Positions 1 to 64,000 of a DNA stretch of 64,000 nucleotides are shown here, piece after piece. The translations under genes were made by a program, and so were the position numbers. Source of the DNA: Nissabacter sp. SGAir0207 (GTDB taxonomy: Bacteria; Pseudomonadota; Gammaproteobacteria; Enterobacterales; Enterobacteriaceae); NCBI RefSeq assembly GCF_005491205.1, contig NZ_CP028037.1:186001-250000 (forward strand), read 5' to 3'. The first letter of the stretch is position 1. Each line of letters opens with the position of its first letter. The notes under the pieces were generated by a model that was not told where the DNA came from, made no database searches, and saw only the letters and a program-made list of their open reading frames with translations.

Positions 1-2
1 TC

Positions 3-974
3 ATGAAAACATCGCGCACACCTGTGGCCGTTTTGCTTGCCGGGATCACCTCGCTCTCCTTTAGCGCCCCGACGCTGGCCGCCTGGCCGGAAAAACCCAT
101 CGAGATGCTGGTGGCCTTCGCGCCCGGCGGCGGCACGGACATCGCTGCCCGCACCATTGCCCACTATCTCGAGCTGCACCTGGGCGACGGCGCGCGTATC
201 GCGGTGATCAACAAGCCCGGCGCGGGTGGCGAGATTGGCTGGACGGCACTGGCGCGCGCCAAACCGGATGGCTACACCATCGGCATGATCAACCCACCGG
301 CCATCAACGCGCTGGCGGTTGAGGGCAAGGCCAAATACCAGATGAGCAACTTCCAGCCGATCGCCAACGTGGTCTATGACCCGGCCGTGCTGGTGGTCAA
401 CCGCGACAGCCCCTACCAGACGCTGCAACAGCTGCTGGATGCCGCCAAGCAGTCGCCCGGCAAGATCGTGATTGGCACCTCGGGCGCGGCTGGCTCCTCC
501 GAGCACATCGCCATCCTGAACCTCAACCGCAAGACCGGCACCGAATTCAAGGCCGCCTTCTTCGGCAGTACCGCGCCAGTGCGTCAGGCCATCCTCGGCA
601 ACCATGTGCCGGCGGCGACCATGAACCTGAGTGAATCTTTAGAGCCGGTGCGTCAGGGCCAGCTGCGTGTGCTGGGCGTGATGGCGGATCAGCGCTCCAG
701 CTGGCTGCCGGAAGCACCGACCTTCCATGAGCAGAAAATTGATCTGGTGGCCGGGGCCTCCCGCGGGCTGGCCGCACCGGCTGGCACGCCGCCCGAGGTG
801 ATCAGCAAGCTGGAGAAGGCGCTGGCCGAAGTAGTGAACGATCCAGAGTACCAGCAGGCAGCGAAGAAGGCGGAGATGCCGCTGAACTACCTCGATGCCT
901 CGCAGTACCAGACCCTGATTAACGGCATCAATGACGATCTGGCCACCACCTGGAAAGTAACCCCGTGGCGCTAA
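3..974 (+). CDS. Tripartite tricarboxylate transporter substrate-binding protein (TctC/Bug family)
   Basis: Periplasmic solute-binding protein of a TTT-type secondary transporter; it would capture a carboxylate and deliver it to the membrane subunits encoded directly downstream. The 323-residue length is normal for the family. An N-terminal signal peptide runs to about residue 27 (ends in TLAA before WPEKP), followed by the family-typical AWPEKPI...FAPGGGTD start of the mature protein and a conserved KPGAGG loop. The last codons overlap the GTG start of the next gene by 10 bp, so the two are translationally coupled. The ATG lies two bases inside the window, so promoter and ribosome binding site are not visible. 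The substrate cannot be told from sequence; citrate-like acids are the usual ones for this family. Confidence 0.9.
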   Translation: MKTSRTPVAVLLAGITSLSFSAPTLAAWPEKPIEMLVAFAPGGGTDIAARTIAHYLELHLGDGARIAVINKPGAGGEIGWTALARAKPDGYTIGMINPPAINALAVEGKAKYQMSNFQPIANVVYDPAVLVVNRDSPYQTLQQLLDAAKQSPGKIVIGTSGAAGSSEHIAILNLNRKTGTEFKAAFFGSTAPVRQAILGNHVPAATMNLSESLEPVRQGQLRVLGVMADQRSSWLPEAPTFHEQKIDLVAGASRGLAAPAGTPPEVISKLEKALAEVVNDPEYQQAAKKAEMPLNYLDASQYQTLINGINDDLATTWKVTPWR

Positions 975-1444
975 GCAGAGCCGCCGGGAGACGCCCGGCC
1001 GAAATCCTGTGCGCCGTACTGTGGTTGCTGATCGCGGCCTACGTCTGGCAGACCGCCGCCAGCTTCAATCCCACCAGTGCCAGTTTCCCACGGGCGCTGG
1101 CCCTGCTGCTCGGCCTGTTTGGGCTGGTGCAGCTGGCGCGCCAGTTCATCGGCGGCACGGCGGCAGAGGAGGGCGCGGCCCCGCTGTTCGCCCGCCCGTG
1201 GCGTCTGGCCTTCAGTTTCCTGCTGGTGTTCGGCTACCTGCTGCTGATGAACACGATTGGCTACATTGCCGCCAGCCTGCTGTTCGGCCTGTTGGTGCCA
1301 GCGCTGGCGGGCTTTGGCCGCTGGCGTTTCTCGTTGGCGGTGGTAGTCGGCACGCTGGTGTTTATCGTGCTGGTGTTCCACGTCCTGCTGCAACGCCCGC
1401 TGCCTGCGGGCCTGATTGAACACTGGCTGGAGGCATGGTTTTGA
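965..1444 (+). CDS. Tripartite tricarboxylate transporter small membrane subunit (TctB family)
   Basis: Small integral membrane subunit of the TTT transporter. The 159 residues contain about four hydrophobic segments (near residues 15-30, 38-55, 78-100 and 105-150), the normal TctB topology. Translation starts at a GTG inside the end of the binding-protein gene (10 bp overlap), and the gene in turn overlaps the large subunit by 10 bp, so all three products are likely made in fixed proportion from one mRNA. TctB proteins are poorly conserved; the call rests on size, membrane segments and its place between tctC-like and tctA-like genes. Confidence 0.87.
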   Translation: MALSRAAGRRPAEILCAVLWLLIAAYVWQTAASFNPTSASFPRALALLLGLFGLVQLARQFIGGTAAEEGAAPLFARPWRLAFSFLLVFGYLLLMNTIGYIAASLLFGLLVPALAGFGRWRFSLAVVVGTLVFIVLVFHVLLQRPLPAGLIEHWLEAWF

Positions 1445-2931
1445 TTGATGCACTGATGAGCGCCCTGCCAGGGGTGCTGGCACCTACCAACCTGGCGGCC
1501 GTGCTGCTGGGTACGGTAGCCGGGCTGGTGGTGGGCGCCTTGCCCGGCCTGACGGTCACCACCGGCATTGCGGTTCTGATCCCACTGACCTTTGGCATTG
1601 ACCCGCTGTTCGCCCTCGGCATGATGGCGGGTATGTACAACGGCGGCAGCTACGGCGGGGCGATTCCGGCGATTTTGCTGCGCATTCCCGGTACGCCAGC
1701 CTCCGTCGCCACGGTGATGGATGGCTACGCGCTGACCCGCCAAGGGAAGGCGGCCTATGCGTTGCAGGTGGCGGTCTTCTCCGGCGTGGTGGGCAGCGTG
1801 CTCTCCGCCATTGCGCTGATCCTGTTTGCGCCGGGGCTGGCGAAAATCAGCCTTGCCTTCGGGCCAGCGGAGTTCTTCTGGGTGGCGGTACTCGGCCTCG
1901 CCACCGTGACATCCCTGCTGGGCAGTGACTTTGTCAAAGGCGCGATCTCGGCACTGATTGGGTTGCTGATCGGCACCATTGGGCAGGATATCTCCACCGG
2001 CGATGAGCGCTTCACCTTCGGCTTCCTTGAACTGTCAGAGGGGATGGATCTGGTGGTGCTGCTGACGGCGCTGTTCGCCTTCCCGCCGGTGATCACCATG
2101 ATGGTGAACGCCAGCAAGGAGGGGATGCCCGGCCACCTGTTGAACCTGCGCAGTCAGGGTAGCGTGCTGGCCCAGTGGCGGATGTTCCTGCCGGTTTGGC
2201 TGCGCAGCTCCGTGATTGGCATCATCATCGGCATTTTGCCGGGTGCGGGCGGCAGCATGTCTTGCTATCTGGCCTACAACGATGCCAAGCGGCGCGATCC
2301 GTCGCCGGAGACTTTCGGTGAGGGCAACCCGCGCGGCATCGCGGCCTCGGAATCGGGCAATGGCGCGGATAACGCCTCCTCCATGATCCCGGCGCTGACG
2401 CTGGGCATCCCCGGCTCCGGCGTGGCGGCAGTGATCCTCGGCGGCCTGCTGGTGCAGGGGTTGCGCCCCGGCCCGCAACTGTTCCAGGATCACCCGGACA
2501 TCGCTTATGGTTTCATGCTCCAGATGCTGATTTCGGCGCTGATGCTGGCGGTAGTGGGCGGACTGACGGCGACGCGCATCTTCGGTCAGGCGCTGCGCCT
2601 GCCGACCGTGCTGCTCGCGCCGGTGATCATGCTGTTCATTACCGTGGGGGTCTATGCCGTCAATAACTCGGCCTTTGATCTCTGGCTGTTCTTTGGCATC
2701 GGCATCTTTGCGTGGTTTATTGAGAAGCTGAACTACCCCAGCGCGCCGATTATCCTTGGGGTGATGCTCGGCCCGATCGCTGAAACCCAGCTGAATTTGG
2801 CGATGACGTTGGGGGGCGGGGAGGTGAGCAGTCTGGCGGCCACGCCGCTCTCCTGGCTGCTGATTGTGCTGTCACTGTTTGTGCTGCTGACGCCCTGCTG
2901 GCGGCTGGTGCGGCGCGCCAAAACGGCCTGA
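1435..2931 (+). CDS. Tripartite tricarboxylate transporter large permease (TctA family)
   Basis: Main translocating subunit of the TTT system, an ion-coupled inner-membrane carrier. At 498 residues it has the usual length, with roughly ten to twelve membrane segments. The TctA signatures are visible: LPGLTVTTGIAVLIPLTFG near residues 34-52 and, near residue 305, the glycine-rich stretch ASESGNGADNASSMIPALTLG, a repeat of the first in the second half of the protein. It is the last gene of the operon and is followed within 20 bp by a strong terminator. No two-component regulator (TctDE) lies nearby, so control of this operon is not evident from the window. Confidence 0.92.
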   Translation: MVLIDALMSALPGVLAPTNLAAVLLGTVAGLVVGALPGLTVTTGIAVLIPLTFGIDPLFALGMMAGMYNGGSYGGAIPAILLRIPGTPASVATVMDGYALTRQGKAAYALQVAVFSGVVGSVLSAIALILFAPGLAKISLAFGPAEFFWVAVLGLATVTSLLGSDFVKGAISALIGLLIGTIGQDISTGDERFTFGFLELSEGMDLVVLLTALFAFPPVITMMVNASKEGMPGHLLNLRSQGSVLAQWRMFLPVWLRSSVIGIIIGILPGAGGSMSCYLAYNDAKRRDPSPETFGEGNPRGIAASESGNGADNASSMIPALTLGIPGSGVAAVILGGLLVQGLRPGPQLFQDHPDIAYGFMLQMLISALMLAVVGGLTATRIFGQALRLPTVLLAPVIMLFITVGVYAVNNSAFDLWLFFGIGIFAWFIEKLNYPSAPIILGVMLGPIAETQLNLAMTLGGGEVSSLAATPLSWLLIVLSLFVLLTPCWRLVRRAKTA

Positions 2932-2946
2932 TAAAAAACCGACACA

Positions 2947-2978
2947 AGCCCCATCAACGTTCTGATGGGGCTTTTTTT
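2947..2978. terminator. Bidirectional intrinsic terminator between tctA-like gene and autotransporter
   Basis: Perfect 10-bp stem AGCCCCATCA / TGATGGGGCT with a 6-nt loop, followed on the plus strand by seven T. An A run just upstream (2934-2938) gives a shorter T run for transcripts from the minus strand, so it can serve both convergent genes. Confidence 0.9.
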
Positions 2979-2983
2979 ATAGA

Positions 2984-5900
2984 TTAGAAGTGGTAGCGGT
3001 AGTTGACCATCAGCCCGGTATCACGCAGGCCATCCTCCTGCCAGTGGTAAGCATCGGCGCTCAGCGCGGCCTTTTTGCTTTGGTACTTCACGCCGACCTG
3101 CGCCAGCCCGTTAACGCCGCCGCCTTTCTGGCCATCTTCCACGCGGAAGCGCTGACCGGCCGCGCCCTGCAATGACGCAGTGCGTTCACCCTGCTGGTAG
3201 CTCAGGTTCGGCCCACCCTCCAGTGTGGCGGTGGCTGCCCAGCCGTTTTCCCCGGCGTAGGTCAGTTTCAGGCCAGCCACGGCATCCACGGCGGTTTCCT
3301 CCACGCCTGACATGCGCAGGTTGAAATCACCGGCACCGCGCTCGTTGTAGCCCTCCTCCGAGGTGTAACGCAGTTTCATGCCCGCGAACGGCGTCAGCGT
3401 CAGCCCTTTCTGCGGGGTGTAGCTTTTCGCCATCTCGCTGCGGAACTCCAGATACTGCTGGTTGTTGTCGCTGTCCGCTACGCGATTGACGTCGCCATAC
3501 TGCACCTGCCGGTTGCTGTCGAGGTTATGGATGTCATAACGCAGGGCGTTGTTCCAGCTCAGGCCACTGTCGGCCAGCGGCAGCGAGTGCTGCACACCAA
3601 AGAACTGGCTGTAGCCACCGGTCACGCCGTTGTCACCGGCGGTGCTGACATCGCCGTCACCATCCAGCCGCGCGATACCGTACTCCAGCGAAAGCGTCTG
3701 GTGGTTACTGAGCGCGAACTGCTGACGCAGTGCCATCATGTCATAGCGGGTGTCGTTGCCCAGCTCGCTGCGCTGGTCACCTTTCGCCACCACGTTGAAC
3801 GCCAGTCCGTTGCCCATCACCGGTGCGGTGTCAGCCAGCATCTCAAAGCGGTTGCCCAGCACGCGGGCGTCACGCGCCACGCTTTTCGCCTGACTGCCGG
3901 AGATTTGCCGTAGCGCGCTGTTGAGTTCAGCGGTGCTCTTCAGGTTGAGGCTGGTGAACAGGTCATTGTTGGTGTAGGCCGCATCCAATGCGTTAGCCAC
4001 GCTGGACACACTCTCGTCACTCACCACATCCGCGTAGGCGTTTTTGGTCATGGTGACGTCCACGTTGCCGCTGTCGTCTTTCTGGCCTTCGGCACTCCAC
4101 ACCACGCTGGTGGAAGTGATGTTCTGCTCGCCGCTGATATTGTCGCCGACAAACACATCGTTGAATGTTTGGGTGGTGGCGGCACTGCCCTGCGTGAAGC
4201 CGGTGTCAATCGATACGTCACCCAGCGCCACGTTGCTGGCGGTCAACGTCCCGGCAGTGCCGTCAGCGTTGGTGCCGATGGTGTACTGGTTCAGCGTGCT
4301 GGCGGCGGTCGGGTCAGTGGGCAGGGTGTAATTGGCGTAGTGCACCTCGCTCTTGTCGTCAGTGTTGCCATTGACGCCAGCAATCTGCACATCGCTCTCT
4401 TTCACCAGTCCGCTATTGGCCCCGGCCAGATTGACAGTGCCGTTGTTGACGATGCGGCCGTTGTCGCCCAGCTGGCTGAAGGCGTAGGAGTCGGCGGCGT
4501 AGATATTGATGGTGCCGTTGTTCTCCAGCACCGCGTCGGCGGTGGCGTTGGCGTCCAGTTGCATCGCCACCATGCCAGTGTCGCTGGTGCCTTCGGTGCC
4601 AAGATTGATGGTGCCGTTGTTCACCAGCTGGGCATTGCTGCTGCCCTTCATGGCGACGGTGTTGCTGCCGCTGATGTTCATCACGCCGTCGTTGATCGCC
4701 ACGCTGTTGCTGTGCTTCATATACACGGCGGTGCCGTTGGTGCCGTTATAGTTCACCTCGCCGGTGGTGCCGCTGTAGCCGTTCAGGCCATTGCCCTGAT
4801 TCCAGAAGGTCGAGGGATTGGCATGGTCAGCTATCGATCCCACCAGCACGCTGCTGCCGGTCTGGTTGAGGGTGCCATTGTTAATAATGTTGCTGTCGCC
4901 GTTCTTGCCGATCCGCAACACAACATGGTCTTTCTTAGTATCAGTGCTAATCATGGTGCCGCTGTTTTTGAACACCGAGCCACTCTCAATCGTCATATAG
5001 CGCTGGTTAGCGATGGTAAGGGTGCCATCCACGGCATTGTTTAACACGCTATTGTTACGTACCCCGAAGTCTTTGTTGTTAGTGGCGTTCCAGTTGCCGT
5101 GGTTGGTCAGGGTACTGTTAACGGCCACGACCCCATTCTGGATGGTGCCGCCGGCATTATTGATAACCGTCCCGTCGGTGATCGAGGGTTGGGCGCCGTT
5201 GATCACGCCGCTGTTATTGACAGTACCGCCGCTTTTGACAATGAGGGTGTCTTCAATCAGGCCGCTGTTATTGACAGTGCCCTGATTTTCAATAAACAGC
5301 GGCGCATCAATGGTGGCTCCGCTCTCATTGTTCAGCGTGCCCCATATATCCAGCTGGCTGCCCTCGACGGTGCCGGTGTTGCTGACGGTGGAGCCGGTGT
5401 AGATCAGCGTATTTTGTGTCAACGTGGTGGTGCCGCTCAGCACGGTGCCATCAGGCAGCTCATCCTGGGCCAACGTGCTGCTGTTGTCGGCGCTGTCCGG
5501 CACGCCATCGCCGACGTTGATCTGCCCACGGTTGATGATGGTGTTGTTGGCATTGCCATCGCTGTAGAACGCCTGACCATTTTCGGCATTGATATTGATC
5601 ACGCCAGTAGTGTCGTTGATGGCGGTACCGCCTTTATACACCGCTATGCCGACCAGCGGCTGACCCGGCTGGGCATTTTCATTGCTCTCCAGGTTAATGG
5701 TGCCCTGATTGATAACCTGATTGGAACTGCCATAGGCCACCATACCGGCCCCGGCGTTATACACCGTGATCACGCCGCCCTGATGGTTGGTGGCAACGGC
5801 ATTGTTGTTGCTGGCACCAGAATCTGTGCCGGTATACATGCCGACGGCAAAGTCTTTAGGCGAGTCGGATGGGATATTAACTGACATTTGCGTGGTATCG

Positions 5901-7711
5901 GCCGCATCTTTCCACATGGCATCGGTGGTGATGGTGCCAAAGTTATCGGCGGTGCTGTTATCAATTGCACTCATCGCAACGCCGCGGCCATACACCTCCA
6001 GCGTGCCGTTGGCCATATTGGTTGCAGAGGCGCCATTGAACGCTGTCATTAACTGGATGCCCGCTACGGTATTATTCGACCAGCTCATGTTAACGGCACT
6101 GAAGGTTTGCAGGGTGTTAACCAAGCTGTCTTGGTTCATAATGCGGCTGGTTAAGCTACCCTCATTAACGGCAGTAGCCCCTCCATCGACATACAGACCA
6201 TAGGGTAAGACATACAGACCTGCCACCTCGCTGGTACGCTCTAATTCTATGCTGCCCTGATTACGTATCAGGGTATTTTTATTAGAACCTTGTGCGAGTG
6301 TTATATTTTGTACCTGGATTGCCCCCTGATTGATAAGGCTGCCCCCAGACGTCAGCTTGAACAGGCCAGTATTATCAGAAAAATAGGCGTTGGTTCTGTT
6401 GATACCGAAAGTATTCAGGGTAGCGCCTTCAGCGATCTCTAATTCCGCGCCGTTGGTGAGATTAAAGCCAACAAAGCCGACCGGGAAGTCACCGTCAATG
6501 GTGCTGTCCCCCTGTAGGGAGAGGGTAGAGGCACCGTCAATGGTGATAGCTATGGCTGGCTCATGGCCTGTTTGCGTGCGTTGTTCGGCAATCGCATTGC
6601 CGGCTACCGTATCCGTGATCTGATCCACTTCCCCGGTGAGCTGCAGGCCCTGCCGTAACTCCACGCGGTTGCCGTCGCCACTGATGGTCACGCCCGAAAT
6701 AGTCTCCTGTGAGCCATCTGCTTTGCCATATTTTTTGGGGGCCACTTCCGTATCCACCACCACCTGCAGGTGGCCGTCCAGTATCACCGTATTGTTGCTG
6801 CCAGTGACGGCAATCCCGGTAGTGGCATCATAAAATTTCTCGCCAGCCAGCGGGGAGGACTGATCTTTATCCACCCGCATGTCACCGGTCAGGATGATCT
6901 GGTTGGCCTCGCCCGCCACCTGCACGCCGGTGGCCTGCTGGCCGGTGACGGCGATATTATCAGCGCTCAGGTTGACGGTGTTGTTCTGCCCGCTGACGCT
7001 AATACCGGTGGAAAAGTCGCCCACTGCCATATCGCCGTGTTGGTTCAGGGTATTGCTGTCACCGGCGACGACAAAGCCGGTGCCGCCGTTGCTGAGGGTG
7101 GCATCACCGTCGTTATTCAGGATATTGCCGTTGCCTACCACCTGCACGCCAGTGGAGCCGCTGCCATCCACCACGATTGGGCCGAGGGTATTGAGGGTAT
7201 TGTCATTCCCGCTCAGGCTTAGGCCTGTGCCGCCAGCCTGCCCGCCGGTAGTGGCGTTGCTGTTGATGGTGTAGCCATCTACCGCCAGTTGCGTACCGAT
7301 ATCGCCTTCGCCAATGCCGATGCTGTCTTCATTAATATCAATGATCTTGCTGACATCATCGCCGTCGTCGTCACCATTATCGTCACCGCCGTCATCGCCA
7401 TTATCATCACCGCCGTCGTCGCTGCCATTATCTCCGCTGGAGACAGCGTGGCTGTTGTCGTCATCGGCCACGATAAAGCCCACCGCCAGCGCGGCGGCCA
7501 CCGCGCCACCGGCGATCCACGTCCACTCCTCCTGCGAGAGCGCGGTCGGGGTCAGGCAGGCCTTGGGCAGGGCGTCGCGCTGTGCTGGGGTAAGTTGGTT
7601 GATATTGGTCGGGCACTTCAGGAGCGTTTTATCTTCGGAAGTATTAGCGGCAAAACTATTATTACTGAGTGCGAGGGCAATACAGAGGGAGAGAAGTTTT
7701 TTACGTTGCAT
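2984..7711 (-). CDS. Large autotransporter (type Va) with Asp-rich linker and beta-helix passenger
   Basis: Surface protein of the type V secretion class. Residues 1-21 are a signal peptide (ends NNSFA). Two cysteines follow (about 33 and 52), then an unusual second hydrophobic stretch (WIAGGAVAAALAVGFIV, about 65-82) and a run of Asp/Gly/Asn repeats (DDGGDDNGDD type, about 96-118). From about 125 to 1290 the protein is a repetitive Asn/Gly/Thr-rich passenger with many NNGTI-like turns, as in pectin-lyase-like beta-helix adhesins. The last ~285 residues are the beta-barrel translocator, ending in Phe (YRYHF) as outer-membrane proteins do. No serine-protease GDSGS motif is visible, so an adhesin or aggregation role is more likely than a protease. 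Monocistronic with a long AT-rich upstream region. Confidence 0.9.
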   Translation of the reverse strand: MQRKKLLSLCIALALSNNSFAANTSEDKTLLKCPTNINQLTPAQRDALPKACLTPTALSQEEWTWIAGGAVAAALAVGFIVADDDNSHAVSSGDNGSDDGGDDNGDDGGDDNGDDDGDDVSKIIDINEDSIGIGEGDIGTQLAVDGYTINSNATTGGQAGGTGLSLSGNDNTLNTLGPIVVDGSGSTGVQVVGNGNILNNDGDATLSNGGTGFVVAGDSNTLNQHGDMAVGDFSTGISVSGQNNTVNLSADNIAVTGQQATGVQVAGEANQIILTGDMRVDKDQSSPLAGEKFYDATTGIAVTGSNNTVILDGHLQVVVDTEVAPKKYGKADGSQETISGVTISGDGNRVELRQGLQLTGEVDQITDTVAGNAIAEQRTQTGHEPAIAITIDGASTLSLQGDSTIDGDFPVGFVGFNLTNGAELEIAEGATLNTFGINRTNAYFSDNTGLFKLTSGGSLINQGAIQVQNITLAQGSNKNTLIRNQGSIELERTSEVAGLYVLPYGLYVDGGATAVNEGSLTSRIMNQDSLVNTLQTFSAVNMSWSNNTVAGIQLMTAFNGASATNMANGTLEVYGRGVAMSAIDNSTADNFGTITTDAMWKDAADTTQMSVNIPSDSPKDFAVGMYTGTDSGASNNNAVATNHQGGVITVYNAGAGMVAYGSSNQVINQGTINLESNENAQPGQPLVGIAVYKGGTAINDTTGVININAENGQAFYSDGNANNTIINRGQINVGDGVPDSADNSSTLAQDELPDGTVLSGTTTLTQNTLIYTGSTVSNTGTVEGSQLDIWGTLNNESGATIDAPLFIENQGTVNNSGLIEDTLIVKSGGTVNNSGVINGAQPSITDGTVINNAGGTIQNGVVAVNSTLTNHGNWNATNNKDFGVRNNSVLNNAVDGTLTIANQRYMTIESGSVFKNSGTMISTDTKKDHVVLRIGKNGDSNIINNGTLNQTGSSVLVGSIADHANPSTFWNQGNGLNGYSGTTGEVNYNGTNGTAVYMKHSNSVAINDGVMNISGSNTVAMKGSSNAQLVNNGTINLGTEGTSDTGMVAMQLDANATADAVLENNGTINIYAADSYAFSQLGDNGRIVNNGTVNLAGANSGLVKESDVQIAGVNGNTDDKSEVHYANYTLPTDPTAASTLNQYTIGTNADGTAGTLTASNVALGDVSIDTGFTQGSAATTQTFNDVFVGDNISGEQNITSTSVVWSAEGQKDDSGNVDVTMTKNAYADVVSDESVSSVANALDAAYTNNDLFTSLNLKSTAELNSALRQISGSQAKSVARDARVLGNRFEMLADTAPVMGNGLAFNVVAKGDQRSELGNDTRYDMMALRQQFALSNHQTLSLEYGIARLDGDGDVSTAGDNGVTGGYSQFFGVQHSLPLADSGLSWNNALRYDIHNLDSNRQVQYGDVNRVADSDNNQQYLEFRSEMAKSYTPQKGLTLTPFAGMKLRYTSEEGYNERGAGDFNLRMSGVEETAVDAVAGLKLTYAGENGWAATATLEGGPNLSYQQGERTASLQGAAGQRFRVEDGQKGGGVNGLAQVGVKYQSKKAALSADAYHWQEDGLRDTGLMVNYRYHF

Positions 7712-8127
7712 GATTCACCTTCAAGCGTATTTGACGAGTCATTTCCCTGGCTTGGGAAAGCCAGGGTGTAATTCCATTTCGAAAGCACGTAAAAGCAAAA
7801 ATTACGGTGTTATTATCATTGGGGGTCACTTGAAAATTTGAAGAGAAATTATATCAATCGATAGTAAATGTCCCGGTGTAGCGAAAATAATTCCACGCCA
7901 CGCCAAGCAGTTCGAACGACATAAATAAAAAACAGTAAGTTAGACGGAAGAAAATATTAATTAAAATTTGCTTAATCTTTTATTAATCCCTAATTGATCA
8001 CTGCAACTAATATTTTGTGGTTTAACTATTCATTAAATAGTTATTTAACAGGACTGAAAACTGGCGACTCATTGGGGGGGAATAATAGGATGAGAGTGGC
8101 TGCTTCAGCGCCAGCGGTTTTTACGGA
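7712..8127. promoter_or_regulatory. AT-rich leader/promoter region of the autotransporter
   Basis: No credible gene in this stretch, which is far more AT-rich than its surroundings. It holds a perfect 8-bp inverted repeat TAACTATT/AATAGTTA at 8023-8030 and 8036-8043 separated by 5 bp, a candidate operator about 310 bp upstream of the autotransporter start. A C/A-rich block before the start codon suggests a long untranslated leader. Such AT-rich regions before surface adhesins are common H-NS targets; that is inference only. Confidence 0.45.
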
Positions 8128-8129
8128 AT

Positions 8130-8165
8130 AAAAAACCCGGCCGTGGCTTATTAAATAAGGCCGGG
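8130..8165 (-). terminator. Intrinsic terminator of the AhpD-like operon
   Basis: Stem CCCGGCC (8136-8142) / GGCCGGG (8159-8165) with an inner CTTATT/AATAAG pairing; on the minus strand it is followed by six T. It lies just beyond the stop codon at 8174. Confidence 0.85.
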
Positions 8166-8173
8166 AGGTTATT

Positions 8174-8746
8174 TTATGCAGCGACAGCGTGGCCCAGCGT
8201 GTGCATCAGCCGGTTCGCCCAGCCGAAAATCGCCGCGGCATGGATGAGATCCACCACCTCGTGCCGTTTCAGGCCAGCGTCGCGCAGCGCCTGAACCTGT
8301 TCTGCCGTCACTTCCGAAGCATGGCCGGAGAGCGCGCGGCAAAAGTCCACAATCGCTTGGGTACGCGCATCAAAGCGGCTGTCGAGGCCCTGCGTGTAGA
8401 GGCGGCTCACCACGTCATGCCGCCCGGACAGCTCCAGATAGCGCCGCGCATGAACCGAGGCGCAGTAGGCGCAGCCATTGACGCCCGAGGCGATCAACGC
8501 CCCCAGTTCACGGTCGTCACGCCCCAGCCCGCCCTTTACATACATGATGGCGTTAAACAGGGTAGTACGCGCAACGGAGGACTCCGGGTCGAGCGCCAGA
8601 GTGCGCACATAGGGCGACACCTTGGTATTGGAGGGGGTGACCTGCATCGCCGCCCGCTGGGCGGGCGTGGCCTGGCTCACCTCGACAGGCGTGACCCAGG
8701 GTGCCCACTTCAGGCTTTTAATGGTGATTTTTACCGTACTACTCAT
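8174..8746 (-). CDS. Peroxidase-related (AhpD/CMD-fold) enzyme
   Basis: 190-residue protein of the AhpD-like alkylhydroperoxidase / carboxymuconolactone decarboxylase fold. The redox motif CAYCASVH is intact: Cys92, Cys95 and His99, with an acidic residue at 80, so a thiol peroxidase or disulfide relay activity is plausible. Its ATG overlaps the end of the preceding CMD gene by 8 bp, and that gene in turn overlaps the FAD oxidoreductase gene, giving a tightly coupled three-gene operon. In TIGRFAM terms the pair resembles the Avi_7169 / Avi_7170 families that tend to occur together (from memory, not searched). Substrate unknown. Confidence 0.85.
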   Translation of the reverse strand: MSSTVKITIKSLKWAPWVTPVEVSQATPAQRAAMQVTPSNTKVSPYVRTLALDPESSVARTTLFNAIMYVKGGLGRDDRELGALIASGVNGCAYCASVHARRYLELSGRHDVVSRLYTQGLDSRFDARTQAIVDFCRALSGHASEVTAEQVQALRDAGLKRHEVVDLIHAAAIFGWANRLMHTLGHAVAA

Positions 8747-9230
8747 GCCAGTTCTCCAGCGCCTGCAAACCGGTCACTACCCGCGACTCGAAATTCACAA
8801 AGGCGATCAGTTCTGCCAGTGCGACGATCTGCCCGGCGTTCAAGCCCGCCTGCTCCAACCGGCGGATGTCCGCCTCCTGCGCTTGCGCGGGTGCCAGCGT
8901 CACGTTGTCACAGTGCGCCACCACGGCCGCCAGCAGTGAACCCTCTGGAGCGACGCCTTCACCCGCCGCCAGCGGGGCATACTCGTCCGCCAGCCCCGCC
9001 TGATAATTCTCAATCTGCGCGGCATTGCCAATCAGCCGCGCCATGCGCAGCGCCAGCGCCTGCCGCAACGCCGGGGAGATGCCCTGATCGTCCTGAGGGG
9101 TGAGCACGCTGTCGCGGCAAGCATTCGCCCCCTCAACAAACTCCGGGCGCTCGCGGCGCAGCTGCCAGCGCGCATCGCCCGGCGTGAGGTGCAGCAGGCG
9201 GTCAATCACATCCAACTCATGCCCGCCCAT
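8739..9230 (-). CDS. CMD-domain protein without the CxxC motif (Avi_7170-like)
   Basis: 163 residues if started at the ATG (MGGHELDVIDRLL) that overlaps the end of the upstream oxidoreductase gene by 14 bp; a longer reading frame exists but its N-terminus only shadows the neighbour. The C-terminal half (about 50-150) is all-helical and CMD-like, but the protein has only two isolated cysteines (38 and 107) and no CxxC, so it should lack the peroxidatic centre of its downstream partner. A likely role is a non-catalytic or differently reactive partner in a complex with the AhpD-like protein. Start choice rests on the coupling pattern of the operon. Confidence 0.78.
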   Translation of the reverse strand: MGGHELDVIDRLLHLTPGDARWQLRRERPEFVEGANACRDSVLTPQDDQGISPALRQALALRMARLIGNAAQIENYQAGLADEYAPLAAGEGVAPEGSLLAAVVAHCDNVTLAPAQAQEADIRRLEQAGLNAGQIVALAELIAFVNFESRVVTGLQALENWHE

Positions 9231-10689
9231 CGTTACCCCCTGCGGCACCGGCGTCCTGCCACTCATCGCCCTGCAACTCCGCTTTGTCATAGGCCACCAG
9301 CGCACGGTAGTGCAGTTCGCGATCCTCGGTGAACAGGCTGGCGACGATGGCCTGTGCCAGACGGCGTGCGCCGTCGCTGACCGCCGGAATATCACCGGAA
9401 AGCTTGCCGTGGCTCAGGGTCGAGGGGTAGTTGAAGCAGTAGAGGTGGCGCAGCGCCGGGCAACTGCCCGGTTCGCGCTCGGTGAACTCAAACCCGTTGC
9501 CGAGGTAAGGGGAGGTTGCCAGCTCCTCACTCTGCCGCTCCGGCTCGACGGTATGGACATCGCGCCACAGGCGGATGTGCGGCGCAAAGGCCGCCAGCTC
9601 CGGTTTACGGCTGAAATCGAGCCGGAAGCCGGTGGCGAAGATCACAAAGTCCACCTCATGCTGGCGGCGCGGCGTGTGCAGGCACAGCCCGCCCTCCGTC
9701 GCCTCGGCGTGCAGCACCGGGCTGTTGAGCCAGAATGTGGCAGCCGGATGGCGCGAGACGCGCAGCGTAGAGTCACGCGGTGGCGGCGTCTGGGCATTCA
9801 GCGTGTGCAGCAGGAAAGTCCACTTCCACTCATCGCTAAGGGCAGCGAAGCCATGCACCACTCCCTGGCTGGCGATGCCAGTGAATTTGTTAACGCGCGG
9901 CAGATCCGCCCGGCGGATCAGCATTGATACGCTGCCCGCGCCCTGTTCCAGCGCCGTGGCGGCGTTGTCCATCGCGGAGGCACCTGCGCCAATCACCGCC
10001 AGCCGTTTGCCGCGCAGGGCCGCAAAGTCAATCTCATCCGCCGAGTGCGCCCAGCGCCCGGCCGGCAGGTCATGCGCCCATGCTGGCACCCAAGGGCCAC
10101 CCAATCCGTCGCGCCCGTTCGCCAGCACCACGCGGCGGGCCAGATAGTGGCCGGTTTCGCCACTGGCGGTATCACGGAACTCGACGCGGAACAGGCCATC
10201 GGCCTGCGGCTCAATGCGCTCGACTGCCGTCTGGTTGCGCACCGGCAGCGACAGCACCCGGCGATACCAGCGCAGGTAGTCCATCCACTGCCCCTTGGGG
10301 ATCTTGTCGAGCTGATCCCAGGCGGCCTCGCCAAACTGTGCGCGATACCATGCGCGGAAGGTCAGGGCGGGCAGCCCCAGCGCCGGGCCGGTCAGTTGCT
10401 TGGGCGAGCGCAGCGTCTCCATGCGCGCGAAGGTCTCCCACGGCCCCTCCAGCCCGGCCGGGGCGCGATCCAGACAGAGCAGGTTATCCACGCCGAGCAG
10501 GCGCAGCGCGGCGGCGGCGGTCAGGCCGCACATGCCGCCGCCAATCAGCACCACGTCCAGCACCCGCTGCCCCTCCACAAGGCGCTCAGGCACCCAACTC
10601 TTCGCGGGTAGCTCCAGCAGGCTGAGATCGTCAGCCAGCCGGGCCTCCAGCGCTGCCAGGCCCTGCGGCCCCGGTACGGGATAATTCAT
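9217..10689 (-). CDS. FAD/NAD(P)-dependent monooxygenase-like oxidoreductase
   Basis: 490-residue flavoprotein with two Rossmann motifs: GGGMCG (about residues 50-55) for FAD and GAGASA (about 234-239) for NAD(P)H, plus an ATGF motif near 370. This arrangement matches flavin-containing/Baeyer-Villiger-type monooxygenases and related pyridine nucleotide oxidoreductases. First gene of the three-gene coupled operon, with ribosome binding site GGGAG before the ATG. The AhpD-type neighbours suggest peroxide or hydroperoxide handling linked to an oxygenation step. A LysR gene is transcribed divergently 190 bp away and is the likely regulator. Substrate not predictable. Confidence 0.85.
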   Translation of the reverse strand: MNYPVPGPQGLAALEARLADDLSLLELPAKSWVPERLVEGQRVLDVVLIGGGMCGLTAAAALRLLGVDNLLCLDRAPAGLEGPWETFARMETLRSPKQLTGPALGLPALTFRAWYRAQFGEAAWDQLDKIPKGQWMDYLRWYRRVLSLPVRNQTAVERIEPQADGLFRVEFRDTASGETGHYLARRVVLANGRDGLGGPWVPAWAHDLPAGRWAHSADEIDFAALRGKRLAVIGAGASAMDNAATALEQGAGSVSMLIRRADLPRVNKFTGIASQGVVHGFAALSDEWKWTFLLHTLNAQTPPPRDSTLRVSRHPAATFWLNSPVLHAEATEGGLCLHTPRRQHEVDFVIFATGFRLDFSRKPELAAFAPHIRLWRDVHTVEPERQSEELATSPYLGNGFEFTEREPGSCPALRHLYCFNYPSTLSHGKLSGDIPAVSDGARRLAQAIVASLFTEDRELHYRALVAYDKAELQGDEWQDAGAAGGNDGRA

Positions 10690-10753
10690 AGCTCAATGAC
10701 TCCCTTTCAAAACGGATAACGGCTTTTTGCCATGATACACTTTTCACATTATC

Positions 10754-10771
10754 AACGCATATTAATGCGTT
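10754..10771. promoter_or_regulatory. Candidate LysR operator between divergent genes
   Basis: Inverted repeat AACGCAT-N4-ATGCGTT, perfect 7-bp arms, lying 65 bp upstream of the FAD oxidoreductase start and 109 bp upstream of the LysR start. The position and dyad fit a LysR-type activator site (ATn9AT-like core). Confidence 0.6.
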
Positions 10772-10879
10772 TTATTAATACTTATTCTTTATTAGCTTAT
10801 TCCGTTGGCTGTGACTATCATGGGGCGTCCCCCCGTCCTGAAGCGGGCATTATCAACCCCTTAGAGAAAGCAGCCTCTG

Positions 10880-11839
10880 ATGACCTCCCTACATGACCTT
10901 GACCTCAAACAGCTGGAAGCGTTTGCCACCGTGATCTCTGCCGGTAGCGTGACCGCAGCCGCCAAGGTGCTGGATCGCTCCCAGCCGGCGGTATCACGCC
11001 TGATCCAGGAGCTTGAGCAGTCGCTGGGGTATCCGCTGTTTGTGCGCAATGGGCCGCGCATCCATCCCACGGAGGAGGCGTTGCAGCTGCACCAGTATGT
11101 GCAGAAGGCGCTTCAGTCCTTGCAGCAGATCCGCCAGCGCGCGCTGGAGATTGGCCACCAGCAGCAGCGGCCGCTGAACATTGCCGCTACCCCAGCGCTG
11201 GCCGCCGGGCTGTTGCCACAGGCGCTGGCTGCCCTCGACTTGCAGACGCGGGTGCAGATTGTCAGTGAGTCGGCGGAGCACACCACCCATGCGGTGATCA
11301 CGGGCGAGGCGGATGTGGGGTTGTGCAGCCTGCCGCTTGAGCACCATGCCGTGGAGTTGCACTGGATTGGGCAGTCGCGCTGCGTGGTGGCGCTGCCGCA
11401 GGAGGATCCGTTGGCGGCGCAGGCCACGCTGGATCTGGCGAGTCTTGCTGGCCGCCGCCTGATCACCCCGTGGAGTCCGTTGCGGCTGCGCGGGCGGTTT
11501 GAGAAGGCGCTGAAGCGGGTGAAGGCCGCGCCGCATGAGACGATTGAGACCAACTCCTCGGCCAATATTCTGGCCTGTGTGCGCGCCGGGCTGGGCGTGG
11601 CGATTCTGGAGCCGGTCACCGCGTGGGGAATGCCGTTGCAGGGCGTCGCCATCCGCCCGCTGGAGGAGGACATTCCCTACTTCTTTGGCGTCATCACGCC
11701 GCAGGGCCGCCAGATCTCCGCCGCCGCACAGGGGCTGATCGCCGCATTGGCCGAGGCCGCCGCAGCGCTGTTGCCAGCCTACCAGCAGCTGCCGGCTGGC
11801 GAGCACCACCGGGTGATGCGGCTAATCAATCAGGCGTAG
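10880..11839 (+). CDS. LysR-family transcriptional regulator
   Basis: 319 residues with an N-terminal winged helix-turn-helix (about 9-68; LEAFATVISAGSVTAAAKVL and the SQPAVSRLIQELEQ recognition region) and a two-subdomain periplasmic-binding-like effector domain. Transcribed away from the FAD/CMD/AhpD operon, which it probably controls through the dyad at 10754. Effector unknown. The C-terminus is about 15-20 residues longer than average for the family, nothing else is odd. Confidence 0.92.
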   Translation: MTSLHDLDLKQLEAFATVISAGSVTAAAKVLDRSQPAVSRLIQELEQSLGYPLFVRNGPRIHPTEEALQLHQYVQKALQSLQQIRQRALEIGHQQQRPLNIAATPALAAGLLPQALAALDLQTRVQIVSESAEHTTHAVITGEADVGLCSLPLEHHAVELHWIGQSRCVVALPQEDPLAAQATLDLASLAGRRLITPWSPLRLRGRFEKALKRVKAAPHETIETNSSANILACVRAGLGVAILEPVTAWGMPLQGVAIRPLEEDIPYFFGVITPQGRQISAAAQGLIAALAEAAAALLPAYQQLPAGEHHRVMRLINQA

Positions 11840-11950
11840 GGCGGGGCGTTTTCGGAAACGCCTTACCTGTGAAAATCCAAATCATTGACTATCCTTTGGT
11901 TTTGCACGCTTTCAGAAAGACGTTTTTTCACTTCACTCAAAGGTGGTTCC

Positions 11951-12121
11951 ATGAAGAAAATTTCTGCGCTCCTGTTGGTTGTCGCAACATTCACGGCCCT
12001 CGCAGGCTGCTCACACCGTAGCAGCGCGGTGAAAGAGGATGGTCGCCCGCACGCGCCAAGCGGTCAGGCCTCACCGGGCGGCACGCTGGGCAGCGGCCCG
12101 GTCGGTCAGCCACAGTCCTGA
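11951..12121 (+). CDS. Small lipoprotein
   Basis: 56-residue precursor: MKKISALLLVVATFTALAGC is a textbook lipoprotein signal ending in the lipobox LAGC, leaving a mature peptide of about 37 residues that is Gly/Ser/Pro-rich and looks disordered. The start is set by AAGGTGG 6 bp upstream; a longer upstream frame lacks a signal peptide and is rejected. Residue 2 of the mature chain is Ser, which by the usual rule means outer-membrane sorting. Function unknown. Confidence 0.75.
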   Translation: MKKISALLLVVATFTALAGCSHRSSAVKEDGRPHAPSGQASPGGTLGSGPVGQPQS

Positions 12122-12126
12122 TTTTC

Positions 12127-12155
12127 CTGCCCCGGCGCCCGCCGGGGCAGTTCCC
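12127..12155. terminator. GC-rich hairpin after the lipoprotein gene
   Basis: Perfect 10-bp stem CTGCCCCGGC / GCCGGGGCAG with loop GCCC. Only a weak T-rich tail follows (TTCCC), so termination efficiency is uncertain. It sits between convergent genes. Confidence 0.5.
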
Positions 12156-12199
12156 ACGCGACACTTCCCCGATTTGAATCCTGTCCGATTGCCCGAACG

Positions 12200-13108
12200 C
12201 TAGAGGTGCGTCGCCAGCCACTGCTTATGCTCGGCAATGATGGCGAGCAGCGAATGGGTGGCGGGATCGGCCGCGCCCTTGAGCCAGGCAGCGCTCAGCG
12301 GTAACCCCTTCAGGCTTTTCTCCAGCTTCAACGGAATGTAGGCCACCCCCTCGCTGTTCATGTTGCTGAAGGAGGCGGGCACAATCGCCAGCCCCAGCCC
12401 GGCGGCGACAAAGCTTAAAATGGTCTGTTTCTCCTCCGCGTACTGGGCGATGCGCGGGCTAAAACCGGCGGATTTGAAGATCGAGATAGTGAGATCGTGG
12501 CTGTGTGGCCGCGCGCGCCGCTCCGGGATAATCATCGGCTCCGCCTGAAAATCCAGCACCGTCACACTGCGCCGCGCCGCCAGCGGATGGCCGAGCGGCA
12601 CCGCCAGCACGCAGTGCTCCCGCGCGATGAATGCCAGCTCCAGCCGGGGATCAAGCTGCTCCGGCGGGCGGATGAAGGCCACGTCCAGCCAGCCGGACTT
12701 GAGGCGCGGGATGAGGTTGGCAGTCTTGTCCTCGGTAATGTGGATCTCCAGCTCTGGCCGCGTCTGCCCGCACATCATCAGCAGGTGCGGAATCAGCCCG
12801 CAGGCGGCGCTGTCAATCGCGCCAATGCGCAACGGACGGCGCAACGCCTTGCCAGCCTGACGGAAGCGCGCCGCCAACGCATCCGCCTGCGCAACCAGTT
12901 GCGCCGCCTCGCCAAAAAAGGCCGTGCCCTCGGCGGTCAGCGACACATTGCGGGTCGAGCGGTTCAGCAGCCGTACGCCCAAGTCCTCCTCCAGCAGGCG
13001 GATAAAGCGGCCAAAGGAGGCAGGCATCATGCCCATCCGCTGGGCGGCATGGCCGAAGTGCAGCTCCTCCGCCACCGCGATAAAGCAACGCAGCTGGTGC
13101 AGTTCCAT
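12200..13108 (-). CDS. LysR-family regulator of the adjacent tartrate/malate genes
   Basis: 302 residues; HTH at the N-terminus (LRCFIAVAEELHFGHAAQRM) and a C-terminal effector-binding domain of the BenM/AlsR type. In the HTH the usual SQPAVS is replaced by MPASFG, an uncommon recognition sequence. It is divergent from an MFS carrier and a tartrate dehydrogenase-like gene, the same organisation as ttuA-ttuB-ttuC of Agrobacterium vitis, which suggests that it controls them. Ribosome binding site GGGGAGTGAGGA precedes the ATG. Confidence 0.9.
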   Translation of the reverse strand: MELHQLRCFIAVAEELHFGHAAQRMGMMPASFGRFIRLLEEDLGVRLLNRSTRNVSLTAEGTAFFGEAAQLVAQADALAARFRQAGKALRRPLRIGAIDSAACGLIPHLLMMCGQTRPELEIHITEDKTANLIPRLKSGWLDVAFIRPPEQLDPRLELAFIAREHCVLAVPLGHPLAARRSVTVLDFQAEPMIIPERRARPHSHDLTISIFKSAGFSPRIAQYAEEKQTILSFVAAGLGLAIVPASFSNMNSEGVAYIPLKLEKSLKGLPLSAAWLKGAADPATHSLLAIIAEHKQWLATHL

Positions 13109-13232
13109 TCCTCACTCCCCGATTATCTCAATAATTTATATAAACCGCCGCTGATGATAATGCCCGCCAAAACAGCATACTAATTTTGCTTACAAAAAAA
13201 TAACATCCCCTACACAAACTGAGGATTGCCTC

Positions 13233-14540
13233 ATGAACGCTGACCTCGAAAAACGGGTGATGCGCAAAGTCACCCTGCGCATTGTGCCCTTCATCATGCT
13301 GCTCTACTTCATCGCCTTTCTTGATCGGGTGAACATCGGCTTCGCCGCCCTGACCATGAACCAGGATCTCGGCTTCTCACCGACGGTATTTGGTCTGGGC
13401 GCGGGGATCTTCTTTCTGGGTTACTTCCTGTTTGAGGTGCCCTCCAACCTGATTCTGCATAAGGTCGGCGCCCGTATCTGGATCGCCAGGGTGATGATCA
13501 CCTGGGGGCTGGTCTCCGGCTGCATGGCCTTCGTGCAGGGCACCACCAGCTTCTACATCCTGCGCTTTTTGCTGGGCGTGGCGGAGGCTGGCTTCTTTCC
13601 CGGCATCATCCTCTATCTCAGCTACTGGTTCCCGGCGGCCCGGCGCGCGCAGGTCACGGCGATCTTTATGGCGGCCGCGCCGCTCTCCACGGCGCTCGGC
13701 TCCCCGCTCTCCGGCGCGCTGCTGCAACTCGATGGCTGGCTGGGACACGCTGGCTGGCAGTGGATGTTCGTGATTGAGGCGATCCCGGCGCTGGTATTGG
13801 GCGTGGTGGTGCTGTTCTTCCTGACTGACCGGCCGGAGAAGGCGCGCTGGCTGACGGAGGAGGAGCGCAACTGGCTGCACAACACCATGCAGGCCGAGGA
13901 GCAGGCACGCGCGGTGGGCAACAGCCACAGCAGCGCGTGGCGCGGCCTGGCCGACCGGCGGGTACTGGCGCTGGCGCTGGTCTACTTCGGCACCTCGGCG
14001 GGGCTGTATACGCTCGGCATTTGGTCACCGCAGATTATCCACGCCTTTGGTGCCTCCTCGCTGGAGATTGGCTTCCTCAACGCGCTGCCAGCGGTGTTCG
14101 GCATACTCGCCATGATCCTCTGGGCGCGGCACTCAGACCGCACCAATGAGCGTAGCTGGCATGTGATTGGTGCCTGTTTGCTGGCGGCGGCCGGGCTGGT
14201 ACTGGCGGGCAACGTCACCACCATGCTGCCGGTGATTCTGGCGCTGACGCTGGTCACCGTAGGCATCAGCGCCTCCAAGCCGCCGCTCTGGAGTATGCCA
14301 ACGCTGTTCCTCTCCGGGCCAGCCGCCGCTGCGGGTATCGCCACCATCAACTCCATCGGTAACCTTGGCGGCTTTGTCGGGCCGATGATGATCGGCGTGA
14401 TCCGCGAAAAGACCGGCTCCTATACCGGCGGGCTGTACTTTGTCGCCGGGCTGCTGGCGTTCTCCGCCGTGCTGGTACTGGTGCTGTCCAGACTTGGCCG
14501 CGCGCCGCAGGCGACCGCCGCCCACCCGAAAACCCCTTAA
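13233..14540 (+). CDS. MFS transporter of the anion:cation symporter family (tartrate/D-malate-like)
   Basis: 435 residues, twelve predicted membrane helices. The N-terminal block (FLDRVNIGFAALTMNQDLG, then an EVPSNL motif) is characteristic of the ACS family, which carries organic anions such as tartrate, glucarate and phthalate. Its neighbour 17 bp downstream encodes a tartrate dehydrogenase-type enzyme, so uptake of tartrate or D-malate is the likely role. GAGG ribosome binding site before the ATG; expression probably controlled by the divergent LysR protein. Confidence 0.9.
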   Translation: MNADLEKRVMRKVTLRIVPFIMLLYFIAFLDRVNIGFAALTMNQDLGFSPTVFGLGAGIFFLGYFLFEVPSNLILHKVGARIWIARVMITWGLVSGCMAFVQGTTSFYILRFLLGVAEAGFFPGIILYLSYWFPAARRAQVTAIFMAAAPLSTALGSPLSGALLQLDGWLGHAGWQWMFVIEAIPALVLGVVVLFFLTDRPEKARWLTEEERNWLHNTMQAEEQARAVGNSHSSAWRGLADRRVLALALVYFGTSAGLYTLGIWSPQIIHAFGASSLEIGFLNALPAVFGILAMILWARHSDRTNERSWHVIGACLLAAAGLVLAGNVTTMLPVILALTLVTVGISASKPPLWSMPTLFLSGPAAAAGIATINSIGNLGGFVGPMMIGVIREKTGSYTGGLYFVAGLLAFSAVLVLVLSRLGRAPQATAAHPKTP

Positions 14541-14557
14541 TCCATCAGGAGACTACC

Positions 14558-15646
14558 ATGCGTCACTACTCTATCGCCGCCATCCCGGCGGACGGCATTG
14601 GCCCCGAAGTGATTTCCGCCGGCATCGAGGTGCTGCGCGCACTGGAGCGCCAACGTTCTGACCTGCGCTTCACCATTGAAACCTTTGACTGGGGTTCGGA
14701 CTACTACAAGCAGCACGGCGTGATGATGCCAGCAGATGGGCTGGAGACGCTGAAAGCGTTTGATGCCATCTTCTTTGGCGCGGTCGGCGCGCCAGACGTG
14801 CCAGATCACATCACCCTGTGGGGGCTGCGGCTGCCCATCTGTCAGGGCTTTGACCAGTACGCCAACGTCCGCCCGACCAAAATCCTGCCCGGCATCGTGC
14901 CGCCGCTGCGCAACTGTGGCCCCGGCGATCTGGACTGGGTGATCGTGCGGGAGAACTCAGAGGGCGAGTACTCCGGCCACGGTGGCCGCGCGCACCGCGG
15001 CTTGCCGGAGGAGGTGGGCACCGAGGTCGCCATCTTCACCCGCACCGGCGTCACGCGCATCATGCGCTATGCCTTTGCGCTGGCGCAGTCACGCCCACGC
15101 AAAACGCTGACGGTGGTCACCAAGTCCAACGCCCAGCGGCATGGCATGGTGATGTGGGATGAGATTGCCGCCGAGGTGGCGCAGGAGTTCCCGGATGTGC
15201 ACTGGGATAAGATGCTGGTGGACGCCATGACGGTACGGATGACGCTGCACCCGCAGAGTCTGGATACCATCGTGGCAACCAACCTGCACGCAGACATCCT
15301 CTCCGATCTGGCGGGCGCGCTGGCCGGTAGCCTTGGTGTTGCCCCCACCGCCAATATCGACCCGGAGCGGCGCTTCCCGTCGATGTTCGAACCCATCCAC
15401 GGTTCGGCCTTCGACATCACCGGCAAGGGCATCGCCAACCCGGTCGCCACCTTCTGGACGGCCGCCCAGATGCTGATCCACTTGGGCGAAGCGGAAGCCG
15501 CCGCCCGCCTGATGCAGGGGGTCGAGCACGCCTGCGCCCGTGGCATCCTGACGCCGGATGTGGGCGGCCACGCCACCACCGCCGAGGTGACGCAGGCGGT
15601 GATTGCCCACATTGACGCCACCGCCACCCAGCCCGCCACCGTTTGA
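14558..15646 (+). CDS. Tartrate dehydrogenase/decarboxylase or D-malate dehydrogenase
   Basis: 362-residue member of the isocitrate/isopropylmalate dehydrogenase superfamily, close in length and sequence pattern to E. coli DmlA and to TtuC. It begins with IAAIPADGIGPEV, carries the VPDHITLWG loop typical of the tartrate/malate branch, the ENSEGEYS phosphate-side loop, a Lys in VTKSN and the metal-binding DxxxD region (LSDLAG). NAD-dependent oxidation of tartrate or oxidative decarboxylation of D-malate is expected. Preceded by CAGGAG; cotranscribed with the MFS carrier. Tartrate versus D-malate cannot be decided from sequence alone. Confidence 0.87.
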   Translation: MRHYSIAAIPADGIGPEVISAGIEVLRALERQRSDLRFTIETFDWGSDYYKQHGVMMPADGLETLKAFDAIFFGAVGAPDVPDHITLWGLRLPICQGFDQYANVRPTKILPGIVPPLRNCGPGDLDWVIVRENSEGEYSGHGGRAHRGLPEEVGTEVAIFTRTGVTRIMRYAFALAQSRPRKTLTVVTKSNAQRHGMVMWDEIAAEVAQEFPDVHWDKMLVDAMTVRMTLHPQSLDTIVATNLHADILSDLAGALAGSLGVAPTANIDPERRFPSMFEPIHGSAFDITGKGIANPVATFWTAAQMLIHLGEAEAAARLMQGVEHACARGILTPDVGGHATTAEVTQAVIAHIDATATQPATV

Positions 15647-15655
15647 TCCCTTCAC

Positions 15656-15678
15656 GCCCCGCCATGCGGGGCTTTTTT
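15656..15678 (+). terminator. Intrinsic terminator after the dehydrogenase gene
   Basis: Stem GCCCCGC / GCGGGGC with a 3-nt CAT loop and six T. Confidence 0.9.
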
Positions 15679-17062
15679 ACGCCCGTACCCGCCGTTTCAA
15701 TGACATCACATAGCCCGCCATCGCACAGGCGGCGATCAGCCACGGAATAAAACGCACCAGTATGGAGTCACTGCCGCTCAGCAGTTGCAGGTTGTTGACC
15801 ATCAGAATGACCGTCACGCCCATTGTGGCCATCGCCAGCAGCGGTGCCCAGAACACCTGCCAGCCACTGTTGCCGTGGCGCGGGGTGCGGCGGAAGAAGA
15901 CGATCACCGCAGCCGAGACGCCCACCTGCAACACCATGATGCAGAGGGTGGCGATAGCCGAGCCGAAGGCAAAGATGTGCACCATCGGGTCAACGTTCGC
16001 GCTGCCCATCCCCGCCAGAAACAGCAGCAGAAGCATACTGTGCGCATGGCTGGCCTTGTGCGGCGTGCCGTTGGTCGGGTGGGTTTCGCACAGCTCCTTC
16101 CAGATCAGGCCGTCACGGCTGATGCTGAAAATGTAGCGCGAGATGTTGTTGTGGAAAGCCAGCGCGGCGGCGAACAGGCTGGTGATCAGCAGCACAGACA
16201 TGGTGTCCACCGCCCATTGGCCGACGTAGTGGCGTGTGATGGTGAAGATAAAGTTACCCGGATCCTGCCGCGCCACCTCGGCAATCTGGCCGACGCCATA
16301 CGCCTGTACCAGCGCCCAGCTGGTGAAGCAGAAGAACACCGTGATGATCAGCAGCGCGCAGAGGGTGGCGCGCGGCACGGTTTTTTTCGGGTCGCGGCAC
16401 TCTTCGGCGTAGATCGCCGTGGACTCAAAGCCGATAAAGGCGGCGATGGCGAACACAAAGGCGATGCCAAGGTTGCCATGCATAAACACCGAGGGTTCAA
16501 AGGAGGCGAGGCTCAGCGGGCCACTCTTTTTCACCAGCAGCATGATGTCGGTCAGCAGCACGATCGCTACCTCCGCCAGCATCAGCACGCCCAGTACCTT
16601 GCCGCCAATCTCCACCCGCTTGATGCCCAATACCCAGATAATCACGGTAAAGGCCATGCTCAGCATCCACCAAGGGAGTGACCAGCCCAGGTGCTGCGCC
16701 AAAAAGAGATGGGTGAAGAAGCCGAGCATCGACACCACCGCCGCCTGAATGGAGAAGTAGGCCATCAGCGCCAGCACCGAGGCCGATGCGCCCCAGTTTT
16801 CGCCCAGCCCGGTGGAGATGTAGGTGTAGAAAGCGCCGGAGTCGGTGACGTGGCGGCTCATCGCGATATAGCCCACCGAAAAGAGCATCAGGATGGCGCA
16901 GGCGACAATGTAGATCACCGGGATGCCCGCGCCGTTGCCGGTGAAGATGGCAACCGGCAGGCCGCCCACCACGCCGGTCAGCGGTGAGGCCGCCGCGACG
17001 ACAAAGAAGACCAGTGAGAAGAGGCCAAGGGTATTTTTTCGTAAACCTGTGGGGTTGCTCAT
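15677..17062 (-). CDS. APC-family amino acid/amine permease
   Basis: 461 residues with about twelve membrane helices. The start (LGLFSLVFFVVAAASPLTGVVGGLP) and the GFESTAIYAEECRDPKKTVPRA segment in helix 6-7 are typical of amino acid-polyamine-organocation carriers. I use the ATG at 17062, which has AAGGGC upstream, rather than the TTG two codons earlier. Divided from the AraC gene by about 150 bp carrying an inverted repeat. With an amine-oxidation operon on the other side of the AraC gene, the substrate may be an amine or amino acid metabolised there (inference). Confidence 0.87.
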   Translation of the reverse strand: MSNPTGLRKNTLGLFSLVFFVVAAASPLTGVVGGLPVAIFTGNGAGIPVIYIVACAILMLFSVGYIAMSRHVTDSGAFYTYISTGLGENWGASASVLALMAYFSIQAAVVSMLGFFTHLFLAQHLGWSLPWWMLSMAFTVIIWVLGIKRVEIGGKVLGVLMLAEVAIVLLTDIMLLVKKSGPLSLASFEPSVFMHGNLGIAFVFAIAAFIGFESTAIYAEECRDPKKTVPRATLCALLIITVFFCFTSWALVQAYGVGQIAEVARQDPGNFIFTITRHYVGQWAVDTMSVLLITSLFAAALAFHNNISRYIFSISRDGLIWKELCETHPTNGTPHKASHAHSMLLLLFLAGMGSANVDPMVHIFAFGSAIATLCIMVLQVGVSAAVIVFFRRTPRHGNSGWQVFWAPLLAMATMGVTVILMVNNLQLLSGSDSILVRFIPWLIAACAMAGYVMSLKRRVRA

Positions 17063-17180
17063 CGCCAATGCCCTTAATGCGGGTGGAGTGAACCCAGACG
17101 GCGCGCGTCTGGGGCGGATGACTCCCTGGCATCATTGCCCAGCGGGCAGGGGGGCGATAGAAAAAATCGGACAGCCCCAG

Positions 17181-17206
17181 GGTGCAGCGTTGCACCAAAA
17201 GGGTGC
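17181..17206. promoter_or_regulatory. Overlapping dyads resembling NtrC-type sites
   Basis: A perfect dyad GGTGCAGCGTTGCACC (17181-17196) overlaps TGCACCAAAAGGGTGC (17191-17206), which fits the GCAC-N7-GTGC pattern of NtrC sites. It lies about 130 bp upstream of the permease start. I find no convincing sigma-54 promoter between it and the permease, so it may instead be a regulator site or RNA hairpin. Confidence 0.35.
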
Positions 17207-17214
17207 CGCCGCGC

Positions 17215-18045
17215 TCAGTTGTAGCAGATGCGCCCGGCGTAGGCGTGGTGGGCGATATGGCGCTGGTAGCTCACCGGGGTGGCGCTGACCAGCCGCTTGA
17301 ATTCACGCAGGAAGTGCGACTGGTCGCTGAACCCCAGATCCAGCGCCAGATCGCTAAATGAGATGCTCGCCTGCCGGTGGATGGTGTTGAGCGCCGACTG
17401 GCAGCGCAAAATCCGGCAGAAGGTTTTCGGTGACATGCCGGTGTCCTGCCGGAACTGGCGCTGGATAGTGCGGCAGGTGTAGCCCGTCAGCCCCTCCAGC
17501 TGGTCAATGCGGATATTGCCCTTCTGCTGATCCATCGCGTGCAGCGTCAGCGCCGTCACCGGCGAGGTTTTGCGCATCAGCCGGTGGGTGAAGTGCAGGG
17601 TGAACAGCGCTACCTGCTGCGAAAACTGCCCCTGCTGCATGATCTGCTCCAGCACCGGGCGCGCGTCCGGCGCGACATCCAGAAAACTGAACTCCCGCTC
17701 CACCAGCTCCCCCGCCACCAGATCGAGGAAATCCGGCGTCACGCCCGGCGCGAAACGCACGCCAAAGTAGCGGTGGCCGCACACCAGCTCCGCGCTACGC
17801 GCCGCCAGCGTGGTGCCGCACACCCGCGCCGCCGGGCGTGGGGCGTCGCAGTCAATCACGATATCCACGCAGCCATCCGGGATCGCCAGCGCGGCATTCA
17901 CCGACTCCGCCACCGTAAAGCTGTAGAAGTGGGAAATCGCCGGATGGCTGGAGGCGGCATAGTGGTAGTGCTGCGCGGCGCTCAGCACAAACCAGGGTTG
18001 CTCCGGGTGGATGGCGCGCGGCGTGGCGGGGTGGGCATGGGTCAT
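17215..18045 (-). CDS. AraC-family transcriptional regulator
   Basis: 276 residues from the ATG at 18045 (CAGGA upstream); a TTG 15 bp earlier is possible but less likely. The C-terminal third has two helix-turn-helix units: IRIDQLEGLTGYTCRTIQRQF and the family-typical FSDLALDLGFSDQSHFLREF. The N-terminal domain is unrelated to the arabinose-binding cupin at the motif level and is probably the effector sensor. Placed between the APC permease (same strand) and the amine oxidase operon (divergent), so it is the natural candidate regulator of both. Confidence 0.9.
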   Translation of the reverse strand: MTHAHPATPRAIHPEQPWFVLSAAQHYHYAASSHPAISHFYSFTVAESVNAALAIPDGCVDIVIDCDAPRPAARVCGTTLAARSAELVCGHRYFGVRFAPGVTPDFLDLVAGELVEREFSFLDVAPDARPVLEQIMQQGQFSQQVALFTLHFTHRLMRKTSPVTALTLHAMDQQKGNIRIDQLEGLTGYTCRTIQRQFRQDTGMSPKTFCRILRCQSALNTIHRQASISFSDLALDLGFSDQSHFLREFKRLVSATPVSYQRHIAHHAYAGRICYN

Positions 18046-18222
18046 CGGCAGTTCCTGCAACGGTAAGGGGTCATCTCAAGATGCAAGGCCAGTGCCAGCT
18101 CCCCTCCGCCATGTCGCAAATATTCAATACAGGCCGTCGCCGCCCGCGCTATTGATAGACGCATCGGGGCACACTCCGCTTCCCGGCAGGACATCATTGG
18201 CTTAATCACGAGGGCAACCGGC

Positions 18223-19359
18223 ATGACTGACACCAACATTGATTTTATCTACCTGTCCGAGCAGGACATGATCCGGGCTGGCGTAACCGATATGCCCGCC
18301 TGCGTCGATACCATGGAGGAGATGTTCGGCCTGCTCTACCACGGCGACTACCGCATGGCCGGGGCCAACAATGACTCGCACGGCGCGATGGTGACCTTCC
18401 CGGAGCACTCGCCGTTCCCCACCATGCCCAAGCCCACCGCTGACCGCCGCCTGATGGCGATGCCAGCCTATCTGGGCGGCAACTTCTGTACCGCTGGCGT
18501 CAAGTGGTATGGCTCCAACATCGCCAACAAGGAGAAGGGGCTGCCGCGCTCGATCCTGATGTTCACCCTGAATGACGCCGACACCGGCGCGCCGCTGGCC
18601 CACATGTCCGCCAACCTGCTCTCCGCCTACCGCACCGGGGCCGTGCCGGGCGTCGGCGCGCGGCATCTGGCGCGGCGCGATGCCAGAGTGATTGGCCTCT
18701 CTGGCCCCGGCGTGATGGGCAAGACCACGGTGGCCGCCTTCATTGCTGTCTGCCCGCAGCTCGACACCATTCAGGTACAGGGGCGCGGCCAGAAGAGCCT
18801 CGATCACTTCATCTCCTGGCTGAACGCCACCTACCCGCAGATCACCACGGTGCGGGTGGTCAACACGCTGGAGGAGGTGGTGCGCGGCGCGGACATCGTC
18901 ACCTATTGCAGCTCCGGCGAGGTGGGTGACCCGGCCACCTATCCCATCGTCAAGCGCGAGTGGGTGAAGCCCGGCGCATTTTTGGCGATGCCAGCGCTCT
19001 GCAACATCGACGAGGGCATGGAGCAGCCCGACGTGCGCAAGGTGCTGGACAACACCGGCCTGTATGAGGCGTGGTTTGAGGAGGTGCCGAAGCCCGCGCA
19101 CCACACCATTCCGGTGATTGGCGTGCGATTTATGGACATGGTGGCAGAGGGCAAGATGACGCGTGACCAGCTGGAGGACATCGGCAAGATTGTCGCTGGC
19201 GAGGCACCGGGCCGCCGCAACGATGAGGAGATCATCATCATGTCCGTGGGCGGGATGCCGGTCGAGGATGTCGCCTGGGGCACGGTGGTCTACCGCAACG
19301 CGCGGGCGAAGGGCATCGGCGTCACGCTCAACCTGTGGGAAACCCCCGTCCTGAGTTAA
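18223..19359 (+). CDS. Ornithine cyclodeaminase-family protein, tyramine oxidase subunit B-like
   Basis: 378-residue member of the ornithine cyclodeaminase / mu-crystallin family: dinucleotide-binding GPGVMG at residues 161-166, and a VKWYG motif with Lys94 at the usual substrate lysine position. The overall pattern (MPACVDTMEEMF..., NNDSHGAMVTFPE...) matches proteins annotated as tyramine oxidase subunit B; the assignment is from memory of the family. The operon continues with a RidA-like protein and an FAD oxidase, consistent with oxidation of an amine to an imine and its clean-up. GAGGG lies before the ATG; likely activated by the divergent AraC protein. Confidence 0.8.
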   Translation: MTDTNIDFIYLSEQDMIRAGVTDMPACVDTMEEMFGLLYHGDYRMAGANNDSHGAMVTFPEHSPFPTMPKPTADRRLMAMPAYLGGNFCTAGVKWYGSNIANKEKGLPRSILMFTLNDADTGAPLAHMSANLLSAYRTGAVPGVGARHLARRDARVIGLSGPGVMGKTTVAAFIAVCPQLDTIQVQGRGQKSLDHFISWLNATYPQITTVRVVNTLEEVVRGADIVTYCSSGEVGDPATYPIVKREWVKPGAFLAMPALCNIDEGMEQPDVRKVLDNTGLYEAWFEEVPKPAHHTIPVIGVRFMDMVAEGKMTRDQLEDIGKIVAGEAPGRRNDEEIIIMSVGGMPVEDVAWGTVVYRNARAKGIGVTLNLWETPVLS

Positions 19360-19439
19360 CCCTTTCTGCCCGGACGCCCGGCGGCCGGGAAACCTATCAA
19401 CGGCAGCCAGCCGCTGCCGGTTCACCCAAGGAAATGTGC

Positions 19440-19862
19440 ATGAACCCAATCATCAAAGTCAAAACCGGCTCCAAATTTGAGGAGCAGGCGAGCTACTCCC
19501 GCATTGTAGCGGTCGAGAACTGGATCTTTGTCTCCAACACCGCGGGCCGCAACCCGCAGACCAAGGAGATCCCCGAGGACGTGCTGGAGCAGACGCGGCA
19601 GGTGTTCGCCAACGTCGAGCAGGCGCTGGCCGCGGTGGACGCCACGCTGGCGGACGTGGTCTTCTCCCGCGTCTATGTACAGAACCCGGATGATGTGCCA
19701 GCGGTGATGGATCTGGTGGGCGAGAAGTTCCGTGGCATCAACCCGGCCACCACCGTCACCTGCCCGCCGCTCGGCTCGACCCTCTATAAATTCGAGCTGG
19801 AAGTGACCGCCTGGCGCGGTGCCTCACAGGCCGAGGTGAAAGAGATCACCGTTGCCCTGTAA
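19440..19862 (+). CDS. RidA/YjgF-family protein without the catalytic Arg
   Basis: 140 residues; the start at 19440 is chosen because AAGGA sits at proper spacing, whereas an ATG 6 bp earlier is too close. RidA proteins deaminate reactive imines/enamines made by PLP and flavin enzymes. The fold-defining FSRVYVQN and ELEVTAW strands are present, but where RidA has P-A-R-S/T with the catalytic Arg (Arg105 in E. coli), this protein reads NPATTVTCP, with Thr at the Arg position. It therefore belongs to a Rid subgroup whose imine deaminase activity is doubtful or altered. Lies between two redox genes of an amine-catabolic operon, spacing 26 bp to the next gene. Confidence 0.85.
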   Translation: MNPIIKVKTGSKFEEQASYSRIVAVENWIFVSNTAGRNPQTKEIPEDVLEQTRQVFANVEQALAAVDATLADVVFSRVYVQNPDDVPAVMDLVGEKFRGINPATTVTCPPLGSTLYKFELEVTAWRGASQAEVKEITVAL

Positions 19863-19888
19863 CTCCCTTTTCTAACAGGAAATATGCT

Positions 19889-21181
19889 ATGGCCCCTGTC
19901 ATCCATCCTGTCCAGACCTCTGGCCGACTCCCCGCCTCCACGGCGGTGGTGATTATCGGCGGCGGCATCGTCGGCCTGACCGCGGCGCTGGCGCTGGCTG
20001 AACGCAATATCCCGGTGGTGGTGCTGGAGAAGGGCCGCCTCGCCGGGGAGCAGTCGTCGCGCAACCTTGGCTGGGTGCGCAAAACCAGCCGACTGCCGGA
20101 GGACATTCCGCTGGCGCTGGCCGCCGACCGCCTGTGGGCGGCGCTGCCGGAGCGTGTCGGCCGCGACGTCGGCTACCGGCAGGCGGGGATCATGTTCATC
20201 GCCCGTGAAGAGGCGCAAATGGCGATGCACGAGCGCTGGCTTCAGGCGGCCGGGCCGCTGGGGCTGGACTCCCGGCTGTTGAGTCGTCAGGAGATTGCGG
20301 CGAAGGTGCCGGGCGGGCGGGCACAGTGGGTCGGCGGCATCTTTACCGCCTCAGACGGGCGCGCCGAGCCAACGCTGGCCTCCAGTGCCATTGCCGCCGC
20401 CGCGATGGCGAAAGGGGCGATCATCCTTGAGCAGTGCGCGGTGCGTACCCTGACCACCGCGGCCGGGCGTGTCAGCGGCGTGGTGACGGAGCAGGGCGAG
20501 ATTCGCTGCGATCAGGTGCTGCTGGCCGGTGGCCTCTGGTCGCGGCGTTTCCTCGGCAATCTCGGCATCTCCCTGCCGACGCTGCCGCTGATCTGCTCGG
20601 TACTGCGCACCAAACCGATGGCGGGGCCGACGGAGATCGCGGTGGGCGCGCCAGATTTCTCCTTCCGCAAACACCACGATGGCGGCTTTATCATCACCCA
20701 GCGCGGCGCGCTGGACGCCTCATTGACGCTGGATCACCTGCTGCTGGGGATGAAGTACCTGCCGCAACTGCGTAGCCAGCGCGATTTTTTGCGCATCTCG
20801 CTGGGCAAAAACTTCCTGCGGGATGTGGCGCTGCCGCGCCGCTGGAAGGCCAGCGGGCGCTCGCCTTTTGAGCGGGTGCGCACCCTCGACCCGCAAGTTA
20901 ACCCGACCCTGAACCAGGAGGCGTTGGCTAACCTGCGTGCCGCCTGGCCGGTGTTCGAACGGGCGGAGGTGGAACAGGCGTGGGCCGGTACCATTGATGT
21001 GACACCGGACTCCAACCCGGTGATTGGCCCGGTGGCATCGCTGCCCGGCCTGACACTCGCCACTGGGTTCTCCGGCCACGGCTTTGGCACCTCACCGGCG
21101 GCCGGGCAACTGGCGGCAGATCTGGTCGCCAATCAGACGCCGATCATTGACCCCACGCCCTATCGCTTCGACCGCTTCTGA
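19889..21181 (+). CDS. FAD-dependent amine/D-amino acid oxidoreductase (DAO family)
   Basis: 430 residues; FAD-binding GGGIVG at residues 24-29 within VVIIGGGIVGLTAALALAE, and a C-terminal GFSGHGFGTSPAAG motif typical of the D-amino acid oxidase / glycine oxidase / DadA group. No signal or membrane anchor is visible, so it is cytoplasmic or peripheral. Expected reaction: oxidation of a primary or secondary amine to an imine. Within the operon it may pair with the cyclodeaminase-like gene (tyramine oxidase subunit B type) and the RidA-like gene. CAGGA precedes the ATG. Confidence 0.85.
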   Translation: MAPVIHPVQTSGRLPASTAVVIIGGGIVGLTAALALAERNIPVVVLEKGRLAGEQSSRNLGWVRKTSRLPEDIPLALAADRLWAALPERVGRDVGYRQAGIMFIAREEAQMAMHERWLQAAGPLGLDSRLLSRQEIAAKVPGGRAQWVGGIFTASDGRAEPTLASSAIAAAAMAKGAIILEQCAVRTLTTAAGRVSGVVTEQGEIRCDQVLLAGGLWSRRFLGNLGISLPTLPLICSVLRTKPMAGPTEIAVGAPDFSFRKHHDGGFIITQRGALDASLTLDHLLLGMKYLPQLRSQRDFLRISLGKNFLRDVALPRRWKASGRSPFERVRTLDPQVNPTLNQEALANLRAAWPVFERAEVEQAWAGTIDVTPDSNPVIGPVASLPGLTLATGFSGHGFGTSPAAGQLAADLVANQTPIIDPTPYRFDRF

Positions 21182-21185
21182 CCCC

Positions 21186-21211
21186 CTGCGCCCCACCCCG
21201 GTGGGGCGCAG
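21186..21211. terminator. Strong hairpin without T run after the amine oxidase gene
   Basis: Perfect 11-bp stem CTGCGCCCCAC / GTGGGGCGCAG with loop CCCG, 5 bp after the stop codon. No T tract follows, so it may be an attenuator or mRNA-stabilising structure between operon segments rather than a full terminator. Confidence 0.45.
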
Positions 21212-21338
21212 CCTGCCCGATCGCCATATTGCTATTTAATCGTTTGCGGCCTATAACAGAACTCCCCCAACATTGATTTCCACCCGTCCCACCCTCTACA
21301 GGGAATTTCGCCCCCGCGCCCCCGGCCGCGCGTGGCAC

Positions 21339-22283
21339 ATGGAGAATGCTTTGAATATCATACAGATCATTATGGACGCCGGGCGCACCGCCGTGGACAT
21401 CGCCCTCTACACGCTGGTGCCAGTGATGGTGGTAATGCTGATCCTGATGAAGTACCTGGAGTCCCTTGGCGTGCTGGCCAGAATCATCAACTGGACAGCG
21501 CCGCTGCTAAAACCCTTTGGCCTGACCGGGCTGAGCCTGTTTGCGCTGATCCAGCTTAACTTTGTCAGCTTTGCCGCGCCGGTGGCGACGCTAGCGATGA
21601 TGGAGCGCAAGGGGGTCTCTGACCGCCATCTGGCCGCCACGCTGGCGATGCTGTTTGCGATGGGGCAGGCCAACGTGCTCTATCCGCTGACGCCGATGGG
21701 GCTGCACTGGCTGGCCGCCATCCTGATTTCGGTGGCGGGCGGGCTGGTGGCCGGTGCGGTCACCTGGCACCTGCTGGCGCGCAAGCTGCCGATGAAGGAG
21801 GTGATCTCGCCAGATGACGCGGAGGTGCACTCGCCGCAGAAAAAGGGGCTGATCAGCATCATCAACAGCGGCGGCTCAGAAGCGATCTCACTGGCACTGG
21901 GCGCCATCCCGATGCTGATCCTCTCAATGACCGTGGTGGGAATTTTGAAGGCCGCCGGGATGATCACGCTGCTGGAGCAGGCGCTCTCGCCGCTGCTCTC
22001 TACCCTGCACATCTCCACCGTGCTGGTGATGCCGACGCTGGTGAAGTGCCTCGCTGGCGGCACCGCCTATCTGGGCGTCGCCACTGACCTGCTGCAAAGT
22101 GGCAAGATCAATGCGCAGATGCTCAACGCCTCCACCGGCTGGCTGGTACAGACGCTGGATCTGCCGGGGCTGGGGATCATGCTCGGCGCGGGCTTTCGCG
22201 TGGCGCGGGTGGCCCGCTTCGCCATCGTCGGCGCGCTGGTGGGCATTGTGGTGCGCGGCGTACTGCATATGCTGCTGTTTTGA
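21339..22283 (+). CDS. Nucleoside-recognition (Gate) domain membrane protein
   Basis: About 314 residues from the ATG at 21339; a TTG at 21351 has a better placed GGAG and could be the true start. Around eight to nine membrane helices arranged as two similar halves (about 10-140 and 175-310), each with the 'nucleoside recognition / Gate' pattern seen in SpmA/SpmB, YjiG/YjiH and nucleoside carriers. E. coli has such halves as separate proteins, so this looks like a fused form. It follows the amine oxidase operon after a hairpin and may transport its substrate or product; there is no direct evidence for the cargo. Confidence 0.75.
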   Translation: MENALNIIQIIMDAGRTAVDIALYTLVPVMVVMLILMKYLESLGVLARIINWTAPLLKPFGLTGLSLFALIQLNFVSFAAPVATLAMMERKGVSDRHLAATLAMLFAMGQANVLYPLTPMGLHWLAAILISVAGGLVAGAVTWHLLARKLPMKEVISPDDAEVHSPQKKGLISIINSGGSEAISLALGAIPMLILSMTVVGILKAAGMITLLEQALSPLLSTLHISTVLVMPTLVKCLAGGTAYLGVATDLLQSGKINAQMLNASTGWLVQTLDLPGLGIMLGAGFRVARVARFAIVGALVGIVVRGVLHMLLF

Positions 22284-22365
22284 CCGCCAAACCCGTTACG
22301 CGGCTTTGCGTTACGGCGGCGGCCTGACTAAGGTAGAGGCACACTCCCTGTTTATTGAGGTTCTT

Positions 22366-22794
22366 ATGCCAGTATCAGCACGCAACCAATTGACCGGCAC
22401 CGTCACCGCGCTCTCCAGCGGCGCGGTGAATGACGAAGTAGAAATTACGCTGGCGGGCGGCGACAAACTGACCGCCATTGTCACCAGCCACAGCCAACAG
22501 GCGCTGGGCTTGCAGCCGGGCCGCGAGGTGATGGCGCTGATCAAGGCGTCATGGGTGATGCTGGCGTCAGCCGACTGCGGGTTGCTGTTCTCTGCCCGCA
22601 ACCACTTCACTGGCGAAATCAGCCGGATAGAGCAGGGCGCAGTCAATGCCAACGTCAAGGTGAAGACCGACTCTGGCCTTGAGCTGACCGCGGTGATCAC
22701 CAATGAGAGTCTGGAGGAGATGGCGTTGGAGAGCGGCAAGCGGGTCATCGCGCTGGTCAAAGCGTCATCAGTGCTGGTAGCGGTCAAACAATAG
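22366..22794 (+). CDS. Mop-like molybdenum-pterin-binding protein (two TOBE domains)
   Basis: 142 residues forming two tandem TOBE/Mop repeats, each beginning SARNxxTGxI/V and ending VIALVKASxVxLA (about 3-70 and 73-141). Such di-Mop proteins bind molybdate or tungstate in the cytoplasm as storage or homeostasis factors. GAGG ribosome binding site before the ATG; the longer upstream frame is not credible. No modABC or other molybdenum genes lie in this window. Confidence 0.9.
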   Translation: MPVSARNQLTGTVTALSSGAVNDEVEITLAGGDKLTAIVTSHSQQALGLQPGREVMALIKASWVMLASADCGLLFSARNHFTGEISRIEQGAVNANVKVKTDSGLELTAVITNESLEEMALESGKRVIALVKASSVLVAVKQ

Positions 22795-22823
22795 CTGTTC
22801 TCACTGATCCCAAGCAGCCGTGA

Positions 22824-22845
22824 GACGCGTTTGAAAGCACGCGTC
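22824..22845. repeat. Short inverted repeat downstream of the Mop gene
   Basis: GACGCGT (22824-22830) and ACGCGTC (22839-22845) with an 8-nt loop; 30 bp after the stop codon. No T run. Possibly a weak terminator. Confidence 0.3.
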
Positions 22846-23036
22846 AGACGATGCACCGGCAACCAGCCGGCGGCACGCTACCGTAACTGAACCCAACCCC
22901 CGGCGCTGATATCACCGCGGATGATAGTTAAAATCATTAATGGCGATTTCACTTATATCTCTCCCACTGCCATCATGCCCGCATCCCTCAGGGAGCGGGC
23001 GCTTCCTGTTGATGCTGACATTGTGGAGATAACCTG

Positions 23037-23552
23037 ATGAAAATGAATGCCATTATCTGGCCGGAGGACTTTGTCCCTGGCTTTACCGAGAACTTTGCCT
23101 CCAATGAGGTGATTGTCGCTGGCCTGACCGCGCAGGCCGTCTGGCCATTGCTGGCAACGCCTGAGTTGTGGCCGACCTATTACGCCAACTCCGCCAATCC
23201 CCGGTTCTATGACGGCAAAGGGCCGGAGCTGGCGCAGGATATACGCTTCTACTTTGAAACCTTCGGCTTCCCAGTGGAGGCACGCGTAACGGAGTATGTC
23301 GCGCCCACCGCCGGTGAGGCGGGGCGCGTTGCCTGGCACGGTTGGGCTGGCGAGGAGAATACCCCGGAGCGGCTGGACGTACACCACGCTTGGCTGGTGG
23401 AAGATCTGCCGGGTGGCCGGGTGCGCATCCTGACGCAGGAGACGCAACGGGGCAAACCGGCGGAAGCGCTGGCTGCCACCACCCCCAACCCGATGATCAA
23501 CGGCCATCAGGCGTGGCTGGAGGGTCTGGTGGCGGCCGCCAGGGCGCGGTAG
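23037..23552 (+). CDS. SRPBCC (polyketide cyclase/START-like) domain protein
   Basis: 171 residues starting after an excellent GGAGATAACC site. Pattern VIVAGLTAQAVWPLLATPELWPTYY is the typical first strand and helix of the SRPBCC ligand-binding fold, with a later strand VRILTQETQRG. These proteins hold hydrophobic ligands in a deep cavity; a specific reaction cannot be assigned. It stands alone between the Mop gene and a convergent LacI gene. Confidence 0.75.
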   Translation: MKMNAIIWPEDFVPGFTENFASNEVIVAGLTAQAVWPLLATPELWPTYYANSANPRFYDGKGPELAQDIRFYFETFGFPVEARVTEYVAPTAGEAGRVAWHGWAGEENTPERLDVHHAWLVEDLPGGRVRILTQETQRGKPAEALAATTPNPMINGHQAWLEGLVAAARAR

Positions 23553-23558
23553 GGGGGG

Positions 23559-24539
23559 TCAGGCGCTGGCGCGGCTGATCAACTGCCACGCCATCATCAC
23601 CCGCTGTGGCGTGGCGTGCGGGTTCTCAATCTTGTGCAACAGTAGCTCAAATGCCTTGCGGCCAATGGCGCGTGACGGCTGGGCCACCGTGGTGAGCGGC
23701 GGCGATACCATCTCCGCCAGATCGGTGCCGTCAAACCCGGCGATGGCAATGTCCTGTGGGACACGCAGCCCGGCCTGCCGCGCCGCCGCCATCGCCCCGG
23801 CCGCCAGCGTGTCAGAGACGGCAAACACCGCGTCTGGCGGCGAGTCGTGTTGCAGCAGTGACTCCATCGCCGCTTTGCCCGCGCTGAAACTCAGGTCGCT
23901 GGCATAGGCGATGCGCTGCCACTGGCAGCCCTGTGCCGCCAGCTCATCCAGATAGCCGCGCTGGCGCAGGCTGGCATATTTGTAGTCGAGATCGTGGTTA
24001 ATCAATGCAATACGCGTGCGTCCCCGCGCCAGCAGGTAACGCACCACCGACTCTGCGGCATCGGTGTCATCAATGCCGACACAGGAGACGTCGCCGCTGT
24101 CCGCGTACTCGGCACACTGCACCCAGGGCGCGTCGCCAATCAGCGGTGTCAGCGCCGACAGGTGGCTGAAGGCGTCCATGGTGATCACCCCATCAACAAT
24201 TTTCCCGGAGACCAGCCCAAGGCTGGAGCGCGAGCGCTCGGTATCGGAGCCGGAGTTGCACAGCAAAATGCGGTAGCCGTTCTTTTCCGCCTCCTCCTCA
24301 ATGCCCTTGACCACATCGGCACAGAAGGGGTTGGCGACGTTGGAAACCATCACCAGCACCATCGAACTGCGGGCGGTGCGCAACTGGCGCGCCAGCAGAT
24401 TGGGCTGGTAGTTGCTCTCGCGGATGGCATCCATCACGCGGTCGCGGTTCTGGGGTTTGACGCTGGCACTGTTGTTCAGCACACGGGAGACGGTCGCCAC
24501 TGACACCCCGGCCAGTTGCGCGATTTTCTGGATAGACAT
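23559..24539 (-). CDS. LacI/GalR-family repressor
   Basis: 326 residues: N-terminal HTH (IQKIAQLAGVSVATVSRVLN, residues 3-22) with hinge helix (NLLARQLRT), then a periplasmic-binding-protein-like sugar domain. Third gene in a minus-strand set (MFS carrier, isomerase, repressor), 63 bp after the isomerase stop. It is the obvious candidate to bind the two identical GTAATCGATTAC sites in front of the MFS gene, which would make the circuit autoregulated if all three are cotranscribed. Effector probably a sugar or sugar derivative. Confidence 0.93.
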   Translation of the reverse strand: MSIQKIAQLAGVSVATVSRVLNNSASVKPQNRDRVMDAIRESNYQPNLLARQLRTARSSMVLVMVSNVANPFCADVVKGIEEEAEKNGYRILLCNSGSDTERSRSSLGLVSGKIVDGVITMDAFSHLSALTPLIGDAPWVQCAEYADSGDVSCVGIDDTDAAESVVRYLLARGRTRIALINHDLDYKYASLRQRGYLDELAAQGCQWQRIAYASDLSFSAGKAAMESLLQHDSPPDAVFAVSDTLAAGAMAAARQAGLRVPQDIAIAGFDGTDLAEMVSPPLTTVAQPSRAIGRKAFELLLHKIENPHATPQRVMMAWQLISRASA

Positions 24540-24602
24540 AACAATGACACTTCCTGCGGGTTATGCGATACGGCAGGCTACCACAGTTTCGCTGGCCGGG
24601 GT

Positions 24603-25658
24603 TTACTCCCCCAGCCCCAGTTGGTGGCGGATCTGCTGGGCCGAGTGCCCACCCGCGGCAAAATCATCAAAAGCCCGCTCTGCCACCGGGATGATGTGGC
24701 GACGGATAAACTCCGCGCCCTCACGCGCGCCCACTTCGCTCTCCTTCAGGCAGCACTCCCACTCCAGCACCGCCCAGCCCTCATAGCCATACTGCGCCAG
24801 CTTGCTGAAGATGCCCTTGAAGTCGATCTGGCCGTCGCCCAGTGAGCGGAAGCGCCCGGCGCGCGCCAGCCAGGGCTGGTAGCCGCCATACACGCCGCTG
24901 CGGCCATTCGGGGTGAACTCCGCATCCTTGACGTGGAACGCCTTGATGCGCGCGTGATAGATGTCGATGAATTGCAGGTAGTCCATCTGTTGCAGATGCA
25001 GGTGGCTGGGATCGAACAGGATGTTACAGCGCGGGTGGTTATCCAGCAGCGCGAGGAAGCGCTCAAAGGTAACGCCGTCATGCAGATCCTCACAGGGGTG
25101 CAGCTCATAGCAGAGGTCAACGCCGTGCTGGTCGAAAGCGTCCAGCACTGGCCGCCAGCGGCGCGCCAGCTCGCGAAACGCCTCCTCAAATAGCTGCGCG
25201 TTGTGCGGCGGCCAGGGGTAGAGATAGGGCCAGGCCAGCGAGCCGGAGAAGGTGGCGTGGGCCGTCAGCCCCAGCCGGGCGGAGGCCGCCGCCGCCTGAT
25301 GCAGCACCTGCGTCGCCCACTCGCTGCGACGCGTGCGGTCACCGCGCACCGCTGCCGGGGCAAAGGTATCAAAGGCCGACTCATAGGCCGGGTGCACCGC
25401 CATCAGCTGCCCCTCAAGGTGGGTGGAAAGCTCGCTGATCACCAGCCCGTGGCTGGCCAGCAGGCCGGTCACCTCATCACAGTAGGTCTGGCTGCGCGCC
25501 GCCAGCGCCAGATCAAAAATCTGCGGATGGTTGCAGGGGATCTGCACCGCCCGGTAGCCCAGCCCGGCGGCCCATGCCGCGATGCCCGCCAGATCGGCTG
25601 GGGCGGCCCCGCCAATGAACTGCGCCAGAAAGATGCCGGGGCCTTTGAGTGTTTTCAT
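24603..25658 (-). CDS. Sugar phosphate isomerase/epimerase (xylose isomerase-like TIM barrel)
   Basis: 351 residues from the ATG with GGAG 7 bp upstream. TIM-barrel family of AP endonuclease 2 type, with metal-ligand motifs in order: Glu in CYELHPCED (about 196), Asp/His in LFDPSHLHLQQMD (about 230-238), His in AFHVKDAEF, and Glu in VLEWECC near the end. The family includes hydroxypyruvate, tagatose and inosose isomerases/epimerases. Paired here with an MFS carrier and a LacI regulator, so it acts on a carbohydrate or nucleoside-derived sugar. Specific substrate unknown. Confidence 0.87.
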   Translation of the reverse strand: MKTLKGPGIFLAQFIGGAAPADLAGIAAWAAGLGYRAVQIPCNHPQIFDLALAARSQTYCDEVTGLLASHGLVISELSTHLEGQLMAVHPAYESAFDTFAPAAVRGDRTRRSEWATQVLHQAAAASARLGLTAHATFSGSLAWPYLYPWPPHNAQLFEEAFRELARRWRPVLDAFDQHGVDLCYELHPCEDLHDGVTFERFLALLDNHPRCNILFDPSHLHLQQMDYLQFIDIYHARIKAFHVKDAEFTPNGRSGVYGGYQPWLARAGRFRSLGDGQIDFKGIFSKLAQYGYEGWAVLEWECCLKESEVGAREGAEFIRRHIIPVAERAFDDFAAGGHSAQQIRHQLGLGE

Positions 25659-25659
25659 G

Positions 25660-26912
25660 TTATCTCCGTTGTTGAACCGCATCCTCATCCCGGTATTTGA
25701 ATGAGACCATAAAGATCACGGCAATCACTGCCGCCGCAATCGCCGGTATCCACCAGAACGTGGCCCAGCTGTCGGCGGTATTCCTGCCCGCCACAAAGGT
25801 GTTGTAGAGCGCGCCGGAGATCTGCGAGCCGAGCAACATGCCGATGCCGTAGGTGAACATCACCACCATGCTCTGCGCCTGTCCCTTCACCTTCTCGCCA
25901 GCCACCCGGTCGGTGTAGATAAAGCCAACCACAAAGAAGAAGTCATAGCAGACGCCGTGCAGCAGGATGCCAGCGTAGATCATCAGCCGCCCCTCCTCGC
26001 CCATGCCAAGGGCAAACAGCACATAGCGCAGGAACCAAGCGAACATGCCGATCAGCAGCATGTACTTCACCCCAGCCGACGGAACAGCAGCGGGATCACC
26101 AGCATAAAGAAGATCTCGGACATCTGGCCGAAGGACATCACGGCGCTGACGTTCTCTACTCCGGCATCCGCCAGCCAGGAGGCGGTGTAGGCGTAGTAGG
26201 TGCCCAGCGGCACCGAGATCAGGGTGGCGCAGATGGCGAACACCAAAAAGTGGCGGATTTTCATCAGCGCGAAGGCGTCCGCGCAGAACAGGTCACGCGT
26301 CCTGAGCGGCAACCCTTTCGCCGGGGCCGGGGTGTGGGGCAGCGTCAGGCTATAGAGGGCGAGGATCACCGAACAGATGGCCGCCACGGTGAAGATGCCA
26401 ACGCTGGCGGCAATGCCGATCGCGGCAATGAACAGGCCAGCGGCTATCCAGCCGATGGTGCCGAACACCCGCACAATCGGGAAACTCCGCTCGCTGTTGG
26501 AGAGGCTGTGGAAGGCGATATTGTTGGTCAGCGCCAGCGTCGGCATATAGCAGAGCGTGTAGCCAAACAGCAGGGAGATGAGCAACACGCCATTCTCCGC
26601 GCGCATGGCATCCGGCACGAAGTAGAGGATCGCCGCGCCAGCCAGATGCATCACCGCCAGCACCTTTTGCGAGGCGAAGAAGCGATCCACCAGCATCCCC
26701 AGCACAAACGGCGAGAGGATTGAGGCGATCGGCCCGGCGGAGAAGGCATCGCCAATCAATAACGACATGTTGTGTTGCGTCATCACTAGACCGAGGGTGA
26801 CTGACCAGCTCCCCCAGATAAAGAACTGGAGAAACATCATCAAAGACAGACGGGGCACCAGCATTTTCAGCCCCGTTTCAACGCGTTGCGAACTCTCTGT
26901 TATGGACGGCAT
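25660..26912 (-). pseudogene. MFS nucleoside:H+ symporter-type carrier, one-base frameshift
   Basis: Two adjacent frames (26067-26912, 281 aa; 25660-26070, 136 aa) together make one twelve-helix carrier of the NupG/XapB-like family. The first ends ...IPLLFRRLG and the second resumes at KYMLLIGMFAWFLRY in the -1 frame. Adding one C to the CCCC run at 26070-26073 (plus strand) restores a continuous 417-codon gene reading LGVKYML. As sequenced, the protein loses its last four to five helices and would be inactive. First gene of the isomerase/LacI set; its stop is 1 bp from the isomerase start codon. May be a sequencing error. Confidence 0.85.
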
Positions 26913-26931
26913 AAGCGCCTCTCAGATAAAA

Positions 26932-26943
26932 GTAATCGATTAC
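26932..26943. promoter_or_regulatory. LacI-type operator O1
   Basis: Perfect 12-bp palindrome GTAATCGATTAC with central CG, 20 bp upstream of the MFS start codon; typical LacI/GalR half sites. Identical to the second copy 32 bp away. Confidence 0.8.
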
Positions 26944-26963
26944 AAAATCGTTCACTTTAAAAA

Positions 26964-26975
26964 GTAATCGATTAC
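26964..26975. promoter_or_regulatory. LacI-type operator O2
   Basis: Second perfect GTAATCGATTAC. Centre-to-centre distance to the first copy is 32 bp, about three helical turns, so two repressor dimers would sit on the same face of DNA. Both copies share the flanks AGTAATCGATTACAAA. Confidence 0.8.
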
Positions 26976-27170
26976 AAATAAGCTGCCAGCCCCAGATGCC
27001 TGATATGTGAAGGGGGTCACGGGTGGCAACAGAGTGCAAAAAACAGGCAGAAATGGCGAGCAAGGCGCTGGGCTGATTTCCCTCAGGTTTATCTGACTCT
27101 GCGCCGTTGGGTTGAACAATTTCCGTACAGAGCCTACCGTGAAGCGACACCCATACAGTAAGGAGTGACT

Positions 27171-28178
27171 ATGAAAGCGGCTGTCGTGACCCATGACCAT
27201 CGTGTCAACGTAACAGACAAAACCCTGCGCCCGCTGGAGTATGGCGAAGCGCTATTGCAAATGGAGTGCTGTGGCGTGTGCCACACCGATCTGCATGTGA
27301 AAAACGGCGACTTTGGCGACCGCACCGGCGTGATCCTCGGCCATGAGGGGATTGGCGTGGTGAAGGAGATCGGGCCGGGCGTCACCTCGCTCCAGCCGGG
27401 CGATCGCGCCAGCGTTGCTTGGTTCTACCAAGGTTGCGGCCACTGTGACTACTGCAACACCGGCAACGAGACCCTCTGCCGCCAGGTGAAAAACGCCGGT
27501 TACAGCGTGGATGGCGGCATGGCTGAGCAGTGCATCGTGGTGGCCGACTACGCGGTGAAAGTGCCGGACGGGCTGGACTCCGCCGCCGCCAGCAGCATCA
27601 CCTGCGCCGGGGTCACGACCTATAAGGCGGTGAAGAGCAGCCATATCCGCCCCGGCCAGTGGATCGCCATCTACGGTCTGGGCGGGTTGGGCAATTTGGC
27701 GTTGCAGTATGCGAAAAACGTCTTTAACGCCAAAGTGATCGCCATCGACGTCTATGACTCCCAACTGGAATTCGCCGCCGAGATGGGCGCGGATTTGACC
27801 ATCAACTCCCGCACCGAGGACGCGGCGAAGATCATTCAGGAGAAGACCGGCGGCGCCCATGCGGCCGTGGTGACGGCGGTGGCGAAGGCGGCCTTCAACT
27901 CGGCGATTGATGCGGTGCGCGCTGGCGGGCGGGTGGTGGCGGTCGGCCTGCCGCCGGAGTCGATGGATCTCAACATCCCGCGATTGGTGCTGGATGGCAT
28001 TGAGGTGATCGGCTCGCTGGTTGGCACCCGGCAGGATCTGGCCGAAGCATTCCAGTTCGCCGCCGAGGGCAAGGTGGTGCCGAAGGTTACCCGTCGGCCG
28101 CTGGAGGATATCAACGCCATCTTTGAGGAGATGGTACAGGGCAAGATCACCGGCCGGATGGTGATTGACTTCAGCTAA
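27171..28178 (+). CDS. adhP: Zinc-dependent alcohol dehydrogenase AdhP (ethanol/propanol-preferring)
   Basis: 335 residues, near-identical pattern to E. coli AdhP. Catalytic zinc ligands Cys37 and His58 (GHEG motif), structural zinc cysteines 89, 92, 95 and 103, and NAD-binding GLGGLG near 172. Cytosolic NAD-dependent interconversion of primary alcohols and aldehydes. I take the ATG at 27171 with AAGGAG upstream; a GTG 6 bp earlier lies inside that site. Monocistronic, convergent with the FUSC gene. Confidence 0.96.
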
Positions 28179-28194
28179 CGCGGCTGAGGTGGGT

Positions 28195-28217
28195 TGGCCG
28201 GGCAGCGCGCCCGGCCA
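28195..28217. terminator. Hairpin between convergent adhP and FUSC genes
   Basis: Stem TGGCCGGGC / GCCCGGCCA, loop AGCGC; no T run on either strand. Possible weak bidirectional terminator. Confidence 0.4.
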
Positions 28218-28222
28218 CGGCC

Positions 28223-30340
28223 TCACTCTGTCGGCACCACCCGCCCCGGCCAGTGGTGCAGCGGGAACAGCGCCAGCCGGATGTTGGAGAGGTAGAACAG
28301 CGGCATAAACAGCGCGCCATCCTGCCGGGCGAGCGCCTCCAGCCTCAATAGCAGTAAGTCCAGCTCGCGCAGCAGCGCCGGGTGTGGGGTAGCCTGCAAC
28401 GTCTTCATTTTTCCCTTAATGAACAGCGCCAGCTCATGGAACATCTGCGCGCTGTTGATCTGGTGGCGCTCCAGCACCTCGCGGTGGCGGGCGTAGAAGT
28501 CATAGCAGTTCGCCCCTAGCCAGGCCTCGGTGATCAGGTCGCCCCCGGCCAACAAGTCCGGCTCCGGGTCGATGCGTTTGCGCGGCAGGATGATGTTCAC
28601 CCGGTCGAGCGTCCGGGAGATGTAGTGCTGGCGCGCCAGCAGCGAGGAGGCGTTGCGCTCAATCTCCTTGATGAAGCGCAGCAGGTCACGCAGCCCCTTG
28701 CGCAGCGCGCGCTTGGCCGTCCAGGCGGGGCGCTTGTTGCGGATAATCGCGGTGACCACCACCGCGAACAGAATGCCGACCATTGCCGACAGCGCGGTAT
28801 TGAGCACGCCCGGCAGGTTGGGCCGGAAGTGGTGGCTCAGCCCGATAAAACCGGGGATCTGGGTGGCGACGCTCAGGCCAATCAGGTTGGTGGAGGGGCG
28901 GGCGATCACCAGCCCCAACGCCAGCAGCCCCGGCGTCAGGATCATCAGCAGCGCCTCAAAGGTGGTCGCCTGTGGGATCAGTAGGGCAATGTAGAGCACG
29001 CTGATCACCAGCGCCATCAGCACGCCCTTGATAAACAGCTTCATCGGCGTGAGCGGGGCATCTGTGCCCGCGAAGAAGGAGGCCAGAATTGCCGCCATCA
29101 TCGGCGCGGTCGCGCCATCCGCCCAGCCGCTGCCGACCCAGAACAGGCAGGAGCCAAAGGTCGCCAAAAAGGCGGTGGAGGCCGACAGCAGCAGCAGCCC
29201 CTTATCAATGTGCCGCTGCGGGCGGGCCTTTCTCGCCAGACTGGTGTCGCCGGAGAGGTCGCTCACCAGCGCGCTGACGCTCTGGTAGGCACCGGCGATG
29301 CGCACAAAGTCCGCCAGCCGCTCCAGCAGACCAATCAGCAGGATGCTCTCTTCGGTGCGTAACTCCCCGGCCTGCCACGCCGCTTTCAATTGCGACTGGC
29401 TGGTGGTGAGCACCTCTTGGATGCCACCGTCGCCGCTGGCCTGCTCGCCCTCATTCAGCCACAGCAAAAATGCCCGCAACGTCTGCGCCACCTGCTCCGG
29501 GAAGCGTACCTGTTGCTCTGCCAGCAGGGTGAGCCGCGCGTCAATGGCCGTCAGGGTCGGGATCAGGTAGGAGAGGTGCTGGTACTGCACGCTGACCAGC
29601 CGGATCAGCTTGCGCGCCGCGTCCCCCTCATAGACACAGTGGGTGATCAGCGTCTCAATCTGGAGCGGGAAGTTGGCCATCTGGATCAGGATCTCCTCAC
29701 GCTCCAGCGACTTATCCTTCGGCCGCACCGTGATCAGCTCGCTGCACAATTTGCGCCCATTTTCGTACCAGGTGCTGACGCTCTGCTCCAGCAAACTGCG
29801 CATCGATACCGGCAATACCAGTTGGTGCACCAGCGTGCTGCACACTATCGCCAGCGTGATCTCCTCAATGCGCGAGATCACCGTCTCCGTGATGCCATCG
29901 GGGGAGGTGACATTGGGGAAGCCCATGATCGCCGCGCTGTAACCCGCCAGCATGAACACATAGCTTTTCGGCGTACGGTCGTGCAGCGACAGGTAGAGGC
30001 AGACCGCCACCCACAGCGAGACACACAGGCTGAACAGCACCGGCGACTCTACCGTGGCCGGATAGATCAAAAAGATAAACAGGCCACCGAGCCAGGTACC
30101 CAGCAGGCGGAATACCGATTTGGAGAGGGTCGAGGCCGAATAGAGCTGCGACACCACATAGACCGTGGTCAGCGACCAGGCGGGTTTTTCAAAGTTAAGT
30201 TCTAAAGAGACAGAGAGGGCAAGAAAGGCGGCCAGACAGGTTTTAACGGAAAACAGAATGGCGTTGTTGGTAAACCACTTCATTGAAAGTTCGTACTCAT
30301 GCACGCTGCGTGGCGCGTATCCTGCCAGAAGGCGAAACAT
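28223..30340 (-). CDS. FUSC-family inner-membrane protein (aromatic acid efflux-like)
   Basis: Up to 705 residues. Two membrane blocks (about 25-180 and 385-535 of the long form), each with several helices, separated and followed by large cytoplasmic helical regions: the architecture of AaeB/YccS-type FUSC proteins, which work with periplasmic adaptors in efflux of aromatic carboxylates. The start is uncertain: the ATG at 30283 (MKWFTNNAILFSVKTCLAAF) matches the usual beginning of the family and would give 686 residues. No AaeA-like membrane fusion partner is adjacent, which is unusual for an AaeB-type pump. Confidence 0.85.
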   Translation of the reverse strand: MFRLLAGYAPRSVHEYELSMKWFTNNAILFSVKTCLAAFLALSVSLELNFEKPAWSLTTVYVVSQLYSASTLSKSVFRLLGTWLGGLFIFLIYPATVESPVLFSLCVSLWVAVCLYLSLHDRTPKSYVFMLAGYSAAIMGFPNVTSPDGITETVISRIEEITLAIVCSTLVHQLVLPVSMRSLLEQSVSTWYENGRKLCSELITVRPKDKSLEREEILIQMANFPLQIETLITHCVYEGDAARKLIRLVSVQYQHLSYLIPTLTAIDARLTLLAEQQVRFPEQVAQTLRAFLLWLNEGEQASGDGGIQEVLTTSQSQLKAAWQAGELRTEESILLIGLLERLADFVRIAGAYQSVSALVSDLSGDTSLARKARPQRHIDKGLLLLSASTAFLATFGSCLFWVGSGWADGATAPMMAAILASFFAGTDAPLTPMKLFIKGVLMALVISVLYIALLIPQATTFEALLMILTPGLLALGLVIARPSTNLIGLSVATQIPGFIGLSHHFRPNLPGVLNTALSAMVGILFAVVVTAIIRNKRPAWTAKRALRKGLRDLLRFIKEIERNASSLLARQHYISRTLDRVNIILPRKRIDPEPDLLAGGDLITEAWLGANCYDFYARHREVLERHQINSAQMFHELALFIKGKMKTLQATPHPALLRELDLLLLRLEALARQDGALFMPLFYLSNIRLALFPLHHWPGRVVPTE

Positions 30341-30639
30341 TCCGCGCTGGGATTAATGATACAAATTATGAATGAATTATTTCATTGATTTTAATGATAA
30401 TTATCTCGATAGCGCCTTTCATTCGCTGGTTATATAGGCGAGAACAATTCATTAGTGATGCTCGGGCTATTCAATCAGGGGCCGTCAGGGTTTCAAATGA
30501 AATAAATTGCCCCAGCAGAAAAATATTCCCCCGCCAACTGCCTGCACCGAATTGAGGCTTTCTTGTATCGCGGGTGACCCATCCTGAGGCACGCTGTGAG
30601 CATGAAAATTTAACCCGTTGTTATTAATGATTATTTTTT
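30341..30639. other. Intergenic region upstream of the guanidine operon
   Basis: No gene. The left part is AT-rich and would hold the promoter of the FUSC gene. A TGCACC-N4-TGAGGC element at 30543-30558, about 95 bp before the sigma-54 promoter, is an imperfect NtrC-like half-dyad in the right place for an enhancer; this is a weak call. Confidence 0.3.
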
Positions 30640-30656
30640 CTGGCACGCTTCTTGCC
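30640..30656 (+). promoter_or_regulatory. Sigma-54 (RpoN) promoter
   Basis: CTGGCACGCTTCTTGCC matches the -24/-12 consensus TGGCAC-N5-TTGC exactly, with GG (30642-30643) and GC (30654-30655) separated by 10 bp. Transcription would start near 30667, just before the riboswitch. It implies activation by an enhancer-binding protein, most likely NtrC under nitrogen limitation. Confidence 0.82.
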
Positions 30657-30697
30657 TCGTTTAGCACAAAGAGCAGCACGACGATCACTGTAAATAG

Positions 30698-30793
30698 CAG
30701 GCTAGGGTTCCGGTCCACAAACGTGGATGGCTGGTCCGAGAGCTGGCGACCTCATCTGGGGTTACACGGCGGGAGAAAAGCCCGGGAGACAGC
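30698..30793 (+). promoter_or_regulatory. Guanidine-I riboswitch (ykkC class) aptamer
   Basis: The conserved blocks of the ykkC/guanidine-I RNA occur in order: GCTAGGGTTCCGG (from 30701), CTGGTCCGAGAGCTGGCGA (from 30731), ACACGGCGGGA (from 30764) and AAAAGCCCGGGAGAC (to 30790). The class binds free guanidinium and switches genes on. It lies in the leader between the sigma-54 promoter and the binding-protein gene of a transporter-carboxylase operon, a classic location for this class. Confidence 0.93.
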
Positions 30794-30825
30794 ACACCAT
30801 TGGTGTCGCGCTGCTCCCATATTTT
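30784..30825 (+). terminator. Riboswitch-controlled terminator hairpin (expression platform)
   Basis: GGGAG (30784-30788) can pair with CTCCC (30814-30818), AGC with GCT, and an inner ACACC/GGTGT stem with loop ATT, followed by the T-rich ATATTTT. The GGGAG strand is part of the conserved aptamer, so ligand-bound aptamer and terminator are mutually exclusive: guanidine would prevent termination. Confidence 0.7.
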
Positions 30826-30846
30826 CGCCAAAACCCGAGGTTTCCC

Positions 30847-31904
30847 ATGAAATGCTTCCGTCTGCTGAGTGTTCCCCTGCTTGCGCTGGCCCTGCTGGCC
30901 ACATCCCCCTCCCATGCCGCCGCCAAAAAAGAGTTCAACCTCTGCTGGACTATCTACGCCGGCTGGATGCCGTGGGGCAACCTGGCTGCCTCCGGCATCA
31001 TGGACAAGTGGGCGGCCAAATATGGCATTCAGGTACACATTACCCAGCTCAATGATTATATCGAATCGGTAAACCAGTACACCGCCGGCCAGTTTGACGG
31101 CTGCACCATGACCAATATGGATGCCCTGACCATCCCGGCGGCGGGCGGCGTTGACAGCACCGCGCTGATCTTAGGGAGCTACTCCGAGGGCAATGATGGC
31201 GTGGTGGTCAAGGGGCAGGGCAAGACGCTGGCTGACCTGAAGGGAATGCGCATCTACCTGCCGGAACTCTCCGTCTCCCACTATCTGCTGGTGCGCGGAC
31301 TGGAGAAAGCCGGGTTGCAGGAGCGCGACGTGACCGTCGTCAACACCTCCGACGCCGATATTGTCTCCGCCTTCGCCACCCGGATGTGAAAGCGGCGGTC
31401 GCCTGGAATCCCCAGCTCTCTGCCATCAAGGCGACGCCGGAGGCCACCGAGGTATTTGACTCCTCCCAAGTGCCGGGCGAGCTGATTGACATGATGGTGG
31501 TCAACACCGAGGTGCTGAAAGATAACCCGGCGCTGGGCAAGGCGCTGACCGGTGCCTGGTTTGAGATGATGTCGCTGATGCAGGCTGGCAATACCGAGGC
31601 GCTGAGTGCGATGGCCGCCGCCTCAGGCACCGATCTCGCCGGGTATCAGGCGCAGCTGAAAACCACCCACCTGTTTTATACCCCCGCCGACAACCTCCGC
31701 TTCGTTACTGGCCCGGCGCTGGCCGACACCATGCAGCGGGTGGCGCAGTTCTCCTTTGACAAGGGGCTGCTGGGCGAGGGGGCCGACAGCGCGGAGTTTA
31801 TCGGGTTGCAGTTCCCCGGCAACGTCACGCGCGGCGACGCGGGCAATGTGAAGCTGCGCTTCGATGACAGCTACCTGAAGATGGCGGCCGACGGCACGCT
31901 GTAA
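30847..31904 (+). pseudogene. ABC transporter substrate-binding protein of the urea/guanidine carboxylase locus, one-base frameshift
   Basis: N-terminal part with signal peptide (MKCFRLLSVPLLALALLATSPSHA) and NMT1/SsuA-type fold (FNLCWTIYAGWMPWGNL) runs to a premature TGA at 31387. The C-terminal part (KAAVAWNPQLSAIKATPEA... to 31904) continues in the next frame. Adding one C to the CCC run at 31379-31381 restores ATPDVKAAVAWNP and a 352-residue protein. The sequence corresponds to the binding protein family found beside urea carboxylase genes. As given it is truncated by half and non-functional; a sequencing error is possible. Preceded by GAGG and the guanidine-I riboswitch. Confidence 0.85.
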
Positions 31905-31927
31905 CAGTGAGAGAAGGAGTCAGCGCT

Positions 31928-32742
31928 ATGCGGCAAATCAATCGCCACCCCAGCCGGGGCCTGCACCTGATGTTGGTGCTGCTGCCCTTTATCCTGCTCA
32001 TCGCTGCTTACTTCATGGGGTCGGCGGTGCGGATGGAGGCCAACCCCATGACAAGCTGCTGCCGGGGCTGTCGCAGATGGCGGCGGCGCTGGAGCGCATG
32101 GCCTTCACCCCGGACAAACGCAGCGGCGACTACCTGTTCTGGCTGGACACCGCCACCAGCCTTGGCAGGTTACTGCTGGGGCTGGGTATCGCCTCGCTGC
32201 TGGGGCTGCTGTTTGGTGTCGCCTCCGGGGTGTTCCCCCTGTGGCGCGCGCCGCTGTCCACCTTTATGACCGTGCTCTCAATGGTGCCGCCCCTCGCCAT
32301 CCTGCCCATCCTGTTCATTGTGTTCGGGCTGGATGAGCTATCGAAAATCATGCTGATTGTGATTGGGGTAACGCCGATGCTGGCGCGTGACCTGGAGCAA
32401 CGCGCCAGAGAGATCCCAGCGGAGATTGTCATCAAGGCGCAGACGCTGGGGGCCAATAGCTGGATCGTGGTGCTGCGGGTGGTGCTACCGCAACTGCTCT
32501 CGCGGCTCATCACCTCGCTGCGCTTGCTGCTCGGCTCTGCCTGGCTGTTCCTGATCTCCGCCGAGGCCATCTCCTCCACGGCCGGGCTGGGTTACCGCAT
32601 CTTCCTCGTGCGCCGCTATATGGCGATGGACGTCATCCTGCCCTATGTCCTGTGGATCACGCTGCTGGCATGGCTGATGGATCTGGCGCTGCGCTACCTG
32701 CACCGTCGCTGTTTCCCTTGGGCGGAGGCCACCCAATCATGA
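31928..32742 (+). pseudogene. ABC transporter permease of the guanidine operon, one-base frameshift
   Basis: The start (MRQINRHPSRGLHLMLVLLPFILLIAAYFM) shifts frame at the CCCC run at 32044-32047 and would end at 32269 with a nonsense tail; the true continuation (MAAALERMAFTPDKRSGDYLFW... to 32742) is in another frame. One extra C gives EANPHDKLLPGLSQMAAALER and a 271-residue BPD_transp_1 permease of the SsuC/TauC type, with the EAA-like loop near AQTLGANSWIVVLRVVLPQ. The main membrane domain could still be made if translation restarted internally at 32077, but it would lack the first helix. Overlaps the ATPase start as ATGA. Confidence 0.83.
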
Positions 32743-33545
32743 GTTTCATCGAGATCAACAATATCTGGCAGCAGTATGGCGACCACGTGGTGCTGGAGAA
32801 CCTCAACCTGCGGGTCAATGAGGGCGAATTCTGCACCATGGTGGGCGCGTCCGGCTGCGGCAAGTCCACCTTCCTGCGCCTGCTGTTGGGGCAGGAGCGG
32901 CCAAGCCGCGGCGCGATTACGCTCGAGGGGGTGCCGCTGCCCGCCGAGCCGGACGCCAGCCGTGGCGTGGTGTTCCAGCGCTACTCGGTCTTTCCCCACC
33001 TCACGGTGCTGGACAACGTCACTGCCAGCCTCGAGTTCTCCCGCGCGCCGCTGACGGGCCGGCTGTTTGGCAAGCACAAGCGCGCGGCGCGGGAGCGGGC
33101 GCAGGCGATGCTGGCGCGGGTCGGGCTGGGCCACGCGCTGGCGAAATACCCGGCACAACTCTCCGGCGGCATGCAGCAACGGCTCGCCATCGCGCAGGCG
33201 CTGATGATGCAGCCGCGCATCCTGCTGCTGGATGAGCCTTTTGGCGCGCTGGACCCCGGCATCCGCAAGGATATGCACCAGCTATTGCTGGAGCTGTGGC
33301 ATGAGACCCGGCTGACGGTCTTTATGGTGACCCACGATCTGGCCGAGGGTTTCCACCTCGGCACCCGGCTGCTGGTGTTCGACAAGGTGCGCATTGATCC
33401 CCATGCGCCCGAGGCTTATGGCGCGCGCATCACCTATGACCTGCCGCTGAACGAAGATCGGCAGCAACAGCGCGGCGTCCTTGCCGCTCCCGGCGTGCAG
33501 CCGGGCGCTCCCTTACCATCCCCTTTACAGGAGTTACTATCATGA
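32739..33545 (+). CDS. ABC transporter ATP-binding protein of the guanidine operon
   Basis: 268 residues from the ATG overlapping the permease stop (ATGA). Complete nucleotide-binding domain: Walker A GASGCGKST (36-44), signature LSGGMQQ (141-147), Walker B ILLLDEP (161-167) and switch His in MVTHDL. Belongs to the nitrate/sulfonate/taurine group that energises SsuC/TauC-like permeases. A C-terminal extension of about 40 residues beyond the usual domain is rich in Pro and Gln. Cotranscribed with the binding protein and permease and with the DUF1989 pair starting at 33542. Confidence 0.92.
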   Translation: MSFIEINNIWQQYGDHVVLENLNLRVNEGEFCTMVGASGCGKSTFLRLLLGQERPSRGAITLEGVPLPAEPDASRGVVFQRYSVFPHLTVLDNVTASLEFSRAPLTGRLFGKHKRAARERAQAMLARVGLGHALAKYPAQLSGGMQQRLAIAQALMMQPRILLLDEPFGALDPGIRKDMHQLLLELWHETRLTVFMVTHDLAEGFHLGTRLLVFDKVRIDPHAPEAYGARITYDLPLNEDRQQQRGVLAAPGVQPGAPLPSPLQELLS

Positions 33546-34267
33546 CGCTCTTCGCGCAAACCCGGACAACCCTCCATCAGGAGACACTGCCCGGCGGCGG
33601 CCACACCTCCTTTATCCTGAAACGCGGGCAGGTGCTGCGCCTGACCGACATTGAGGGCGGCGCCAATGTCAGCCTGATGCTGCTCAACGCCCATGAGAAG
33701 AGTGAGCGGCTGAACCTGCCGGATACGCTGAAGGGGCAGCATACGGCGAAACTGACCGTTGGCCACTGCCTCTACTCGGACATGGGCCGGGTGCTGGCGG
33801 CGATTGTCGCTGACAGTTGCGGCTGGCATGACAGCTTTGGCGGCGTGCTGAATGCCGCGGAAACCGCAGAAAAGTATGGCCAGGGCCGGTATCAGGAGCT
33901 GCGCAACGGCTTCCACCGTAACGGCACGGACAATTTGCTGGTGGAGATGGGCAAGTGGAACCTTGGCATTGAGGATCTGCAAATGGTGCTTAACCTGTTC
34001 AGCAAGGTCACGGTGGACGGGCAGGGCACGTTCCAGTTCCACGCCAACCACTCCCAGCCGGGCGACGCGGTTGAACTGTACGCGCCGATGGATGTGCTGG
34101 TGGTGCTGACCGCCCTGCCGCACCCGATGGATCCCGCCCGCCACTACGCACCGCGCCCGGTGCACCTCGCCTGGCATCTGGCGGAGGAGGGACAGGCCGC
34201 GCTGTGCGAAACCTCGCGCCCGGAGAATGCCCGCGCCTTCCAAAACACCCGCCGGTTCACCCTGTAA
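33542..34267 (+). CDS. Urea (guanidine) carboxylase-associated protein, first of the DUF1989 pair
   Basis: 241 residues, DUF1989 family, of the type called urea amidolyase-associated protein 1. In recent work on bacterial guanidine use, this pair was identified as the two subunits of carboxyguanidine deiminase, converting carboxyguanidine to allophanate and ammonia (established for homologues; inferred here). Motifs include LRLTDIEGGANVSLMLLNAHEKSERLN and DSCGWHDSFGG, whose Cys/His may bind a metal. Preceded by CAGGAG; it overlaps the ATPase stop by 4 bp and lies 12 bp before its partner. Confidence 0.88.
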   Translation: MTLFAQTRTTLHQETLPGGGHTSFILKRGQVLRLTDIEGGANVSLMLLNAHEKSERLNLPDTLKGQHTAKLTVGHCLYSDMGRVLAAIVADSCGWHDSFGGVLNAAETAEKYGQGRYQELRNGFHRNGTDNLLVEMGKWNLGIEDLQMVLNLFSKVTVDGQGTFQFHANHSQPGDAVELYAPMDVLVVLTALPHPMDPARHYAPRPVHLAWHLAEEGQAALCETSRPENARAFQNTRRFTL

Positions 34268-34279
34268 GGAGAAGAGATC

Positions 34280-34915
34280 ATGACCGTGACTACCCATGCC
34301 AGACACGCTGACGATGCCGTTTTCCGCCACACCATCCCGGCGGGCGAACCCTACCTGTTTGAGGTGAAACGCGGCCAGACCGTGCGGCTGCATGATGTGG
34401 AGGGCAATCAGGCAGTGGACACGCTGTTCTACAGCGCCGCCAACCCGCGTGAACGCTATGACGCGCAACGCACGCTGCGCCGCCAGAATAACGCCTACCT
34501 CACCACCGGCAGCGTGCTGTGGTCTAACCTCGGTAACCCGCTACTGACCATCACGGCCGACACCTGCGGGCGCCACGACACCCTGGGCGGCGCCTGCTCG
34601 CAGGAGAGCAACACCGTACGCTATGCGTTGGACACGCGCTCAATGCATAGCTGCCGCGATAACTTCCTCTGCGCCTGCCTGCATGATGGCCGCATGAACA
34701 AGGGCGACCTGACGGCCAACATCAACTTCTTTATGAATGTGCCGGTGACGCCCGATGGCCAACTGACCTTTGAGGATGGCATCTCCGCCGCTGGCAAATA
34801 TGTGGAGCTGCGCGCCGAGCAGGATGTGATCGTGCTGATCTCCAACTGCCCGCAGCTTAACAACCCCTGCAATGGCTGGAACCCAACCGCCGCCGAGGTG
34901 TTGGTATGGAACTGA
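34280..34915 (+). CDS. Urea (guanidine) carboxylase-associated protein, second of the DUF1989 pair
   Basis: 211 residues, DUF1989 family, paralogous to the preceding protein (compare VRLHDVEGNQAVDTLFYSA and DTCGRHDTLGG with the first subunit). Expected second subunit of carboxyguanidine deiminase. The central region HSCRDNFLCACLHDG has closely spaced Cys/His residues suggesting metal binding, and NCPQLNNPCNGWNPT is a conserved C-terminal block. AAGGAG ribosome binding site 8 bp upstream of the ATG. Its last codons overlap a 43-codon frame that may also be translated. Confidence 0.88.
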   Translation: MTVTTHARHADDAVFRHTIPAGEPYLFEVKRGQTVRLHDVEGNQAVDTLFYSAANPRERYDAQRTLRRQNNAYLTTGSVLWSNLGNPLLTITADTCGRHDTLGGACSQESNTVRYALDTRSMHSCRDNFLCACLHDGRMNKGDLTANINFFMNVPVTPDGQLTFEDGISAAGKYVELRAEQDVIVLISNCPQLNNPCNGWNPTAAEVLVWN

Positions 34916-35037
34916 CAGCCTCTGCCCGTCTCTGGCGGCAATTGCGGCGGTGGTGCGTGGAGATGCTGGACGCGCGCGCCGGGCGTTATGCCTATTCGCC
35001 CACCCAGCCGCGCCCACAAGGCGAGCGGCCACGCTGA
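34906..35037 (+). CDS. Possible small basic protein between DUF1989 gene and carboxylase
   Basis: 43-residue frame beginning in the last codons of the DUF1989 gene, with GAGGTG at proper distance before its ATG. The product is Arg-rich at both ends (ARLWRQLRRW near the start, RPQGERPR at the end) with a Trp-containing amphipathic helix. I do not recognise it. It fills most of the otherwise empty 212-bp gap before the carboxylase, which otherwise breaks the tight spacing of this operon. Could be a chance frame. Confidence 0.35.
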   Translation: MELTASARLWRQLRRWCVEMLDARAGRYAYSPTQPRPQGERPR

Positions 35038-35127
35038 AGTAGCCCGACGCCAACGGATCTCCCTCATGGACGGCCATGAGCGGCCTTGAATCTGGCGGGA
35101 CGACCCGCCCCCCTGTGAGCCTGACAC

Positions 35128-38100
35128 ATGTTTGAAAAACTTCTGGTTGCCAACCGTGGCGCGATTGCGTGCCGCATTTTCCGTACGCTGCGCGAGATGG
35201 ACGTCAAAAGCGTGGCGGTATTTTCAGACGCCGATGCCGGTAGCCTGCATCTGCGCGAGGCAGATGAGGCCCTGAGCCTCGGCGATGGCCCGGCGGCGCA
35301 CACCTATCTGGTGGCCGAGAAGATTATCCACGCGGCGCAACAGAGCGGGGCCAGCGCCATCCATCCCGGCTATGGTTTTCTGTCAGAGAACGCGGCCTTC
35401 GCGCAAGCCTGCGAGGCGGCAGGGCTGGCGTTTGTCGGCCCGACGCCAGCGCAACTGCGCATGTTTGGCCTGAAACATACTGCCCGCGCGCTGGCGCAGG
35501 AGAACCGGGTGCCGCTGCTGCCGGGCACCGGCCTGCTGGAGAGTCTGGCCGAGGCGCAGGGTGCGGCGGCCGAGGTGGGCTATCCGGTGATGCTAAAAAG
35601 CACCGCTGGCGGCGGCGGCATCGGGATGCGCATCTGTTACCACGCGGCGGATGTGGCCGAGGCGTTCGATGCCGTCAAGCGGCTGGGGCAGAACAACTTC
35701 AGCGATGCGGGCGTCTTCATCGAAAAATATATCGAACGGGCGCGCCACCTTGAGGTGCAGGTGTTTGGCGACGGGCAGGGCGAGGTGATTGCGCTGGGGG
35801 TGCGCGACTGCTCCATCCAGCGCCGTAACCAGAAGGTGCTGGAGGAGACGCCAGCCCCCAACCTGCCGCACGGCATGGCGGAAGCGCTCTGCTCCGCTGC
35901 CGTGACGCTTGCCAAGGCCGTCTGCTACCGCAGCGCTGGCACCGTGGAGTTTGTCTACGATAGTCAGGCGGAGCAGTTCTATTTCCTCGAGGTCAATACC
36001 CGGTTGCAGGTCGAGCATGGCGTTACCGAGCAGGTATGGGGGGTGGATCTGGTGCGCTGGATGATCGCTCTGGCGGCTGGTGAACTGCCGCCGCTGCGCG
36101 AGCTTGCCGCGACCCTGTCGCCCCACGGCCACGCCATTCAGGCGCGGCTCTATGCCGAAGATCCGGGCCGCCAGTTCCAGCCCTCGCCGGGCCTGCTGAC
36201 CGATGTGGCGTTCCCGCCCGCCGATGGCCGCACGCTGCGCATCGATAGCTGGGTGGAGGCAGGCTGTGAGATCCCGCCATTTTTTGATCCCTTGCTGGCG
36301 AAAGTGATTACCCACCGCGAGACGCGCGGGCAGGCCATCGCGGCGCTCGAGCAGGCGCTGGCGGCCACCCGGCTGTATGGCGTGGAGACCAACCGCGGCT
36401 ATTTGCGGCAGATTCTGGCCTATGCGCCCTTTGCCACCGGCTACCCGTGGACGCGCTGCTTGGATGGACTGACCTATCAGGCCACCACCTTGGAGGTGCT
36501 CTCTGCGGGCACCCAGACCACCGTGCAGGATTTCCCCGGCAGGCTGGGGTACTGGGCCGTGGGCGTGCCGCCCTCCGGCCCGATGGACAGCCTGGCGCTG
36601 CGCCTCGCCAACCGCCTGCTGGGCAACAGCGACAGTGACGCCGCGCTGGAGATCACCATGAACGGCCCTACGCTGCGCTTCAATACTGCGGCGGTAGCGG
36701 CGGTTACCGGGGTCACGCTGCCGGTGGAGCTGGATGGCGTGGCGCAGCCGATGAACCAGAGTTTCTTCATCGCCGCTGGCCAGACGCTGCGGCTGGGGGA
36801 CATCAGCGGGGCGGGCGCGCGCAGTTACCTCGCCCTGCGCGGCGGGTTCCTTGTCCCAGAGTACCTCGGCAGCAAGAGCACCTTCACTTTGGGGCAGTTC
36901 GGCGGCCATGCTGGCCGCGCGTTGCGCACCGGCGACGTGCTCCATCTGGCGGAACTGCAAACGCACCATGCCGGCGAACGCCTGCCAGAGGCGCTGTGCC
37001 CGGCCCTGCCAGCCGTCCGGCAGGTGCGGGTGATCTACGGGCCACATGGCGCGCCGGAGTACTTCACCCCCGCCTACATGGAGACCTTCTTCCAGACCGA
37101 CTGGGAGGTGCATTTTAACTCCAGCCGCACGGGCGTGCGCCTGATCGGGCCACGGCCAGAGTGGGTGAGGGAGAGCGGCGGCGAGGCCGGGCTGCACCCC
37201 TCCAACATCCATGACAACCCCTATGCCATCGGCGCGGTGGACTTTACCGGCGACATGCCCGTGATCCTCGGGCCAGACGGCCCGAGCCTCGGCGGCTTTG
37301 TCTGCCCGGTGACGGTGATTGAGGCCGATCTCTGCCAGCTCGGCCAGTTAAAGGCCGGTGACCGCCTGCGCTTTGTGCCGGTGGATATTCCGACGGCGCG
37401 GCAACTGGTCGCGGAGCAGGATCAGACGCTGGCAACCCTGCGCCCAGTCACCTCCACCTGGCGGCCTGCCGCCATCACCTCGCCGGTGGTGCTGGAGATG
37501 GGCAGGGCCGACGAGCGGCTGGTAGCACGCGTGGCGGGTGATACCCACCTGTTGCTGGAGATAGGTGACCCGGAGCTGGATCTGGTGCTGCGTTTCCGGG
37601 CACATGCGCTGATGCAAGTGCTGGCCGCCAGCCAGCATTCGGCCATCCTCGACCTGACGCCCGGCATCCGCTCCTTGCAGATTCACTACCGGCCCGACGC
37701 ACTGCCGTTGGCGACCCTGCTCTCGATGGTTTCCACCTGCTGGGAAGAGGTGTGCGCCCAACGGGATCTGCGCGTGCCTTCGCGGATTGTGCACCTGCCG
37801 CTCTCTTGGGATGATCCCGCCTGCCAGCAAGCGATTGATAAGTATATGGCCACAGTGCGCCGCGATGCCCCGTGGTGCCCAAGCAACCTGGAGTTCATTC
37901 GCCGCATCAATGACCTGCCAGCAGTGGACGATGTTTACCGTACCCTGTTTGAGGCCAGCTATCTGGTGATGGGGCTGGGCGACGTTTACCTTGGCGCGCC
38001 TGTGGCGACACCGCTCGACCCGCGCCACCGGTTGGTCACCACCAAATACAACCCGGCGCGAACCTGGACGGCGGAGAACTCCGTGGGCATTGGCGGTGCC

Positions 38101-38733
38101 TACCTCTGCATCTATGGCATGGAGGGGCCGGGCGGTTACCAGTTTGTCGGGCGTACCTTGCAGATGTGGAACCGCTATCGCGAAGTCGCTGACTTTGGCG
38201 GCACCCCCTGGCTGCTGCGGTTCTTCGACCAGATCCGCTTCTACCCGGTCTCTGCGGAGGAGCTGCAAAACATCCGCCGCGACTTCCCGCTCGGGCGTTA
38301 TCCACTGCGCATTGAACAGACCGAGCTGGCGCTGGCGGATTACCAACGCTTCCTGACGCAGGAGGCGGAGAGCATCGCTGCCTTCCGCACCCACCAGCAG
38401 GCCGCCTTCGGTGCCGAGCGCGATCGCTGGATAGCCTCGGGGCAGGCACATTTTGAGAGCCAGGAGGCAGCCGTTGAGCAGTCCGATGAGGTACCGCTCC
38501 AACCCGGCCAACAGCGTGTGGAGAGCGCCATCGCTGGCAACCTCTGGCAGGTTAATGTCGCGGAGGGAGATTCAGTCGCGGCGGGCGACGTGCTGGCGAT
38601 CATCGAGGCAATGAAGATGGAGATTCCGCTTCTGGCCCCTTGCGACGGCATCGTGGAGGCCATCCAAGTGGCATCTGGTGCCACAGTGCGCGCCGGGCAG
38701 GGTGTGTTTGTGCTGACGCGGGACGTGGGGTAA
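35128..38733 (+). CDS. Biotin-dependent guanidine carboxylase (urea carboxylase family)
   Basis: 1201 residues, full length. Order: biotin carboxylase domain (1-450; FEKLLVANRGAIACRI, ATP-grasp GGGGIGMR near 166), carboxyltransferase region of AHS2/AHS1 type (about 460-1070), and C-terminal biotinyl domain with EAMKMEIP, biotin on Lys1163. In the carboxyltransferase motif VDFTGDMPVIL residue 705 is Asp; as I recall, true urea carboxylases have Asn here and guanidine carboxylases Asp. With the guanidine-I riboswitch and DUF1989 pair this points to carboxylation of guanidine rather than urea. No allophanate hydrolase gene follows, so the final step must be encoded elsewhere. Confidence 0.9.
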   Translation: MFEKLLVANRGAIACRIFRTLREMDVKSVAVFSDADAGSLHLREADEALSLGDGPAAHTYLVAEKIIHAAQQSGASAIHPGYGFLSENAAFAQACEAAGLAFVGPTPAQLRMFGLKHTARALAQENRVPLLPGTGLLESLAEAQGAAAEVGYPVMLKSTAGGGGIGMRICYHAADVAEAFDAVKRLGQNNFSDAGVFIEKYIERARHLEVQVFGDGQGEVIALGVRDCSIQRRNQKVLEETPAPNLPHGMAEALCSAAVTLAKAVCYRSAGTVEFVYDSQAEQFYFLEVNTRLQVEHGVTEQVWGVDLVRWMIALAAGELPPLRELAATLSPHGHAIQARLYAEDPGRQFQPSPGLLTDVAFPPADGRTLRIDSWVEAGCEIPPFFDPLLAKVITHRETRGQAIAALEQALAATRLYGVETNRGYLRQILAYAPFATGYPWTRCLDGLTYQATTLEVLSAGTQTTVQDFPGRLGYWAVGVPPSGPMDSLALRLANRLLGNSDSDAALEITMNGPTLRFNTAAVAAVTGVTLPVELDGVAQPMNQSFFIAAGQTLRLGDISGAGARSYLALRGGFLVPEYLGSKSTFTLGQFGGHAGRALRTGDVLHLAELQTHHAGERLPEALCPALPAVRQVRVIYGPHGAPEYFTPAYMETFFQTDWEVHFNSSRTGVRLIGPRPEWVRESGGEAGLHPSNIHDNPYAIGAVDFTGDMPVILGPDGPSLGGFVCPVTVIEADLCQLGQLKAGDRLRFVPVDIPTARQLVAEQDQTLATLRPVTSTWRPAAITSPVVLEMGRADERLVARVAGDTHLLLEIGDPELDLVLRFRAHALMQVLAASQHSAILDLTPGIRSLQIHYRPDALPLATLLSMVSTCWEEVCAQRDLRVPSRIVHLPLSWDDPACQQAIDKYMATVRRDAPWCPSNLEFIRRINDLPAVDDVYRTLFEASYLVMGLGDVYLGAPVATPLDPRHRLVTTKYNPARTWTAENSVGIGGAYLCIYGMEGPGGYQFVGRTLQMWNRYREVADFGGTPWLLRFFDQIRFYPVSAEELQNIRRDFPLGRYPLRIEQTELALADYQRFLTQEAESIAAFRTHQQAAFGAERDRWIASGQAHFESQEAAVEQSDEVPLQPGQQRVESAIAGNLWQVNVAEGDSVAAGDVLAIIEAMKMEIPLLAPCDGIVEAIQVASGATVRAGQGVFVLTRDVG

Positions 38734-38736
38734 TCG

Positions 38737-38779
38737 ACTGGCCGTTCACTTCTTGCATCATGGCAGGTAAACGGCCAGT
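38737..38779. repeat. Inverted repeat after the carboxylase gene
   Basis: ACTGGCCGTT (38737-38746) and AACGGCCAGT (38770-38779), perfect 10-bp arms with a 23-nt loop and no T run. Possible end structure of the guanidine operon mRNA or a regulator site for the next gene. Confidence 0.4.
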
Positions 38780-38853
38780 AAAATGTAATGAAGCCATGTT
38801 AAAAAACCCCTAGAATCAGCGGCCATCCGCCAATGCAGTTAACAGGAGCCACC

Positions 38854-39573
38854 ATGGCAGACATTCAACACACAACGATCACCTATACCGCCAACCACCA
38901 AGAGATGGAGGGTGTGCTGGTATTTGACGCCGCACTCTCTGGCACTCGACCGGGGCTGGTAATGGCCCCAAACTGGATGGGCGTCACTGAGAACGCCGTA
39001 CGTCTGGCAGGGCAGGTGGCCGCCCAGGGTTACGCGGTGTTTATTGCGGATCTGTATGGCAAGGGCAACCGCCCGACCTCGCCGGAAGAGGCGGGCGCCG
39101 CGATGGGCGCGGTCAAAGACACGGCTGATGAAGTGGTGCGGATGGCGGCAGCCCTCGCGACACTAAAAGATCAGGCATTTGTGGCAGTCGACAGCAACCG
39201 GGTCGCGGCCTTTGGTTTCTGCTTCGGTGGCCACTGCGCGCTGGAGCTTGCCCGCAGCGGCGAGGCCCTGCGTGCCGCCATCTCATTCCATGGCACCCTC
39301 GACGCCAGCGGCCTGCACGATGCGAAAAACGTCCAATGCCCACTGCTGGTACTGGATGGCGCTTCTGATCCGCTGGTGCCGCGCGAGCAACTGACCGCCT
39401 TCGCCCAAGAGATGAACGGCGTGGGCGCTGACTGGCAGCTGGTCAGCTACGGCGGCGCGGTACACTCCTTCACCGACCCGAATGCCAACGTCGAAGGCGT
39501 CGCAAAATTCCACCCGACGGTCTCCACCCGCGCATTCAACGCCATGTACGCGCTGCTGGACGAAGTAATCTGA
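38854..39573 (+). CDS. Dienelactone hydrolase family protein
   Basis: 239 residues, alpha/beta hydrolase of the DLH family. The catalytic triad is visible: nucleophile Cys123 in GFCFGGH, Asp172 in GASDPLVP and His204 in GGAVHSF. Start chosen at MADIQ with AGGAG 7 bp upstream. Cytosolic esterase or lactonase; enterobacteria carry several of these with unknown substrates. Own transcription unit with a likely promoter in the 120 bp after the carboxylase. Confidence 0.92.
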   Translation: MADIQHTTITYTANHQEMEGVLVFDAALSGTRPGLVMAPNWMGVTENAVRLAGQVAAQGYAVFIADLYGKGNRPTSPEEAGAAMGAVKDTADEVVRMAAALATLKDQAFVAVDSNRVAAFGFCFGGHCALELARSGEALRAAISFHGTLDASGLHDAKNVQCPLLVLDGASDPLVPREQLTAFAQEMNGVGADWQLVSYGGAVHSFTDPNANVEGVAKFHPTVSTRAFNAMYALLDEVI

Positions 39574-39917
39574 TAGGTTTTATTTAGCTGTACCACGGTG
39601 GGGGCATCGAGAGAGGCTCCCACTGCATAGTGGTAAGGGGAGAGGAGCTACAACCGGCTCCGCGAAGCCAATTTAACATAAGATAGATTGTGCGCACTAA
39701 AGTTACACGAACTTCATCTCAGATGTATTAAATGCATTCACTTAATAAATTTAAAATATCCCCCGTAATTTGGATAATCATTTATCCCCTTCAATCATTT
39801 ATTCCTGCTCTTTCTTTTTGATTTAACTCAAAACCAAATTTCTGCACCAACTCTATCATTCCAATTCATTTCTTTTTGTAATTATAAGTGATATGGATTA
39901 TATGAAAAGGATTTATC
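39574..39917. other. AT-rich intergenic region before the LTA-synthase-like gene
   Basis: No gene found. Base composition drops sharply from about 39660 onward and stays low through the following gene, marking the left edge of a probable acquired segment. Confidence 0.5.
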
Positions 39918-41510
39918 ATGTTTAAAAATGTGTTATACATTGCCTTTTATTGCTTAATTTGCTTTCTGCTTTCAAACAACTGTGATAAATACACTTCTCT
40001 ATTCTTATTGATTGAGGCAACACTTGTCTATATTTTTATCATTAGTTTACAGTCTAGAAAAACTTCTACGGTGGTCTGGTTGGCTTACTCAGTGCTTCTT
40101 GGCGCACAGATAAGCTCAATCATCAGTACCGGAGATTATATCATCCCCCTCACAATTATGAACTTGTCTGAGGCAAGTGCCATCGGTTTCTCTCAGATCT
40201 TTAAAATTACGGCAATATTTTTGGCATATCTTATATTAGCGATGCCAGTATATTTTTTACCAAGATTAAAATCACCCTGGCTCAAGCTGTTTATCTTCCC
40301 AGTTCTGTTTTTGCAGGGGCCACTAACCAGTTCCTTTGCTACACTATCTGCAACTTATAAGCAAATGACTTTTGAACCCACCAATGACAGCGAAAACGTA
40401 GCTAAGAAATTCTTAAAATATAATATTTATAAGTCATCCTCTCTTCCAGCCGAGATGAATATCAAAGAGCACCCCAATGTGATTGTTATTTTCACAGAGG
40501 GTTTATCAGAGCAAGTTATTGATACTGTCAACAAAAAAGGGCTAGATGTCACGCCAAACTTAGATAAATACTATAATGAACAATTCATAGTAAAAAACTA
40601 TTTTAACCATACTGCTGCAACATTCAGAGGGTTAAGAGGTCAACTGACATCAGGTTACCAATATAAAGGAGGCTATAATGCCAATGATACCTCTGGCGTG
40701 GGACAAATATCAATCGAAGAGCTAAAAAAAACCTATAACAATAGTTTGATTTCCATTGCGAACATTTTGAAAAGTAATGGCTATGGCACTTACTTCCTCT
40801 CAGCGGACAGTAGTAACAGTAATTTAAACAATCTCATGGAGAGTTTGAATTTTGACAAAGTGTATGGAAAAGAGGATTTTGTCATCAACAGACCTCAAGC
40901 CATGTCTGACAAGCAGACCTTTGAATCTCTCCAAAAGATTGTTGAAAAAACTAAGGATAATTTTTTTATCGGTGTTTACTGTGTTGGAACACACCACGGC
41001 ATGGATAGTCCCGATGAAAAATACCAAGATGGTAAAAACCCTTATTACAACAAATTTCATAACTATGATGCTCAGCTTGGCAAATTTGTTGACTGGTTTA
41101 AACAAAGCCCTTACTACAATAATACCATTTTGATCATTACAGCCGATCACGCTACTTTCCCATCACCAGAATATAAAGAGAGTTTTGGCAGTAATGCCAA
41201 GTATTTCGTCGACAGAGTTCCCTTTATCCTCATCGGATCGGGCATTCATCACTTTATCTACGATGCTAAAGGAAAGAATAGCTTGGGCACAGCACCTACC
41301 ATCCTTAATCTTTTAAAAATAAACCGAGCGCCGAACTACTTCCTCGGCTGCTCCCTTTTTGATACTGATTGCCACTCAAAATTTATGTGGCACTCAGCAA
41401 TAGGTGATAGCTACTTCTCTACTATGCCGCATGGTAAAGAAGAGGAATACCAAGTTACGGAAACCGAGGCCGATCCAGATATCCAAGCATATTACAATAT
41501 AAGCCGCTAA
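39918..41510 (+). CDS. LTA synthase-like / phosphoethanolamine transferase-like membrane sulfatase-fold protein
   Basis: 530 residues: four or five N-terminal membrane helices (about 1-140) and a periplasmic alkaline-phosphatase/sulfatase domain. Catalytic landmarks: metal Glu in IFTEGLS (194), Thr nucleophile in HTAATFRGL (about 232-235), GTHHG near 358 and ITADHAT near 406. This family transfers phosphoglycerol or phosphoethanolamine onto envelope glycans and lipids. The gene is strongly AT-rich and rich in AAA/ATA/TTA codons, unlike every neighbour, so recent acquisition is likely. No glycan biosynthesis genes flank it. AAAGGA ribosome binding site precedes the ATG. Confidence 0.85.
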   Translation: MFKNVLYIAFYCLICFLLSNNCDKYTSLFLLIEATLVYIFIISLQSRKTSTVVWLAYSVLLGAQISSIISTGDYIIPLTIMNLSEASAIGFSQIFKITAIFLAYLILAMPVYFLPRLKSPWLKLFIFPVLFLQGPLTSSFATLSATYKQMTFEPTNDSENVAKKFLKYNIYKSSSLPAEMNIKEHPNVIVIFTEGLSEQVIDTVNKKGLDVTPNLDKYYNEQFIVKNYFNHTAATFRGLRGQLTSGYQYKGGYNANDTSGVGQISIEELKKTYNNSLISIANILKSNGYGTYFLSADSSNSNLNNLMESLNFDKVYGKEDFVINRPQAMSDKQTFESLQKIVEKTKDNFFIGVYCVGTHHGMDSPDEKYQDGKNPYYNKFHNYDAQLGKFVDWFKQSPYYNNTILIITADHATFPSPEYKESFGSNAKYFVDRVPFILIGSGIHHFIYDAKGKNSLGTAPTILNLLKINRAPNYFLGCSLFDTDCHSKFMWHSAIGDSYFSTMPHGKEEEYQVTETEADPDIQAYYNISR

Positions 41511-41546
41511 TGGCTTCGTCCAGAAAGTAATGCGCACCACCCATAA

Positions 41547-41574
41547 ACAAAGTCCCTCCGTAGAGGGACTTTGT
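41547..41574 (+). terminator. Hairpin terminator after the LTA-synthase-like gene
   Basis: Perfect 12-bp stem ACAAAGTCCCTC / GAGGGACTTTGT with loop CGTA. The T-rich part is inside the stem and only a short T-containing tail follows. Confidence 0.6.
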
Positions 41575-41665
41575 TCGTCAAGGGCAACAGTTATTTTCTA
41601 TCCGGTACTACATAATCAACGACGTGGTTGCCTAATTAACCTTTTTCTCTCTGCACAACGCACGG

Positions 41666-42997
41666 CTAGACTGATTTCTGTGACAGAGCCGAAGACGTAT
41701 TTTCTTGATTCTCGTGGCAGGCTTGCACTGGATCGGCAGCATAGTTGGCGTGCTCGGATAACGGCCTTTTACCCTCATAGGTGGCGATCACGGCGGTCGA
41801 AATGCTGTTGCCGATGACGTTGGTCGCGGTGCGCCCCATATCCATAAACTGATCAATGCCGAGAATCAGCAGCACGCCAGCCTCAGGAAGCCCAAACATA
41901 GGAATGGTGGCGGCGACCACTACCACAGATGCCCTCGCGACCCCCGCCGTTCCCTTACTGGTCAGCATCAGCGTCAACAAAATCAACACTTGGTGAGTAA
42001 AACTCAGCTCAATGTTGAAAGCCTGAGCGATGAAAAGAATGGCAAATGATTGATACATCATCGAACCATCAAGATTAAAAGAGTACCCCAGCGGAAGAAC
42101 GAAGCTGGTGATCTTGCGCGGCACACCGAATTTATCCAGCGCCTCCATGGTCTTGGGATAGGCGGATTCGCTGCTTGAGGTGGCAAAGGCAAGCATCAAC
42201 GGCGCGCGAATGAGATCGGCCAGACGAAAAACGGATTTCCCCAAGAAGTAGTAGCCAATCGCAAACAGAATAGTCCAGAGAATAAGCAGGCCAAGATAGA
42301 ACAGGCCAATCAGTTTGCCATAATCTGCCAGTAGCCCCATTCCCTGAACGGTGACCGCTGAAGCCAGTGCCGTAAATACGGCCACTGGCGCAAGGCACAT
42401 GACGTAATCTGTCACGCGGAACATCACTTTTGCCAGTTCGTTGATAAACTTGACGATCGATGACTCCTCACCTGAATGAGCAGCGACCCATGAAAGCGCG
42501 GTGCCAAAGAAAAGAGAAAATACCAGGATCTGTAGGATTTCGTTATTGGCCATCGCCTCCACAATACTGCGTGGAAAGAGATGCGTGAGGAACTGCTTCA
42601 GGCTAAAGCCCCCGGTATTGAGGCCCGTCTGAACATGCTGCGCGCTATCGGCTACGAGATTTAAACCCTTACCTGGCTCAAAGAGATTCGCCAACCCCAT
42701 ACCAATCATTAAAGAAATAATGGAAGCGCTGATAAACCATGCCAGTGCCCGGAATGTGATGCGTTTGATTGACCCGGTATTGCCCATTGCGGCCAGACCA
42801 GAAATCACGGTCGCGAAAATCAGGGGGGCAATGATCATTTTGATGAGGCGCAGGAATATGTCAGTCACCAGATCGAAATACGAAGCAATTTCTTTGGCAT
42901 GTTCCTGAGAGGTTGAGTAGTGATGTAATCCCCATCCCACAAGTATGCCAAGCACGATAGCTATCGCTATCTGTTTGAATAATGCCTTCTTGTTCAT
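41666..42997 (-). CDS. Dicarboxylate/amino acid:cation symporter (DAACS family)
   Basis: 443 residues, eight helices plus two re-entrant loops. Diagnostic motifs: FATSSSESAYPKTMEAL (serine-rich HP1 tip), LGYSFNLDGSMMYQS (helix 7) and GTAGVARASVVVVAA (HP2). The wording is closer to GltP/DctA-like carriers than to sodium/serine carriers; substrates would be C4-dicarboxylates or glutamate/aspartate. GAGG upstream of ATG. Monocistronic with a 700-bp AT-rich region upstream. Confidence 0.9.
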   Translation of the reverse strand: MNKKALFKQIAIAIVLGILVGWGLHHYSTSQEHAKEIASYFDLVTDIFLRLIKMIIAPLIFATVISGLAAMGNTGSIKRITFRALAWFISASIISLMIGMGLANLFEPGKGLNLVADSAQHVQTGLNTGGFSLKQFLTHLFPRSIVEAMANNEILQILVFSLFFGTALSWVAAHSGEESSIVKFINELAKVMFRVTDYVMCLAPVAVFTALASAVTVQGMGLLADYGKLIGLFYLGLLILWTILFAIGYYFLGKSVFRLADLIRAPLMLAFATSSSESAYPKTMEALDKFGVPRKITSFVLPLGYSFNLDGSMMYQSFAILFIAQAFNIELSFTHQVLILLTLMLTSKGTAGVARASVVVVAATIPMFGLPEAGVLLILGIDQFMDMGRTATNVIGNSISTAVIATYEGKRPLSEHANYAADPVQACHENQENTSSALSQKSV

Positions 42998-43720
42998 CCA
43001 GACCTCATTTTAAAGCGGGTAAGCACCGACAAGGAGCAGCCATCACATTGTGTGTTAGTCAGCAGCTCACTTACGTGTTGGGAGAGTTATTACTGCCCCG
43101 ACTCTTGGCGTAATAACACCAGTCATGCCTTCAACGTATCCTCCAAAATCACCGCCATGGCAGCAGCTACCTTTTTAACAATCTAATTACATAAGCGATT
43201 GGGAAACTGTGAACTCTGTCTCACTAAAATTAAATGGCACTTTTAATGAATATTAATGGAACGCAGATCACGCCCTCCACTCTCTGTAGAACAATCTGAA
43301 GTTAAAAAATATCCATGTCAATGCGCAATACATTCACAGCAGTAAAAAATTCAAACCTATAAAAATATACAATAAAATCAATAAATTGAAAGATAACCAA
43401 ATTGGTGCAATTGCCCCACACTTGGGCTTAAGTATGGTGCGAGCGCAAACCATAAAAAAGAACATCTCACACAGCGCTATAGTTAAAACATTTAAATTCA
43501 ATGGATTATATTTAAAGCCAGCACTGCAACGTTAAAGAACCATTAAAATTTAATGGAACTTTTAGTTCCGGTTATTGATTTTAGTGTCGGATTGGTTCTA
43601 TTCTCAGCGACAAGGGCTGGTCAGGGTTCAGAGAAATAACTCAGTTTGATATCAGCTGTTTCTCCGGAGTAAAGGTGCCCTGAAACGTCACTCCTATCCG
43701 CTTCTAAACGAGGTAATAAA
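42998..43720. other. Long non-coding AT-rich spacer between divergent genes
   Basis: 723 bp without a credible frame on either strand. It holds the promoters of the symporter (minus) and of the aminotransferase cluster (plus). I see scattered AATTTAATGG-type short repeats (TTAAATGGCACTTTTAATG at 43229 onward, AAAATTTAATGGAAC near 43544) but no clear operator. Confidence 0.4.
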
Positions 43721-44851
43721 ATGCGTTATAACGTTGATGCCGTTCGTGAAAAGTTCCCGGTTACTGGCAATTGCCTGTATCTGGATTCAGGGCATCAGTC
43801 CCCTTTATCGGTTGACGTGAAAGCAGGGATTGAACAGTTTCTTGACGAGAGTCTGAATCATGCTGGCCCCAAGTCAGCATGGATGGCGCGCCTGGAAGAG
43901 GTGCGCGCGCAGGTTGCTCGCTTTTTTGGCGTAAGCGCCTCTGAAATTGCGTTTACCAAAAACACCTCTGAAGGCTGCAATCTCATCGCCAATGCCTATC
44001 CCTTCCGCGAAGGCGACAACGTTTTAATGCTGGAGGGCGATCATCCCAATAACACCTATGCGTTCCTGAACATTGAAAAAAAAGGCGTTGAAGTGCGGTT
44101 CGTGCCAATGACAGAGCGCGTCAATGCTGAAACTTTCCGGTCAGTGGCCGACGAGCGTACCCGCATTATTTCTCTGTCCCATATCACTTTCCACGCAGGC
44201 CATAAGTTTGATATCGAAAGCATCGCCGGTTTTTGTAAAGAACAGGGCATCCTGCTGATGATTGACGCCATGCAGAGCGTGGGCGTAACGCCGATGTCGC
44301 TCAAGGAGATGGGCGTCTCAGTCATGGTGTGTGGTTCACATAAAGGGCTATTGGTGCCGCAGGGGCTGGGGATCATGTACATCAGCAAAGAGGTTACCAA
44401 TCTGGTGCCGCCTTTCCTGGCGGCGGCCAGCCTGGAAAACCCGCCCGCGGACTTTATCGCCAGCCGCGACAATATGGCTTTGCGCGCAGGGGCGGGCAGT
44501 TTTGAGGTAGGTAACTATAACCTGCCAACGGTGACCGCGCTGGGCCGGGCCATTGAGCTGATTGAAAGCGTTGGCGTGGCAAATATTGAGTCTCATCTGT
44601 ATGACCTGGGCGATCGTCTGCTGTCTCACCTGGATCGTATGGGTATTGATCTGGTGGGGCCACGAAGCCGTGACGATCGCGCCCCGCATATCTACGTCAT
44701 CCGCCTCGATGCCGATAAATGGTTGCCCTATTTCACCGAGAACAATGTTCGCGTCTCGCCTGAACGGGACGGCATCCGGGTGTCATTTGCGCTGTTCAAT
44801 ACCGAGAACGACGTCGACGCCTTTGCCTCCGTGGTCGAAAAGTATCTCTGA
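43721..44851 (+). CDS. Class V PLP-dependent aminotransferase (cysteine desulfurase / epimerase-like)
   Basis: 376 residues of the fold-type I class V group. PLP Lys208 in GSHKGLLVP, Asp182 in MIDAMQSVG, and His154 in LSHITFHAG are in the expected order. It lacks a recognisable Cys-containing persulfide loop, so a true cysteine desulfurase role is doubtful; isopenicillin-N-epimerase-like or lyase activity is an alternative. First of three collinear genes (class III alcohol dehydrogenase, VOC protein) with an IclR gene behind them, suggesting an inducible catabolic pathway. GAGG before the ATG. Confidence 0.85.
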   Translation: MRYNVDAVREKFPVTGNCLYLDSGHQSPLSVDVKAGIEQFLDESLNHAGPKSAWMARLEEVRAQVARFFGVSASEIAFTKNTSEGCNLIANAYPFREGDNVLMLEGDHPNNTYAFLNIEKKGVEVRFVPMTERVNAETFRSVADERTRIISLSHITFHAGHKFDIESIAGFCKEQGILLMIDAMQSVGVTPMSLKEMGVSVMVCGSHKGLLVPQGLGIMYISKEVTNLVPPFLAAASLENPPADFIASRDNMALRAGAGSFEVGNYNLPTVTALGRAIELIESVGVANIESHLYDLGDRLLSHLDRMGIDLVGPRSRDDRAPHIYVIRLDADKWLPYFTENNVRVSPERDGIRVSFALFNTENDVDAFASVVEKYL

Positions 44852-44904
44852 CACCTCGTAGGGTCAGCCGTCTGGCGGCCCTGCCCCTGAATCACCAAAA
44901 CTGA

Positions 44905-46032
<1,128 letters not shown>

Positions 46033-46077
46033 TCCGCGGCCGGACACGCTGGCTGCGCCCTTTAAGAAGGAGTAGAT

Positions 46078-46461
46078 ATGTCAATTTTTACGCACGTTAC
46101 CGTTGGAACCAACGATCTGAATAAAGCCCGTGAGTTTTACGACCATGTTCTGGGCAAGTTGGGCTACTCACGCCTGACCGACTTGGGTGAAAACGGCTCA
46201 ATTTGGGGCAAGGACAAACCCTCATTCTTCGTCCTTAAGCCAGCAAATGGCCAGCCGGCAACGGTAGGCAATGGTGTGACGGTGAGCTTTGAGGCGCCGG
46301 GTCGTCAGGCCGTTGATGATTTCCATGCCACAGCACTTTCGCAGGGCGGCAAGTGCGAAGGCGAGCCGGGGCCGCGCGGCTGGGCAGAAAATGCCTATGC
46401 ATCCTATGCCCGCGATCCTGACGGCAATAAACTGGCCGTTTACTGCTTTGCGGCAGAGTAA
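46078..46461 (+). CDS. VOC-family (glyoxalase/bleomycin resistance-like) protein
   Basis: 127 residues with the paired beta-alpha-beta-beta-beta modules of the vicinal oxygen chelate fold: HVTVGTNDLNKAREFYDHVL at the N-terminus and ASYARDPDGNKLAVYCF at the C-terminus. His5 and the Glu/His positions could form the metal site, but no specific reaction is assignable. AAGGAG ribosome binding site, 45 bp after the dehydrogenase gene; the same operon. A glutathione-linked step would fit next to frmA. Confidence 0.85.
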   Translation: MSIFTHVTVGTNDLNKAREFYDHVLGKLGYSRLTDLGENGSIWGKDKPSFFVLKPANGQPATVGNGVTVSFEAPGRQAVDDFHATALSQGGKCEGEPGPRGWAENAYASYARDPDGNKLAVYCFAAE

Positions 46462-46740
46462 AATGGCCTGCTGAAGTCCCCAGTGAACGAATGGCCGCGG
46501 CCAGTACAGCAACGGCCCGTATCCAGCCATAGCGCTGCTCGCCTGAACAGGCTTCACGCTGTTCAGGCGGCATCTCTCCCGGCGTTTCCCATCTAAGCCG
46601 TCGGTCAAATGCATTTTGTATCCGCGCCATTTTTTGCTGTTAATATATACCGGAGTTTAATGCTGGGTTTGGCCCTGGCCCCGCCCCATGCCACAGGCAG
46701 ATTTTACGACCCGCAGTATGGTCGGTTCCGAATACAGGTA

Positions 46741-47535
46741 ATGAATATGAGCGAAGCAGACATTCAGCATGGCAGTGTCAAAGTCAAAGAGTCATCGCCG
46801 ACCGAACGAGCGTTTGAGGCGCTGGAAATGCTGTCACGCCGGCCTAATTTCACGGTGTCAGACGTGATGGTTGAGCTCGATTTACCCAAAACCTCAGCGC
46901 ACCGTCTGGTGAATAATCTTGAGGCCTTCGGTTATCTGGAGAATGGGATTGAGTCAGGTAAGTATCAGGCAGGCCAGCGCCTGCTGGAACTGGCGCTTGG
47001 CGTCCTCTCCTCATCCATTTATCAAAGCCCGGTGCATTCACTTCTGATGGAGCTGGCGCGTAAAACGGATGAAACGTGCAGTCTGGGCATCATCAAGGGG
47101 GCTGACGTTATCTATGTGGACAGCGCGAAGAGTAAATCGCCTCTGACACTCTACTTCGAGCGTGGGCATAAAGCGCCCCTGCACTGTACGTCCAGTGGCC
47201 GCATTTTTTTGGCGAACATGCCTGACAAGCTGCTGGAAGCCTATCTGCTCAGCGGGCCGTGGGAGCAAGTTACGCCGAATACCATTATCGATCCCGATCA
47301 TCTGAAGCGGGAAGTCATTAAAACCCGCGAGACTGGCTATGCGATTAACGATTCAGAATTTGTTGTGGGCGTAGTGGGTGCGGCAGTACCGGTATTCGAT
47401 AATGAGCAGAATGTTATTGCCTGCCTCAGCCTCTCCGCGCCGCACGTCCGTAAGAACCTGAATGATATGGTGAACCTGATTACCCTGCTACAGGCGACTT
47501 CTGACAAAATTACCCGTGTCATGTTCGGCGCCTGA
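46741..47535 (+). CDS. IclR-family transcriptional regulator
   Basis: 264 residues from the ATG at 46741 (a second ATG two codons later is equally possible); the longer frame back to 46609 lacks similarity. N-terminal winged HTH (ERAFEALEMLSRRPNFTVSDVMVELDLPKTSAHRLVNNLE) written here only by its key parts: FTVSDVMVEL and KTSAHRLV. C-terminal effector domain has the IclR hallmark LHCTSSGRIFLANMPD near 148-163. It follows the aminotransferase/frmA/VOC genes on the same strand and probably regulates them. Confidence 0.92.
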   Translation: MNMSEADIQHGSVKVKESSPTERAFEALEMLSRRPNFTVSDVMVELDLPKTSAHRLVNNLEAFGYLENGIESGKYQAGQRLLELALGVLSSSIYQSPVHSLLMELARKTDETCSLGIIKGADVIYVDSAKSKSPLTLYFERGHKAPLHCTSSGRIFLANMPDKLLEAYLLSGPWEQVTPNTIIDPDHLKREVIKTRETGYAINDSEFVVGVVGAAVPVFDNEQNVIACLSLSAPHVRKNLNDMVNLITLLQATSDKITRVMFGA

Positions 47536-47700
47536 TATTTTGCTGTCAGGCGCCACGCCGCTTTTGGCTTTTAGCAGACATTGGCCCGCGCGCATGTCTG
47601 CTCTATGCCAAAGGCGAATGCAGGAGCACCCCAATATATTTCAAACCCCACCGTTTTATTCAAGCCACCCACCGCAGGTTTTAATGGCATGAAACGGCTG

Positions 47701-48426
47701 TCACCAGGGTGCCCGGCTGCCATCAAAAAAGAAGCCCGCTGTCGTTTCTGAACCCTCCCGCTCTGCCAGCCAGACAATGCCGGCAGCAGCCTCAGAGACC
47801 GTTCTGTAGCCGGTATGCCCATTAAAATCAGTCGCGGTATATCCCGGATCGACGGCATTCACGCTGATATTGTCGTCAATAAGTTCTTTGGCAAACGCAA
47901 CGGTGATGGCATTCAATGCGGTTTTTGAACTGGTATACCCCATTGCCTGAATTTTGGAATAAGGGTGATTCAGATCCGAGACCCACTCCAGCGAACCCAA
48001 GCCACTACTGACCATAATAATTTTGGCCCCAGATGCGGCTCTCAGTAGCGGAATAAAGTGCTGCGTCACCCTGATGGCACCAAATACATTGGTGTTATAT
48101 ACCTCGATAATGTCATCGATACTCTGCTCGCTTGGGGCGACCTGCTGATCGCCTGAAATTCCGGCATTATTAATCAGCACATCCAGTTTCCCCTCTTCTT
48201 TCAGTACCTGTTGGGCTGCTTCCTGAAGAGTCCCTGCGTCCGTCACATCCATAACAATAAAACAGGACTCAATCCCTTCCGCCGCCAGCTTTTCCATCGC
48301 GGCGCGGCCGCGTTGTTCATCCCGGCACCCGAGCCACACCTTATAACCTCGTAAACCCAGCTGTCTGGCCGTTTCAAACCCGATACTTTTGTTTGCCCCG
48401 GTAATCAGTGCGCTTCTCTTTTCCAT
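47701..48426 (-). CDS. Short-chain dehydrogenase/reductase (SDR)
   Basis: 241 residues, classical SDR. Cofactor motif TGANKSIG (9-16), NNAG (86-89), catalytic Ser140/141 and YTSSK with Tyr164 and Lys168. The N-terminal Arg/Lys pattern (GCRDEQRG near 33-40) favours NADPH. The sequence resembles carbonyl reductase-type SDRs that are commonly next to LysR genes, as here (divergent LysR at 48581). GAGGAG before the ATG. Confidence 0.92.
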   Translation of the reverse strand: MEKRSALITGANKSIGFETARQLGLRGYKVWLGCRDEQRGRAAMEKLAAEGIESCFIVMDVTDAGTLQEAAQQVLKEEGKLDVLINNAGISGDQQVAPSEQSIDDIIEVYNTNVFGAIRVTQHFIPLLRAASGAKIIMVSSGLGSLEWVSDLNHPYSKIQAMGYTSSKTALNAITVAFAKELIDDNISVNAVDPGYTATDFNGHTGYRTVSEAAAGIVWLAEREGSETTAGFFFDGSRAPW

Positions 48427-48580
48427 ACATACTCCTCAATTAATCTGGTCAGGTGTTGGTACTTTCCGCTCCCAAAAGAAACGAAGGTGTTCCTGATTTA
48501 TAACCCGGCGGGCAGCGTTTGATAATGTAGGGCAATACGAATAAGCTGATCGGAAAAGCGAACAATGGCAGGCAGTGGCG

Positions 48581-49477
48581 ATGGATGATCTATCGGTTTT
48601 TCTCGCGGTTTTTACGGAAAATAGTTTTCGCATGGCCGCAAAAAAGCTTGGCCTGTCTCCTTCGACGGTAAGTGAAAAAATCACAGCACTTGAATCAAGT
48701 CTTGGCGTGCCGCTTTTTATCCGCACCACGCGTAGCGTGACGCCCACCGAAGCAGGCCGGACGCTGGCTGGCCGTATTGCCCCGCTTCTCAATGAGATGA
48801 GATCGGTACTTAATGACGTTGCCAGCTCCCAGCAGGAGGTACGCGGCGTGCTTAAGCTCAATGTGACGGGTGCAGTGATGGTCGATATCCTGCAGCCGAT
48901 GCTGGGACGTTTCCTTACCCACCACCCACTTTTACATGTGGAACTGATGGTGGATGACCGCCTTGTAGACGCGACGTCAGCCGGATGCGATGCCGGCATA
49001 CGTTACGGTGAACATCTGGCAAAAGATATGATTGCCGTGCCGATAGGGCCTCGGGAGCAGCGCCTGGCTTTGGCGGCCTCCCCCTCTTACCTGGCTGCGC
49101 ACGACTCACTGTTACATCCGGCTGATTTGCTTGAACATGATTGTATTCGCATGAAATATTCCAGCGGCGCACTGGTACCGTGGGAGTTTGAACGCGGTGC
49201 AGAGGTTGTCCGGGTCAATCCCCCTGCTCGCCTGACTATTGGTGTCAATGGCGCTTCTGCGGCCATTGATCTGGCACGAGATAGCCACGGCATCATTGCT
49301 ACCTTTGAAAACTGGCTGCAACCACATTTCGAAACAGGTGCGCTTTTACCCGTCCTTCCTGAGTGGTGGTTCAGCTTTGGGGGGCCGTGGCTCTATTTCC
49401 CCAGCCGGTTTATGTCTGCCCCACTGCGCGCGTTTGTTGATTTCATCAAAGAGGAGAATGCGAATCCCTTGGTTTAA
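48581..49477 (+). CDS. LysR-family transcriptional regulator
   Basis: 298 residues from MDDLSVFLAVF. N-terminal HTH with SFRMAAKKLGLSPSTVSEKITALE, effector domain of the CrgA/PA2206 type (DAGIRYGEHLAKDMIAVPIG). Divergent from the SDR gene across 154 bp, so it probably regulates that gene. A GTG two codons earlier is an alternative start. Confidence 0.9.
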   Translation: MDDLSVFLAVFTENSFRMAAKKLGLSPSTVSEKITALESSLGVPLFIRTTRSVTPTEAGRTLAGRIAPLLNEMRSVLNDVASSQQEVRGVLKLNVTGAVMVDILQPMLGRFLTHHPLLHVELMVDDRLVDATSAGCDAGIRYGEHLAKDMIAVPIGPREQRLALAASPSYLAAHDSLLHPADLLEHDCIRMKYSSGALVPWEFERGAEVVRVNPPARLTIGVNGASAAIDLARDSHGIIATFENWLQPHFETGALLPVLPEWWFSFGGPWLYFPSRFMSAPLRAFVDFIKEENANPLV

Positions 49478-49553
49478 AAATCATAACCGCAGCCCAAGGC
49501 ACGCAGGGGTATGTTCGCATTCAACCTTTCATCAGCGCTCAGCCCAGGTTGCT

Positions 49554-50210
49554 TTATATTTTGGGTGTAATGGTATAAGCGCAGCGCCTTGCTCCATTCA
49601 AAATATGCTCGGTACGCTCTACTTTTGCATTGAGCACTTCGCTGAACACCGTTAATTCAGCGCGGCAAAATCCTTGGCAAGCGGCAGCGGCGGCACAGAT
49701 TGGGCAGTGATTTTCGATAAAGAGTAACGTCCCATCCGCCAGCTCCTCATACTCCGCCATATACCCCTCAAGCGAACGTAACGCGGCCAGACGCGCAACC
49801 CGTTCTTTGAGATCGGGCGCATCCTTTAGCTCACGCAGGTAGTTCTCGCGGCTGGCCTGCTCGCGCAGGTCAATCAGGCGATCAATCGCCTGTTCGCCGA
49901 AGGCGTGACGCACCGTGTCCAGTAGCTGAACCGTCAACGTAGAGTGCGTATCTGGAAAGCGATTATGTCCTGCTTGGGTCAGCGTCCAGAACTGGCTGGG
50001 CCGGCCGACCCCCCTGCTCTGAGAATAGGTTTCCACCAGACCCGCCGAGGCAAGTTTGGTGAGCTGCTGGCGCGCCGCCTCAGCTGTCATGCCCAGCATT
50101 TCCCCGGCCTCCGCTGACTGTTGCGGCCCCCGCGTTTTAAGCAAGTAAAGCAGACGTTCAGGTGTCGCGGATGCTTTCTCCACGGTATTTAACAAGCGAT
50201 TGCTTGACAA
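49554..50210 (-). CDS. HTH regulator with C-terminal cysteine cluster (SufR/COG2345-like)
   Basis: 218 residues if started at a TTG (50210) preceded by GAGGGGG; a GTG nine codons later is the alternative. N-terminal winged helix (AEAGEMLGMTAEAARQQLTKLASAGLV) followed by a helical domain ending in a Cys cluster: Cys169, Cys172, Cys178, Cys182 and Cys210, the layout of regulators that sense iron-sulfur clusters or metals. Divergent from an MFS exporter. Two CAAGC-type dyads lie at its start codon and in the exporter leader, so it likely represses both. Text of the HTH is given in part only. Confidence 0.85.
   Translation of the reverse strand: MSSNRLLNTVEKASATPERLLYLLKTRGPQQSAEAGEMLGMTAEAARQQLTKLASAGLVETYSQSRGVGRPSQFWTLTQAGHNRFPDTHSTLTVQLLDTVRHAFGEQAIDRLIDLREQASRENYLRELKDAPDLKERVARLAALRSLEGYMAEYEELADGTLLFIENHCPICAAAAACQGFCRAELTVFSEVLNAKVERTEHILNGARRCAYTITPKI
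50193..50206. promoter_or_regulatory. Palindromic operator A of the SufR-like regulator
   Basis: CAAGCGATTGCTTG, perfect 5-bp arms with 4-bp centre, overlapping codons 2-6 of the regulator (minus strand). Near-copy of the site at 50235. Confidence 0.6.
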
Positions 50211-50234
50211 AATAAATGACCCCCTCTAATAATC

Positions 50235-50248
50235 CAAGCGTTGACTTG
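50235..50248. promoter_or_regulatory. Palindromic operator B of the SufR-like regulator
   Basis: CAAGCGTTGACTTG, same dyad as operator A with one mismatch. Centres are 42 bp apart, four helical turns, which suggests cooperative binding. Confidence 0.55.
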
Positions 50249-50320
50249 TTTTATTACTGTAGCGGATCCCATTGCAGCCAGCAACGGGACATTTGGAGTA
50301 ACACATGCCGGGAGGCTGAT

Positions 50321-51745
50321 ATGTCATCAGTACAGGAAGGAAGCTGGGGTGATTTACTGGGTGGTAGAAACCTGTTTTTCGCTATTGCCCTCTCAGGAGG
50401 GGTGGCGCTACATGCAATCAATATCTATATCGCAACAACTGTACTTCCCTCTGTGGTCAATGAAATTGGTGGCCTGGAGCTTTATGCATGGAATACCACG
50501 CTGTTTGTCGTGGCCTCCATTCTGGGTTCTGCGCTGACCGCACGGCTGCTGGCCCTGACCGGGCCGCGCAAGGCCTATTCAGTCGCGGCACTGTTATTTA
50601 TCGCGGGCAGCCTGATATGTGCACTGGCGCAGAATATGCCGGTTATGCTGGCTGGCCGGGCGCTACAGGGCTTGGGCGGCGGTTTTCTGTTTGCGCTCTG
50701 CTATGCCATGATTTATGCGGTCTTTGATGAAAAGCTCTGGCCGCGCGCGATGGCGTTGATCTCCGGTATGTGGGGCGTCGCTACCCTGCTCGGCCCCGCC
50801 GCTGGCGGAATATTTGCGGAGATGAATATTTGGCGCGCGGCCTTTGGCGTACTGATACCTGTGACGCTGCTCTACATGCTGCTGGTCTGGCTGGTCTTTC
50901 CCAAGCATAAACGTGACACCGCGCCTCCGGCAGGTAAGCTGCCGCTGGTGCAGTTACTGCTGCTGGTCGCCGCAGTGATGGCGGTCAGCACAGGGGGAAT
51001 GTCATCTGACGTGGCGGTCAACGTGGCGGGAATAGGCGTTGCGGTTGTGCTGGTTCTGTTGCTGATACGCCGGGAGTTTACCAGTGAAATCCGCCTGTTG
51101 CCGCGTGATGCGCTGCGGCTGAACTCCCCTCTGCTCGCGCTCTACATCACTATGGGGCTGCTGATCATTGGCATGACGAGTGAAACCTTCATCCCCTACT
51201 TTTTGCAAATCCTGCATGGGCAGACGCCCCTGATCTCTGGCTACCTGGCGGCGCTGATGGCCGCAGGCTGGACGGTATCAGAAATCTGGAGTTCTGGCTG
51301 GCAAGGCCGTGGCATCAAACGCGCTATCGCCGTTGGCCCGATGCTGGTGTTGGTGGGCATGGTGGTACTGGCGCTCAGCACACCCCGCTCTGCCGGGGGA
51401 GAGTGGATAGTGCTCTCCTTGATTGGTCTGGGCCTGACATTGGTAGGGTTTGGCATCGGGCTGGGCTGGCCGCATTTGCTGACGCGTATCCTACAGGTTG
51501 CACCCACTGACGATCAGGATGCCGCGGCAACCTCAATTACCACGGTTCAGCTGTTTGCCACCGCGCTGGGTTCAGCCGTCGCAGGTATGCTGGCGAATGC
51601 GGGTGGGTTGTCGATGCCCGGCGGCACAGAGGGCGCGTCATCCGCTGCATGGCTGCTGTTTGCCGTGATGGCCGCCGCCCCGCTGCTCTCTCTGTTAAGT
51701 GCAAAAAGGGTGATTTCCGGATTCAATGCACAACGCGCGGGTTGA
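50321..51745 (+). CDS. MFS drug-efflux-type transporter (DHA2-like)
   Basis: 474 residues from the ATG with GGGAGG upstream; the longer frame begins within the operators. Around fourteen hydrophobic segments, with the early NIYIATTVLPSVVNEIGG motif and ALQGLGGGFLFALCYAMIYAVFD typical of proton-driven multidrug exporters. Divergent from a cysteine-rich sensor regulator, suggesting export of a redox-active or metal-related compound, or simply drug-inducible efflux. Confidence 0.87.
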   Translation: MSSVQEGSWGDLLGGRNLFFAIALSGGVALHAINIYIATTVLPSVVNEIGGLELYAWNTTLFVVASILGSALTARLLALTGPRKAYSVAALLFIAGSLICALAQNMPVMLAGRALQGLGGGFLFALCYAMIYAVFDEKLWPRAMALISGMWGVATLLGPAAGGIFAEMNIWRAAFGVLIPVTLLYMLLVWLVFPKHKRDTAPPAGKLPLVQLLLLVAAVMAVSTGGMSSDVAVNVAGIGVAVVLVLLLIRREFTSEIRLLPRDALRLNSPLLALYITMGLLIIGMTSETFIPYFLQILHGQTPLISGYLAALMAAGWTVSEIWSSGWQGRGIKRAIAVGPMLVLVGMVVLALSTPRSAGGEWIVLSLIGLGLTLVGFGIGLGWPHLLTRILQVAPTDDQDAAATSITTVQLFATALGSAVAGMLANAGGLSMPGGTEGASSAAWLLFAVMAAAPLLSLLSAKRVISGFNAQRAG

Positions 51746-51838
51746 ATTTACGCATATCGCTAGAGATGTGCATATTTACCGCTGTTAGGTGGGAAATAGG
51801 AGATGTTATCTGTTTTCGCTAATGGCGGGATTAAATTG

Positions 51839-51863
51839 GGTGACCGCATGACCGGTCACCTTT
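51839..51863 (+). terminator. Hairpin after the MFS exporter
   Basis: 8-bp stem GGTGACCG / CGGTCACC, loop CATGAC, then TTTA. Weak terminator. Confidence 0.45.
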
Positions 51864-51920
51864 ACTCATTTCGCGGTTATAAAGAGTCAATGACAGGCTC
51901 TTATCAGGAAAAATCCGTCA

Positions 51921-52316
51921 TTATTCCCCTGAGTAATAGAACTCGATTCTAATACCACTGGGTTCGTAACACATCATATGCATTGACGGCCCCTCCCTAA
52001 GAAGGGTTGGCTCAAATTCGATTTCAATTTGATTTGCCTTCAGCACATCAAGTAGCTGAAACAGAGTCTCTTTACTGTTAACCCGTAAAGCCAGGTGATG
52101 GAGTCCGACATTCATTTTACGATCAAAGTTAACCGGCTCTTCTGTTTGCGTTTTCCAAAGCGTGATCATAAGGGCATCATCTTTCACAAAGATGGCTGGA
52201 TAATCATCGCGCCGCTTCACTTCTTGCCAGCCCAAGAGCTTGGTAAAGAAGGCAGCACTCTCTTCAAGCTTCGATACGGCTAGGCCAATATGGTGTACAC
52301 CCGTAGTCACTGACAT
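51921..52316 (-). CDS. VOC-family (glyoxalase-like) protein
   Basis: 131 residues with VOC fold markers: GVHHIGLAVSKLEESAAFFTKLLGW at the N-terminus (given in part: HHIGLAVSKL) and PSGIRIEFYYSGE at the C-terminus. His residues at 8 and 9, a His in VGLHHLALRV and the Glu of RIEFYY are in positions used for metal binding. Function not assignable; not closely similar to the other VOC gene at 46078. Strong GAGGAG ribosome binding site. Lies downstream of cynR on the same strand, but a gap of 70 bp and separate function make cotranscription uncertain. Confidence 0.85.
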   Translation of the reverse strand: MSVTTGVHHIGLAVSKLEESAAFFTKLLGWQEVKRRDDYPAIFVKDDALMITLWKTQTEEPVNFDRKMNVGLHHLALRVNSKETLFQLLDVLKANQIEIEFEPTLLREGPSMHMMCYEPSGIRIEFYYSGE

Positions 52317-52387
52317 GTTATTTATCTCCTCTTAGCTAATGTTTATTAATACGCAAGGGGTTCAGGCTGTTGCCTCTAAATCGGCTA

Positions 52388-53275
52388 TCAGGCGTGTAAT
52401 TGGGTAGAGACTTCTATCGCCAGTTCAGTGAACACCCGAGCCGCGGAGCTACGCCAGGCGTCCCTGCGCCACATAAGCACGGCTGTGCGCTGCAGGCGCT
52501 CGGGTTCAAGTGCGATCGCGACTAAGTCGTTATGGGCCAAGGCGATCTTCGCGGGCAATAACGTCGACAAAGCTGTCCTGCGCACAATTTCAATTACCGC
52601 GCCGAGAGCGTTGGCTTCTATCAACACCTTAGGATGAATTCCGTGTGTGCGGCAATAGCTGTCGATCTGTTCGCGGGTCGCAAATTCTGGACTGAGTAAA
52701 ACGAGTGACTCGGCATTCAGGGTCTCTAATCCGATGGACGTTTCCTTTGCCAATGGGTGTCTGGGGCTGACCACCAAAGCCAGCGTCTCATCCAGCAACG
52801 GAACGAAGTCGATGTCCGGGCTGGTGACTTCCCTGAAAGCGATCCCCACATCAAGCTCCCCTGCCAAAAGCAGATCCTCTATGCGCTCCTGTGAGATTTC
52901 CCGCACAGTAAGGGTAATATTGGGATACCGGAAGTGAAATGCCTCAACCAGCGGCCCGACCAGATAAGTGGTGAAGGTTGGCGTCACGGCTACGCGCAGT
53001 GAACCCCGGCTGAGATCGCTCACGTCATGAATGGCACGTCTGGCCTCCTGCAATTCCTGAGCAGCACGGCGAACATATTGCAGATAGGCCTCTCCGGCAT
53101 CGGTCAGACGCGTCGTTCGCCCTGTACGATCGAATAGCTGGGCGCCGAGGCTCTCTTCCAGCTGCCTTACCTGTTGAGAGAGGGCGGGCTGCGACACGTG
53201 CAGCGCCGCCGCTGCTTTCGTAAAGCTGAGATGTTCCGCAACTGCTTGAAAATACTGAATGTGCCGGGCGAGCAT
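52388..53275 (-). CDS. cynR: Cyanate operon activator CynR
   Basis: 295 residues from [18 protein letters not shown], matching the beginning of E. coli CynR (an ATG four codons earlier also exists). LysR protein with HTH around [19 protein letters not shown] and the CynR-like effector core [18 protein letters not shown] and [16 protein letters not shown]. Divergent from cynT and cynS as in E. coli, where CynR activates the operon in response to cyanate and represses itself. Confidence 0.93.
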
Positions 53276-53384
53276 AACCTGCCTCATAAGATTTTCTGAT
53301 TTGAATCATAATAAATGAGACTTTTACCTTATGTCATGCGCTGCTTACTCTTTGTCACACCCAAACGACATTGAGACGTCAACC

Positions 53385-54044
53385 ATGAAAGAGATTATTG
53401 AAGGCTTTCTGAATTTCCAGAAAAACGCTTTCCCCGAGCGGGTAACACTGTTCAAAAGCCTCGCTAGCCAGCAGAGCCCGAAGGCACTCTTTATTTCCTG
53501 CTCTGACAGCCGTCTGGTACCTGAACTGGTCACCCAGCGTGAACCTGGCGATCTGTTTGTGATCCGCAACGCTGGCAACATTGTGCCCTCTTATGGCCCG
53601 GAGCCGGGCGGCGTGTCAGCCTCTGTGGAGTACGCGGTCGCCGCGCTCAAGGTCAATGACATCGTCATCTGCGGTCACTCTGACTGCGGTGCCATGACCG
53701 CCGTTGCCACCTGCCAGTGTCTGGATCATATGCCCGCCGTGTCCAGTTGGTTGCGTTACGCCGACTCCGCCCGGGTGGTGAACGAAGCACGCCAGCATCC
53801 AGACCCGTCAGCCAAAGTCGCAGCGATGGTGCGCGAAAACGTCATTGCGCAACTGGCTAACATCCAGACTCACCCGTCCGTTCGTCTCGCGCTTGAAGAG
53901 GGCCGCGTGACCCTGCACGGCTGGATTTATGACATTGAGAGCGGACGCATTGACGCTTTTGATAGCCGTAGCAGCGCTTTTGTCTCCCTCGCCGATAATC
54001 CGGACGTGAACGCCGTTTCCCCACACGCTAGGCACGTTGCCTGA
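53385..54044 (+). CDS. cynT: Beta-carbonic anhydrase CynT
   Basis: 219 residues, same length and start as E. coli CynT. Zinc ligands Cys39, Asp41 (SCSDSR), His98 and Cys101 (GHSDCGA) are intact. It supplies bicarbonate for cyanase and retains CO2 released by cyanate breakdown. 28 bp before cynS; regulated by the divergent CynR. Confidence 0.95.
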
Positions 54045-54072
54045 ACCCCCTATTTACCTAGGAGAAAAGACC

Positions 54073-54543
54073 ATGATCCAAACTCAAGTGACCCAAACCG
54101 CACGTCAGTTACTCACTGAAACCATCATTCTGGCTAAGGCCCGCAAGGATCTCTCTTTCGCTAAGATCGTGGATGGCACTGGTTTGTCCGAAGCCTTTGT
54201 CACCGCAGCCCTGCTTGGCCAGCATCCGTTACCTGCCAGCGCCGCAGAAATTGTAGGTAAGAAGCTCGACCTTCATGCTGATGAGGTTGCATTACTGCAG
54301 TCGATGCCGGTTCGCGGAAGCGTTGCAGATGGCATACCGACCGACCCGACCATTTACCGTTTCTACGAGATGATGTCTGTTTACGGCACCACCCTCAAAG
54401 CTCTGGTTCACGAGAAGTTTGGTGACGGCATTATCAGCGCCATCAACTTCAAACTGGACATCAAGAAAGTCGAAGATCCGGATGGCGGCCATCGTGCCGT
54501 GATCACTCTGGACGGAAAATACCTGCCTACCAAGCCTTTCTGA
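54073..54543 (+). CDS. cynS: Cyanate hydratase (cyanase) CynS
   Basis: 156 residues, exactly the E. coli length. Active-site residues Arg96, Glu99 and Ser122 are at the same numbers as in the E. coli enzyme (IYRFYEMM and [10 protein letters not shown]). Converts cyanate and bicarbonate to ammonia and CO2. AGGAG precedes the ATG. The E. coli operon has a third gene, cynX (MFS carrier); it is absent here, replaced by a convergent esterase gene. Confidence 0.97.
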
Positions 54544-54589
54544 CTCCCCGTTGAGCGGGTTTGTGGATTGCAATATCCCGTGGTTCAGC

Positions 54590-54614
54590 GACCAGCCGGC
54601 AAAGCCGGCTGGTC
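54590..54614. terminator. Bidirectional hairpin between cynS and the esterase gene
   Basis: Perfect 11-bp stem GACCAGCCGGC / GCCGGCTGGTC with loop AAA, between convergent stop codons. No T run on either side. Confidence 0.55.
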
Positions 54615-54623
54615 ACATATCCA

Positions 54624-55631
54624 TTACTTCAGGTGTTCTTTCAGTCCGTAAGCGGCCTGGCCAAGCGCGGCCCGTACGGCAGGAACGTCGCTCAGTGCGT
54701 TCAGCAGACCATAATCATGAATCAAGCCGTTGTAGCGGGTGACCGTTACGTCGACGCCAGCGGCATTAAGCTTGCGGCCATAAGCCTCACCTTCGTCGCG
54801 CAGCACATCAAGTTCAGCAGTCTGGATCAGGGTCGGTGGCAGTCCCTTTAACTGCTCAGGCGTTGCGCGCAGCGGTGATGCCAGAATGTTATTGCGATCG
54901 CTCTCTTTGGTGGTGTAGGCATCCCAGAACCACTTCATCATGTTACGCGACAGGAAATACCCGTTTTCATACTGGTTGTAAGATGCGGTGTTGAAATGTG
55001 CGTCCGTCACCGGCCACAACATGACCTCATAGCGAATTGCGGGTGACTGGTGTTGTTTGGCCTGAAGCGCTACGGCAGCGACCATATTGCCGCCAACGCT
55101 GTTACCCACCAACGCCAGACGCTTGCCATCAACGCCGATTTCATTGCCGTGCTCGGCTACCCAGCGGGTTGCCGCGTAGGCCTGATTAATTGCAACCGGG
55201 AAATGCGCTTCCGGTGATGGTGTGTAGTTGACAAAAACAGCCGCCGCGCCGGATTCACTCACCAGATCCCGCACGAGACGCTCGTGCGTCGCGAAATCGC
55301 CCAGGATCCAACCGCCACCGTGGAAGAACATAAAGACCGGCAGGATCCCCTGCGCATTATGCGGCTTCACAATGTTGAGTTTTATTTTTCCACCCTCAAC
55401 ATTGATGGTCTTTTCGCTGACGTCAGCAGCAGGAAGCTTCGCGCCTTTCTGGGCATCGATCAGCACCTGCCGCGCGTCCTGTGGAGAGAGCTGCTCAATC
55501 GGCTTACCTCCAGCGCCATTCAGTGCATTAAGGAACCCTTGCACGTGGCGATCAGGCTGAGGCGCATCGGCAAAGCTGTTGAGTGAAACGGCTGCCATAG
55601 CGGCAGTCAATAATGCAGATTTCATGTTCAT
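54624..55631 (-). CDS. Secreted alpha/beta hydrolase of the hormone-sensitive lipase family
   Basis: 335 residues with a signal peptide (MNMKSALLTAAMAAVSLNSFA) so it is probably periplasmic, unusual for HSL-type enzymes such as Aes, which are cytosolic. Oxyanion motif HGGGW (104-108), nucleophile Ser178 in GNSVGG, Asp in AELDVLRDEG and His in LIHDYG near the end. Acts on short acyl esters by family. Monocistronic; the upstream 190 bp are AT-rich. Confidence 0.9.
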   Translation of the reverse strand: MNMKSALLTAAMAAVSLNSFADAPQPDRHVQGFLNALNGAGGKPIEQLSPQDARQVLIDAQKGAKLPAADVSEKTINVEGGKIKLNIVKPHNAQGILPVFMFFHGGGWILGDFATHERLVRDLVSESGAAAVFVNYTPSPEAHFPVAINQAYAATRWVAEHGNEIGVDGKRLALVGNSVGGNMVAAVALQAKQHQSPAIRYEVMLWPVTDAHFNTASYNQYENGYFLSRNMMKWFWDAYTTKESDRNNILASPLRATPEQLKGLPPTLIQTAELDVLRDEGEAYGRKLNAAGVDVTVTRYNGLIHDYGLLNALSDVPAVRAALGQAAYGLKEHLK

Positions 55632-55824
55632 AGCGGCACCCTAAAATATTGTATATTATTATATCGTGCGCTACTTAAAGGGGCGGACTACCTGACGTAT
55701 CTCCGTCCCTAGAAGGATGCGCACTTTAAAATGGGAAGATTCAGCTTGTGGGCTTTTTCCATTCCCCGGTTGAGGACAGCCCCGGCTAAGAGAGCAGTCG
55801 GGGGTCTCTCATAATATTAGTGAT

Positions 55825-56301
55825 TTACAGACCCAGATCTGACAGGCTCGGATGATCATCAGGACGACGCCCCAGCGGCCAGAAGAACTTACGCTCGCTC
55901 TCCTTGATAGGCATGTCGTTGATACATGCGAAGCGACGTTTCATCAGGCCATCAGCCTCAAACTCCCAGTTTTCGTTGCCGTAAGAGCGGAACCAGTTGC
56001 CTGAATCATCACGCCATTCGTAGGCATAACGGACGGCGATGCGGTTGCCGCCAAACGCCCACAGCTCTTTAATGAGGCGGTACTCCAGCTCTTTTTTCCA
56101 CTTACGGGCAAGAAACCCTTCCGCTTCTTCGCGGTTATTGGCGAACTCGGCGCGGTTACGCCATTTGGTATCGAGCGAATAAGCCAGCGCTACCTTTGCA
56201 GCATCGCGGGTGTTCCAGCCATCTTCGGCCAGGCGCACTTTTTCAATCGCCGTTTCGAGAGTGAAAGGAGGCAGCGGTGGGCGTACTTGTGAATCAGTCA
56301 T
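55825..56301 (-). CDS. DUF1348 / NTF2-like protein
   Basis: 158 residues, SnoaL/NTF2-like fold. Recognisable family run: [26 protein letters not shown], and [16 protein letters not shown]; ends with the typical [16 protein letters not shown]. Widespread stand-alone protein with no settled function, often next to TetR genes. Here a TetR gene lies 47 bp upstream on the same strand, so the two are probably cotranscribed and controlled by the palindrome at 56926. AGGAG before the ATG. Confidence 0.9.
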
Positions 56302-56348
56302 GGTGAAACTCCTGTAAATTTTAGAACTGTTTTTTTGATATTCAGGTC

Positions 56349-56918
56349 TCAGGCTGAGACCTGTTCCAGCAAAATTTTCGCAACGTCTCTTGCGTTATCA
56401 GCGGCGCTCCAGTCGCCCATCACATATGACATGGTGATAGCGCCCTCCATCAGAATCAGCAGCTGTCTGGCCAGAACTGCCGGGTGCTCAATATTTAGCT
56501 GTTCGCTGAGTTCAAGGGCGTAATCCAGCAATTTCTGCTTATGGATTTTCGCTATCTGGCGAACAGGATCGTTAGGGTCACCCACTTCCCCGGCTGTGTT
56601 GATAAATGCACAGCCACGAAAGCCTTCAGACTCAAACCAGCTCCTGAGTACAGTGAACATGTTCAGAATGCGATCCTGAGGCGTTTCGCCTTTATCAGAT
56701 TCTGTTCTGAACCAGTGCATCCACCGTTCGTCACGCTCATTCAATGCGGCTGCGGCCACGTCCTCCTTGTTCGCAAAATGGTGGTAAATACTTTTCCTTG
56801 CCACCCCTGAGCTCTTGACCAGCAAGTCCATGCCCATGGCATGGATCCCGTTCTGATAGATGAGCTGCTCAGCAGTTTTCAGGATCTTTTCTCGTGTATC
56901 CGTTGGCTTCTTGTTCAT
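56349..56918 (-). CDS. TetR/AcrR-family repressor
   Basis: 189 residues with N-terminal HTH ([25 protein letters not shown] in family position, shown here only in part: [14 protein letters not shown]) and a helical ligand domain. A perfect 22-bp palindrome starts 8 bp upstream of its ATG, covering any possible Shine-Dalgarno and promoter region, so it is autorepressed and likely represses the DUF1348 gene behind it. No clear ribosome binding site. Confidence 0.92.
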
Positions 56919-56925
56919 GCGTTAA

Positions 56926-56947
56926 AGGTAGAACGATCGTTCTACCT
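56926..56947. promoter_or_regulatory. Perfect 22-bp TetR operator
   Basis: Left arm AGGTAGAACGA and right arm its exact reverse complement, no spacer. Lies directly before the TetR start codon at 56918. Confidence 0.85.
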
Positions 56948-57179
56948 CGTCAATCGTTTTTTAAGAGAGAAATTTCCAAAAGGGAAAAAAGAGCGTGCAA
57001 TTGCAAATAAGTCATTGTTTTTAAGGGAAATAAAAAATCATGGTTTTTGGTCAGTATCAGGCGGGTCGAGGACGCAAAAGGTTGTCATCAGGCCGACAGC
57101 CCCATAGGCGGCACGGACATTTTTTTGATCCTCTATTTATCAGGCCACCGCCAATCCAAGGGGAAAGGCGCCTTGAAAA

Positions 57180-57199
57180 AGTAAAACGATCGGTTTACT
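57180..57199. promoter_or_regulatory. TetR operator upstream of the second TetR gene
   Basis: AGTAAAACGATCGGTTTACT, a 20-bp palindrome with a single mismatched pair, 8 bp before the ATG of the second TetR gene. It shares the central AACGATCG core with the operator at 56926. Confidence 0.82.
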
Positions 57200-57207
57200 T
57201 TTAAGCT

Positions 57208-57753
57208 ATGAACAAAAAACACGACATCATCCAGGCCGCTGAGCGACTGTTCTACCTTAACGGCTTTCAGGCAACGAGCACTGATACCATCTGCAAGGAG
57301 GCGGGCGTATCGACCCGAACCCTGTATCGTTACTTTCCCTCACGTGAAGCGCTGACCGCGGCCATCATGGATGCGCACCGTGAACGCTTCTTCTCTGCCC
57401 TCTGCCCCGCAGAAAACCCGGAGTCGATCACTCATCTGTTTGATATCATGGGAAACTGGATGGGTGACTATGGCATCAAGGGGTGTTTTTTCCTGAAGGT
57501 CTGGGGCGAATATGCGGAAAAAGAACCCCTGCTGGCGGAACAGGCTATGGCCTACCGCCATGAGATGCGTGCCTACATTGCAACCTGCATCCGCCATCTC
57601 TGCGGCAGGGAGAATATCCCGCTGGCCGACGCCATCTGGACGCTCTTTGAAGGCACGTTAACCACCGCCCTGATAATGGGTGCCCCCGCTGCCTGCGAGG
57701 CTGGGAAAACCGCTTCGCTCCAGCTCATCAAAAGTCTGGGCGGCCACGAATGA
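57208..57753 (+). CDS. TetR/AcrR-family repressor
   Basis: 181 residues; HTH with FQATSTDTICKEAGVSTRTLYRYFPSREALTAA pattern (key part: KEAGVSTRTLYRYF). Overlaps the following MFS gene as ATGA, so both form one autoregulated unit under the palindrome at 57180. Unrelated in its ligand domain to the other TetR protein at 56349, though the two operators share a core. Confidence 0.92.
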   Translation: MNKKHDIIQAAERLFYLNGFQATSTDTICKEAGVSTRTLYRYFPSREALTAAIMDAHRERFFSALCPAENPESITHLFDIMGNWMGDYGIKGCFFLKVWGEYAEKEPLLAEQAMAYRHEMRAYIATCIRHLCGRENIPLADAIWTLFEGTLTTALIMGAPAACEAGKTASLQLIKSLGGHE

Positions 57754-58883
57754 AACATGTGCTGCTGGGGCTGACCGGATTTTCGCTTATCGCCGTCTCA
57801 TATGGCATGGCGCGCTTTGCATGGGGCGTTATGTTGCCGGATGTCATGCGCGACATCCCCTTCACCCCGCAGCTGGCAGGCATTCTCTCGGCGTGCAGCT
57901 TTATCGCGTATTGCCTCGCCATCCTTGCGACGCCGCTGCTTTCAGCCAAGGCCGGGCCAAGGTTGCCCGCGTTACTCTCCTCGATCAGTGCCGCCTCGGG
58001 CCTGCTGCTGATTGCTGTCGCATCTGCGCCGTGGCTGCTAGGTCTGGGGCTTTTTATCGCCGGACTGAGCGCCGGGCTGGCCTCGCCAGCCATTGCGGCA
58101 GCGGTGAGCCAAACCTATGCCGCCTCACAGCAGCCCAAAATGAACATGGTGATCAATGCCGGGACGAGTGCGGGCATTATCGTCTCTGTCCCGGTTCTGT
58201 TCTGGCTTCCGGGCGGATGGAGGATGGCATGTGCGCTGTTCGCGTTTCTGGCCCTGCTGTGTGCCTTACCGATATGGCGTGCTGTGCCCAACACGCCCTC
58301 GACGCAACCCACTTCATTGCAACGCTTTCTACGCCACCGCACACTTCAACGATTGATGACGATTGCCTTTTTTAGCGGTATCGCCAGTGCGGCATGGTGG
58401 AGTTTTGGCCCGGCACTGCTGCATCAACTGGGTATTGAGCAGAGCACCATCAGCCTGTTGTGGATGACCGCCGGGGCGGCTGGGATCGCGGGCGTTGCCA
58501 CTGGCCCGCTGGAGAGAGTCATTATCCTGAAGCAGATCTACCGGCTTTCACAGTGCTGTCTGGCCCTGCCACTGTTGCTGATGGCGTTTAGCCAGCACTT
58601 TTCGTGGTGGCTGTTTCCCGCTGTGGCATTGGGTGGCGCAGGGTATGTGGTGCTTTCCGGCGTGCTTTTGGTCTGGGGAGCCGCCGCGACCGAGCCTTCA
58701 CCGGCAACGGGCGTCAGTACCCTGTTTTTCATGCTGGCTGCGGGACAAGTCGTCGGATCGATGCTTTTTGGCCAGATGTACGCGCTGACCAGTAGCAGGA
58801 TCGCGCTGCTCATTTTTGCCATGCTCCCCCTGTTATTGGTGTTTGCGATCGGTAATCAGCAGCGGAAACCCAATCCTGCCTGA
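57750..58883 (+). CDS. YbfB/YjiJ-type MFS transporter
   Basis: 377 residues, eleven to twelve helices; family-typical beginning GFSLIAVSYGMARFAWGVMLP and later MNMVINAGTSAGIIVS. YbfB/YjiJ proteins are putative exporters of unknown specificity. Start overlaps the TetR stop by 4 bp, so it is translationally coupled to its own repressor. Confidence 0.9.
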   Translation: MKHVLLGLTGFSLIAVSYGMARFAWGVMLPDVMRDIPFTPQLAGILSACSFIAYCLAILATPLLSAKAGPRLPALLSSISAASGLLLIAVASAPWLLGLGLFIAGLSAGLASPAIAAAVSQTYAASQQPKMNMVINAGTSAGIIVSVPVLFWLPGGWRMACALFAFLALLCALPIWRAVPNTPSTQPTSLQRFLRHRTLQRLMTIAFFSGIASAAWWSFGPALLHQLGIEQSTISLLWMTAGAAGIAGVATGPLERVIILKQIYRLSQCCLALPLLLMAFSQHFSWWLFPAVALGGAGYVVLSGVLLVWGAAATEPSPATGVSTLFFMLAAGQVVGSMLFGQMYALTSSRIALLIFAMLPLLLVFAIGNQQRKPNPA

Positions 58884-58893
58884 TAAAAAGCCC

Positions 58894-58987
58894 ACTGTTG
58901 ATCACTGTGGGCCGCCATCGTCTTTTCCACTTTATTATAAGAGGTTGAAAAGAGGATGCCCTCCCCGCTCTGTTGCTGATCAACAGT
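58894..58987. repeat. Widely spaced inverted repeat downstream of the MFS gene
   Basis: ACTGTTGATCA (58894-58904) and its reverse complement TGATCAACAGT (58977-58987), 72 bp apart. Purpose unknown; could fold the 3' end of the MFS transcript. Confidence 0.4.
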
Positions 58988-59040
58988 AACATAGGGCCTT
59001 TATAGCCTCACCCAAGAGCAAAACGGCTAGCGCCAGCCAT

Positions 59041-59068
59041 AAAAAAAGCCCCTCCATGGAGGGGCTTT
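59041..59068 (-). terminator. Terminator of gcd
   Basis: Perfect palindrome AAAGCCCCTCCA / TGGAGGGGCTTT with seven T following on the minus strand, 19 bp after the gcd stop codon. Confidence 0.92.
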
Positions 59069-59086
59069 GACCGTTAAGGGTAACGG

Positions 59087-61480
59087 TTATTTGCTGTCAG
59101 GCAGGGCGTAGGCAACTACGTAGTCGCCCAGCTTGGTGCCGAAGGAGCCGTGACCGCCAGCCGCGATGACAACGTACTGCTTGCCATTCACTTCATAGGT
59201 CATCGGGGTAGCCTGGCCGCCAGCTGGTAGACGGGCTTGCCACAGCTTCTCACCGTTGCTCATGTTGAACGCGCGCAGGTAGTTATCTGCGGTCGCCGCC
59301 ATGAAGAAGACGTTACCGGCCGTGGAGACCGGGCCGCCCAGCATCGGCATACCCATTTTGAACGGCAGCGGCAGCGGGGTGCTGTCGTAAACCGTACCAA
59401 CGCGTTTCTTCCAAACGATGTCGTGGGTCTTCAGATCCACCGCGGAGATGTAACCCCACGCTGGCTGTTTACACGGCAGGCCGAACGGAGAGAGGAACGG
59501 GTTCAGGATCACGCCGAACGGCACGCCGTACTGCGGCTGAACACCCAGCTCAGAACCGGTGCCGCCGTTGCCCTCTTCCGGCTCAGCCGGGTTGTTCGGG
59601 CCACGTGGGATCAGCTTGGAGACGAACGGCAGTGCCATCGGGTTGGCAATCGCCACCTGACGGTCAGTATCGACGGAGATACCGCCCCACTCGAACATAC
59701 CCAGGTTACCCGGGAAGACCAGGGTGCCCTGCTCGGACGGCGGGGTGAAGATGCCTTCATAACGCAGGCGGTGGAAGATCACGCGGCAGACCAGCTGGTC
59801 ATACATCGTGGCGCCCCACATGTCCTTGCCAGACAGATCCTTGGACGGACGGAAGGTCAGGTCAGAGAACGGCTGGGTCGGGGAGGTGAAGTCACCCTTC
59901 GCGGCACCCTGCGGTACTGGTTTTTCCGGGGCCGGAACCACTGGCTTGCCGGTACGACGGTCCAGCACAAAGATGTTGCCGGTTTTGGTCGGTACATAGA
60001 TAGCCGGAACGGTCTGGCCATCTTTGGTGATGTCAGCCAGGGTCGGTTGCGCCGGCACGTCCATGTCCCACAGGTCGTGGTGAACGGTCTGGTAGAACCA
60101 CGCCAGCTTACCGGTGGAGGCGTTCAGCGCCAGCATACCGCTTGCGAAACGCTCCATCTCTTTGGAACGGTTGCCGCCCCAGATGTCCGGGGTCGCCACG
60201 CCAATCGGCAGGTAGACCAGATCCAGTTTGTCATCATACGCCGCCGGCGCCCAAGAGTTCGGGGAGTTCGGGGTGTATTTCTGGTCGTTCTCTGGCACCA
60301 GGTTCGGATCGGCCGCGCCGGTGTCAAAGGCCCACAGCAGCTTGCCGCTGTTGACGTCGAAACCACGGATGACGCCAGACGGCTCATGGGTGGAGTAGTT
60401 GTCAGTCACCGCGCCTGCGATCACGATCACATGGTCAGTCACCACCGGCGGGGAGGTCGGCTCGTACTGGCCTGCCGTGGTTACCGGCATGTTGGATTGC
60501 AGGTTCAGCTCACCATTGTTGCCGAATTCCGGGCAACGCTCACCGGTCTGCGCATCCAGTGCGAACAGGCGGCCATCGTTCACTGGCAGCAGTACGCGAC
60601 GGGCACACAGGGCTGGCGCAGCGCCTTCGGTGGCAGCCTGAGAGGCAGCCGGCGCTTCGTGGTAAGAGACACCACGGCAGGTTACGTGCTGGAAGGTCGG
60701 GTTAGCTTTCAGCTGCGGATCGAACTGCCACTTCTGCTTACCGCTTGCCGCGTCCAGCGCAATCAGCTTCTGGTGCGGGGTGCAGAGGTAGAGCATGTCA
60801 CGGATTTTGATCGGGGTGACTTCGTCAGTGATCTCGCCTGGGTCATTCGCGCCCTTCAGGTCGCCGGTACGGAAGGTCCAGGCTACCTGCAACTGGTCAA
60901 CGTTTTTGTCGTTGATCTGGTTCAGCGGGGAGTAGCGGGTACCGCCCTGAGTACGGCCATAGGCCGGCCAGTCGCCTGCTGGAATACCGGAGGTATCCTG
61001 GCTCGCCGCCGGGGTCGGCTGCTGGGTAGTGTCCAGCGTACCGTTGATCTCCTGCGGGTCATTGAAGACTGCCCACGCCAGTACCAGCACAGTCAGCACC
61101 AGCACACCGGTCAACGCACCGCGTGCTGCGCCGTTTTTCGCGGTCAGGTAGCGGTAGATGAACGGCAGAACCAGCCAGAGGCCGAAGAAGAAGGTCACGT
61201 CAAGACGCGGGGTCAGCGCCCAGAAGTCAAAACCAACCTCCCAGACAGACCAGGCAACCGTGCCCAACAGGAACACGGCATACAGCATCAGTGCCGCGGT
61301 TTTACGACGATAGAGCAACCATGCGGTAGCCAGCATCACCACACCTGCAACGATGTAGTAAAGAGAGCCACCAATGGTTGCCAGCCATATCCCACCTATC
61401 AAAAAGTACAATCCGCTCAACAAGGCGAACAAAGCTGTAAGTATCACGAGGGTACGTGATAGCGAAGCTTTACTTTGCAT
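59087..61480 (-). CDS. gcd: Membrane-bound PQQ-dependent glucose dehydrogenase
   Basis: 797 residues from the ATG with AAGG upstream (E. coli Gcd is 796). Five N-terminal membrane helices within residues 1-140, then the periplasmic eight-bladed propeller that binds PQQ and Ca2+, with repeated W-motifs such as AAYDDKLDLVYLPIG and GAVSTAGNVFFMAATADNYLRA (given in part). Oxidises glucose to gluconolactone and passes electrons to ubiquinone. No pqq biosynthesis genes are in this window. Confidence 0.96.
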   Translation of the reverse strand: MQSKASLSRTLVILTALFALLSGLYFLIGGIWLATIGGSLYYIVAGVVMLATAWLLYRRKTAALMLYAVFLLGTVAWSVWEVGFDFWALTPRLDVTFFFGLWLVLPFIYRYLTAKNGAARGALTGVLVLTVLVLAWAVFNDPQEINGTLDTTQQPTPAASQDTSGIPAGDWPAYGRTQGGTRYSPLNQINDKNVDQLQVAWTFRTGDLKGANDPGEITDEVTPIKIRDMLYLCTPHQKLIALDAASGKQKWQFDPQLKANPTFQHVTCRGVSYHEAPAASQAATEGAAPALCARRVLLPVNDGRLFALDAQTGERCPEFGNNGELNLQSNMPVTTAGQYEPTSPPVVTDHVIVIAGAVTDNYSTHEPSGVIRGFDVNSGKLLWAFDTGAADPNLVPENDQKYTPNSPNSWAPAAYDDKLDLVYLPIGVATPDIWGGNRSKEMERFASGMLALNASTGKLAWFYQTVHHDLWDMDVPAQPTLADITKDGQTVPAIYVPTKTGNIFVLDRRTGKPVVPAPEKPVPQGAAKGDFTSPTQPFSDLTFRPSKDLSGKDMWGATMYDQLVCRVIFHRLRYEGIFTPPSEQGTLVFPGNLGMFEWGGISVDTDRQVAIANPMALPFVSKLIPRGPNNPAEPEEGNGGTGSELGVQPQYGVPFGVILNPFLSPFGLPCKQPAWGYISAVDLKTHDIVWKKRVGTVYDSTPLPLPFKMGMPMLGGPVSTAGNVFFMAATADNYLRAFNMSNGEKLWQARLPAGGQATPMTYEVNGKQYVVIAAGGHGSFGTKLGDYVVAYALPDSK

Positions 61481-61793
61481 AATATTAACCTTAAAAGTTA
61501 CTTTTATCAGCGAGTTAGTTAAAGCTAACTCTTGCAAACAGCCGGGAAGTGCCCGGTTGTTCCTCCCTGCGCCGCCTGGCGCACCGTCTGGACAGTGTGG
61601 TCAGGTCAGCGCCTGGTTCGGCGCTGGCGACAATCATGTCAGCTTGTCCCGTGGCGAACCGGTTCACCGGGGGCGAACGGTTCAGGGCACCCACTTCACC
61701 CATTGGGCAAAGAAACACCACCCTGCTTAAAACATTAGCCGGTATTGAGCAAAATGGCGGCTTAAGTGAGTGCCGGGACAGAATTTATGCTGT
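61481..61793. other. Upstream region of gcd
   Basis: About 310 bp with promoter region of gcd (minus strand) and the 3' end of the methyltransferase transcript upstream of it. No gene or clear operator recognised. Confidence 0.4.
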
Positions 61794-62498
61794 TTATTGA
61801 TGTCGCCTTGAGGCAACCAGAAAGATAAACGGGGACGTTGCGACGATTTTTTGCCATGTGTCGGGGAAACGCGCCTGTACTTCAGCGGCCGGATAAGGCT
61901 CGCTAAACGACTCCAGTTGCAGCCCGCCGCCAAGCAGCGGCGCCATGATGGCATGCAGTGGACGGTGCCAGTAACGCAATTCACACGTTACGCCGCCCTT
62001 GTTCCAGACGTAATCAAAAGTGTAACTGGAGAGGTAATTCTGGTTACCTGAAATCTTATGGTCCATGTAGGGGTTGTGGGTGGAGATCACCAGCCGCCCG
62101 CCGGGGCGCAGTACCCTGGCAAACTCGGCCGCCAGCGCTGGCCAGTCATCCACATAGTGGATCACCAGTGACGCGGCCACCGCGTCAAACTGCCCATCAG
62201 CATAGGGCAGAGGCTGATTCAGATCGCCCTGGCACAGTTCGGCCTGTTCACCCAGCCGTTGCCGGGCGATGGCCAACATCGCGCCACTGCTGTCGATGCC
62301 GCTTACCCTCGCGCCACCGTTTTGCAGCGCCTGTGACAGCAATCCGCCACCACAGCCCGCGTCCAGTATCCACTTCCCTTCACCATCACCCAGCAGGCGC
62401 AGCATCTCAGGCCGTTCATAGTGGGCATTCCACAGGTTGGCCTGGCTGTCCGCATCATAAGCACGAGCAAAAAGATCGTAATCGACCCTGGCTTTCAC
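61794..62498 (-). CDS. Class I SAM-dependent methyltransferase
   Basis: 234 residues; SAM-binding motif I ILDAGCGGG at about 44-52, acidic end of strand 2 (GIDSSG), motif QFDAVAASLVIHYVDDW and a typical FARVLRPGGRLVIST block. Belongs to the UbiE/Methyltransf_11 group; the substrate is not predictable (small molecule likely). Monocistronic. AT-rich tract before the start. Confidence 0.9.
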   Translation of the reverse strand: MKARVDYDLFARAYDADSQANLWNAHYERPEMLRLLGDGEGKWILDAGCGGGLLSQALQNGGARVSGIDSSGAMLAIARQRLGEQAELCQGDLNQPLPYADGQFDAVAASLVIHYVDDWPALAAEFARVLRPGGRLVISTHNPYMDHKISGNQNYLSSYTFDYVWNKGGVTCELRYWHRPLHAIMAPLLGGGLQLESFSEPYPAAEVQARFPDTWQKIVATSPFIFLVASRRHQ

Positions 62499-62613
62499 GG
62501 CGTTTCCCTTGGTTTGCTGCTGGGTGTGCGCGGTATTGTCTGCTCTCTGTTTTAAGTTCTCAAGTTTTTTGTTACGAGTTGGTTACGAATTAGACTATTA
62601 CATGAAATAAAAA

Positions 62614-62647
62614 GGCCCGCCGCAAGCATAAACCGCTGCGGCGGGCC
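62614..62647 (-). terminator. Terminator of the sheath-like gene
   Basis: 11-bp stem GGCCCGCCGCA / TGCGGCGGGCC with a 12-nt loop, followed by five T on the minus strand. Confidence 0.9.
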
Positions 62648-62682
62648 GATATCAGTATAGTTTGTATGGATAAGGCGGGGGT

Positions 62683-63771
62683 TCAGGCAACCCAGTGGCA
62701 GGTCGCATCCACCAACAGGGGGGCTTCCACAATGCGGGCATTGCCACGGTGCAGCGGCAGGCCCTGTACGTCAAACAGGCGGGGGGAGCCTGCCAGCGCG
62801 ATTTTTTCCATGTCGGCGCTGGCGCGGCTGCCCAGCGCATTTGCCAACTGGCAATAGCGTCCCAGCAGGGCCGCTGGCATGGGCAGCACAACCGGCAGCG
62901 ACACCGTCGCCAACCGCGTGCGCACCCGCTCCGCCAGCAACGGCTGTTCAGCCTGCAACTCGGCCAGACTCAGGATGCGCGGTTCGCCCTCGCCCTCTGG
63001 CAAGATCATCAGGGTGACGTTTGCCGCATCGTTGGGCGCGAACAGGGTGATCTCCTCTTCGTCCTGATACCAGGCGGCACGCTCATACGGGAAGGTTTCG
63101 GCCGTAAACAGCGGTGCCTGTACCGGCAAGGCCAGTTGCAGCACTGGATTGAATTCGGCACTGAGCAGCGAGCAGCAGAGGTCAATCTCCGGCTGGTGGA
63201 TGATCATCTCCGCGAGGGCGGCGCAGTCCGCCTGCGTCGGATCGTCCACGGAAAGCACGTAGCAGGCGTTGCCGCCCTGCGCGAAGTAGTGGCGCACGGC
63301 GTGGTAGCTGGTCAGCGCCGGGGTGCCCACCTGCTCCATCAACTCTGACAGGAAACCGGCGTTGGCCGGCAGCGGGAAGGTGGAGCGCTCCGCCATGCCC
63401 ATGATCTCATCTTCGCCATAGCAAAGCGCCAGGCTGCCATCCTGCCAGTTCATGATCGCCTGCTGGATAAACAGCGTGTAGGGGTTCATCACGAAGTTGA
63501 CGTCTTGGCCATCCTTTTTGACCGAGACCATCATGGCGAATTCCTGGAATTCTGCCTGCATCAGGTCGCGGCACTCTGCGCCCTTAAAGTGTTGGTTGAA
63601 CGCTTGCCAGTCAGCGATGCGGGTCAGGGAGGAGCCGCTCTGGCCATCCTGCCGAATGAAGTTGCCGATAAATACCGGCGTGACGGTTTGAACCGGCATC
63701 TCGTTTTGTGCAGTCCAAGAGGGAGTTTCGGAAACCGGCGCACCGGCTGACAGCGTTGCATTCAGATCCAT
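62683..63771 (-). CDS. Orphan phage/contractile-tail sheath-like protein
   Basis: 362 residues from MDLNATLSAG (GGAAAG upstream). The pattern TPVFIGNF (31-38), DWQAFNQHF (54-62) and a YHAVRHYFAQGGNACYVLSV-type block (156-175) recalls tail sheath proteins of phages, tailocins and extracellular injection systems, where a similar 'xAVxxFFxNGGxxxYVVRV' segment is diagnostic. Near 300-345, LPMPAALLGRY...ADMEKIALAG parallels the PPSxAVAGxYA...GVWKAPAN region of sheaths. It is shorter than normal sheaths and the C-terminal handshake domain appears missing. No tube, baseplate, ATPase or lysis gene is visible on either side. The similarity is by eye and needs a profile search. Confidence 0.5.
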   Translation of the reverse strand: MDLNATLSAGAPVSETPSWTAQNEMPVQTVTPVFIGNFIRQDGQSGSSLTRIADWQAFNQHFKGAECRDLMQAEFQEFAMMVSVKKDGQDVNFVMNPYTLFIQQAIMNWQDGSLALCYGEDEIMGMAERSTFPLPANAGFLSELMEQVGTPALTSYHAVRHYFAQGGNACYVLSVDDPTQADCAALAEMIIHQPEIDLCCSLLSAEFNPVLQLALPVQAPLFTAETFPYERAAWYQDEEEITLFAPNDAANVTLMILPEGEGEPRILSLAELQAEQPLLAERVRTRLATVSLPVVLPMPAALLGRYCQLANALGSRASADMEKIALAGSPRLFDVQGLPLHRGNARIVEAPLLVDATCHWVA

Positions 63772-64000
63772 ATACTTTCCTTGCCAAACATGGCGACAAT
63801 CACCCTGGTTACTTAAAGGCCAAAAAGGCATCCAATTTTGTATCAGTCATAGCAAAAACGGTGGTCGCTCCCGGCGTACACCTGAATATTCAACACTGAT
63901 TACGGCGGCTAACTTAAATTGATGCCTTTGAACTGACAAGTAATTTGTCGTTTATGTTCGTTTATCCCAACCCTTTCACTCCCTACCAGCGTTACCTATG
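63772..64000. other. Right edge of the window
   Basis: AT-rich region with the promoter of the sheath-like gene. The final three bases are ATG, which could begin a plus-strand gene outside the window. Confidence 0.3.

Follow-up and report, generated by a model that had tools for sequence, protein, structure and literature searches.

The stretch of DNA analysed here (64,000 nucleotides, called the window below) carries a guanidine-assimilation operon that, in our reading, is controlled by inputs in series, namely initiation by NtrC and sigma54, read-through governed by a guanidine-I riboswitch, and a guanidine-II riboswitch before the carboxylase gene. We give this reading, which draws mainly on sequence comparison, a probability of roughly 0.8. 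A preliminary description of this DNA had proposed an AND gate of nitrogen limitation and guanidine, and the proposal gains support from a conserved promoter box, enriched NtrC-like palindromes, the presence of rpoN and ntrC, exporter loci that lack the box, a conserved hairpin, and published Burkholderia data. The same description took the combination with RpoN to be what this particular sequence adds; that view has to be given up, because the arrangement is not special to the window and the same stack is found in most of the relatives examined. The features concerned are the following.

30543..30559, + strand: NtrC-like palindrome TGCACCGAATTGAGGCT, 9/12 letters, starting 98 nt before the sigma54 box
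30641..30656, + strand: sigma54 (−24/−12) promoter TGGCACGCTTCTTGCC, 11/12 consensus letters, 34 nt before the aptamer
30691..30790, + strand: guanidine-I riboswitch aptamer (Rfam RF00442, full model 1–107; 88 bits, E 2.1e-14; gathering score 63)
30784..30818, + strand: stem of a terminator-like hairpin (−19 kcal/mol) that shares GGGAG with the aptamer; T-rich tail at 30819–30827
30847..31904, + strand: ABC transporter substrate-binding protein gene, both pieces matching TIGR03427 ABC_peri_uca; frame break near 31386
31928..32742, + strand: ABC transporter permease gene, TauC/SsuC-type match at 32077–32739; break near 32036
32739..33545, + strand: ABC transporter ATP-binding protein, profile match; the later start was chosen, and the longer open reading frame 32652–33545 was scanned
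33542..34267, + strand: UAAP1 (TIGR03425, 320 bits, cut-off 206), published role as a carboxyguanidine deiminase subunit
34280..34915, + strand: UAAP2 (TIGR03424, 326 bits, cut-off 285), published role as a carboxyguanidine deiminase subunit
35062..35108, + strand: guanidine-II (mini-ykkC) riboswitch (Rfam RF01068, 37.3 bits, cut-off 32), a further switch within the operon
35128..38733, + strand: urea/guanidine carboxylase (TIGR02712, 1839 bits, cut-off 1304)

On the + strand, the operon thus encodes a substrate-binding protein, a permease, an ATPase, UAAP1, UAAP2 (whose family we take to be COG3665), and a urea/guanidine carboxylase, for which a preference for guanidine over urea may be expected. 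The gene set of a guanidine carboxylase operon is complete in the genome, comprising the importer (with broken frames), UAAP1/2, the carboxylase, and an allophanate hydrolase for the last step that is unlinked to the operon (G000:C1:80058–81734, − strand, 816 bits). The gene upstream of the operon (28223–30340, − strand) is divergent; read-through from it is therefore not expected, and the intergenic region of 506 bases between the two should hold the promoter.

The box at 30641–30656 bears out the consensus −24/−12 promoter that had been claimed, with the GG and GC dinucleotides at the correct spacing of the sigma54 consensus form TGGCACG-N4-TTGCW. In the relevant passage of PMC8743547, this consensus is given as TGGCACnnTTnTTGC. 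With GG and GC fixed, the 64-kb window contains a single further match of 11/12, which is on the − strand. Taking the C of TTGC as −12, transcription is predicted to start near 30667. The covariance search likewise recovered the complete guanidine-I aptamer of the preliminary description, for which guanidinium binding is predicted from the Rfam match, and which precedes guanidine transport and metabolism genes; no second guanidine-I was found when the genome was searched with the Rfam model. The spacing of "about 45 bp" between promoter and aptamer is roughly right if counted from the GG.

The conservation of this arrangement was examined in a sample of 392 genomes of a larger group (the family sample), of which 63 yielded 64 guanidine-I elements, including that of the window; this sample and the wider ones described below were searched with stricter filters. 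We scanned 250 nt upstream of each element for the box at thresholds of 9/12 and 10/12. A box of at least 9/12 was present upstream of 62 of the 64 aptamers, compared to 256/3200 dinucleotide shuffles and 186/2463 downstream 250-nt windows; at 10/12 or better, the counts were 60/64, 62/3200, and 20/2463 (downstream windows of the same loci), and a chance match of the box was rejected on both controls. The gap between box and aptamer is 31–56 nt among the 62 elements with a box, and 26 of 27 genera have an element carrying it; these counts are of elements and not of independent events, and the genus count meets the problem of relatedness in part. All 62 boxed elements head the same six-gene import-and-carboxylase operon, whereas the two without a box (G113 and the second element of G114) score below the Rfam cut-off and have no operon adjacent. 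Those two were excluded when NtrC sites and terminators were counted, which gives n = 62 with the window included. A tblastn search with the genome's own allophanate hydrolase found a relative in the fetched downstream stretch of 14 of the 62 operons. The scan of that gene for sigma54 control was limited to the copy in the window's own genome, which has a 10/12 sigma54-like box just 5′ of its likely start and a 9/12 NtrC-like site upstream.

Both rpoN (530 bits) and ntrC (809 bits) occur in the genome. In addition to ntrC, it has four places that match at least positions 141–362 of the TIGR01818 model, which we take to be the sigma54 activator domain. The NtrC box is given as TGCACCAnnnTGGTGCA in the passage of PMC8743547 concerned. 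We searched for it in the form TGCACY-N5-RGTGCA within 300 nt upstream of the sigma54 box. Judged against TGCACC-N5-GGTGCA about 100–150 bp upstream, the window has the 9/12 site at 30543 and a second, weaker match (8/12) at 30575. The 9/12 level is reached in about one-third of shuffled upstream regions (mean 20.85/62), and because only 9 of 12 letters agree, the site in the window taken alone is weak evidence. Among the family elements, however, 54/62 have a palindrome of at least 10/12, compared to a mean of 3.25 and a maximum of 7 in dinucleotide shuffles, and the commonest cluster of start positions, which includes the site in the window, lies 94–101 nt before the box. The nitrogen input through NtrC, for which the preliminary description had offered no evidence, is therefore poorly marked in the window itself and well marked in its relatives, and we infer that NtrC is the probable activator.

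At the 3′ end of the aptamer, GGGAG at 30784–30788 pairs with CTCCC at 30814–30818, and a second stem closes the hairpin. The hairpin is part of the ligand-free minimum-free-energy fold, overlaps the last 7 nt of the aptamer, and is mutually exclusive with it. The tail in the window, ATATTTTCG, is weak (5 T in 9), and a generic terminator scan of 30341–30900 called no terminator. Many relatives have richer T tracts and others have none; the tract of the same-genus relative is TTTTTTTGT, and several relatives, this one included, have 6–7 T. A hairpin of −12 kcal/mol or lower that overlaps the aptamer and has 5 or more T in the next 9 nt occurs in 53/62 family leaders, compared to 65/496 shuffled tails. 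Over 26 distinct leaders, the pairing is kept in 94.5% of pair cells, compared to 34–59% for slid versions of it. Covariation proof of the terminator was sought and not obtained: pair counting in the 26 leaders found no compensatory double change in any hairpin pair, and the hairpin therefore rests on conserved complementarity rather than covariation. Hence, the aptamer-overlapping terminator that had been described stands as a conserved GGGAG/CTCCC hairpin design, yet its efficiency of termination in the window is uncertain because the tail is poor and the generic scan was negative.

Beyond the family, we examined a class sample (29 of 369 genomes with elements) and a phylum sample (43 of 398), which partly overlap and together add 87 elements. 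The best box within 250 nt scores at least 9/12 and lies no more than 90 nt from the aptamer in 70/87; with the search restricted to 90 nt, a box was found in 71/87, compared to 93/2610 shuffles. The gaps of the 70 boxes fall into two groups, 30–90 nt (57 elements) and 4–15 nt (13 elements), and in the latter the predicted transcript would begin roughly where the aptamer does. At L282 3158–3293, L149, L151, L170, and L174, no more than about 11 nt separate the end of the box from the aptamer. NtrC-like palindromes of at least 10/12 accompany 33/69 of these elements compared to 3.55 in shuffles, one of the 70 with less than 150 nt upstream being left out, and 3 of the 17 elements without a box compared to 0.5 in shuffles. 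By the best-site measure, these 17 of 87 lack a box within 90 nt; 12 of them are assimilation-type, two of which have an 11/12 box further away (146 and 193 nt). The other five, whose gene types were read from translations, precede a guanidinase-like gene in one case, a permease-like gene in another, and exporter-like genes in the remaining three, and these three elements score below the Rfam cut-off.

We also fetched named loci with UAAP1 (the best 80 of 173 matches, from Raoultella, Erwinia, Pectobacterium, Pseudomonas, Stutzerimonas, and others). In 78 of these best 80, a motif search detected aptamers, 89 in all, of which 87 have a box within 90 nt. Three of the named loci were put to Rfam, and aptamers were confirmed in all three. 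In Burkholderia stagnalis, the UAAP1-UAAP2-carboxylase cluster carries a divergent pair of guanidine-I switches, with one sigma54 box 38 nt (11/12) before one aptamer and another 33 nt (10/12) before the other.

L281 5436–5558, − strand: B. stagnalis guanidine-I switch, Rfam-checked
L281 6002–6137, + strand: B. stagnalis guanidine-I switch, back to back with the former, Rfam-checked

The aptamer of Rhizobium leguminosarum follows an 11/12 box at a distance of 11 nt. A motif scan found no NtrC-like site of at least 10/12 in either the B. stagnalis or the R. leguminosarum stretch. At L113, L118, L126, and L181, guanidinase-like genes (arginase family by translation) lie behind a sigma54 box and guanidine-I, and at L129 the pair precedes an unusual partner, a membrane protein putatively of the fatty-acid-desaturase or hydroxylase kind.

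The guanidine-II switch, which the preliminary description did not contain, sits just before the start of the carboxylase gene. In 57 of the 62 operon-bearing genomes, a guanidine-II element follows guanidine-I by about 4.1–4.4 kb (13 of the 57 just below the Rfam cut-off); this search also used stricter filters, and in-operon places were picked by hand from coordinates. In the predicted ligand-free fold, the 5′ strand of the first hairpin pairs with GUGAG just before the carboxylase start, a model that fits the translational control proposed in a passage of PMC12508155. Of 95 guanidine-II places, 38 lie outside the operon, 37 in relatives and one in the window's own genome, where it is the only guanidine-II besides that of the operon. 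As an exporter control, we fetched 20 of the 37 places in relatives. Directly 3′ of the switch lies a protein of 105–113 residues in 18 of the 20, and in the other two the simple open reading frame call gave a truncated or another frame. This protein presumably resembles the Gdx/SugE exporter. A sigma54 box of at least 9/12 within 250 nt is absent from all 20 loci (best 7) and also from the second guanidine-II of the window's own genome (best 5). The difference between 62/62 assimilation operons and 0/20 exporter loci gives a Fisher p of 1.6e-19 with relatedness ignored, and the two sets differ in switch class (guanidine-I vs. guanidine-II) as well as in gene.

These elements suggest the following mechanism. 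Under nitrogen limitation, phosphorylated NtrC near 30543 would activate sigma54 RNA polymerase at 30641–30656, giving a transcript from about 30667, and the guanidine-I aptamer would form in the nascent leader. Bound guanidine would hold GGGAG in the aptamer and let transcription continue; without guanidine, GGGAG would pair with CTCCC and the terminator would form. The guanidine-II switch within the operon probably controls translation of the carboxylase. The net outcome would be an operon whose expression is mostly restricted to nitrogen shortage in the presence of guanidine.

Several other explanations bear on parts of this scheme. The promoter might be of the sigma54 type and respond to an enhancer-binding protein other than NtrC, such that the second input would not be nitrogen status. 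The 9/12 site in the window and the four further activator-domain matches in the genome would allow for this; nevertheless, we regard it as improbable, given the strong enrichment of NtrC-like palindromes upstream of the operon in relatives (54/62), the role of the operon genes in nitrogen assimilation, and the NtrC dependence reported for similar Burkholderia genes. The annotated neighbours (AdhP, AaeB-like, and a YghX-like hydrolase) are not activators either. It is also true that consensus matches alone never prove function, and the −24/−12 match could in principle be accidental, with a sigma70 promoter driving the operon. We consider this very improbable, as the box closely precedes the aptamer in 62/64 family elements, is absent from the exporter loci (0/20), and has no rival on the + strand of 30341–30900, where the promoter scan found no sigma70-like site; a sigma70 origin of the leader was rejected on the latter ground. 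The route by which the aptamer acts is less settled. Its weak T tail, the negative generic scan, and the lack of a good T tract after the hairpin in some relatives would be compatible with a switch working via Rho or via translation of the first gene rather than by intrinsic termination at 30784–30827. This is an unlikely account, though one to be reckoned with; against it, 18 nt separate the hairpin from the Shine-Dalgarno-like GAGG at 30837–30840, which the hairpin leaves uncovered, and several relatives, including the same-genus one, have the T tracts of 6–7 noted above.

A different doubt concerns the copy in this strain, in which the operon could be decaying and the conserved control region could be a remnant. 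The substrate-binding-protein gene is in two frames here and in a single frame in the 61 other operons compared, and the permease gene is interrupted as well, its N-terminal part being in another frame, such that a relative's protein aligns only from residue 46. On the other hand, the four later operon genes are uninterrupted, the genome has an allophanate hydrolase at another place, and an unrelated nucleoside permease (25660–26912) is split between frames likewise, making three broken genes within about 7 kb. The three breaks suggest assembly indels or local decay; given the like split of the nucleoside permease, assembly error is no less likely than decay for the broken operon genes. A comparison of the whole region with the same-genus genome G103 gave matches limited to the operon and one other place, and it therefore cannot separate the two beyond the operon. 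We find decay of the operon rather doubtful on balance, but unless the frame breaks are assembly errors, the operon may not work in this strain. None of these alternatives displaces serial control by NtrC/sigma54 and guanidine as our preferred reading.

Taken together, the samples lead us to lean towards a general rule for Pseudomonadota, whereby assimilation operons place a guanidine riboswitch behind a sigma54/NtrC promoter and export genes place theirs behind an ordinary promoter. If this is true, assimilation RNA would be made, and guanidine sensed there, mostly under nitrogen shortage, while detoxification would always be available; promoter type would then separate two uses of one ligand, as food and as poison. 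The rule would offer a testable example of a metabolite riboswitch that works only after a starvation-specific promoter has fired and that recurs in much of a phylum. It would also mean that many "urea carboxylase" genes in NtrC and sigma54 regulons are guanidine genes, an identity that would support guanidine as a natural nitrogen source. For assays, ammonium-rich medium may hide these riboswitches.

The operon resembles known systems closely. Guanidine carboxylase operons of enterobacteria and Vreelandella boliviensis, as described in passages of PMC12186494 and PMC12508155, have the same kinds of genes (importer, deiminase subunits, and carboxylase) and, as in the window, are headed by guanidine-I with guanidine-II preceding the carboxylase, so that the dual arrangement is already published; unlike them, the window's genome has its allophanate hydrolase unlinked. 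The Vreelandella authors presume, in the passage concerned, that guanidine-I acts transcriptionally and guanidine-II translationally, and they report that the operon proteins are almost lacking on ammonium and abundant on guanidine (PMC12508155), levels that, by analogy, fit our model while leaving its two inputs unseparated. By word search, the main text of the review PMC12186494 does not mention sigma, NtrC, or RpoN, and PMC12508155 does not mention NtrC and has "sigma" once, as a supplier's name. In B. cenocepacia H111 under low ammonium, according to the parts of PMC5491218 consulted, "urea carboxylase", its related ABC transporter protein, and an aminomethyltransferase are decreased in an ntrC mutant, and sigma54 regulates 95% of the top 150 NtrC-dependent genes as well; the authors interpret the genes as urea utilisation, and the word riboswitch is absent from those parts. 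We liken these genes to the operon by annotation, and it was the relative B. stagnalis that was inspected for switches and boxes. A passage of PMC12316311, a survey of sigma54 regulons, predicts sigma54 control of COG3665 genes; guanidine is unmentioned in the portion concerned, where riboswitch occurs in a reference title only. In Magnetospirillum gryphiswaldense, a start mapped at 119,678 (− strand) falls within the guanidine-I aptamer, 2 nt from its edge at 119,680, as given in a part of PMC9549626, and by analogy this is consistent with a box about 8–11 nt upstream of the aptamer. The guanidine-II switch before gdx/sugE in the same genomes shares its ligand with the operon and differs in the promoter, with no sigma54 box in the 20 fetched loci. 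Among the matches listed in searches of the open-access literature, we did not find the stack of a sigma54 promoter and a guanidine riboswitch, or its absence at exporter loci. Each component of the system is known; what appears to be new is the conserved sigma54/NtrC promoter stacked on guanidine-I.
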